Positions 1 through 35,349 of a stretch of DNA of 35,349 nucleotides are shown here, in pieces. Under the pieces are notes generated by a model. It did no database searches, was not told the origin of the DNA, and saw nothing but the letters and a program-made list of their open reading frames with translations. The stretch is from Clostridiales bacterium (GTDB lineage Bacteria > Bacillota > Clostridia > Oscillospirales > Oscillospiraceae). The stretch covers positions 1 to 35,349 of the forward strand of contig JAAYOP010000047.1 of the NCBI GenBank assembly GCA_012520295.1, in the 5' to 3' direction. Positions within the stretch are counted from its first letter, which is position 1, and each line of letters begins with the position of its first letter. The position numbers and the translations under genes were made by a program.

Positions 1-149
1 CAACAGCCTAACATGCCATGTACTCATCGTCAACAGCTTTCGCGGCATAAACGCTTAGGCTATTGTCTCATTAGCTACCGTTTGATGACCGAGGTAATTT
101 ACACACTAATTTGGACTTGACTTTTATTATATAGGCTATATAGGCTTTC
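1..149. other. Leader region with no recognisable gene
   Basis: No gene is recognised here. One forward frame stays open from the window edge to a TGA at 118-120, but its 39 codons resemble no family I know. Short repeats are visible: CAACAGC occurs at 1-7 and 32-38, and AGCCTAA near 5-11 is mirrored by TTAGGCT near 55-61. TATAGGC occurs twice in tandem around 130-145. These could be a degraded gene end or a regulatory leader of the glycosyltransferase cluster; nothing decides between the two. Confidence 0.3.
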
Positions 150-158
150 TGTTATAAT
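150..158 (+). promoter_or_regulatory. Candidate extended -10 promoter of the GT2 cluster
   Basis: The sequence TGTTATAAT is a perfect extended -10 element (TG, one base, TATAAT at 153-158). No convincing -35 hexamer sits 16-18 bases upstream, where the tandem TATAGGC units lie, which fits an extended -10 promoter. A TTGACT at 117-122 lies too far upstream for this -10. Transcription would begin near 165 and leave a leader of about 115 bases before the first gene. This is the only good promoter-like sequence seen before the seven same-strand genes. Confidence 0.45.
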
Positions 159-279
159 TCTAAGCATACATATAATCAAAACATAATAGCTCCGTTTCTT
201 TGAACTCAAAGACTATAATAGCTTGTAATCAGGAGCTTATCCCGATTGCATGGAACAATTCAAACTAGGAGAAGCTACA

Positions 280-1464
280 ATGGATCCCAAAATATCAGTT
301 ATCATTCCAGTTTACAATACGGAACCATGGCTCCGCAAATGTTTAGACAGCGTAATTAATCAAACGCTAAAGGAAATTGAAATCATATGTATCGATGACG
401 GTTCTACCGATAAGAGCGGTATGATATTGGATGAATATGCGGCCAAAGACAGCCGCTTTCATGTCATACATAAAAGCAACGGCGGACTTGTTAACACAAG
501 AAAAACCGGACTTAGCGCGGCTCAAGCAGCATTTATATGTTTTATCGACAGCGATGACTGGGTTGATCAGAATATGCTGGAAAACATGTATAAGGCTGCT
601 ATAAAAACAGATGCCGATATAACTATAAATAGGGGTTTTTTTTTAGAAAATAAGAATTATTCATATTTATTAAAATCCGCCATTCCCGCGGGTACATACC
701 GTGACAATGATTTAATCGAAAAAGTTTATAGAAAAATGATGCGGATTGAAAACGGCTCAACCGGCATCATCGGTTCGTTATGCGTCAAGCTTTTCAGACG
801 TAGTTTATTGGAACGGCAAATAAATGCGGTTGACGACAGGATAAAAATCAGCGAAGATGAGGTATGTACCTTTCTATGCATTGCCCATGCAAAAACAGTG
901 ACAATTATCGATGAAGCATACTACCATTATCGTAAAAGCCACGATACCTCAATGACATACAAAATCCATGAAGATTATTTTATAAATCTAAATCTGGTCT
1001 ATCATACGCTTAAAAACGGGTTTTTATCGGCTGACAATCATGAATTACTTTTAAACGAGCTTAAGCATTTTATAAATCGCGCAGTTTACACCAGTACGAA
1101 ATATTTATTTGGTACTTATGGACATCGTTGCAGCTATGGCTACTTGTTTCCTTTTCAGGCAATAAATAAAGGATGCCGTTTGTTACTTTACGGAGCGGGA
1201 ATAGTTGGTATTTCATATTATAGACAGCTTATTACAACATATTTCTGCTCAAAAATAATATGGGTCGATCGCAATTGGGAGGCTATTTCGGCTCACGGAT
1301 TGCCGGTAGAGAATCCTGAGGAAATAACAAAAGATATGTTTGACGTAGCGGTGATTGCAATATTGGAGAAAAACACCGCTCAAAGCATCCGAACGTATTT
1401 ACTGGAGAAAAATATACCTGATGAGAATATTATTTGGCACAACCCTGTCATTGAATCAATTTGA
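280..1464 (+). CDS. GT2 glycosyltransferase with C-terminal GAG Rossmann-like domain
   Basis: This 394-residue protein is an inverting family 2 glycosyltransferase. The GT-A domain begins with KISVIIPVYN (residues 4-13), followed by IDDGSTD (38-44) for nucleotide binding and FIDSDD (88-93) as the metal-binding DxD equivalent. The C-terminal part holds a separate small nucleotide-binding-like domain with LLLYGAGIVG (301-310) and WVDRN (328-332). The start at 280 is preferred because AGGAGA at 267-272 lies 7 bases upstream; the in-frame ATG at 250 has no such site. It is the first of three paralogous GT2 genes and probably adds a sugar to a surface glycan or glycoprotein. Donor and acceptor cannot be told. 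It lacks the NETPGA-YQD segment shared by the two following paralogues. Confidence 0.88.
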   Translation: MDPKISVIIPVYNTEPWLRKCLDSVINQTLKEIEIICIDDGSTDKSGMILDEYAAKDSRFHVIHKSNGGLVNTRKTGLSAAQAAFICFIDSDDWVDQNMLENMYKAAIKTDADITINRGFFLENKNYSYLLKSAIPAGTYRDNDLIEKVYRKMMRIENGSTGIIGSLCVKLFRRSLLERQINAVDDRIKISEDEVCTFLCIAHAKTVTIIDEAYYHYRKSHDTSMTYKIHEDYFINLNLVYHTLKNGFLSADNHELLLNELKHFINRAVYTSTKYLFGTYGHRCSYGYLFPFQAINKGCRLLLYGAGIVGISYYRQLITTYFCSKIIWVDRNWEAISAHGLPVENPEEITKDMFDVAVIAILEKNTAQSIRTYLLEKNIPDENIIWHNPVIESI

Positions 1465-1500
1465 CGCTTTATTTTTAAATAGTCATAATGAGGTGATTAA

Positions 1501-2829
1501 TTGGCTCCCAAAGTATCCATAATTATACCTTCTTTAAATACAGCGCCATACATACCGCAATGCCTGGAAAGCGCGGTTGCCCAAACGCTTAGTGAAATAG
1601 AAATAATATGTGTCGACGCCGGTTCTACGGACGGTACGTTTGAAATACTTGAAGATTTTGCAAAAAAGGATAACCGAATTAAATTATTGCATTCAAAAAG
1701 AAAAAGCTACGGCTATCAGGTCAACATGGGACTGAAAACGGCAAAAGGGAATTATATCGCCATATTAGAGGCGGACGATTTTGTCGACACCGACATGTAC
1801 GAGCAGCTTTTTCAAATAGCAGAAGAGAATAATGCGGATTTTGTCCGGTCCTATTATTATGACCATATAGAAAAAAAAGATTATTTGCACAATTATATGG
1901 AAAATATTAAAGTAAATACTTTGCTTTCCGGAAATGAAATATGGGATATGACGAAATTGAAATGCATTTGGGCAGCAATTTATAGAAGAGATTTCTTGAT
2001 ATCCGATGAGATTTATTTCAACGAAACCCCGGGAGCCTCATATCAGGATTCGGCATTTGCGTTTAAGGTAGCTATTTGTGCAAAGCGCGCGTATTTGTCA
2101 GATAAAGCTTTCTATCACTACCGGAACGACAACCCCAACTCGTCGGTTCATTCAAAAGAAAAGGTATACTGCGTATGCGATGAAGTAAAAGAAGCTCAGA
2201 ATTTTGTTGAAAAACGCTTTCCCGGGCAAAAAGGAATATATGAGCTGCTCGCTTCTTTCCGGTTTCAAACTTATTTATGGAATTACCGGCGTTTACCTCT
2301 TGAACACAGGCGAGATTTTCTCGAAATAATGAATTATGAACTGCTCAATGACTGGAATTCCGGTTATTTAAATAAAAATAGTTTTAAGCCGCACTACTGG
2401 AGTATTCTTGTCGATATCATATTCAAAAAAGAGCAGTTCTTTTGGAAAACCACAATACCTGAGACCGGCATATTAAATATAAAGCTTTACGGCAGAGCGA
2501 TAACTGATGAGTTGTCAAAGTATGACAACATAATCATCTACGGCGCCGGTACATACGGTAAACATTTACTGGCATTTCTCCGTAGCCTGGGAACGAATGA
2601 TGAGAAAATAGCGTTCGCCGTTTCCGCAGATTACGAGAGCATGATAGATAACATACCCTGCCACTGTATTAGGAATTGGGTCCATTTATCGGACAGCTCT
2701 CTTGTTATTATCGCCGTCGAAGGCCTAGCACAGCAGGAAATGTTTGAAACCGCATATGAACTTGGATTCAAAAATATATTGATTCTTGATGATATCTTTA
2801 AAACGTTAATAAAAGCAGTTAACACATAG
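1501..2829 (+). CDS. GT2 glycosyltransferase with C-terminal GAG Rossmann-like domain
   Basis: This 442-residue family 2 glycosyltransferase starts with TTG, supported by AGGTGA at 1491-1496. The GT-A domain shows KVSIIIPSLN (4-13), VDAGSTDGT (38-46) and LEADDFVD (89-96); the last is the metal-site region, with Glu in the first acidic position. A mid-protein block, NETPGASYQD (174-183), and FYHYRNDN (204-211) are shared with the next gene. The C-terminal GAG domain begins at IIIYGAGTYG (344-353), but its second strand lacks the usual VD, so the fold may be kept with altered ligand binding. It lies 36 bases after the previous gene in the same orientation and is probably co-transcribed. The sugar specificity is unknown. 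Confidence 0.88.
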   Translation: MAPKVSIIIPSLNTAPYIPQCLESAVAQTLSEIEIICVDAGSTDGTFEILEDFAKKDNRIKLLHSKRKSYGYQVNMGLKTAKGNYIAILEADDFVDTDMYEQLFQIAEENNADFVRSYYYDHIEKKDYLHNYMENIKVNTLLSGNEIWDMTKLKCIWAAIYRRDFLISDEIYFNETPGASYQDSAFAFKVAICAKRAYLSDKAFYHYRNDNPNSSVHSKEKVYCVCDEVKEAQNFVEKRFPGQKGIYELLASFRFQTYLWNYRRLPLEHRRDFLEIMNYELLNDWNSGYLNKNSFKPHYWSILVDIIFKKEQFFWKTTIPETGILNIKLYGRAITDELSKYDNIIIYGAGTYGKHLLAFLRSLGTNDEKIAFAVSADYESMIDNIPCHCIRNWVHLSDSSLVIIAVEGLAQQEMFETAYELGFKNILILDDIFKTLIKAVNT

Positions 2830-2857
2830 AAAAAGAGAGAAAGCTGGTTTTTATAAT

Positions 2858-4222
2858 ATGCCTAAAGTATCTATTATTATGCCGTCCCTCAATGTCGCCC
2901 AATATATAAGAGAGTGCATGGACAGCGTAGTAAACCAGACCTTGCAGGACATAGAGATCTTATGCGTGGATGCAGGCTCAACAGACGGTACTCTTGAAAT
3001 CCTACAAGAATATGCCTCAAAAGACAGTCGCATCCGGATAATACGCTCCAAACGTAGAAGCTATGGCTTCCAGGTAAATCTGGGCATTGACAGCGCAAAG
3101 GGCGAATACTTAGGTGTTGTCGAAACCGACGACTATATCGATCCCGCTATGTTTCAAAAACTGTACGACACCGCGATTGAAAACAAAGCCGACTTTGTTA
3201 AATCCAGTTACTACTTATTTGCCGATATCCCCCAAGTCGGCCGGCTTAAATTGGAACAAAATATATCCGGTCTGCCATACATGGGCAGAGACCGGAAGTG
3301 TATTTCGTCCGAAGACTACATAAATCAGACAACCGCACTTGATCCCTATATATGGAATGGCATTTATAAACGGGATTTCGTGCAGACAAATAGTATTCGC
3401 TTAAATGAGACTCCGGGCGCGGCGTATCAAGATGCGGGATTTCGTTTTCAAATGGCCTTTCTTGCTCAAAGAGGAATAATAATCCCCGAAGCGTTTTATC
3501 ACTACAGAAGGGATAACGCTGGTTCATCAATGTACAGTCCCAAGGGGCTTCAATATGACTTGCAGGAATGCCAGTATATTTATAACTGGATGGCAGGTCG
3601 CTTCTCGGGGGACGAGGCGCGCATGCGAGCTATCAGTTGCCATATCGCTTCTATTTTTTTAGAGACTGTCCAAGAATCCGCTTTATTTGCCAATCCGGAT
3701 AGGCAAACGCTTGTTGAAAAATTTTATAAATTGCTGAGAATTTGCTATGACAGCGGGTATCTGGTGCAGGAGGATTTTCCAAAGGAAAACTGGTTGGAGC
3801 TTAAAATGTTTCTTGATAACCCGGTTCAGTTTGATTCTTATATAAAACTCAAAGCTGAAACCGAGTTCAAGCTTTATTATGACTTTTTATCTTTAATGCG
3901 TTCAAAGAAAGAGATAATCATATACGGCTGCGGTACGGTCGGTACCAGAGTATGTTTTTTACTTCATAGGAATGATATTTCCAATATAGTTTATTTTTGC
4001 GACAGCGACAGCAATAAATGGGGCAGCAAATGTATGGGCAAAAAAATACTGTCCCCTCAGGAAGCTATTCTTTCCTATCCAAACGCCTTTTTTCTGGTTG
4101 CAAATCGGGGTAGTTATATGGAAATCATGCGCGTTCTGATTAATCTAAACGTTCCGCGTGATAATATGGGCATATATCGCTTGTCTTCGGATCCTTTAGT
4201 TTGTACAAGCAGGTTTATATAA
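2858..4222 (+). CDS. GT2 glycosyltransferase with C-terminal GAG Rossmann-like domain
   Basis: This 454-residue protein is the closest paralogue of the preceding gene. It shares KVSIIMPSLN (3-12), VDAGSTDGT (37-45), VETDDYID (88-95), NETPGAAYQD (183-192) and FYHYRRDN (213-220). The C-terminal Rossmann-like domain begins IIIYGCGTVG (353-362) and has FCDSDSNKWG, a typical acidic end of the second strand. The ATG at 2858 is preceded by a purine-rich AGAGAGAAAG stretch. The gene order suggests stepwise elongation of one oligosaccharide by related enzymes, arisen by tandem duplication and divergence; this is inference. Linkage and donor cannot be assigned. Confidence 0.88.
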   Translation: MPKVSIIMPSLNVAQYIRECMDSVVNQTLQDIEILCVDAGSTDGTLEILQEYASKDSRIRIIRSKRRSYGFQVNLGIDSAKGEYLGVVETDDYIDPAMFQKLYDTAIENKADFVKSSYYLFADIPQVGRLKLEQNISGLPYMGRDRKCISSEDYINQTTALDPYIWNGIYKRDFVQTNSIRLNETPGAAYQDAGFRFQMAFLAQRGIIIPEAFYHYRRDNAGSSMYSPKGLQYDLQECQYIYNWMAGRFSGDEARMRAISCHIASIFLETVQESALFANPDRQTLVEKFYKLLRICYDSGYLVQEDFPKENWLELKMFLDNPVQFDSYIKLKAETEFKLYYDFLSLMRSKKEIIIYGCGTVGTRVCFLLHRNDISNIVYFCDSDSNKWGSKCMGKKILSPQEAILSYPNAFFLVANRGSYMEIMRVLINLNVPRDNMGIYRLSSDPLVCTSRFI

Positions 4223-4248
4223 CAACCGGTTTAAGGATGTGAGACAAA

Positions 4249-5892
4249 GTGACAAATAGTTCCGAGCGTCCGGCAAAATCCGCATGTAAACTGGATGCCG
4301 ATATAGGACAGTATATATTATCAAATACCGACGGCGATTTCAGCGCTATAGTAAAAAAGGATTATCGCTGGCAAGTCCTTTATCATCTGGATGTCCAGTC
4401 AACAGGACTGTTATGCTGGTACCCTTTCAGAAAGAACTCCTCTTTGCTCCAGATTGGCGGCGGTTTCGGAAATTTGACCGGGATGCTTTGCGACAAATGC
4501 GAATTTGTAACTGTCCTGGAGCATGACGACTACCGTGCATATTGTATAAGAAGACGCTGGAATACGAAAACAAACCTTCGTGTTGTCAGCGGATATATCT
4601 CAGCTTTTTCATCTCCCGAGAAATATGATTATATTGTGGTCAATATAGTTCCAGGCTCTCCAGAACCTGTATTTAGCCCACAAGGCTATGTCTCTTTGCT
4701 CTTGCAGGCAAAGAAAATGCTGGCCGATCACGGAAAACTGCTGTTTGCAGTTTCCAACAAGCTGGGAATTCAGTATTTATGCGGAACTCCCGACCCTTCA
4801 ACCGGGATACCCTTCGACGGTCCCAATGCTTATACCACCGGAGCGTCGCTGCCTTCTCTAAGCAAGGCCGAGCTGTCGGAGGTACTGAGAAGCACCGAAT
4901 TTCCGACTGTCAAGTTTTTTTATCCTTTCCCTGACCATTATCTTCCGCAGATGATTTACACAGACGATTACCCACCGGGCGAAGAACTTATTGAAAGACT
5001 GCGAATATATCTGACGGAGCACGACAGCCTTGTAATTGACCCTGTAAAACTATATCGATATTTAGCAGATGAAAACCTTTTGTTGAGTTTCTCCAATTCA
5101 TTTTTAGTTGAATGCTGCGACGGGGAGCCGTGTCCCGTATTATACGTATCCGTTTCAACCGAAAGAAAAAGAGAAGAAAGCTTTTCAACCATAATCCTCA
5201 ATAACAGAACAGTTGAAAAGCATCCTCTTTATCCGGAAGGGCTAAAGGGTTTGGAGCGAATCGTCAAAAATCTAAGCGACTTAAAAGCCCGAGACATACC
5301 GGTGATTTCGTGCAGGCTTGATAATGAGAGGCTTATAATGCCCCACATTCAGGCTCCCACGCTTTCAAAGCATCTAAGAGATTTGGCAGCTCATGACAAG
5401 TCCGGTTTTGTCCGGTGTCTGGACAAGCTCTATCACTTTATTCTAAAATCTTCGGAACATGTGCCAGCGGATAAAAACGCTCTTGCCGGCTCCGCTCCAA
5501 TTTCCCACTGGGGGCCTATTCTTGCCAGGGCATATCCGGAAATGATACCGGTGAACTGTTTTTATGATCACGAAGAATTGGTGTTTTTTGACCAAGAGTT
5601 TGTAAAAGAAAACTATCCTGCAAAATACGTCATGTTCAGGGCGATCAATGATGTTTACATGTTTTTTCCGCAATTGGAAGAACACGTGCCTCTATCGAAG
5701 ATAAAAAAGCGGTATGGTCTGACGTCCGAATTGTGGCGGGCTTTCGCGCAGGAGGAAGACCGCTTTCAAGACCAGCTCAGACAGCGTGAAACATATCAGC
5801 ACTTTTATAAATGGAAACCGTCTGATATTAAAGAGAAACGAATAAAAATAGCAAGAAACGGCAGGTTGTTGCTGGATGGGTACAAAGCATAA
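4249..5892 (+). CDS. SAM-dependent methyltransferase fused to a kinase-like domain
   Basis: This 547-residue protein has a class I methyltransferase fold at the N-terminus. Motif I is LLQIGGGFGNLTG (66-78), an acidic residue (E91) ends the second strand, and YDYIVVNIVP (126-135) resembles motif IV. The region from about 310 reads like a kinase or aminoglycoside-phosphotransferase fold. A Lys in TVEKHPLYPEG (K324) could be the nucleotide-binding lysine, PEMIPVN (430-436) resembles a catalytic loop with Glu where Asp is usual, and VFFDQEF (445-451) resembles the metal-binding Asp strand. Methyltransferase-kinase fusions such as WbdD cap and terminate O-polysaccharide chains; that parallel is inference. 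The start is GTG with AAGGAT 10 bases upstream. The 3' end overlaps the next gene by 17 bases, suggesting translational coupling. Confidence 0.7.
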   Translation: MTNSSERPAKSACKLDADIGQYILSNTDGDFSAIVKKDYRWQVLYHLDVQSTGLLCWYPFRKNSSLLQIGGGFGNLTGMLCDKCEFVTVLEHDDYRAYCIRRRWNTKTNLRVVSGYISAFSSPEKYDYIVVNIVPGSPEPVFSPQGYVSLLLQAKKMLADHGKLLFAVSNKLGIQYLCGTPDPSTGIPFDGPNAYTTGASLPSLSKAELSEVLRSTEFPTVKFFYPFPDHYLPQMIYTDDYPPGEELIERLRIYLTEHDSLVIDPVKLYRYLADENLLLSFSNSFLVECCDGEPCPVLYVSVSTERKREESFSTIILNNRTVEKHPLYPEGLKGLERIVKNLSDLKARDIPVISCRLDNERLIMPHIQAPTLSKHLRDLAAHDKSGFVRCLDKLYHFILKSSEHVPADKNALAGSAPISHWGPILARAYPEMIPVNCFYDHEELVFFDQEFVKENYPAKYVMFRAINDVYMFFPQLEEHVPLSKIKKRYGLTSELWRAFAQEEDRFQDQLRQRETYQHFYKWKPSDIKEKRIKIARNGRLLLDGYKA

Positions 5893-6670
5893 TCATACGG
5901 ATAGAATTTTTGCGGCTGTGGAAGGCTCGGAAGGAAAAAAGATCGTGCTTTTCGGAGCGGGAAAGATGATGGAACACTATCTTAAAAAATACGGCACAGA
6001 CTATCCTCCTGTTTTTGTAGTGGACAATGACAAGAGTAAATGGAATACTGAAAAATTGGGATTTGCCATAAAAAACCCCCGGGAGATTTGCGATCTTGAT
6101 CCTTCTCCATACAGAGTTGTCATTTGTTGCAACGCATATGATGAGATTGCAAATCAGCTAAGGGAGATGGGTATAAAGGATTTCCGTATATATTTGCGCC
6201 ATATAGACGAACTTCTCGAAACCGTGGAACCAGTCCCCTATAAAAGCGAAAAATATAACATAGGCTATGTAACCGGTGTATTTGATATGTTCCATATCGG
6301 ACATTTAAACATCCTTCGAAAGAGCAAAGAAAGATGCGAATATCTGATAGCGGGTGTTCTGACAGATGAGCTGGCCGAACACGATAAAGGCCGGAGACCG
6401 TTTATCCCGTTTGATGAGAGACTGGAAATCGTCCGGCAGATAAAATATGTGGATCGGGTAATCCCGGTTGATTTTAATAATACAAACAAACTGGAAGCCT
6501 GGAAGCTGCTTCGATATGACTGTCATTTTTCCGGCTCCGACCACGAAGAAGACTGGTATTGGTTAAAGAAGCAACTTCAGACCTTGGGCTCCAATATGGA
6601 GTTTTTCCCATATACTGAAACTACCAGCTCGACGATGCTCAGACAAATGATACAAAAGGCCCTTATTTAG
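5876..6670 (+). CDS. GAG domain fused to HxGH cytidylyltransferase (TagD-like)
   Basis: This 264-residue protein has two parts. Residues 20-110 form the Rossmann-like GAG domain (KIVLFGAGKM at 22-31, VFVVDNDKSKW at 46-56). Residues 127-264 are a nucleotidylyltransferase of the glycerol-3-phosphate cytidylyltransferase type: GVFDMFHIGH (134-143) contains the HxGH signature, RPFIPFDER (174-182) follows, and SSTMLR (251-256) matches the ISST-type motif. Members transfer CMP from CTP to a phosphorylated alcohol, giving CDP-glycerol, CDP-ethanolamine or similar. The exact acceptor is not readable. The neighbours (GT2 enzymes, TIM-barrel isomerases) suggest a CDP-activated polyol or sugar for a glycan. 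No classical CDP-glycerol glycerophosphotransferase is visible in the window. The start overlaps the previous gene. Confidence 0.78.
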   Translation: MGTKHNHTDRIFAAVEGSEGKKIVLFGAGKMMEHYLKKYGTDYPPVFVVDNDKSKWNTEKLGFAIKNPREICDLDPSPYRVVICCNAYDEIANQLREMGIKDFRIYLRHIDELLETVEPVPYKSEKYNIGYVTGVFDMFHIGHLNILRKSKERCEYLIAGVLTDELAEHDKGRRPFIPFDERLEIVRQIKYVDRVIPVDFNNTNKLEAWKLLRYDCHFSGSDHEEDWYWLKKQLQTLGSNMEFFPYTETTSSTMLRQMIQKALI

Positions 6671-6684
6671 ACGGAGGAGAATCT

Positions 6685-7914
6685 ATGAATATCGGCATCC
6701 AGTTGATTGATGACCACTATCTGGCTTATCCTGACAACAATCTTAAAATGATATCCGATGCCGGTTTTGACAGCATCGGTTTTGATCTAAGAGCTTTTTG
6801 TCTGTCTCTTGATTCCATGGATATTCCCGACAGCAACAAGGTCGCCTGCGATTTATACGTAGACATAAAAATGATTGAAAAGAAATTTTCCTCATATAAA
6901 AGCGCAGCAGATAGAAACAATTTAAAAATCTCCCAAGTGATTGCCCCATCTGCTTCTCAGGTTGCCGACAGAAAAACACTTGGCCGTATAATCGTCAATT
7001 GCATTGCTTTGTGCGGACGGATGGGCAGCCCGTATCTAATTGTTCATCCGTTTCCGGCAGGCAGCTTAAACAGCCGTCAGGAATGGCGGGAGAACAGCGA
7101 CTTTTTACTCTCCCTTGTACCAGCCGCCAGGGAGCACCAGGTAATAATCTGCCTGGAAAACCAGTATAGAGACTGTAACGGTCGCTATCTGCGCAGTGTT
7201 TGTTCGGATCCTGATACGGCGGCTTATTATGTGGACAGGCTTAATAACGAGGCGGGTGAAGAGCTGTTCGGCTTTTGTCTGAATACTGGCAACTGTATTT
7301 TATTCGGCCAGAGTTTATATGAAACTATAATAAAGCTGGGAAATCGAATCCGCACGGTCAGAATTCAGGATAACAACGGCATCTGGAAACAGCGGCTTAT
7401 GCCTTATGCCTGCACTAGAAATACACTGGGCTCAAGCACTGATTGGCCCGGGTTTGTTCGCGGAATACGTCAAATCGATTTTCAAGGCACTCTGTGCTTT
7501 GTTGCGGACGGAAGCGTAATTAGTTTTCCCAGCAATATGCGCCATGCTGTTCTGAGGTTTGTTGCAGAGATAGGCCGTTCTATGGCTGAGCAAATAGATA
7601 TTGAGCGAAATTTAAGCAAATGTAGAAATATAATATTATTTGGCGCAGGCAATATGTTTGAAAACTACATGTCCAGCTACGGAGACAAATATCCTCCTCT
7701 ATTCATAGTGGACAACAACAGCACGCTCTGGGGCACATCAAAGCTTGGAATATCCATCAAACCTCCGGATGCGATCAAGGAACTAGGCGGGAATTACGGA
7801 GTTTTTATTTGCAATCGGTTCTATTATGAAATTGAAAAGCAACTGACAGATATGGGAGTCACGCATATTTATCGGTTTAACGATGAATATAGGCCGCTGA
7901 ATTCTCCTAAATAA
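6685..7914 (+). CDS. Degenerate xylose-isomerase-like TIM barrel with C-terminal GAG domain
   Basis: This 409-residue protein consists of a sugar-phosphate isomerase/epimerase-type TIM barrel (about 1-305) followed by a GAG domain (about 313-400: NIILFGAGNM at 315-324, FIVDNNSTLWG at 340-350). The GAG domain is very close to that of the preceding cytidylyltransferase, sharing KYPP/DYPP and the following VDN. Aligned by eye with the next gene, the barrel keeps the first metal ligand (E158 in CLEN). The others are changed: Asp to Asn200, His to Asn203, His to Arg226 and Glu to Val273. It is therefore probably not a metal-dependent isomerase and may bind a ligand or act as a partner subunit. GGAGGAGA at 6673-6680 supports the start. 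Confidence 0.75.
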   Translation: MNIGIQLIDDHYLAYPDNNLKMISDAGFDSIGFDLRAFCLSLDSMDIPDSNKVACDLYVDIKMIEKKFSSYKSAADRNNLKISQVIAPSASQVADRKTLGRIIVNCIALCGRMGSPYLIVHPFPAGSLNSRQEWRENSDFLLSLVPAAREHQVIICLENQYRDCNGRYLRSVCSDPDTAAYYVDRLNNEAGEELFGFCLNTGNCILFGQSLYETIIKLGNRIRTVRIQDNNGIWKQRLMPYACTRNTLGSSTDWPGFVRGIRQIDFQGTLCFVADGSVISFPSNMRHAVLRFVAEIGRSMAEQIDIERNLSKCRNIILFGAGNMFENYMSSYGDKYPPLFIVDNNSTLWGTSKLGISIKPPDAIKELGGNYGVFICNRFYYEIEKQLTDMGVTHIYRFNDEYRPLNSPK

Positions 7915-7942
7915 ACCAACAAAATAGGACGTGGGAAGCCAT

Positions 7943-8881
7943 ATGAATCAAATTGGCGTGCAGACAAAGAACATTGTTGAAGACAATGCTCCTTTGGATG
8001 GATTTAAATTAATTAGGCAGGCGGGATTTGACTGCGTAGATTTCAGTCTGGACCAGTATCTGCCCAGCAAAGAGCTGTATAAAATGAAAAAAAACGCCTT
8101 CTTTGATCAATCCGTCAGCGAGCTGGAGCGTTTTTTTTCTACTCATAAAGTGTCCGCAACGGAAACGGGAATTACTATAAGTCAAATGCACATGCCCTAC
8201 CCCCTTTTTGTTTGGAAGGGCGGTGATCTAAATGAATATTTAAAAAAAATAGTCGCCCCCAAAAGCCTGGCTGTCTGCGCTTTTTTTAAATGTCCTTATA
8301 TTGTTGTTCATGGGTTCAAGCTGATGCCATATCTGGGTTCCGATGAAAAAGAATGGGAGCATACGGCACACTTTCTTAACTCCATTGCCCCAATCGCCAA
8401 AGAAATGGGAGTAACCGTTTGCCTTGAGAATATTTACAACAGCAAAAACGGGCGTATAACGGAGGGACCTTGTTCCGATGCGCTGAGAACCGCAGAACGT
8501 ATTGACCGGCTGAATGACAGGATTGGTAGCGAGGTATTTGGATTTTGTTTCGATATCGGTCACGCAAATCTTTTAGGAATCGATTTTGAAGCCTTTCTCT
8601 GCCAAATGGGAAGCAGAGTAAAGGTTTTGCATATCCACGATAACGACGCTATTTCCGATCTGCACCAATTGCCGTTCACCTTCACAAGGACAAGAGAAAA
8701 TCCTTCAGCTACGGATTGGAACGGATTCATACGAGGCTTGAAAAAGATTAAATTTCAAGGCGCCTTGTGCTTTGAAACTTCACCCGTTGTCCAGGCATTT
8801 CCTAAGCCTTTATGGTCTGACGCACTCAGCCTTATAGCAAAAATCGGCGGCTATTTTGCAAAAGAGCTGTCAAACGGATAA
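7943..8881 (+). CDS. Sugar phosphate isomerase/epimerase (xylose isomerase-like TIM barrel)
   Basis: This 312-residue protein is a single TIM barrel of the AP-endonuclease-2/xylose-isomerase-like superfamily, which interconverts keto sugars or related polyols. All expected metal ligands are present: E162 in VCLEN, D204 and H207 in FDIGHAN, H230 in LHIHDND, and E278 in CFETS. The start at 7943 (MNQIGVQ) aligns with that of the upstream paralogue (MNIGIQL). The GTG at 7931 would lie only one base after an AGGA, so it is less likely. It is the last gene of the cluster and probably makes or modifies the precursor used by the cytidylyltransferase; this is inferred from position. The substrate is unknown. 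Confidence 0.8.
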   Translation: MNQIGVQTKNIVEDNAPLDGFKLIRQAGFDCVDFSLDQYLPSKELYKMKKNAFFDQSVSELERFFSTHKVSATETGITISQMHMPYPLFVWKGGDLNEYLKKIVAPKSLAVCAFFKCPYIVVHGFKLMPYLGSDEKEWEHTAHFLNSIAPIAKEMGVTVCLENIYNSKNGRITEGPCSDALRTAERIDRLNDRIGSEVFGFCFDIGHANLLGIDFEAFLCQMGSRVKVLHIHDNDAISDLHQLPFTFTRTRENPSATDWNGFIRGLKKIKFQGALCFETSPVVQAFPKPLWSDALSLIAKIGGYFAKELSNG

Positions 8882-8926
8882 TACGCTGGTGTTTTAGCTA
8901 ACAAACTTAAAAAAGTAAAAAAACAC

Positions 8927-8955
8927 AAGACATATTTCTCTGCGCATGATAGAAT
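8927..8955 (+). promoter_or_regulatory. Candidate promoter of the cupin gene
   Basis: AAGACA (8927-8932) and TAGAAT (8950-8955) are separated by 17 bases. A TG one base upstream of the -10 makes it an extended element (TGATAGAAT). Transcription would start near 8962, leaving a leader of about 48 bases. No terminator hairpin was seen between the upstream gene and this promoter. Confidence 0.5.
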
Positions 8956-9009
8956 AGAGCTATATAACAAGCCCAACTTTATAACTCCAATCATGAAAGG
9001 AATGTTGAC

Positions 9010-9552
9010 ATGAGCAAGAGGAAATACGAAAAGCTGGTCTATCAGTTCAAGCCGGAATACAATGAAGCTGCGGCTGAGGGGGTCGGCACGGATTTTGTCT
9101 ATTCTCCCCAGGCTTACTTCAGGGGAGCGTCCCAGATACCCGGCTCCAAGTATAATGTGGGTTTCCAGATTTTTGTCAAGCCCTTCTTTCTGGACAGGAT
9201 CCCCCACCGGCACGCAGTGGACGAATATTTGATTTTCCTGGGAGGCACCTTCCCAAATCTATTTGATTTTGATGCAGAAATCTCACTGTGCATCGGCGAG
9301 GAGATGGAGGAGTACATAATAACCCAGCCCACCATCGTTCGCATACCTGCCGGAGTGCAGCACTGCCCGCTGAATTTCAAGCGTATTGACAAGCCCGTAT
9401 TCTTCCAGGCTGCCTGCATGCAGGGCATGTTCGGCGGTATATACGGGGATGGAATAGAAATGTACTACAATGGACCTGGCCAATGCGTATATGACGCCGA
9501 AAAGAAATGCGACGCATGCAAAAAGTGCCTGGACGACGATTGGGACAAATAG
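9010..9552 (+). CDS. Cupin-domain protein with Cys-rich tail
   Basis: This 180-residue protein is a single-domain cupin. Motif 1 reads IPHRHAVDEYLIFLGG (64-79), giving H66, H68 and E72 as metal ligands. Motif 2 reads RIPAGVQHCPLNF (111-123), giving H118 as the fourth ligand. The C-terminal tail KCDACKKCL (166-174) has three cysteines in a C-x2-C-x2-C arrangement, which is not part of the cupin core and could bind a metal or react with thiols. Cupins include oxygenases, isomerases and ligand-binding proteins, so no reaction can be given. The gene has its own promoter and a strong terminator and looks monocistronic. AAAGGAATG lies upstream of the ATG. Confidence 0.75.
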   Translation: MSKRKYEKLVYQFKPEYNEAAAEGVGTDFVYSPQAYFRGASQIPGSKYNVGFQIFVKPFFLDRIPHRHAVDEYLIFLGGTFPNLFDFDAEISLCIGEEMEEYIITQPTIVRIPAGVQHCPLNFKRIDKPVFFQAACMQGMFGGIYGDGIEMYYNGPGQCVYDAEKKCDACKKCLDDDWDK

Positions 9553-9567
9553 TATATTGGCTTATAT

Positions 9568-9609
9568 TGCAAAAATTACTGCGGAGCAAAGCCCGCAGTA
9601 ATTTTTGCA
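9568..9609 (+). terminator. Intrinsic terminator after the cupin gene
   Basis: A perfect 17-bp inverted repeat (arms 9568-9584 and 9593-9609) encloses an 8-base loop. The GC-rich core CTGCGG/CCGCAG is followed by a T run inside the right arm, and an A run in the left arm gives the same structure on the other strand. It could act in both directions, but the next gene lies on the same strand, so it mainly separates the cupin gene from its neighbour. Confidence 0.85.
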
Positions 9610-9710
9610 TATACGGATAATCCAAGCTATTATTTTTGTATTATACAGACAGGTTTTGTGATATCATATAAAGAGCCGGTCAAAAGTCTGCGATTTACAC
9701 GGAGCTTATT

Positions 9711-10211
9711 ATGGAAGACAAGACAAGCTGCGGCGGCTGCCGCTCAAAAGAGGACTGCACTGAGCCCGTGAAGGGCTGCGGAAAATGCTGCCGGGGCGGC
9801 TGCTCCGGTATGGAAATCCTGTTGACAGAGAGGGAAATGGAATTCATGCTGCTACTCTCACAGATTCCTTTCCTGCCCCTTGCCCGTATCAGAATAAAAT
9901 GCCCCGGACGTGAAGATAGTCCGACTGAAATGGCCCCTGTTTACCTGAGCTGCGAATACGAAACAATGGAATCGGTCCGAAAGACAGGGCAAGTGCTCAG
10001 ATCCATGGAAAACAAGGGCTTGATAACACTGGATTACGATAAAACCCTGATAAACGGGGACTATTCTATTTATAAAAATCCGGCTCTTTTAAAGGAGCTA
10101 TGCCAAAGCGCGGCGGACAGCTCATCGCCCTGCACTCCGGAGCTGGAATTTGGAAGCATAGCCCTTACCCCCCTGGGCATGGATGTATTGGATAGTCTTG
10201 ATATTTTATAA
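9711..10211 (+). CDS. Hypothetical protein: Cys-rich N-terminus plus winged-helix-like domain
   Basis: I do not recognise a named family for this 166-residue protein. The first 31 residues contain seven cysteines (C7, C10, C16, C23, C26, C27, C31), with CGGC and CGKCC groups that look like a metal or Fe-S site. The rest (about 35-166) has the pattern of a winged helix: LLTEREMEFMLLLSQIPFLP, then a helix with VRKTGQVLRSMENKGLITLD (a typical recognition helix running into the wing), ending in LTPLGMDVLDSL. A redox- or metal-responsive DNA-binding protein is a reasonable guess. GGAG at 9701-9704 lies 6 bases before the ATG. Confidence 0.6.
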   Translation: MEDKTSCGGCRSKEDCTEPVKGCGKCCRGGCSGMEILLTEREMEFMLLLSQIPFLPLARIRIKCPGREDSPTEMAPVYLSCEYETMESVRKTGQVLRSMENKGLITLDYDKTLINGDYSIYKNPALLKELCQSAADSSSPCTPELEFGSIALTPLGMDVLDSLDIL

Positions 10212-10221
10212 AGTCATGCAA

Positions 10222-10542
10222 TTACAAAGCGCTCAGGATACTTATAACAGCTCCCAATCTTGACAAAACAGCAATTACGGTAAAAATAACTGCGCATGTC
10301 TTAATCGTTCTGATATTAAGCGCATTTTTGGCAAAAATTATCTCAATAACCCTGCTCTCCGAAATATCCGCATTGTATCTCCAGTAACTTACAGTCCCGT
10401 TTTCCTGCATTTCACGGATTATATTGTCCGGTAATTCCTCTACCTTCATCTCACCGAACTGCCGATGCCCATCCTCGCTGCAAAGCTCGCGGGATATAAC
10501 TCCTAATTCCTCCAGGGCTATATAATAGCTTATATTTCTCAT
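10222..10542 (-). CDS. Small predicted membrane protein
   Basis: This 106-residue protein matches no family I recognise. Residues 1-70 are polar and probably cytoplasmic. One hydrophobic stretch near the C-terminus (about 82-104, TCAVIFTVIAVLSRLGAVIS) would make a tail-anchored protein. GGAGA ends 7 bases before the ATG on this strand, which argues that it is a real gene. It converges with the preceding Cys-rich gene, whose stop lies 11 bases away, and diverges from nudC. Confidence 0.5.
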   Translation of the reverse strand: MRNISYYIALEELGVISRELCSEDGHRQFGEMKVEELPDNIIREMQENGTVSYWRYNADISESRVIEIIFAKNALNIRTIKTCAVIFTVIAVLSRLGAVISILSAL

Positions 10543-10592
10543 TTCATGTTCTCCGCAAAGCCGCTTTTATATGGATAAGCCATCCAAGGGGA

Positions 10593-10621
10593 TTGACTTT
10601 TTTCATAATTGATAATAAATT
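10593..10621 (+). promoter_or_regulatory. Candidate promoter of nudC
   Basis: TTGACT (10593-10598) and TAAATT (10616-10621) are 17 bases apart in a very AT-rich stretch. The -35 matches consensus in five positions and the -10 in four. The start of transcription would fall near 10628, about 36 bases before the nudC ATG. Confidence 0.45.
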
Positions 10622-10663
10622 TAATTTTATATTTTAGCAATCTATAGACAGAAAGGCAATAAA

Positions 10664-11482
10664 ATGTCAAACTTCGTCTCAATGCTGGCCCCTCAAATGG
10701 AAGATATTGATAATAGCTATGTTTTTATAGCGGATTCTGCTAATCTGCTTATTAAAATGAATAATAAAAAAGTGACTTTTCCTGAAATCGGCGACTTCGG
10801 CCCCGATATAACAAAGCTGGACAGAACGGAGTACCTGGGAACACTGGGTGGTATCCACTGTTTTTGCCTTAGCCTTGAAGACGATCTAATTATTCCCGAT
10901 GGTATAGAGTTTATAGGCCTCAGGAAAATTCTCAAACTGTTTGACAGTGGTTTTTGCTCCGTAGCCTACAGGGCCGTACATATTGCAAACTGGACACGGA
11001 AAAGCAGGTATTGCGGCGCATGCGGCAACAAGACGGAGAAATCCTCTTTTGAGCGAGCCAGGGTATGCAAAAGCTGCGGAAATATTATTTATCCCAGAAT
11101 ATCCCCAGCAATTATAATATCTGTTATAAAGAACGGCAAAATCCTCCTTGCCCATAACAGGCGATTTCCCGGAAATTTCTTCGGCCTGATTGCCGGCTTC
11201 ATAGAGCCGGGTGAAACCTTTGAGGACGCGGCCAAAAGGGAGGTCCTCGAAGAGGTTGGTCTGGAAATTAAGAATATCAGATATGTGCAGAGCCAGCCTT
11301 GGCCTTTTCCCGATTCTCTTATGATCGGGCTCACTGCAGAATATGCCGGCGGCGAAATACGCCCGGACGGAGAGGAGATTGACAAGGCCGGGTGGTACGG
11401 CGCCGATGAGCTGCCCAATATACCCGACAATGTCAGTATTGCCGGCAGGCTTATAGAGCGCTTTGCACAGGAAAATAAATAG
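10664..11482 (+). CDS. nudC: NADH pyrophosphatase (NAD-capped RNA decapping enzyme)
   Basis: NudC hydrolyses NADH to NMNH and AMP, and in bacteria removes NAD caps from RNA. This 272-residue protein has the full family layout. An N-terminal domain (1-110) is followed by a zinc ribbon with C117/C120 and C135/C138. The Nudix box runs from G178 to L200 with the core REVLEEVGL, and the NudC signature SQPWPFPDS occupies 210-218. All catalytic glutamates of the Nudix box are present. The ATG at 10664 follows AGAAAGG. The gene appears transcribed alone and is a housekeeping enzyme. Confidence 0.95.
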   Translation: MSNFVSMLAPQMEDIDNSYVFIADSANLLIKMNNKKVTFPEIGDFGPDITKLDRTEYLGTLGGIHCFCLSLEDDLIIPDGIEFIGLRKILKLFDSGFCSVAYRAVHIANWTRKSRYCGACGNKTEKSSFERARVCKSCGNIIYPRISPAIIISVIKNGKILLAHNRRFPGNFFGLIAGFIEPGETFEDAAKREVLEEVGLEIKNIRYVQSQPWPFPDSLMIGLTAEYAGGEIRPDGEEIDKAGWYGADELPNIPDNVSIAGRLIERFAQENK

Positions 11483-11501
11483 GCATATGCCGCTATGTTT
11501 T

Positions 11502-11531
11502 CCAAATGACCAGGCTATGGCCTTTATTTGG
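11502..11531 (+). terminator. Imperfect hairpin after nudC
   Basis: CCAAAT (11502-11507) pairs with ATTTGG (11526-11531), and inside them AGGC (11512-11515) pairs with GCCT (11520-11523). The stem has internal loops and no clear T run, so it is at best a weak terminator for nudC. Confidence 0.3.
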
Positions 11532-11561
11532 CAGGCAATTTAAATAAAATACCATTAACTG

Positions 11562-11590
11562 TTGAAAATAAACACAAACCGATATATATT
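11562..11590 (+). promoter_or_regulatory. Promoter of the SLH-anchored nucleotidase
   Basis: TTGAAA (11562-11567) and TATATT (11585-11590) each match the consensus in five of six positions and are exactly 17 bases apart. Transcription would start near 11597, just before the GGAGG at 11601-11605. This supports the start codon at 11613 and excludes the in-frame TTG at 11562. Confidence 0.65.
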
Positions 11591-11612
11591 AAAGCCAGTT
11601 GGAGGTATAGAT

Positions 11613-13802
11613 ATGAAGAGAATAGCATCGCTTTTCCTTGTACTTTGCATTATTTGCTCCGTTTTTCCGTCCGCGGCAGCCTCAAATTCGGATGGAGAGA
11701 TAGTCATACTCTATACGAATGATGTCCACTGCGCTGTGGATAATCATATCGGCTACGCGGGCCTTGCCGCATACAAGTCTGAAATGACCGCCCTTTACGG
11801 AGCGGATATGGTTACCCTTGTCGATGCGGGCGACGCTGTGCAGGGCAACTCGCTGGGAACCCTGTCAAAGGGGCTATATCCTGTGGAAATCATGAATCAG
11901 GTAGGATATGATATCGTAGCCTTCGGCAATCACGAATTTGATTATGGTATGGACAGTTTTTTTGAGCTCATGGACAAGCACGAGGCTTCTGTTATCTCCT
12001 GTAACTTCATTGACCTTGTGACAAATCAAACGGTCTTTGAGCCATACAAGATTATTGACTATGGCGATACACAGATTGCATATATAGGCATCACAACGCC
12101 AAAAACCATAACGTCCTCCACACCTGCCTATTTTCAAGGCAGCGACGGCAGCTATATATACGGCTTTTGCGAGGGCGACAACGGTTGGGAGTTATATGAT
12201 GCAGTCCAGTCAGCCGCAAAGGCCGCCAGGGAAAACGGCGCGGATATAGTTGTAGCTGTGGGGCATTGCGGAGTAGGTGAGGCTTTCTCCCCCTGGCAAT
12301 CCACTGATATAATAGCAAATACCACGGGCATAGATGTCTTTATAGACGGCCATTCTCACAGCGTTATTGAAGGCGAGCTGTACAAAAACAAGGATAAAGA
12401 GAATGTATTGCTTACCTCCACCGGCACAGGGCTTGAGTATATCGGCAAGCTTATAGTATCACCAGGCGGAAAAATAACCTCCGAGCTGATAACCGGATAT
12501 GATAAAAGGGACAAGAGCACTGAAGATTTTATCTCATCCAAGAAGGACGAAAACAAAGACCTTTTAGAAACTGTAGTGGCCAGAAGCAGTGTACCGCTAA
12601 TAATAAGCAATCCGGAAACCGGCGCCAGGCTTATCAGAAACAGCGAGACCAATCTGGGCGACCTGGTAGCGGACGCTTACAGGGCTCTTCTGGAAACGGA
12701 TGTAGCCATTGTGAACGGCGGCGGTATCAGGGCCGGAATTAATGCCGGCAGCATAACATATAACGACATTATTTCCGTTCATCCATTTGGAAACATGGCA
12801 TGCGCGGTGGAGGCAACGGGCCAGGAAATACTGGATGTTCTTGAAATGGGCGCCAGAAACGTTCCCTCCGAAACCGGCGGATTTATGCAGGTATCAGGCC
12901 TGACCTATGAAATCCATACCTATATAGATTCTTCGGTCAAGCTGGATGACAAGGGCAACTTTATAAGAGTAGACGGAGAATACCGGGTTCGCAATGTAAG
13001 GATAGGCGGCAAGCCACTGGACCCGAAAAAAACATACACTCTTGCCTCCCATAACTATCTGATTAAAAACGGTGGCGACGGCTACCCGTGCTTTATGGAC
13101 AACAAGCTTCTTCTGGACGAGGTTATGCTGGACAATCAGGTGCTCATTTCATATATAGTCGATAAACTGGGGGGAGTTGTGGGCTCAGAATACGCCAACA
13201 TATACGGTCAGGGTCGAATCATAATAAAAGAATTGCCCTTTGTGGACCTTATCCCGGGAGAATGGTACATGGAGCCAATTTCCTATGTTTATAAAAACGG
13301 ATTAATGGTAGGGACGTCTATCGACATCTTCTCTCCTCACGAGCCACTGTCCCGTGCCCAGTTCCTTTCAATACTCTACCGTCACGCGGGCTCACCGGAA
13401 AACGACGGTAGGGCGTCAAAGCTGTTTAAAGACTGTGAAGATGACACATGGTATTCAAAGGCCATAGTCTGGGCCTGGGAAAACAACATCTTTAAAGGCG
13501 GCTCCCTGTTAAAGCCCCAAGAGTCTATGACACGGGAAGAAACGGCCGTTCTTCTCTACAGGTATATTCAGAGCCTTGGCGGCGGCTACTCAGGGGACAT
13601 GAAATATGATCTTGAATTCGAGGACTCGGGCGATGTTTCCCAATCCGCCCGGGAAGCGGTGGCATATTGCGCCGAAAATGGCCTGCTCACAGGCCTGCCC
13701 TCCGGCAAATTCGCTCCCGCTCAGGAGACCAGCCGGGCAATGGCCGCCGCTGTTCTCCAGAGATTTGGGGCCTTTTCTGTCACCTTGGAATCGGCAGCAT
13801 AA
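11613..13802 (+). CDS. Secreted 5'-nucleotidase / cyclic phosphodiesterase with three SLH repeats
   Basis: This 729-residue UshA/YfkN-type enzyme removes phosphate from nucleotides outside the cell. A signal peptide (1-24, ending FPSAAAS) is followed by a metallophosphoesterase domain with NDVH (36-39), DAGD (71-74), GNHE (105-108) and a later GHSHS. The 5'-nucleotidase C-terminal domain follows, with NLGDLVADAYRALL and NGGGIRAG. Three SLH repeats (about 543-592, 605-652, 669-718) would bind secondary cell-wall polymers and hold the enzyme at the surface. GGAGG lies 7 bases before the ATG at 11613. The gene is monocistronic, with its own promoter and terminator, and probably serves phosphate or nucleoside scavenging. 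Confidence 0.9.
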   Translation: MKRIASLFLVLCIICSVFPSAAASNSDGEIVILYTNDVHCAVDNHIGYAGLAAYKSEMTALYGADMVTLVDAGDAVQGNSLGTLSKGLYPVEIMNQVGYDIVAFGNHEFDYGMDSFFELMDKHEASVISCNFIDLVTNQTVFEPYKIIDYGDTQIAYIGITTPKTITSSTPAYFQGSDGSYIYGFCEGDNGWELYDAVQSAAKAARENGADIVVAVGHCGVGEAFSPWQSTDIIANTTGIDVFIDGHSHSVIEGELYKNKDKENVLLTSTGTGLEYIGKLIVSPGGKITSELITGYDKRDKSTEDFISSKKDENKDLLETVVARSSVPLIISNPETGARLIRNSETNLGDLVADAYRALLETDVAIVNGGGIRAGINAGSITYNDIISVHPFGNMACAVEATGQEILDVLEMGARNVPSETGGFMQVSGLTYEIHTYIDSSVKLDDKGNFIRVDGEYRVRNVRIGGKPLDPKKTYTLASHNYLIKNGGDGYPCFMDNKLLLDEVMLDNQVLISYIVDKLGGVVGSEYANIYGQGRIIIKELPFVDLIPGEWYMEPISYVYKNGLMVGTSIDIFSPHEPLSRAQFLSILYRHAGSPENDGRASKLFKDCEDDTWYSKAIVWAWENNIFKGGSLLKPQESMTREETAVLLYRYIQSLGGGYSGDMKYDLEFEDSGDVSQSAREAVAYCAENGLLTGLPSGKFAPAQETSRAMAAAVLQRFGAFSVTLESAA

Positions 13803-13818
13803 ACAACCCCCGGAATTA

Positions 13819-13862
13819 ATGGGACGCTTCGAGATTAACTCGACGCGCCCCATTTTGCTTTT
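13819..13862 (+). terminator. Intrinsic terminator of the nucleotidase gene
   Basis: Arms 13819-13834 and 13840-13855 pair at 14 of 16 positions around the loop ATTAA, and the right arm is followed by TTGCTTTTT. The T-rich tail ends at the stop codon of the small minus-strand gene. Confidence 0.7.
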
Positions 13863-13973
13863 TCAGTTTTTTAATATAAATATTGTAACTACAAGATATG
13901 CAATAAAAGCCAGGAAGCATATGACCGTTATAGAAAGCAGGGAGTCTGTTTCATACTTTTTCTTACGGGACAT
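13863..13973 (-). CDS. Small single-pass membrane protein (36 residues)
   Basis: This short frame reads MSRKKKYETDSLL, followed by a hydrophobic segment (about 14-34) and the end LKN. A basic N-terminus before one transmembrane helix suggests a cytoplasm-in orientation. GGAGGG on this strand lies 5 bases before the ATG, a near-ideal ribosome binding site, which is the main reason to call it. It lies 76 bases downstream of the MBL-fold hydrolase in the same orientation and could be the last gene of that operon. The function is unknown. Confidence 0.5.
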   Translation of the reverse strand: MSRKKKYETDSLLSITVICFLAFIAYLVVTIFILKN

Positions 13974-14049
13974 ATAAACCCTCCGTTCCGGCCGCCAGCA
14001 AGTACCTGGGTACCAAAATCGCCATCGGCATAAAAACACAAGCTTTGCG

Positions 14050-14832
14050 CTACTCGTACCAACCCTCAGTCGACTTAATCAGACTCTTAAACTGGGCATT
14101 GTCATGCCCATACCATATTTCCGCATTCAGGTTCTTTGCCAGCTTGAGGATATACTCCATCGTCTCACGCCATTCCTTCCTGTTGCGGCATATGCCCGGC
14201 TCCCTGACCGGAGGCCCGATGTTCTCCGAGGAATAGATAGCATCACTGACCAACAGCTTGTTCCCGCAATCCAGCTCCAGGAGCAGGCCCAACATACCGT
14301 AGGAGTGACCTTTGCCAAAATTGTAGATTGTGACTCCATCCATCAGCTTCTCGGTTTTCACATGGGAGGGAATCAGCCTCCAGTTGAGCTCCAGGCCGAT
14401 AAAATATTCAAAATCCTTGATAAACGGATGCCTTCTCAGGGCATAATCCTTTACCATATATGTAAACTCATCATCGGATACGATAATCTCTGCTCTGGGG
14501 AACTCATCAATGAAACCGTAATGGTCCGGGTGCATATGGGACAGCACAATATAGTCAATCCCCTCCGGCTTAATACCTATCTGGGCAAGCCTGTTGACCG
14601 GCTTATCTTCCTCTTTCATTTTCAGGTTTTCCATGATCTCCCGCAACTGCTGCCGCTCCGGGTCCTGATGGGCCGCGCAGTCAAATAACACATTGCCTTC
14701 AGAGTGCATAATCAGCACTGTCCAGGAGGGAAAATCAAATGTCTCATTGGGATTGTCGCAGGCAATCAGGTCCATTTTAAGGCTGTTTATGTTTATGCCA
14801 TTATCCATGACATAAACCCGCATTTTGCTCAT
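14050..14832 (-). CDS. Metallo-beta-lactamase-fold hydrolase (N-acyl homoserine lactonase-like)
   Basis: This 260-residue protein has the two-metal site of the AiiA/AttM lactonase branch of the MBL superfamily: SHMHPDH (98-104, ligands H99, H101, D103, H104), GKGHSYG (174-179, H176), VSDAIY (195-200, D197) and YGHD (241-244, H243). Related enzymes open lactone rings. In this operon, with two dehydrogenases, a metabolic lactone is a likelier substrate than a quorum signal, though that is inference. The ATG at 14832 follows GGAGG with a 5-base spacer. It is the last large gene of the minus-strand run, 107 bases after the aldehyde dehydrogenase. Confidence 0.82.
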   Translation of the reverse strand: MSKMRVYVMDNGININSLKMDLIACDNPNETFDFPSWTVLIMHSEGNVLFDCAAHQDPERQQLREIMENLKMKEEDKPVNRLAQIGIKPEGIDYIVLSHMHPDHYGFIDEFPRAEIIVSDDEFTYMVKDYALRRHPFIKDFEYFIGLELNWRLIPSHVKTEKLMDGVTIYNFGKGHSYGMLGLLLELDCGNKLLVSDAIYSSENIGPPVREPGICRNRKEWRETMEYILKLAKNLNAEIWYGHDNAQFKSLIKSTEGWYE

Positions 14833-14939
14833 GCTTACCTCCCCCTCCAGCCAAAAATATTTTTCTTCGGCTTTAAATCCTCAAACTGTCCCATAGCATA
14901 CATGATACCGCGAGGGCGGATGGATTGCGCAAAGGGCTG

Positions 14940-16376
14940 TTACTCCCTGAGGCAGATGGTTATCATTTTTTGTTCCGTGTATTCCAGCAACCCCTGGTAG
15001 CCGCCTTCCTTGCCGCCTACGCCACTGCGCCTGACGCCTCCCCAGGGAGCTTCGGCAGCGATGAAGTTGTGGGAATTAATCGAGAAGGTGCCCACCGTCA
15101 GCTTCCTGCCCAGCTTCAGGGCACGGGCAATGTTTCGTGACCATATGGAGGCCGTCAGCCCATATGTATTGTCGTTTGCCCTGCGCATGACATCCTCTTC
15201 ATCACTCCACTTCGTCATTACCGCCACCGGCCCGAAAATCTCTTCCCGGTATATTTTCATATCTGGAGTGACGTCCGTAAACACCGTGGGACCTATGAAG
15301 TTGGCCTCATACTTTCTGCCGTCAAGGAGAAGCGTGGCTCCCTGGTCAATGCCGCTTTGAATATATCCCATTACATTATTATAGTGCTCACGGCTGACAA
15401 GGGGCCCCATATCGGTCTTTGGGTCAAGGGGATCGCCGACAACTATATACTTGGCGTGGCTTAAATATTTCTCCAGGAATTCATCGTATACGCTCTCATG
15501 GATGTAATAGCGCCCCGGTGAGCCGCAGGCCTGGCCGCAGTTGTGAAACTGATGGTGCGCCAGAATCTCAACGGCATGGTCCAGGTTCGCATCTGGGAAT
15601 ATTATGGCGGGGTTTTTACCGCCCAGCTCCATAACGAGCTTTTTCAGCGTAGGCGCGGCAGCCTGCATAATGGCAACGCCCGTCTCCGTGCTGCCTGTAA
15701 AGCCAACACAGTCCACATCGGGATGCCCGGCCATGTATGTTCCCACGGTGTCGCCCGGGCCTGTGATAATGTTCACAACGCCCTTTGGCAGCTCCTCAAC
15801 CTCTGCCAGTATCTCGGCAAATTTCAATGATGTAATGGCATTTACACTGGGCACCTTCAATACGCAGGTATTCCCCACCGAGATGGAAAGGGCCACCTTC
15901 TGGGTCATGAGGAAGAAGGGCATGTTCCAAGGCGTAATGAGGGCGCATACTCCCGCCGGCACCCGCTCGAGACAGTACATACGGTCATTGTTTGAGGGAA
16001 TAACATGGCCCTCGATATGCCGGCAGTAGGCTGCGGCCTGCTCAAAATTGCCGGCGGCTCCCATGGTAGGCCCGATGGCAATATGCTCCGGTAAACCATG
16101 CTCCAGAGCGTCCAGATGAGCCATTTCTTTGGCATGCGTCCTGATCTTCTCCGCTATTTTCGCGGCTATCCCGCTGCGCTGGGCCGGCGTTTTCTCAGCC
16201 CAGGCGGGAAATGCCCTGCGGGCGGCCTCAACGGCGATATCCACATCCTCCTTGTCGGCAAGGGGCACGGTTCCGAGGGGCTCGCCCGTTGTGACATTGA
16301 CCGTGGAGAAGGTTTTACCGGACTTCGCGTCAACCCACTGCCCGTCTATCCACATTTTCAAATTTCCATATATCAT
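14940..16376 (-). CDS. NAD(P)-dependent aldehyde dehydrogenase
   Basis: This 478-residue enzyme oxidises an aldehyde to its acid. It has the full ALDH fold: TPWNMPF (148-154) with the oxyanion asparagine N151, cofactor lysine K174, GFTGST (225-230), the general base E250 in MELGGKNP, and the catalytic cysteine C284 in GQACGSPGR. Length is normal for the family. AAGGAGGG lies about 9 bases upstream of the ATG. It lies 43 bases after the alcohol dehydrogenase gene, so the two probably act in sequence (alcohol to aldehyde to acid). The substrate cannot be read from the sequence. Confidence 0.92.
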   Translation of the reverse strand: MIYGNLKMWIDGQWVDAKSGKTFSTVNVTTGEPLGTVPLADKEDVDIAVEAARRAFPAWAEKTPAQRSGIAAKIAEKIRTHAKEMAHLDALEHGLPEHIAIGPTMGAAGNFEQAAAYCRHIEGHVIPSNNDRMYCLERVPAGVCALITPWNMPFFLMTQKVALSISVGNTCVLKVPSVNAITSLKFAEILAEVEELPKGVVNIITGPGDTVGTYMAGHPDVDCVGFTGSTETGVAIMQAAAPTLKKLVMELGGKNPAIIFPDANLDHAVEILAHHQFHNCGQACGSPGRYYIHESVYDEFLEKYLSHAKYIVVGDPLDPKTDMGPLVSREHYNNVMGYIQSGIDQGATLLLDGRKYEANFIGPTVFTDVTPDMKIYREEIFGPVAVMTKWSDEEDVMRRANDNTYGLTASIWSRNIARALKLGRKLTVGTFSINSHNFIAAEAPWGGVRRSGVGGKEGGYQGLLEYTEQKMITICLRE

Positions 16377-16419
16377 TCCAATGGACCCTCCTTAGGTTTT
16401 CTCATCGTCTGCGCAATGC

Positions 16420-17529
16420 TCAGTCATTTACAAGGGCTGCCTTCAGGGCGATTCCGGCACGCATGTCGGCAAGGGCCTGATTGGCATCTGTAAGCTTATA
16501 CTTTTTCGAAATAATCTCACCGAAATGATATTTATCTTTGTGTGCCTGTATGAACTTCAGGCATTTTATGTAATGGCGGATATCTCCGCTGTGACTGCCT
16601 ATGACAACGGCATTGTGGCGCTGAAACTTGTTTGGCACAATGGATACTTCTCCGTCGCCGGTCTGCCCGATAATCAGATATTTGGCCGGGTTGGCCAGTA
16701 TATCAAAGTTCTCGGCAAAAACAGACAGAACGCCCGAGCATTCTATTATCACATCCGCGCCCCGTCCGCCGCAAAGCTCTCTGATATGTTTCACTCGCTC
16801 TTCCGCGTTGGGAAAGCTCCTGGAGTTGACCACATGGGTCGCTCCCCACTTTTTCGCAAATTCCAGCCTCGGTTCGCTGATATCCACGGCAATGACCTTC
16901 GAAGCGCCGGACTGGGCTGCCATTACAACCGAATAAAGGCCGACAGGCCCTACACCTGTAACCACAACAGAGTCGCCCTGGCGAATTCCGCCGCAGTCAT
17001 ACAGCTTATCAAAGGCATTGACAACGGTGCGCCCCGCGCAGCAGACTCCCACGGCCTCCTCGGAGGTAACATCGTCGGGTATTCTCACAAAATCCGTCCC
17101 GGCGAGGACCACCTCATATTCCGCATATCCGCCCCGGAGCTCATAGGCATTTGAAAAGCCATAGCCGCGGCTGCGTTCGCAGAGAACCGGCTCATGGAGA
17201 ACCTTGCAGGAATAGCAGGTACCGTCAAATAAGTGGGACCACATGATACGGTCGCCCACCTTTACCGGGGTTCCACATACGTCTGTCTTGACGCTATCGG
17301 GCAGATAGTATATCTCGCCCACGGTTTCATGGCCCATTATGATCGGGCAGGGAGGGTGCATGCTCAGCTCATCCCGAGCCAGATGAACATCCGTACCGCA
17401 AACGCTGGCAAGGACCACCTTTACCAGCATATCACCGGGTTTAAGCTCAGGGACGGGAATGTCCAGCAATTCCAGCGGTTCGCAGAATTTTGTCAGTACC
17501 ATAGCCTTGCTTGTTTTGGGTATCTCCAT
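16420..17529 (-). CDS. Zinc-dependent alcohol dehydrogenase (MDR family)
   Basis: This 369-residue medium-chain dehydrogenase/reductase oxidises an alcohol with NAD(P). The catalytic zinc site includes C44 (SVCGTDVH, 42-49) and H67/E68 in MGHETVGE. The dinucleotide-binding turn is TGVGPVGLY (191-199), followed by an acidic residue in AVDIS that favours NAD. The structural zinc lobe is unusual: DGTCYSC (102-108) and VLC (115-117) supply three cysteines, with Asp where the first is normally found. GGAGG lies upstream of the ATG. It is cotranscribed with the aldehyde dehydrogenase and is closest to threonine- and sorbitol-dehydrogenase-like enzymes. Confidence 0.9.
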   Translation of the reverse strand: MEIPKTSKAMVLTKFCEPLELLDIPVPELKPGDMLVKVVLASVCGTDVHLARDELSMHPPCPIIMGHETVGEIYYLPDSVKTDVCGTPVKVGDRIMWSHLFDGTCYSCKVLHEPVLCERSRGYGFSNAYELRGGYAEYEVVLAGTDFVRIPDDVTSEEAVGVCCAGRTVVNAFDKLYDCGGIRQGDSVVVTGVGPVGLYSVVMAAQSGASKVIAVDISEPRLEFAKKWGATHVVNSRSFPNAEERVKHIRELCGGRGADVIIECSGVLSVFAENFDILANPAKYLIIGQTGDGEVSIVPNKFQRHNAVVIGSHSGDIRHYIKCLKFIQAHKDKYHFGEIISKKYKLTDANQALADMRAGIALKAALVND

Positions 17530-17656
17530 ATTTTTTCCTCCTGTCTGTTAAGATGTCCCCAATGCAGCTGTCTATAGGGAAGACCGATAATCAGGCCGCC
17601 CGGCCTGCATATACTTCTTAAATCATCAGTTTTTATAATAGGAGAGCTTTTGTTTT

Positions 17657-18076
17657 TCATAACACTCCCGCATCCGCAATATTTTTGCTTCTGCGCTGGG
17701 TATACATATTCAGGGCAACGGCAGAGATGACAATCACTCCCTGTAAAAAGGCTGTATAATCCGAATGCACTCCAAGGAGGTTTAAAACATTGTTGATAAT
17801 ACCTACAAGCAGCGCCCCGAAAACAGCGTTGGAGACTCCTCCCTCACCTCCAGCCAGATTGAGTCCCCCGACCACCATAGCCGTCAGAACATTGCCTTCA
17901 TAGACGGTAGCCGTTGTGGGTCCTGCCTGCATATTCATAGACGCCAGTATCATGCCTCCGATTCCGCCTGAAAGATTTCCCACAGGCAGACTCCTGATGT
18001 GCAGGCGCACATCATATCTTGAAATCGCGCTTTCGGCATAGCCAATCTTTTTCCCTGATTCACCCTCTATATATAT
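17657..18076 (-). pseudogene. Remnant of an RbsC-type sugar ABC transporter permease
   Basis: The open frame reads KIGYAESAISRYDV and then LSGGIGGMILASMNMQAGP, VVGGLNLAGGEGGV and GIINNVLNLLGV. These match the last third of ribose/xylose-type permeases (family BPD_transp_2). A complete member has about 320 residues; here only about 135 codons are open, and a TAA at 18077-18079 precedes them. The N-terminal half, the ATPase and the binding protein are all missing. It is a 5'-truncated remnant between the MmgE/PrpD and alcohol dehydrogenase genes, suggesting the operon once had its own sugar-type importer that was lost. Confidence 0.75.
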
Positions 18077-18104
18077 TTATTTATCCTCGTTGTCCTGGCA
18101 GAAT

Positions 18105-19496
18105 TCAATTCGACCAAACCAGTAAATTAATGAGCTCCCTGATATCCTCCACGTCTTCCAGCCGGGATATCATTTCAATCAGTCTGTCAGCACTCTGCCC
18201 GGACAGCTTGTTTCCGGAGAATTCGATACAGTCCCTTAGTTTTTCTATACACTCATCAAAGGTGGCGGGCTTTTCCGGAGAACCTGTGGCTGTTTCCGCC
18301 AGGGTCTCATATGTTTTGCCGTCCTTTGTCCTTATGCGCATCCTGACAGGCTCAAGTCCGCCCGTATCAAACCTGGGGTCGTTTTCAACGCTGATTTTGG
18401 CGGCCACATCCAGAATATCCTTGTCCTTTATAGCTTCCTCGGTGAAGCAGCCGAGGGTTACACGCTTTTTCACTATTGCCGCCGCGCAGCCCCAGGCCAG
18501 GCTGAACTGGCTGTCCACAAAATTTCGGGGTCTTGCCTTAACCTCCAGGGGCTCGCCCAAGAGACCAAGGGTGCCCTTGCCGCACCATATCTTGATACTC
18601 TCTACATCTTTTGCGTCTATTCTGTTTTCATTTGTGAGCTTCAAAGCCGCGTCAATTGTCGGGTGTGTTCCCCTGCAGCAGGGGTATGGCTTTATTGAGA
18701 TGTTTTCGCACTCAAAGCGCTCGCCAAGCTCTCCCACGAGAATATCTCTTGAATACTCGCCCATATGGTAAACGCTATAATAGCCTGAAACGCCCTCCAG
18801 ACTGTTTTTCGCTCCGGTAACGCCCTTTTGGGCCAGCAGGGCCGCCATTATACCGCCCCTGACCCCGAAACCGGGCCCCAGTCTTTTCGTAAGAGCACCG
18901 TCCTTGACTGCCTGTCCGTTTCCCGATGCCTGATGGTATCCGATACCTATGGCGCTGAGCATACCTTCCTCGTCAAGCCCCAGCAGCCAGCCCGCAACGG
19001 CGGCTGAGACCATGAACCCATTGAGCGTGGTGAAATGCCAGCCATATTTATGTATATTCTGGCCAGGCCTTGTGGCAAGGCCCATCCTGCTGATCATATC
19101 CCCGCCCACCGCTATTGTGCAAATTAAATCCTTGCCGGAAAGGCCGCCTGTGAGCTCCGCCACGGCCAGCGAGGTGGGAATTGTTATTACACCAGGGTGC
19201 ATAATCGCCGCTTCATGCACATCGTCAAAATCCAGGGAATGTGCCATTGAAGAATTGGCCTGAGCGGCCATCGGTGCCGGAACCTTCGTCCCGCAGCCGA
19301 TAATGGTGCTTTGGGCGGCTCCGCCCCACTCTATCGCCAGCTCCCTCACCTGGCGGGCTCCGGCCTGGGAATATCCGCCTACCGCAACCGCTACGAAATC
19401 CAGCACCTGTTTTTTCGTCTCCTCAACGGCTTTTCGCGATAGCTTCTCATACTCTGTGTTCATAAAGTTTCTAACAAATAAATAGCTTGCATCCAA
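18105..19496 (-). CDS. MmgE/PrpD family protein
   Basis: This 463-residue protein belongs to the family that includes 2-methylcitrate dehydratase and cis-aconitate decarboxylase, which act on small di- and tricarboxylic acids. Family marks are HSLDFDDVHE (86-95) in the active-site region and KPYPCCRGTHPTID later. The length is normal. The start at 19496 has an AAGGAGG about 15 bases upstream, rather far; an internal ATG at 19463 has no better site. It is the first gene of the minus-strand operon and faces the LysR gene across a palindrome-rich region. The substrate is likely an organic acid, and which reaction it runs is unknown. Confidence 0.88.
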   Translation of the reverse strand: MDASYLFVRNFMNTEYEKLSRKAVEETKKQVLDFVAVAVGGYSQAGARQVRELAIEWGGAAQSTIIGCGTKVPAPMAAQANSSMAHSLDFDDVHEAAIMHPGVITIPTSLAVAELTGGLSGKDLICTIAVGGDMISRMGLATRPGQNIHKYGWHFTTLNGFMVSAAVAGWLLGLDEEGMLSAIGIGYHQASGNGQAVKDGALTKRLGPGFGVRGGIMAALLAQKGVTGAKNSLEGVSGYYSVYHMGEYSRDILVGELGERFECENISIKPYPCCRGTHPTIDAALKLTNENRIDAKDVESIKIWCGKGTLGLLGEPLEVKARPRNFVDSQFSLAWGCAAAIVKKRVTLGCFTEEAIKDKDILDVAAKISVENDPRFDTGGLEPVRMRIRTKDGKTYETLAETATGSPEKPATFDECIEKLRDCIEFSGNKLSGQSADRLIEMISRLEDVEDIRELINLLVWSN

Positions 19497-19587
19497 CTTG
19501 CTATCCGCCTCCTTCCCCCAAGAATGTCATAATGCGACACACTGTATAGCTGCTATTAATAGATTATCATTGAAACAAAACAATTAA

Positions 19588-19636
19588 TATCAACATTATG
19601 TTGTTAGATTTAAACAACAACTTGTTTGTCAGACAA
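19588..19636. promoter_or_regulatory. Cluster of palindromes, likely LysR operator
   Basis: Four overlapping or adjacent inverted repeats lie here: CAACAT-T-ATGTTG (19591-19603); TGTTGTT-N7-AACAACA (19599-19619), with the T-N11-A type spacing seen in LysR boxes; AACAA-C-TTGTT (19616-19626); and TTGTC-A-GACAA (19626-19636). The first overlaps a possible minus-strand -35 (TTGATA, 19588-19593) for the MmgE/PrpD operon. Binding by the divergent LysR protein is inferred from position and symmetry. Confidence 0.6.
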
Positions 19637-19699
19637 TTAATTATTGGAGATTTTATCAATAGTATTTTGTCCAGAGGGGCAGAAACACCCGGCGCGCTG

Positions 19700-19729
19700 T
19701 TGACCCGGCGCTCTGGTTTATGTTAGTAT
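19700..19729 (+). promoter_or_regulatory. Candidate promoter of the LysR gene
   Basis: TTGACC (19700-19705) and TAGTAT (19724-19729) are 18 bases apart, with an extended TG just before the -10. Transcription would start near 19736, about 70 bases before the LysR start. Confidence 0.45.
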
Positions 19730-19805
19730 TAAGTGGTATTATTAGACAAGCGGTTACAAATATTTCCCCCGGCAAAACAACATGAATTGGAGGGATATGG
19801 ATACT

Positions 19806-20720
19806 ATGACTGTCGAATACCTGCGTTATTTTGTGGAAGCTTACCATTGCGGCAGCGTTTATCAGGCAGCCAAAAATATTCACATTTCTCCCCAAGGTGT
19901 CAGCCAGGGCATCAAAAGGCTGGAGGATTCCCTTCGCCTGCAGCTTTTTACCAGGAAGAAAAACAGGCTGGTTCCCACGAAATTCGGTGATATGTTTTAT
20001 CCCAGAGCGGCACAGGCTGTGAAATATCTTGACGAGCTTGAGGAGTTTGCCAACAACTATCGCGCGATAGGAGAAAACAGCATATCAGTTGGACTCATGG
20101 GCTACAATCAGTTTTCATATCTTGTGCTGTCCCTTATTCAAAGCTTTCAGGAAAAAAACAGCCAGGCAAAGATAAATGCCACCTTTTATGAGCCGGGCCA
20201 GTACGACATGCTGTATAAAAAGGTAAAAAACTACGAGCTTGATGTGGCCTGGTGCTTCCATTCGGATTATGACGATGCATTTACATATATAACCTTGAAA
20301 GACCAGCCTCTGAAATGCCTTATAAGTGCGGACAACAAACTGTCGAAGAAGGAATTTCTGCACTGGTCCGACCTGAAGGACGAGCCCTTTGTGAGCACAG
20401 GCAAAAATGAAGTTTTCCCGGACCTCATCAGGGAGCACTGCGAGAAGTTTGGCTTTGTGCCATATGAGAAATTTTTCTCCACGGACTCGGCCTTTATCTC
20501 CCAGCTGGTTAATAAAAACCAGGCGGTTGTTCTGCTCTATGAAAACTTCATCGACAGTATTCGTGTCCTGTGCACAAATACAAAGGTTATGGAGGTCAGG
20601 CCGGAGCTCCATGTGTGCCAGTCCCTGTTTATCAGCAAGGACAGAAAGCGGTCAAAAATACTCGATTTTTTCCTTGAATACACTGAAATAAACCTGAGAA
20701 ACAATTCGGAAAAGTGGTAG
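19806..20720 (+). CDS. LysR family transcriptional regulator
   Basis: The protein begins MTVEYLRYFVEAY and has a winged HTH over the first 60 residues, with AAKNIHISPQGVSQGIKRLE as the helix-turn-helix. An effector-binding domain follows (about 85-300). LysR proteins usually regulate the divergently transcribed operon in response to its substrate or an intermediate. Here the divergent operon starts with MmgE/PrpD, and the Liv importer follows downstream. The start at 19806 is chosen because GGAGGG (19789-19794) lies 11 bases upstream and because the HTH then starts at the N-terminus as usual. In-frame ATGs at 19782 and 19797 are less well spaced but cannot be excluded. Confidence 0.9.
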   Translation: MTVEYLRYFVEAYHCGSVYQAAKNIHISPQGVSQGIKRLEDSLRLQLFTRKKNRLVPTKFGDMFYPRAAQAVKYLDELEEFANNYRAIGENSISVGLMGYNQFSYLVLSLIQSFQEKNSQAKINATFYEPGQYDMLYKKVKNYELDVAWCFHSDYDDAFTYITLKDQPLKCLISADNKLSKKEFLHWSDLKDEPFVSTGKNEVFPDLIREHCEKFGFVPYEKFFSTDSAFISQLVNKNQAVVLLYENFIDSIRVLCTNTKVMEVRPELHVCQSLFISKDRKRSKILDFFLEYTEINLRNNSEKW

Positions 20721-20837
20721 AAACAATTTAATTCTGCCGGCAATGTTGTATGGCTCTTTTTTTGGGATTTTTTGAACAGATCCATCCGGTAATAAGCTGA
20801 AATATCTGCCAAATACTCAATTTCCTCAAGTTTTATA

Positions 20838-20866
20838 TTGTTTTTTTAACCCAAAAGAAGTATAAT
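20838..20866 (+). promoter_or_regulatory. Promoter of the Liv-type transporter operon
   Basis: A perfect TATAAT (20861-20866) lies 17 bases after TTGTTT (20838-20843). Transcription would start near 20873. Confidence 0.6.
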
Positions 20867-20878
20867 GGCTGCCGAAAC

Positions 20879-20905
20879 AGACAAGTGTCTGCTATATGCG
20901 GACAC
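20879..20905 (+). promoter_or_regulatory. Leader palindromes before the binding-protein gene
   Basis: AGACA-AG-TGTCT (20879-20890) overlaps a second inverted repeat, GTGTCTGC (20885-20892) with GCGGACAC (20898-20905), which has one mismatch. They lie just after the predicted start of transcription and could be an operator or a leader hairpin. The GTC/GAC arms recall TTGTC-A-GACAA in the LysR intergenic region, so control by the same regulator is possible. Confidence 0.4.
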
Positions 20906-20941
20906 GATTAGAACAAATGAACTATATTTGGAGGAAGACTG

Positions 20942-22135
20942 ATGAAAAGATTTATATCTATTGCGGTTATCCTGTGTCTTGTTCTGGTCCTTTTTGCCGG
21001 CTGCGGCAAAGAAAAGACCGGAGGCGATACCGCCGGCGATGTTATTAAAATCGGCGTATTTGAGCCCTCTTCGGGCGACAACGGCGCCGGAGGCAAGCAG
21101 GAGATACTCGGCATTGAATATGCCCATTCCAAGGTTAATACCATTGATATAGGCGGAAAAACCTACAAAATAGAGCTGAAAATCGTTGACAACGAATCTT
21201 CAAACGATAAGGCGCCCACCGCTGCGGCAACCCTTGTGGGTGAAAAATGCAGCGTAGTAGTCGGTTCCTATGGCTCCGGCGTTTCCATCGCAGCCAGCAG
21301 CGTATTCGGCAATGCGGGCATACCGGTTATCGGCGCATCCTGCACAAATCCCCAGGTTACAGAAGGAAACAGCCACTATTTCCGCATCTGCTACCTGGAT
21401 CCCTTCCAGGGTACCGTCCTTGCCAACTTTGCTGTCGACAACTTCAATGCCAAAACCGCCTACATACTGACCAAGCTGGGTGATGACTATTCTGTGGGCC
21501 TGGGCAACTATTTTAAAGAGGCCTTTGTAGGCTTGGGCGGAACAGTAGTCGAGGAATCTTTCCAGGAAGGAAACAGCGACTTTACGGCATTCATTACATC
21601 GGCAATCAATTCCGGAGCGGATGTCATTTTCGCCCCCACTTCCACCGAGGCAGCTTCCCTCATAATCGGCCAGGCCACAGCAATGAATATTGACATTCCC
21701 CTGCTGGCCGGCGATACATGGGACAGCTCGGTTATACTGGACGCTGCAAGTGGATCCAACCAGGAGATCTATGTCTCCACTTTCTTCGATGAGGGTGATG
21801 ATTCCGCGGCAGGCTCAGAATTTGTTCAGGGCTTCAAGGCATGGCTGAACGCCAACCCGGACAAGCTTGCAAATAACGGCGGCAACGATATTGTCGCTGC
21901 AGTTTCCGCTCTGGGATATGACGCGTACATGGTAGCCATCGAGGCCATTAAGAAAGCCGGAAGCAGCAATCCTGCGGATATAATGGGTGCTCTGCCCACA
22001 ACAACCTATACAGGCGTCACCGGAGACATTGCCTTTGATGATATTGGAGATGCCATCCGCAATGTGGCATATATAAAGAGTGCCAACACTGCCGACGCCA
22101 GTTGGAACTTTGTCGCTATTCAGAGCATTAAATAA
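20942..22135 (+). CDS. Branched-chain amino acid-type ABC substrate-binding lipoprotein
   Basis: This 397-residue protein is the extracytoplasmic receptor of the importer. The signal peptide (1-20) ends in a lipobox, LFAGC with C21 lipidated. The mature part starts IKIGVFEPSSGDNGAGGKQE and continues as a periplasmic-binding type I fold (Peripla_BP_6), with SSNDKAPTAAATL and VVGSYGSGVS. Members bind Leu/Ile/Val, but also short amides, urea and aromatic acids, so the ligand is open. GGAGGAAG lies just before the ATG. It is the first gene of a five-gene transporter operon next to the LysR gene. Confidence 0.92.
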   Translation: MKRFISIAVILCLVLVLFAGCGKEKTGGDTAGDVIKIGVFEPSSGDNGAGGKQEILGIEYAHSKVNTIDIGGKTYKIELKIVDNESSNDKAPTAAATLVGEKCSVVVGSYGSGVSIAASSVFGNAGIPVIGASCTNPQVTEGNSHYFRICYLDPFQGTVLANFAVDNFNAKTAYILTKLGDDYSVGLGNYFKEAFVGLGGTVVEESFQEGNSDFTAFITSAINSGADVIFAPTSTEAASLIIGQATAMNIDIPLLAGDTWDSSVILDAASGSNQEIYVSTFFDEGDDSAAGSEFVQGFKAWLNANPDKLANNGGNDIVAAVSALGYDAYMVAIEAIKKAGSSNPADIMGALPTTTYTGVTGDIAFDDIGDAIRNVAYIKSANTADASWNFVAIQSIK

Positions 22136-22161
22136 GCGTACTGCTTTAAACGATGCTTAAA

Positions 22162-22183
22162 GGGCGGGGGATATCCCCCGCCC
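22162..22183 (+). terminator. GC-rich hairpin after the binding-protein gene
   Basis: This is a perfect 22-base palindrome with GGGCGGGGG opposite CCCCCGCCC and no T run. It probably protects the 3' end of the binding-protein message or lowers read-through into the permease genes. Confidence 0.6.
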
Positions 22184-22216
22184 CGAAACATTATATCCCG
22201 TGTTTCCACAATTTGG

Positions 22217-22331
22217 GCTGCCTCGAAGGGAGGCAGCGTGATTAAGGTCAGATTCCATGCGGATTGTTCCTGCAAGGCCTTTCACGCCCAAAAGATTGAC
22301 CTGGCGGAAGCCGGCTCGCGTCAGTCGGCTT
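22217..22331 (+). promoter_or_regulatory. Two further hairpins between binding protein and LivH
   Basis: GCTGCCTC (22217-22224) pairs perfectly with GAGGCAGC (22230-22237). AAGCCGGC (22308-22315) pairs with GTCGGCTT (22324-22331), with one G-T pair, and is followed by a short T run. Together with the palindrome at 22162 they fill the 250-base gap between the two genes and may set the expression ratio. Confidence 0.45.
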
Positions 22332-22385
22332 TTAAACACAGAAACCGGAGATCCTTTTCGAGACAACACAAATGGAGGTTCCGCA

Positions 22386-23276
22386 ATGGAATTTATCAAC
22401 ACCTACCTTCCGTACATATTAGCCGGAATCTCAGTGGGCGGACAATACGCTCTCATTGCCATCGGCTATACCATGGTGTACGGAATTCTCAGGCTGATTA
22501 ACTTTGCCCATGGTGACATATTCATGGCCGCAGGTTTTATGATGGTCTACCTGTCGGCCAGCATGCCACTTTATATTTCAATACCGCTGGTTATCATCCT
22601 CACGGTCATACTGGGATTTCTTGTGGAGCGTATCGCATACAGACCCCTCCGCACAGCGCCACGAATGTCCATTATGATCAGCGCCATAGGCGTATCCTAC
22701 CTGCTGCAAAACTGCGCATGGTATCTCACCAGCGGACTGCCAAAGCAATATCCAAAAATACCGTGGATAAGTGCGTCCGTCTCCATAGGAGCGTCAACTA
22801 CCACGGTTGTCACCCTGATAACACCCATATTGACGATTGTGCTGATTGTAGCCCTTGTCCTTTTGATAAAGCACACGAAAATCGGCATGGCCATGCGCGC
22901 CGTATCAAGGGACTTTGAAACCAGCCAGTGCATGGGCATAAAAATCAATTCGGTTATCGGCATAACTTTTATAATTGGGTCATTCCTTGCAGCCATCGGC
23001 TCGCTGCTGTACTTCACAAATTATTCCACCGTAACGCCCATATCCGGCGCGATGCCGGGTCTGAAGGCCTTTGTGGCGGCGGTATTTGGAGGCATAGGCA
23101 GCGTACCCGGCGCTGTTGTGGGAGCTTTCCTTATCGGCATATGTGAAAACATATTAAAGATAAAAGAGCTTGATATGACCACTTTTTCAGATGCCTTTAC
23201 CTTCGCGCTGCTGATAATAATTCTAATCGCCAAGCCTACGGGGCTCTTCGGCGAAAAAATTACGGATAAGGTTTGA
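22386..23276 (+). CDS. livH: Branched-chain amino acid-type ABC permease LivH
   Basis: This 296-residue membrane protein has about eight hydrophobic segments and the LivH marks: YALIAIGYTMVYGILRLINF, AHGD and GGIGSVPGAVVGAFLIG. It forms the membrane channel with LivM. The ATG at 22386 (MEFINTYLPYILAG) is chosen because GGAGG (22374-22378) lies 7 bases upstream; the open frame before it codes for polar, basic sequence unlike a permease N-terminus. It ends 9 bases before livM. Confidence 0.93.
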   Translation: MEFINTYLPYILAGISVGGQYALIAIGYTMVYGILRLINFAHGDIFMAAGFMMVYLSASMPLYISIPLVIILTVILGFLVERIAYRPLRTAPRMSIMISAIGVSYLLQNCAWYLTSGLPKQYPKIPWISASVSIGASTTTVVTLITPILTIVLIVALVLLIKHTKIGMAMRAVSRDFETSQCMGIKINSVIGITFIIGSFLAAIGSLLYFTNYSTVTPISGAMPGLKAFVAAVFGGIGSVPGAVVGAFLIGICENILKIKELDMTTFSDAFTFALLIIILIAKPTGLFGEKITDKV

Positions 23277-23285
23277 GGGAGAGAT

Positions 23286-24368
23286 ATGGATAAGAAGATA
23301 AAAATAATAATATATGCCGCTCTCCTGGTCGCACTGTTTGCTTTGCTTTTTATTCTCGAGCAGATACTGCCGTCATACTCAATGCTTTTCACGGTCCTGA
23401 AAAAGGGCGCCATATATGCCCTTGTGGCAGTATCAATGAATTTGCTCAATGGCTTCACAGGCCTTTTTTCACTGGGCCAGGCGGGATTCATGCTCATTGG
23501 AGCATATACCTACGGTATATTCACAATTCCTACGGAGGCCCGCTCAGCCGTCTACCAGTATTTTGACGGAGGCATCATAAACTTTACCGTCCCGGTGGTT
23601 GTGGCTCTTGTAATGGCCGGGGTCGCGGCTGCAATATTCGCCTATATAATCGGACTGCCCGTATTGAGGCTCAAGAGCGACTATCTGGCTATCGCCACCC
23701 TGGGCTTTGCCGAAATAATCCGGGCCGTCTTCCAGTGGAAAACCCTCGGCCCGGTAACAAACGGGTCAAATCTGCTGCGTCTGTATCCCACCTTTAAGTC
23801 GGTTCTATTCCCGTTTGCGGTGTCCGGGATATGTATAGCCATTATCGTGCTGCTGATCAACTCCTCATACGGGCGGGCATTCAAGGCCATTCGCGATGAT
23901 GAAATTGCGGCGGAGGCCATGGGCATCAACCTGGCAAAGCACAAGCGGCTCGCCTTCACAATAAGCTCTTTTTTCGCCGGTGTGGGCGGCGCTCTGCTGG
24001 CCATGTACCAGACCACCATCCAGGCATCGGCCTTCAAATCTGCCATGACCTATGAAATTCTTCTCATTGTGGTCATTGGCGGTCTTGGCTCCGTGACAGG
24101 CAGCTGCATATCCTCATTCCTTTTCATAGCTGCCAGCGAGTGGTGGCTGCGCTTTTTGGACGAGACTACATACATAGGTTCCTTCAAGGTTCCCTTGCTC
24201 AATCCCGGCTTTAGAAAGGTCGTATTTTCAATAATTATCATGATAGTCGTGCTCTTTTACAGACGGGGCATCATGGGTAATAAGGAATTTTCCCTGGACC
24301 CAATCGCAAAGCAATTCAAAAAAAGGTTCAGGCGCAGAAAGGAGGTTGTCGGCAGTAATGAGCAGTAA
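23286..24368 (+). CDS. livM: Branched-chain amino acid-type ABC permease LivM
   Basis: This 360-residue membrane protein is the second channel subunit. It has SMNLLNGFTGLFSLGQAGFM near the N-terminus and the LivM loop RAFKAIRDDEIAAEAMGIN, which contacts the ATPases. GAGGGAGAG lies directly before the ATG. The 3' end overlaps livG by 11 bases. Confidence 0.93.
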   Translation: MDKKIKIIIYAALLVALFALLFILEQILPSYSMLFTVLKKGAIYALVAVSMNLLNGFTGLFSLGQAGFMLIGAYTYGIFTIPTEARSAVYQYFDGGIINFTVPVVVALVMAGVAAAIFAYIIGLPVLRLKSDYLAIATLGFAEIIRAVFQWKTLGPVTNGSNLLRLYPTFKSVLFPFAVSGICIAIIVLLINSSYGRAFKAIRDDEIAAEAMGINLAKHKRLAFTISSFFAGVGGALLAMYQTTIQASAFKSAMTYEILLIVVIGGLGSVTGSCISSFLFIAASEWWLRFLDETTYIGSFKVPLLNPGFRKVVFSIIIMIVVLFYRRGIMGNKEFSLDPIAKQFKKRFRRRKEVVGSNEQ

Positions 24369-25209
24369 TATTATGCTGCAGGTAGAAAACGTCACAATGC
24401 AGTTTGGCGGCGTAATAGCCGTGGACAACCTCTCAATAGATGTCTATGAGGACGAAATCGTTGCCCTCATCGGCCCCAACGGGGCCGGAAAAACGACGAC
24501 CTTTAACTGCATAACGGGGGTATATGAGCCCACAAACGGGTGCATAAAATACCGGGGAGAAGTCATAGTCTCAAATTACCCCCAGGGAAAGATGAAAAAG
24601 CAATACCTGGGTAAAAACAACGGCCTGTATTCAAAGGTCATCAACCCCACGCCCGATCAGATTACAATACTGGGTATTGCCAGAACCTTTCAGAATATCA
24701 GGCTTTTTAAAAACCTCTCCGTTTTTGAAAACGTGCTCATCGCAAAGCATTTGAGGGCAAAGCAAAACGTATTTACTGCCACCTTCCGCCTCAACTACAG
24801 GGAGGAGCGGCGAATGAGGGAGGAGTGCATGGCACTCCTGGAGGAGCAGTCACTCCTAAATCTGAAGGACGCTCCAGCGGGCAGTCTGCCCTACGGTCTG
24901 CAGCGCAGGCTGGAAATATCCCGAGCCCTTGCAACCGACCCGAAACTTCTGCTGCTGGACGAGCCTGCTGCCGGCATGAACCCCCAGGAGACTCAGGAGC
25001 TGGCCGAGTTTATCCGGCAGATAAAAGAGAAATATAAACTGACAATTCTGCTCATAGAGCATCATATGGATCTGGTCATGCAGATTTCCGAGCGTATATA
25101 TGTTCAGGATTTCGGCAAGCTTATAGCCACCGGTACTCCGGAGGAGATCCAAAAAAATCAGCGCGTTATAGACGCGTATCTGGGGGTGGCTGAAGATGCC
25201 TTTGCTTAA
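24358..25209 (+). CDS. livG: Branched-chain amino acid-type ABC ATPase LivG
   Basis: This 283-residue ATPase has Walker A GPNGAGKTT, the LivG segment ARTFQNIRLFKNLSVFENVL, the signature region LPYGLQRRLEISRAL and Walker B LLLLDEPAAGMNP. The signature helix has YGLQ in place of the canonical SGGQ, a usual LivG variation. The start at 24358 overlaps the end of livM, with GGAGG at 24341-24345. An in-frame TTG at 24346 touches that GGAGG and is rejected. It energises uptake together with LivF. Confidence 0.92.
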   Translation: MSSNIMLQVENVTMQFGGVIAVDNLSIDVYEDEIVALIGPNGAGKTTTFNCITGVYEPTNGCIKYRGEVIVSNYPQGKMKKQYLGKNNGLYSKVINPTPDQITILGIARTFQNIRLFKNLSVFENVLIAKHLRAKQNVFTATFRLNYREERRMREECMALLEEQSLLNLKDAPAGSLPYGLQRRLEISRALATDPKLLLLDEPAAGMNPQETQELAEFIRQIKEKYKLTILLIEHHMDLVMQISERIYVQDFGKLIATGTPEEIQKNQRVIDAYLGVAEDAFA

Positions 25210-25900
25210 GATAAGTGATTTAAAGGTCAATTACGGGGCTATCGAGGCCGTCAAGGGCATATCCTTTGAGGTCCCCGAAAAGAGCATAGTTACCCTTATC
25301 GGGGCTAACGGTGCGGGCAAGAGCACAACCCTTCGCACCATAGCCGGGCTTGTGAAACCGGTCAGCGGGACTATTGAGTTCAAGGGCGAGGATATCACCG
25401 CGAAGGACCCGGCGCTCATAGTCTCCAGGGGCATAACCCTCGTACCCGAGGGAAGAAAGATATTCCCGGATCTGACGGTACTGGAAAACCTGAAAATAGG
25501 CGCGTATTTGAGAAAAGACAATCTGGACGATGATTTAAACTGGATATATGACCTGTTTCCCAGGCTCAAGGAGCGAACCTGGCAGATGGGGGGCACCCTC
25601 TCCGGCGGAGAGCAGCAGATGCTGGCCGTGGCAAGGGCGCTCATGAGCCGTCCAAAGCTGATGATGATGGACGAGCCGTCCCTGGGCCTGGCCCCCATGA
25701 TAGTCCGGGACATATTTGATATAATAAGGGAAATAAACAGGCAGGGCATAACCATCCTGCTGATAGAGCAGAACGCCAACATGGCCCTCCAAACGGCGGA
25801 CATAGGTTATGTGCTGGAGACCGGGCGAATAACACTCACAGGCTCCGGCAAAGACCTGCTGACCAATGAAGCCGTGAAAGCCGCCTACCTGGGCACGTAA
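25196..25900 (+). CDS. livF: Branched-chain amino acid-type ABC ATPase LivF
   Basis: This 234-residue ATPase has Walker A GANGAGKST, the signature LSGGEQQMLAVARAL and Walker B LMMMDEPSLGLAP, followed by the H-loop-region sequence LLIEQNANMAL typical of LivF. The start overlaps livG by 14 bases, suggesting coupled translation. It ends the transporter operon. Confidence 0.93.
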   Translation: MPLLKISDLKVNYGAIEAVKGISFEVPEKSIVTLIGANGAGKSTTLRTIAGLVKPVSGTIEFKGEDITAKDPALIVSRGITLVPEGRKIFPDLTVLENLKIGAYLRKDNLDDDLNWIYDLFPRLKERTWQMGGTLSGGEQQMLAVARALMSRPKLMMMDEPSLGLAPMIVRDIFDIIREINRQGITILLIEQNANMALQTADIGYVLETGRITLTGSGKDLLTNEAVKAAYLGT

Positions 25901-25961
25901 AAGGGCGGCATTATAAGGCAGATTTTTGGGACGTGTTTTTCATTTAGTTTAATACAGTGTA

Positions 25962-26004
25962 TCGAAAGATAAGGGCATGCTGGGCGCATGCCTTTATCTT
26001 TCGA
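25962..26004 (+). terminator. Hairpin after livF, probable operon terminator
   Basis: Two 19-base arms (25962-25980 and 25986-26004) pair fully apart from one G-T pair around the loop TGGGC. The right arm ends in a T-rich stretch, though no clean T run follows. It lies about 60 bases after livF. Confidence 0.5.
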
Positions 26005-26045
26005 ATTCTAAGAACCTTATCTTCAGTTTACTCCGCAGGTTTTGA

Positions 26046-26213
26046 TTACATACCGCAGGGGGCGACGGGCATGTCGTAACGCCGCTGCAGCCCTTTCATA
26101 AATACCGCAACACCAGCGAACCAAAACAGCACCGCCGAAAAGCATACCGGCAGAACCGTTTCATTGATGGCAGACCTTTTGTACGTTTCGTAAACCAATG
26201 CGTGTATGAAGGT
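26046..26213 (-). pseudogene. Possible remnant of a membrane-protein C-terminus
   Basis: This frame is open for 55 codons between stops and reads LVYETYKRSAINE, a hydrophobic segment VLPVCFSAVLFWFAGVAVFM, and a basic tail GLQRRYDMP. One transmembrane helix followed by a basic tail resembles the end of ABC-2 type permeases, which would fit the adjacent exporter locus, but the match is weak. A TTG at 26196-26198 could start it; I see no convincing ribosome binding site. It may be chance. Confidence 0.3.
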
Positions 26214-26248
26214 TTATGCATATACAGTGGTACAGTGCTTTGGAACAC

Positions 26249-26299
26249 GCGGGCATGAAAAATTCATGCCCGCGAACGGGGCGTCTGGGAAGCCGCCCC
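26249..26299. repeat. Two GC-rich hairpins between convergent operons
   Basis: GCGGGCATGAA (26249-26259) pairs perfectly with TTCATGCCCGC (26263-26273) around AAA. Five bases later GGGGCG (26278-26283) pairs with CGCCCC (26294-26299). They sit between the convergent livF and exporter ATPase genes and could serve as a terminator for the minus-strand locus, though no T run follows on that strand. The rest of 25901-26396 shows no convincing gene. Confidence 0.45.
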
Positions 26300-26396
26300 C
26301 TACGGCTCACAAAAGTAACTGCGTTTAAAGGGGCATTTCTCATTCACTAATACGCAATATACTGCGAAGATGCCCAACGCTCTACTAATAACCAAT

Positions 26397-27176
26397 CTAT
26401 GTTTCCTGGCAATTATACAGCTCTTTTGCTTCTTCCAGCGTTATTTCCTTGTCGAGAAAGCGCTGGTAGAGCTCGCAAATTGGCTCTGTCTCTCCATATG
26501 CAATTTGGTTTCCGCGGTGAAGCCACAGCACCTTGTCGCACAGTTCATTTACCTGGGACAGTGAATGTGACACAAGTATTGTAGCGGCTCCTCCGTTGAT
26601 TATCTGGCGCATTTTCTCCTCGCTCTTTTTTCGAAACGCCCCGTCCCCAACGGACAAAACCTCATCGAGTATGAGAATCTCGGGATCCACCAGTGAGGCA
26701 ATGGAGAATGCCAGCCGGGACTTCATTCCGGAGGAGAGTTGCTTGAAGGGACGGTCCTGAAAATCCTGCAGCTCGGCAAATTCGATTATCCTGTCATAGG
26801 TCTCATCCATGAATTTGCGCGTATAGCCCAGCATGGCCCCGCGCAGGTAGGCATTTTCCCTCACGGTCAGGTCTCCGTCAAAGCCGGAGGCCAGCTCCAA
26901 AAGGGCAACAATGCTGCCGTTTCTGACAACATGCCCCTTTGTAGGCTCCATAATTCCCGCCACGGCTTTGAGCAACGTGGATTTGCCCGCCCCGTTTGTT
27001 CCGATTATCCCGAGCATCTCGCCCTGATATAAATCAAAGGAAACGCCGTTGACAGCCCAAAATTCCCTCACCTGATAATTGCCCGTCAGGTGGCGCATGA
27101 CCCATTCCTTGAGCCCGATATCCTTGAAATCCCCTGTCATGTAGCGGATGGAAACGTCTTTTACACTAAGTACCAT
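26397..27176 (-). CDS. Polysaccharide/teichoic acid export ABC ATPase (Wzt/TagH type)
   Basis: This 259-residue ATPase powers export of a lipid-linked polymer. Walker A is GTNGAGKST (59-67), the signature LSSGMKSRLAFSIA (147-160), Walker B ILILDEVLSVGD (167-178), and the H-loop is H204. The pattern LSSGM with DEVLSVGD is characteristic of the Wzt/TagH/RfbE branch. It lacks the C-terminal carbohydrate-binding domain of long Wzt proteins, so recognition of a chain-end modification by this subunit is unlikely. GGAGGGGC precedes the ATG, and the gene lies 14 bases after its permease. Confidence 0.9.
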   Translation of the reverse strand: MVLSVKDVSIRYMTGDFKDIGLKEWVMRHLTGNYQVREFWAVNGVSFDLYQGEMLGIIGTNGAGKSTLLKAVAGIMEPTKGHVVRNGSIVALLELASGFDGDLTVRENAYLRGAMLGYTRKFMDETYDRIIEFAELQDFQDRPFKQLSSGMKSRLAFSIASLVDPEILILDEVLSVGDGAFRKKSEEKMRQIINGGAATILVSHSLSQVNELCDKVLWLHRGNQIAYGETEPICELYQRFLDKEITLEEAKELYNCQET

Positions 27177-27190
27177 AATCCGCCCCTCCG

Positions 27191-28984
27191 TCAGACATAA
27201 TACAGGAATTTTGTATTATACTTTTTATACATACGAAATCCCATATAGAAGAAAAATATCCCATACACGGCGGCAATCAGGTGAAACCACAGGGTGGGCA
27301 CAGTGTTTTCTATGACGATTTTCCTGAAGTACCTGATATAAACATAAACCGGGTTCAGCAGGAATAGATGCTGGGCTACCTCTGAATACCTGTCAATGGT
27401 GTAGAATATTGCCGACATATACATTAAAAGCCTCGTAAAAACGCTCCATAGATATTTTATATCCCTAAAAAATACAAATAACGCTGATAAGATTAATCCA
27501 ACCCCAATATTAAATAACACAAGACAGCATATTGGGAAAAGAAGAAACAAATAATTCCATGTAAAGGGCAATTTATCAGCGGCAACAAAAACAAAAAATA
27601 CTACCAGGGTCAAGCCAAAGCTAATTAATGATGATATGTTTTTTGATAGCAAAAATAAATATTTAGGGACATTTACTTTCGTAAAAATACTTGAATTTCC
27701 TACAAGTGAAGACATTCCCTCGCTGGTCGATTCCGTAAAATAGGAAAAAACCAATGTACCTGCAAAGATATAAACAGTATAGTGTGGAGTATTCCGCCCA
27801 AAAAACTGGCTGAAAACCAGCCACATGACCAGAAGGGTGAGCAATGGGGACAGCACGCTCCAGAGCATTCCCAGCACTGTGCGCTTATACTTTTTCTTAA
27901 AATCCCTTTTCACAAGCTCGCTGAAAAGAAAGCTGTACTGCCGCATCCTCTTGAAAACCGGATCCCCCTCGTCGGGAAGATGCCACCTCCCCGCCAGGAC
28001 ACGCTCCGGAAACCTGTCGAAAAGGGGCAGGGGAATGATTGCCACAAAAAGCATGACAATCGCCATGGACGCAAAGAAGAATACCTTCCAGTGCTCCGCC
28101 CATATCTGGCCGAATATGGAGTTCATGTCCATGTGCAGCCACAGCTGGATTATTACACTGTGCCAGAAAAACACCTGAAACGCCCGCTTGGCAAAGCCCG
28201 TAAAAACAAATTTCCTGCGTGGAATTCCACAAAACCACAGCGCAGCCACCACAGCCGAAGCGGCATATGCCGCCAGACGGGCAGCCAGCCTGTATAACGG
28301 AGGGCCGGATATGAGCCGTCCTGAAAACAAGTCGGCCATATCCCCCGGCATTTTTACATTCAAAAGCACCGGTGCTATAAAAATCAAAGCGGCGGCAAAA
28401 AAGGATGCGATTTTCAGGGGACGCCTGTCCGTCACAGCGACAGCCCTTTCACTCCCCAAATAGCTTCCGGCAAGAAAAAACGGCAGGAAAACAAGCATCC
28501 CGGATACCCGGTCCGAAAGAGGAAAGGCGGGCAGAAGGCCGGCAGCCGTCCCCAGAACAACCCCCGTCAAAACGCCCGCGGCGGGCCTCAGCCTCCCCAG
28601 CGCCCGGGCAGCCAGTATCCAGACAATGAGCGCCGGGAATATCCACGCCCGGTCTTCTGATAAAAAAGCCTCCCAGAAGCTTCTTTTTAAAAAGTAAACT
28701 CCCACAAAGCAGCTTATGAGCTTCATCGCCGCATATGCCGCGCCTATCATTAAAAGACTGGCCGGCCGGGGCTCTTTTCCGCCCTTTGTCGGCCTGAGAT
28801 GCAGTCCTGCGGCAAATGCAAAAAGGGGAACCAGAAATACCGAGATTAACGCAGCGATGTTTCTCATGCGAAGGGAGCCCTCCCCATATATCTCGGCACA
28901 GGCCAGGACCACAGCTGCCGCGGTCAGAAATATTATTATGTTTTTCAGGGAATTTTTTGTTTTCCCTCGTCCGTTATCAGCCAT
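27191..28984 (-). CDS. ABC-2 polysaccharide export permease fused to an acyltransferase-like membrane domain
   Basis: This 597-residue protein joins two membrane modules in one uninterrupted frame. Residues about 12-325 form a hydrophobic domain with roughly eight to ten helices that resembles acyltransferase-3/OpgC-like proteins (FLPFFLAGSYLG at 166-177, FQVFFWHSVIIQ at 269-280). Residues about 350-597 are a Wzm/TagG-type ABC-2 permease: FLFSELVKRDFKKKYKRTVL (352-371), GMLWSVLSPLLTLLVM (372-387) and LNPVYVYIRYFRK (543-555). A normal Wzm has about 260 residues. The start at 28984 has AGGTGA five bases upstream, while the GTG at 29014 has none. The permease part is clearly more AT-rich than the N-terminal part. 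It pairs with the ATPase gene that follows. Confidence 0.8.
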   Translation of the reverse strand: MADNGRGKTKNSLKNIIIFLTAAAVVLACAEIYGEGSLRMRNIAALISVFLVPLFAFAAGLHLRPTKGGKEPRPASLLMIGAAYAAMKLISCFVGVYFLKRSFWEAFLSEDRAWIFPALIVWILAARALGRLRPAAGVLTGVVLGTAAGLLPAFPLSDRVSGMLVFLPFFLAGSYLGSERAVAVTDRRPLKIASFFAAALIFIAPVLLNVKMPGDMADLFSGRLISGPPLYRLAARLAAYAASAVVAALWFCGIPRRKFVFTGFAKRAFQVFFWHSVIIQLWLHMDMNSIFGQIWAEHWKVFFFASMAIVMLFVAIIPLPLFDRFPERVLAGRWHLPDEGDPVFKRMRQYSFLFSELVKRDFKKKYKRTVLGMLWSVLSPLLTLLVMWLVFSQFFGRNTPHYTVYIFAGTLVFSYFTESTSEGMSSLVGNSSIFTKVNVPKYLFLLSKNISSLISFGLTLVVFFVFVAADKLPFTWNYLFLLFPICCLVLFNIGVGLILSALFVFFRDIKYLWSVFTRLLMYMSAIFYTIDRYSEVAQHLFLLNPVYVYIRYFRKIVIENTVPTLWFHLIAAVYGIFFFYMGFRMYKKYNTKFLYYV

Positions 28985-29037
28985 ATTCGTCACCTGTTGC
29001 GCCTTTTTCGGCACAAAAAACAGAAAATAATATATAA

Positions 29038-29067
29038 ATCATATTATATAGGACTTATATTGTGCAA
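29038..29067 (-). promoter_or_regulatory. Candidate promoter of the exporter genes
   Basis: On the minus strand TTGCAC (29062-29067) and TATGAT (29038-29043) are 18 bases apart. An 8-base direct repeat, CAAGGCAC on the plus strand (29065-29072 and 29080-29087), overlaps the -35 and could be an operator. Confidence 0.4.
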
Positions 29068-29110
29068 GGCACGACCTCACAAGGCACACCCCGCTAATAT
29101 TTTAATCATA

Positions 29111-29974
29111 TTAAGTTAATAATCCCAGGAGGTACTTTCCGTATTCGGTGTTTTTCATGCCTATACCCGCTTCATAGAGCTTGTCCCTGTCAATATACCC
29201 GTGCCGGTAGGCTGTCTCCTCCACACAGGCTATGATGGACCCCGTATAATCCTGTAACACGCGGATTGTATTGGCGGCGCTGAGAAGATTGCCCGCGTTT
29301 CCCGCGTCCGCCCAGAAAAATTCACGTCCGAATTTCACCACATTCAGCTGGCCCATTTTCAGATACTCGTTGTTGACCGAGGTTATTTCCAACTCGCCTC
29401 TCTCCGAGGGCTCAATGGAGTGGGCTATTTCTACCACCCTGTTGTCGTAGAAATATAGACCCGGCACTATGTAGTTTGACCTGGGCTTGACCGGCTTTTC
29501 CTCCAGAGACAGGACCCTTCCATCCCCATCAAACTCAACAACACCAAAGGGTCTGGGGTCCTCCACATAGTATCCGAAAACCGTAGCCCCCGTATTGTTT
29601 TCCCTGGCCTCAATAAGGCAGTCGTCCAGTCCGGGGCCATAGAAAACATTGTCGCCCAGAACCAGGCACACATCATTTCCGCCGATAAAGTCTTTTCCGA
29701 CGATAAAAGCGTCCGCAATACCTCTCTGAATCTTCTGCTCTTTGTATGATATGGATATTCCCAGGCTGCTGCCGTCCCCGAAGAGCTGTTCAAAGGGCTG
29801 CTGCAGGTCCGGCGGCACGATTATGAGTATCTCCGTTATTCCAGCCCTGAGGAGCACATCCAGGGGGTAGTATATGAGCGGCTTGTCATACAGGGGAATG
29901 AGAGGCTTGCAAACCGGCTTTGTGGCCGGGTAGAGCCTTGTCCCCTTGCCTGCCGACAAAATTATCCCTTTCAA
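29111..29974 (-). CDS. RmlA-family sugar-phosphate nucleotidyltransferase
   Basis: This 287-residue enzyme activates a sugar 1-phosphate with an NTP. It aligns along its length with glucose-1-phosphate thymidylyltransferase: SAGKGTRLYP (7-16), LVLGDNVFYG, SLEEKPVKPRSNYIVPGLYF and GELEITSVN. Several residues differ from classical RmlA. The nucleobase-contact region reads KPLIPLYDKP instead of KQLLPIYDKP, and the sugar-site loop reads WADAGNAGNLL instead of WLDTGTHQSL. With no rmlB, rmlC or rmlD in the window, dTDP-rhamnose synthesis cannot be assumed. The start is TTG with AGGAA upstream. It lies 36 bases after the beta-helix gene and may act with it. Confidence 0.82.
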   Translation of the reverse strand: MKGIILSAGKGTRLYPATKPVCKPLIPLYDKPLIYYPLDVLLRAGITEILIIVPPDLQQPFEQLFGDGSSLGISISYKEQKIQRGIADAFIVGKDFIGGNDVCLVLGDNVFYGPGLDDCLIEARENNTGATVFGYYVEDPRPFGVVEFDGDGRVLSLEEKPVKPRSNYIVPGLYFYDNRVVEIAHSIEPSERGELEITSVNNEYLKMGQLNVVKFGREFFWADAGNAGNLLSAANTIRVLQDYTGSIIACVEETAYRHGYIDRDKLYEAGIGMKNTEYGKYLLGLLT

Positions 29975-30010
29975 AACGCAAAGTTCCTTTCTTTTTATAT
30001 TTATATATAT

Positions 30011-30679
30011 TTAATTTTCTTCTTTCGCCACCACAATTCCGCCGGTCTTAAAAATGCTATTTGGCGGAATAACGCCGCGAACACAGGACAGCGGATATAT
30101 GACGGAACCGGGACCGACTATTGAGCCGGGATTGAGCACACTGTTGCAGCCAATCTCCACATAATCTCCCAATAGGGCGCCCAGCTTCCTGAGCCCCGTC
30201 TCAATTTTCTCCGCCCCGTTCTTGACGGCTATCATAGTCTTGTCCGACTTTACATTGGAGGTGATGGCACCCGCCCCCATATGGCTCTTGTAGCCCAATA
30301 TAGAGTCACCCACATAGTTAAAGTGGGGCACCTGGACACCGTCAAACAAAATAACGTTTTTCAGCTCAACGGAATTGCCCACCACACAGTTTGCGCCCAC
30401 CAAAGCCGAGCCGCGGATATAGGCGCAGTGGCGAACCTCGGTCTCCTGCCCGATTATGCAGGGCGAACCCAGACAGGCTGTGGGTGCGATGATTGCCGTT
30501 TTATGTACCCAGACATCCGGAGAAAGCTGGTCATACTCCTCCGGGGAAAGGGATTGTCCAAGGTTGATGATAAAATCCTTAAGCCCCTCCAAAGCCTGCC
30601 ACGGATATTGAAAACGGGCTATATATTCTCCGGCCATGGAATGGGAAAGGTTAAATAAATTCGTGGCTGAGATTTTCAT
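30011..30679 (-). CDS. Left-handed beta-helix protein, GlmU C-terminal-like
   Basis: This 222-residue protein is made of hexapeptide repeats (about 55-215), for example AIIAPTACLGSPCIIG and GCNSVLNPGSIVGPGSVIYP. It most resembles the acetyltransferase half of GlmU: PHFNYVGDS (118-126) matches the PHLSYLGDA motif that carries the catalytic histidine (H119 here), followed by HMGAGAITSN. The N-terminal 50 residues are a short helical lead. It may transfer an acyl group to an amino sugar, or be a regulatory partner of the adjacent nucleotidyltransferase; the pair looks like the two halves of a GlmU-type enzyme on separate genes. AAAGGAG precedes the ATG. Confidence 0.75.
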   Translation of the reverse strand: MKISATNLFNLSHSMAGEYIARFQYPWQALEGLKDFIINLGQSLSPEEYDQLSPDVWVHKTAIIAPTACLGSPCIIGQETEVRHCAYIRGSALVGANCVVGNSVELKNVILFDGVQVPHFNYVGDSILGYKSHMGAGAITSNVKSDKTMIAVKNGAEKIETGLRKLGALLGDYVEIGCNSVLNPGSIVGPGSVIYPLSCVRGVIPPNSIFKTGGIVVAKEEN

Positions 30680-30855
30680 TTCAGGCTCCTTTACATGCAG
30701 GATTCGGCTTCAAATCGAATTGATATGCAATAAAAATTAATCACATTTTATAATACTATATCTTCCTATTATTGTGACTAATATACAGCATTCATTATAT
30801 AACTTCAATCCCCGAAGCCTGCCGAGTTGCTGTATCTTCTTAGCCAGTATAACAT

Positions 30856-31869
30856 CTATTCATCGTATCCGTTGGGATTTTGCCTTTGCCAATTCCATGA
30901 ATCCCGGCACATATCCTCCAAGCCAAGCTTTGCAGTCCACCCCAGAAGCTCTTTAGCTTTAGTAGTATCTGCCCAGCATTCAGCTATATCGCCTTCCCTG
31001 CGTTCTGTAAATACATAAGGTATCTTTATATCATTAGCTCTTTCAAAATTCTCTACCAACTCAAGGACACTGACACCGCTTCCCCTCCCCAGATTAAAAA
31101 CCTCTGTACCGGTATGCTGCTCAGCATAAACCAACGCTGCAACGTGCCCTTTTGCCAAATCAACTATATGGATATAGTCCCGAACTCCTGTTCCGTCGGG
31201 CGTCGGATAATCATTGCCAAAAATATTGAGTCGTTTCAGTTTTCCAACTGCCACCTGGGAGACAAACGGCATAAGGTTGTTTGGTATCCCGGCCGGGTCC
31301 TCACCAATTAAGCCGCTGGGATGGGCACCTACGGGATTAAAATATCGAAGCAGCACAGCTGACATGCCGGTTGCTTTTGCCGTGTCGGTTACAATCTGTT
31401 CTATCATAAACTTTGTCCATCCATAGGGGTTCGTACAACCGCCTGTTTCCATATCTTCTGTATATGGAAACGGACACTCCGCCCCGTAGACCGTAGCTGA
31501 AGAACTGAAAACAAACCGTTTTACTCCATGGGTCTGCATCCCTTCAAGTACCGTCATTGCCGCATCAAGGTTTACTCTATAATAGCGCAGCGGCTCCCGC
31601 ACAGACTCACCTACAGCTTTAAGTCCCGCAAAATGGATAACCGCTTCGATTGAATTGTCTGCAAATATCCGGTTTAGTGCTTCCCACTCCCTAACATCGC
31701 AACGATAAAATGAAACTGTTTTTCCGGTGATTTTTTCTACACGCCGTATGGCTTCCTCGCTTGAGTTGGAAAGATCGTCCGCAATAACGACTTCATATCC
31801 CTCATTCAACAGTTCTACAGCGGTATGAGAGCCAATATAACCGGCTCCTCCCGTTAATAACACGGCCAT
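30856..31869 (-). CDS. galE: UDP-glucose 4-epimerase
   Basis: GalE interconverts UDP-glucose and UDP-galactose. This 337-residue short-chain dehydrogenase-type enzyme starts AVLLTGGAGYIGSH with the NAD-binding GxxGxxG, and has SSSATVYG with the active-site serine region and YGWTK with the catalytic Tyr and Lys. RYFNPVGAHPSG and VRDYIHIVDLA are family signatures. GGAGG at 31879-31883 lies 9 bases before the ATG at 31869; an open frame extending to 31941 overlaps the end of glf and has no such site. Next to glf it supplies UDP-galactopyranose for conversion to UDP-galactofuranose. Confidence 0.95.
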   Translation of the reverse strand: MAVLLTGGAGYIGSHTAVELLNEGYEVVIADDLSNSSEEAIRRVEKITGKTVSFYRCDVREWEALNRIFADNSIEAVIHFAGLKAVGESVREPLRYYRVNLDAAMTVLEGMQTHGVKRFVFSSSATVYGAECPFPYTEDMETGGCTNPYGWTKFMIEQIVTDTAKATGMSAVLLRYFNPVGAHPSGLIGEDPAGIPNNLMPFVSQVAVGKLKRLNIFGNDYPTPDGTGVRDYIHIVDLAKGHVAALVYAEQHTGTEVFNLGRGSGVSVLELVENFERANDIKIPYVFTERREGDIAECWADTTKAKELLGWTAKLGLEDMCRDSWNWQRQNPNGYDE

Positions 31870-31937
31870 ATTATAGATCCTCCTGTAAACTATAAAGCAA
31901 AAATGTCGAATCTTCGCACATTTTAAGTAAACTCCTG

Positions 31938-33041
31938 TCACCCAAGCTCCGCCTTCGCTGCCTCCAGCGCCGCAGCAATGACCTTATCCATATCGTAGTA
32001 TTTATACTGCCCGAGCCGCCCTCCGAAAATCACATCCTCCCGCTTCGCCGCAAGAGCCCTGTACTTTTCGGCTAGGGTTTCATTTCTCTCATCATTTATC
32101 GGGTAATAGGGCTCCGTGCCCGGCTTCCACTCCGCAGAATACTCTCTGGATATGACAGTGGTGGGCTGCTGTCCAAACTCAAAATGCTTGTGCTCTATTA
32201 TCCTGGTCCAGGGGACCTCCTTAGATGTATAGTTGACTACAGCATTTCCCTGATAATTGTCCGTGGGCAGCTCCTCCGTCTCAAACCGGACGCTCCGCCA
32301 CTGGAGATAACCAAGAGAATAGTCAAAAAACTCGTCCAGCATCCCGGTGAAAACGGTTTTTTCAGCAATGTTCGGATGCTCCTTTATGAAGTCAAAATAG
32401 TCTGTGTTCAAGAGAACCTGGCTGCCCTCCAGCAGCTTTTCTATTATCGGATTATACCCGCCAATCGGAATGCCCTGCCAACGGTCATTGAAATAATTGT
32501 TGTCATATGTAAAGCGCAGGGGCAGGCGCTTGATTATAAACGCCGGCAGCTCCCGGCAGTCCCGTCCCCACTGCTTTTCCGTATATCCTTTTATGAGCTT
32601 TTCATAGACATCCCGTCCGACCAGTGATATAGCCTGCTCCTCCAGGTTTTTCGGCGCAGTTATGCCCGCCTCGGCAATCTGCCGGTCAATTATCTCCTTT
32701 GCCTCGGCAGGGGTCTTTATCCCCCACATTTTGCTGAAGGTGTTCATATTGAAGGGCAGATTATACAGCTCCTCCCCATAAATTGCAACGGGGGAATTTA
32801 TATAGTTGTTAAACTCGGCAAACCTGTTGACATAGTCCCATACCTCCCTGTTTGAGGTATGGAAAATATGCGCCCCATATTTATGGACGTTTATTCCGCT
32901 TATGTTTTCACAGTACACATTGCCGCCGGCGTGATTTCTCCGGTCAATCACCAGGCAGCGCCTTCCCCGGTCCGTCGCCTGGCGGGCAAACACCGCGCCG
33001 AACAGGCCGGAGCCGACTATGAGGTAATCGTAACTATACAA
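31938..33041 (-). CDS. glf: UDP-galactopyranose mutase
   Basis: Glf is a flavoenzyme that converts UDP-galactopyranose to UDP-galactofuranose. The 367-residue protein has the FAD-binding VGSGLFGAVFA near the N-terminus, IDRRNHAGGN, the conserved HKYGAHIFHT, the substrate-binding YTEKQWGRD, and a C-terminal FGGRLGQYKYYDMD. Length and motifs are complete, so the copy should be active. The start is TTG with GGAGAG about 7 bases upstream. galE follows after 68 bases. A decayed second copy lies beyond the next gene upstream. Confidence 0.95.
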   Translation of the reverse strand: MYSYDYLIVGSGLFGAVFARQATDRGRRCLVIDRRNHAGGNVYCENISGINVHKYGAHIFHTSNREVWDYVNRFAEFNNYINSPVAIYGEELYNLPFNMNTFSKMWGIKTPAEAKEIIDRQIAEAGITAPKNLEEQAISLVGRDVYEKLIKGYTEKQWGRDCRELPAFIIKRLPLRFTYDNNYFNDRWQGIPIGGYNPIIEKLLEGSQVLLNTDYFDFIKEHPNIAEKTVFTGMLDEFFDYSLGYLQWRSVRFETEELPTDNYQGNAVVNYTSKEVPWTRIIEHKHFEFGQQPTTVISREYSAEWKPGTEPYYPINDERNETLAEKYRALAAKREDVIFGGRLGQYKYYDMDKVIAAALEAAKAELG

Positions 33042-33121
33042 ATATTTTCTCTCCTTATTTTAAGAAATTAATTCAACAACAATACTGTGTATTTTGCACT
33101 CTGTTTATCCTATATCTAATC

Positions 33122-34519
33122 TTATCTGGCAATCTCATAATATCTTTTTAATTCATCTATGTGATCCGACATTGTAGTCAGCTTTTTACTATAATTCCAG
33201 AATTCATTGAGATCGGACGGTTTGTTTACGAAATGCAAAATATGTGAGAGCATATCTTCCGCGTTGCCGCCTTCAAATTTAAACAAAGGAGAAGCGCACA
33301 ACTCAGACGCGCCGCCATAACTGCTGCATAAGATTGGTACTCCATGGGCCACCATTTCAATTGCCACTTGGGGAAGATTATCCTCCCATAGAACAGGAAT
33401 TACGCCTAAATGAACATCTTTCAGGATAGCGTCCAGCTCTTCATGCTTGTATCCGTTTTTTATTGTTACGCTATGGAATTTTTTCAGTTTATCGCGTATG
33501 TATTCCTCTCTGCAATTCTTTGCGGCTATAAGTATATCGATGTTTTTAGCCTGATCTTCGCCAAGCGTGGACAGGGCGTTAATAAAAAAATCAAAACCTT
33601 TTTCTTTTATACTGGCATATCCTAAAAACGCTATTTTCAATTTTGGGGAAGGGGCGGCCACACTCCTTTTCAGCTGATTTTCGGCCGCCTTTGTTCCTAT
33701 ATACGAAACGAAGAGCTTGTTTTTATCGATACCGTGTGTTTCAAAAATGTCGGCAACTCTTTTTGATACCGCAAGTACACAATCTATGTATTTATTTATA
33801 ACAGATATGCATTCTTTCCGATACCTGGAATATATTTCTGCGGGACAATCCATCATAAAACTATCCAATCCTACAAATCGCATCCAATTTTCATCAGGTT
33901 CTTTCTTTAAGCGCCGCTTAATTTCACTATAAATCTTATAACCTTTTGCATTAATACATTTCAGGCATTCGGTCCCTTCCATAGTTCCGTCACATATTTT
34001 CTGATTGCCGTAATGGTAATAGTTTACCATAGGACAAATAGGAGCATAATTGTGCAACGTTAGCAGGAACTTCGTTTCGGCATACTTCTCCTTTAAAGAA
34101 AAGACATCCAGCGCCAATCCTTCAATATTGTGAAAATGAATAATATCAAATGGCCCATTATCTTCGATAAATTTATCAATTGTTTTCTTTGTTACCGACT
34201 CAGGTTCAAGCATCTTCGCCGGATTTCTAGCTATCCATCCATTCGGAGCAAATATAGGAGAGTTGACTATTTCGAAACTCTTACATTTTCCCGCCGGGTC
34301 CCGGGTCTTTTGAAGATACGTTTCTGCTGTCGAAGCATCATACGCCCAGCCGGAGGATAAAAAATAAAGCTCTATTTCTGATTCCGATATGCAAAATGAA
34401 TCGATTAGATTTTTCAGATATACAGTCACGCCGCCTCCTGCTCCACCGGGATCGTCATAAGGAACCCAATTATAAAATAGGATTTTTTTCTTTTTTTCAT
34501 TAACTTTATCCCTATTCAA
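33122..34519 (-). CDS. GT4-type glycosyltransferase
   Basis: This 465-residue GT-B enzyme has an N-terminal domain with PGGAGGGVTVYLKNL (24-38) and FDIIHFHNIEG, and a C-terminal donor-binding domain starting KIAFLGYASIKEKGFDFFI. It ends with EDNLPQVAIEMVAHGVPIL, which contains the two glutamates typical of retaining family 4 enzymes. The midpart has several cysteines (CPMVNYYHYGNQKICDG, ECLKC) reminiscent of zinc-binding inserts in some GT4 proteins. It is markedly more AT-rich than its neighbours and lies between the intact glf and a decayed glf copy, suggesting it arrived separately. The start is TTG with AGGAGAG (34528-34534) 8 bases upstream. The linkage it makes is unknown. Confidence 0.87.
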   Translation of the reverse strand: MNRDKVNEKKKKILFYNWVPYDDPGGAGGGVTVYLKNLIDSFCISESEIELYFLSSGWAYDASTAETYLQKTRDPAGKCKSFEIVNSPIFAPNGWIARNPAKMLEPESVTKKTIDKFIEDNGPFDIIHFHNIEGLALDVFSLKEKYAETKFLLTLHNYAPICPMVNYYHYGNQKICDGTMEGTECLKCINAKGYKIYSEIKRRLKKEPDENWMRFVGLDSFMMDCPAEIYSRYRKECISVINKYIDCVLAVSKRVADIFETHGIDKNKLFVSYIGTKAAENQLKRSVAAPSPKLKIAFLGYASIKEKGFDFFINALSTLGEDQAKNIDILIAAKNCREEYIRDKLKKFHSVTIKNGYKHEELDAILKDVHLGVIPVLWEDNLPQVAIEMVAHGVPILCSSYGGASELCASPLFKFEGGNAEDMLSHILHFVNKPSDLNEFWNYSKKLTTMSDHIDELKRYYEIAR

Positions 34520-34565
34520 CTAATACACTCTCCTATATAGTGCAAATATAACGCGCCCGGTCCTC

Positions 34566-35349
34566 TGATAATTGTCCGCGGCAGTTCCTCCGTCTCAAAC
34601 CGGACTCTCCGCCACTGGAGATAATCAAGAGAATAGTCAAAAAACTCGTCCAGCATCCCGGTGAAAACGGTTTTTTCAGCAATGTTCGGATGCTCCTTTA
34701 TGAAGTCAAAATAGTCTGTGTTCAAAGAACCTGGCTGCCCTCCAGAAGCTTTTCTATTATCGGATTATACCCGCCAAGCAATCGGAATGCCCTGCCAGCG
34801 GTCATTGAAACATTTATTGTCGTATGTAAAGCGCAGAGGGGCAGGCGCTTGATTATAAAAGCCGGCAGCTCCCGGCAGTCCCGTCCCTACTGCTTTTCCG
34901 TATATCCTTTTATGAGCTTTTCGTAGACATCCCGTCCGGCCAGTGATATAGCCTGCTCCTCCAGGTTTTTCGGCTCAGTTATACCCGCCTCGGCAATCTG
35001 CCGGTCAATTATCTCCTTTGCCTCGGCGGGGGTCTTTATCCCTCACATTTTGCTGAAGGTGTTCATATTGAAGGGCAGATTATATAGCTCATCCCCGTAA
35101 ATTGCAACGGGGGGATTTATATAGTTGTTAAACTCGGCAAACCTGTTGACATAGTCCCATACCTCCCTGTTTGAGGTATGGAAAATATGCGCCCCGTATT
35201 TATGGACGTTTGTTCCGCTTATGTTTTCGCAATACACATTGCCGCCAATATGACTTCTCCGGTCAAACCAGGCAGTGCTTGCCCCGGGCTGTCGCCTCGT
35301 GAGCGAATACTGCTCCGAACAGGCCGGAGCCGACTATGAGGTAGTTGTA
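34566..35349 (-). pseudogene. glf: Decayed, truncated second copy of glf
   Basis: The sequence matches the intact glf from about 32251 to 33041 at nucleotide level but cannot code for a protein. Compared with it I see a 1-base loss near 34725, a 4-base gain near 34776, a 2-base gain near 34836 and a 2-base loss near 35266. There are also two nonsense changes from Trp codons: TAG at 34887-34889 and TGA at 35043-35045. The last 312 or so bases of the gene are missing at the 34566 end, where the GT4 gene begins. The window ends within a few bases of the expected start codon. Confidence 0.93.

Follow-up and report, generated by a model that had tools for sequence, protein, structure and literature searches.

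A degenerate xylose-isomerase-like barrel fused to a GAG domain is co-inherited with its canonical neighbour

Introduction

Two neighbouring genes of a Clostridiales bacterium encode related TIM barrels, of which the downstream copy (B) has a complete metal site and the upstream copy (A) has lost most of it. They lie in contig JAAYOP010000047.1, whose positions 1 to 35,349 are referred to as the window. The question raised by this locus is why a barrel that has lost several ligands at once, and is joined to a C-terminal GAG domain, is retained in an open frame beside an intact copy. We have compared the pair with related loci from other genomes, with emphasis on the site residues, the linkage of the two genes, the selection acting on them and the genes that surround them.

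Results and discussion

The gene pair and its metal site

The features of the window are summarized in Table 1. Gene B adjoins gene A and encodes 316 amino acids from GTG 7931 or 312 from ATG 7943; the ATG is the likelier start, and the GTG would add four residues. By BLASTP the two proteins are identical at 103 of 316 alignment positions (33%, E 2e-53), and both pass the 31.1-bit cut-off of PF01261 (AP_endonuc_2), A with 61.9 bits (E 1e-16) and B with 85.1 bits. The AlphaFold2 model of A has a confident predicted fold (pLDDT 90.1, pTM 0.88). For both models the closest solved folds are of the UlaE / D-tagatose 3-epimerase kind, with 3cqi as the top match in each case (Z 26.4, rmsd 2.8 over 265 residues for A; Z 26.8, rmsd 2.7 over 271 residues for B). 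Solved structures searched with the sequence of A by itself yielded nothing up to E 1, while the class profile of A did match. Fold and family are common to A, B and the PF01261 barrels IolI, UlaE, D-tagatose/D-psicose 3-epimerase and MJ1311. Assignment of B to a named enzyme family was rejected, since no NCBIfam cut-off was reached: B scores 16.8 bits against the D-psicose 3-epimerase model NF051856 (cut-off 300) and 31.2 bits against the CbiR phosphodiesterase model NF041277 (cut-off 105). The NCBIfam scan of A gave no match.

In isomerases of the IolI/D-tagatose 3-epimerase type we take the metal ligands to be Glu-Asp-His-Glu, accompanied by the histidine of a DxGH motif. This set is complete in B and absent as a full set from A, which keeps one of the five residues and adds the GAG domain. 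All five residues of B are invariant in the 46 canonical barrels of our alignment A4, where their numbers are 4 higher. The sequence-only reading had placed them at E162, D204, H207, H230 and E278, numbers that are exact when ATG 7943 is the start, and had described A as keeping only E158, with Asn, Asn, Arg and Val elsewhere; by alignment these are N200, N203, R226 and V273. The second histidine of the HIH motif of B is also gone in A (Q228), and the TDW motif is retained. That the frame is intact and the flanking sequence alignable, as the same reading held, proved correct: both ORFs are open and the copies align along the entire barrel. Chance or a slip of the alignment was rejected as a source of the differences on the basis of this whole-barrel alignment and of the same pattern in relatives.

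Table 1. Features of the A/B locus and of the genes upstream of it in the window
Feature	Position	Strand	Basis or remark
Two GT2 glycosyltransferases	250..2829	+	PF00535 E 2.9e-38 and 1.8e-31
GT2 glycosyltransferase with weak C-terminal GAG-like domain	2858..4222	+	PF00535 E 2e-30; GAG 17.9 bits
First half of fusion: methyltransferase-like N-terminal domain and unassigned middle	4249..5892	+	Pfam matches below cut-off; alignment
Second half of fusion: GAG (5933-6196) and cytidylyltransferase-like (6269-6646)	5876..6670	+	CTP_transf_like E 5.6e-18; GAG 106.5 bits; alignment
Gene A ORF (barrel and GAG)	6685-7914	+	open, 409 aa
A, degenerate xylose-isomerase-like TIM barrel, about residues 1-306	6685..7602	+	PF01261, AlphaFold2 model, fold match
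A, E158, the only one of five site residues kept	7156..7158	+	alignment with E162 of B
A, N200 and N203, in place of D204 and H207 of B	7282..7293	+	alignment
A, R226, in place of H230 of B	7360..7362	+	alignment
A, V273, in place of E278 of B	7501..7503	+	alignment
A, C-terminal GAG domain, residues 310-403, Rossmann-like	7612..7893	+	GAG HMM 140.5 bits (window copy among the HMM-building sequences)
Gene B, canonical TIM barrel	7943..8881	+	PF01261 E 8.2e-24; model pLDDT 95.6
B, site stretch	8426..8776	+	E162 (8426), D204 (8552), H207 (8561), H230 (8630), E278 (8774)

Site loss recurs with the GAG fusion

A profile search of genome contigs with the A+B alignment gave 38 loci. Among the 119 barrel proteins first gathered, 11 are extended at the C-terminus by a tail of some 100 residues (99-121) and the site is damaged in all 11; the remaining barrels, two fragments aside, keep all five residues. 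Follow-up searches with an alignment of the 11 tailed proteins covered 391 genomes of the class, 397 of family f52 (which we take to be Lachnospiraceae) and 398 of the phylum. At the thresholds used they gave 7, 22 and 4 matching genomes, respectively, with genomes recurring between searches; three of the seven class-level matches were barrel-only. Each of the 26 full-type places in genomes other than that of the window was then covered by a longer stretch, and one profile was used for each domain. The pair loci contain 37 barrel+GAG proteins, namely that of the window, 10 from named contigs (one from Peptococcaceae, the others from Lachnospiraceae or Eubacteriales) and 26 others (24 from f52 and 2 from f135).

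Recurrent site loss is tied to the GAG fusion. The full E-D-H-H-E set is missing in 36 of the 37 barrel+GAG proteins, L141 alone keeping it, and is present in every one of the 80 scoreable barrels among the 82 that have no GAG domain (L091 and L136 are cut off). Fisher's test of GAG fusion against site loss gives p 2e-29, a figure that overstates independence because the GAG label needs only two changes on the tree. The barrel+GAG query alignment favours GAG-bearing proteins; single-protein searches, which could have revealed dead barrels lacking GAG, gave none among the loci taken from them (up to 30 per search).

Site loss as a general trait of tandem barrels was considered and rejected, as GAG-less barrels in tandem or in clusters, for example those of L037, L075, L076, L077, L078, L082, L083, L087 and L088, keep the site. 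Three successive canonical tandem barrels without GAG are found in L087 (3636-6473), L088 (1093-3885) and L090 (113-2786), the last having two of them in one ORF.

Two classes of fused barrel

A quick tree was made of 117 barrels with the site columns removed; L148 and L091 were left out as too short. The GAG-fused barrels form a clade of 28, here called class I, that includes the window and its nearest relative L054 (support 95), and a class II clade of 7 (support 99), with L141 apart. The 35 degenerate rows are all separated from the rest by a branch with support 81, and a single origin of the degenerate barrels is therefore possible on the evidence of this tree. L148 was assigned to class I by its residues, which brings that class to 29.

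The parental metal/acid-base site appears to be lost in class I, and the residue patterns and the tree support this well. H230 is lost in 29 of 29 members (substitutes I, R, V, L, W and Y) and H207 in 28 of 29 (V, N, T, I, A and S), one member keeping its His. Asp persists at D204 in 23 of 29 and Glu at E162 in 14 of 29; position 278 has Glu in two and Asp in 18. Of the positions conserved to 97% or more in B, 46 are different in A or fall there below 50%, among them H83, H123, H207, H230, H232, H241 and E278. Class I also has invariants of its own, R170, R259 and R262, with N137 at 96%, and P16, N159, G202 and P240 persist, as W254 nearly does. The suggestion that the substituted residues are catalytic in a known subfamily finds no support in the class I substitutes, which are heterogeneous.

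Class II keeps E162 and H230 in all seven members and has Asp (5) or Asn (2) at position 278. It is therefore not to be called dead, and its barrels may still bind metal, judging by these residues. L141 (7959-9161, minus strand) has a long tree branch and places a GAG-fused barrel with a complete metal site beside a canonical barrel; it could be an intermediate or else have arisen by a fusion of its own. In the product of L148 (7863-8738), of 291 aa, the second barrel half and GAG are present and the N-terminal half is missing, so that the whole barrel may not be needed.

A is co-inherited with B

A is co-inherited with B, in strict pairing with a canonical copy. A second barrel follows A on the same strand in each of the 37 loci, and this partner is canonical in 36, that of L136 being cut off by the contig end. 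The two genes lie within 100 bases of each other or overlap in 33 of the 37; in six the overlap is 1 or 4 bases. The largest distances between them are 1355, 1732 and 2365 bases. The reverse test started from B and covered 329 genomes of the same family drawn regardless of A, many of them shared with the f52 search. It gave 13 partner matches with E < 1e-150, and A adjoins all 12 that could be assessed; in the thirteenth (L162) the sequence stops some 110 bases upstream of its barrel gene, apparently at a contig edge. The L141-type locus L165 (E 3e-119) also has its GAG-barrel, and the weaker matches L166, L167 and L168 (E 5e-104 to 1e-78) have none within the stretch covered.

The trees of A and B run in parallel, with the partners of class I in one clade of 29 and those of class II in one clade of 7. 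Distance matrices of A and B correlate with r 0.88 over 34 loci (L141, L136 and L148 left out), a value inflated by shared ancestry. With L141 included, the co-occurrence spans 24 numbered genera. A is thus a paralogue without the catalytic residues that is retained with an intact copy over many genomes, which is one mark of an enzyme-pseudoenzyme pair. In the A+B profile search there were also many solo or clustered barrels without a GAG-barrel neighbour.

A is under purifying selection

Nei-Gojobori counts were made for three close pairs of loci. The dN/dS of the A barrel is 0.33 for L055/L056 (few changes), 0.17 for L128/L129 and 0.075 for L140/L151; the corresponding values for B are 0.07, 0.145 and 0.045. 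Between the window and L054, where the synonymous sites of A are saturated, the A barrel has a dN of 0.24 and B one of 0.20. Purifying selection acts on A, which nevertheless evolves faster than B, with a mean pairwise distance of 0.68 versus 0.43, and therefore part of its change may be relaxed constraint. GAG is more conserved than the barrel to which it is joined, with dN of 0.14 versus 0.41 in L149/L150 (identity 83% versus 53%) and 0.19 versus 0.32 in L136/L139.

The frame of A is open over 360-678 aa in 36 of 37 loci, the exception being L148. A pseudogene was therefore rejected for most loci; disruption of the gene in related genomes, which would have told against a selected role, is seen only as the loss of the N-terminal half of the barrel in L148. 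From the sequence of the window, selection for a non-catalytic role linked to GAG had been proposed, perhaps as a regulatory or scaffold subunit. The dN/dS values, all below 0.35 in the three pairs close enough to be measured, agree with the selection part of this proposal, as do the joint inheritance of A and B and the link of site loss to the GAG fusion; a regulatory or scaffold part for A is one candidate, and a new metal-independent activity may be another.

The A-B pairs of L055 and L056, which come from two contigs of a single metagenome-assembled genome, are nearly identical: GAG is the same in both, B almost unchanged and the A barrel 95% identical.

The GAG domain and the surrounding genes

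GAG spans about 95 residues. In 15 aligned rows it has a glycine motif (GxG), either FGAG or FGSG, and an invariant Asp. Its profile matches the solved structures 3nkl (E 1e-5) and Rex (E 2.6e-4) weakly. In Pfam, 2 of 15 members match PglD_N (best E 0.0017) and 2 of 15 CoA_binding, in both cases weakly and below the cut-offs, and the window copy has no Pfam match. It shares with Rossmann domains of the Rex, PglD_N and 3nkl types this weak profile similarity and the glycine motif, and is likely to be a nucleotide-binding Rossmann fold.

Upstream of A, a fusion protein with a methyltransferase-like domain, an unassigned middle, GAG and a cytidylyltransferase is present in all 27 class I loci that could be assessed; L055 and L056 were left out of this count, as their sequence begins at the A gene. 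Its motif region for the cytidylyltransferase is nearly invariant in a 19-row alignment, and the Pfam scan of the fusion covered members of five loci and the two window ORFs. In the window the fusion is split into two ORFs that overlap by 17 bases in different frames, the second half having been aligned with L054, L057, L128 and L149. It is a single protein in relatives, including L054 (796 aa), and the split is either a gene fission or an assembly or sequencing frameshift. The methyltransferase-like domain has the glycine-rich motif GGGFG only in the window and L054, and 25 of 27 covering rows are without it (28 rows, with relatives from L054, L057 and L126-L151; L146 does not cover the motif), hinting at a second dead domain.

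The eight class II and L141 loci do not have this fusion. Seven of the eight have a protein of a cytidylyltransferase-Gfo/Idh/MocA type (cluster 6; one member scanned) and seven one of a Gfo/Idh/MocA-GDPD type (cluster 5; two scanned). Genes of the LicD type (cluster 3; one scanned) are many in these loci and occur in 10 of 37 loci across both classes; three flagellin-type genes (cluster 11; one scanned) are found in class II and L141 loci. Nine of the 37 loci have proteins of the CDP-glycerol glycerophosphotransferase type (cluster 4; one scanned), five with a weak GAG match. Further fusions are a degenerate barrel+GAG joined to a GT8 glycosyltransferase (L072, 4855-6891) and a canonical barrel joined to a Gfo/Idh/MocA-GDPD protein (L071, 5950-8676).

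The cytidylyltransferase, LicD and CDP-glycerol neighbours point to decoration of a surface polymer with a CDP-activated alcohol or sugar phosphate. The same three families recall the surface decoration with CDP-glycerol or phosphocholine by TagD, LicD and Glyphos_transf proteins; we know of no pathway of that kind that uses a barrel pair. The A/B loci, some of them beside flagellin-type and LicD-type genes, point to a surface decoration that is CDP-linked and uncharacterised.

Possible roles of A

The explanation that we prefer, with a probability of roughly one half, is that A is a conserved pseudo-isomerase that partners B and, through GAG, tethers it to an assembly line for a CDP-alcohol or glycopolymer. 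B, to judge from its intact site and predicted fold, would do the chemistry, and A would contribute heterodimerisation and tethering. In favour of this explanation stand the loss of the site with the GAG fusion, the pairing of A with B and their parallel trees, the dN/dS values, the invariants of class I, the confident predicted fold of A, the cytidylyltransferase fusion upstream and the GT8 fusion of L072. Enzymes of the D-tagatose 3-epimerase type are dimers formed through barrel surfaces, and A and B would pair in the same manner. GAG of A would dock or position the pair beside the cytidylyltransferase fusion and those glycosyltransferases that carry a related GAG; a sugar or polyol phosphate from B would then be activated with CTP and transferred onto a surface glycopolymer. 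The docking idea is weakest for the glycosyltransferases, since only 10 of the 31 GT2 proteins in these loci have a GAG match, which scores 16-35 bits. Other genes, for example a glycosyltransferase, lie between the fusion, A and B in several loci, which also counts against this explanation, as do the faster evolution of A, the half barrel of L148, the partial site of class II, the Asp and Glu residues that part of class I retains and the full site of the GAG-fused L141. More tentatively, the dead barrel with its GAG might be the assembly platform of a surface-glycopolymer complex, an obligatory heterodimer with the live isomerase in which GAG-GAG contacts couple isomer production to CDP activation and glycosyl transfer. 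If so, two enzyme folds of one pathway, the barrel and the methyltransferase-like domain, would have turned into scaffolds.

Other roles must be weighed against this pseudo-isomerase partnership. The class-specific invariants R170, R259, R262 and N137, together with the Asp mostly kept at D204, would fit if A were an enzyme with a step of its own beside B, a new metal-independent reaction or an altered substrate, for which a Rossmann-like GAG with its GxG and invariant Asp could bring a nucleotide cofactor. The residues at the old site vary widely among relatives, however, unlike those of a new active site at the same place, and we consider such an enzyme unlikely. We think it quite unlikely that A is a ligand-binding sensor whose dead barrel or GAG, on binding a nucleotide or a product of the pathway, would turn B or the glycosyltransferases on or off. 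The match of the GAG profile to the redox-sensing repressor Rex, alongside 3nkl, fits a sensor, and dead paralogues that regulate active ones are known, as in the AdoMetDC prozyme of trypanosomes (PMC5201418); the presence of GAG in the cytidylyltransferase fusion and some transferases fits docking equally well.

Finally, A could be decaying, a duplicate kept by its operon position only, or one in which GAG alone matters. The faster evolution of A relative to B, the higher conservation of GAG than of the barrel (83% versus 53% identity in L149/L150) and the missing half barrel of L148 all lean that way. Frames of at least 360 aa in 36 of 37 loci, barrel dN/dS of 0.075-0.33, residues invariant within the class, a confident predicted fold and co-occurrence with B over 24 numbered genera lean the other way, and make decay very unlikely.

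Comparison with other enzyme-pseudoenzyme pairs

The best-known dead-enzyme partners are those of eukaryotic signalling and of parasite polyamine synthesis, and bacterial cases are also present among the literature matches listed. Deoxyhypusine synthase is reportedly another pair of an active enzyme and a dead paralogue. In trypanosomes active AdoMetDC persists with a prozyme paralogue that lacks catalytic residues (PMC5201418).

The likeness of both systems to A/B is that an active enzyme stands with a paralogue lacking catalytic residues; A/B differs in being bacterial, of another fold and extended by a Rossmann-like domain. A published description of such a barrel pair was not found among the matches listed, as judged by titles and the beginnings of abstracts, which does not imply absence from print. 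A/B offers a bacterial enzyme-pseudoenzyme case from a barrel family that is very common, and 24 numbered genera can be compared. It gives a tractable system for the proposed passage from isomerase to scaffold, with L141 as a possible intermediate, a class II whose site is partly degraded and a gene order that hardly varies.

Origin of the cluster in the window

The cluster (1-9000) has 41% GC versus 48% for 9700-35349. Among 394 genomes of the window's order, its own included, no match at E <=1e-15 from another genome extends past query residue 319, that is, into GAG. From the low GC of the cluster and this lack of a GAG-reaching match within the order, it is a fair inference that the window genome gained the cluster horizontally. 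Just after the cluster, an ORF of 180 aa (9010-9552) matches nothing in Pfam or NCBIfam up to E 0.1 and looks cupin-like by eye.
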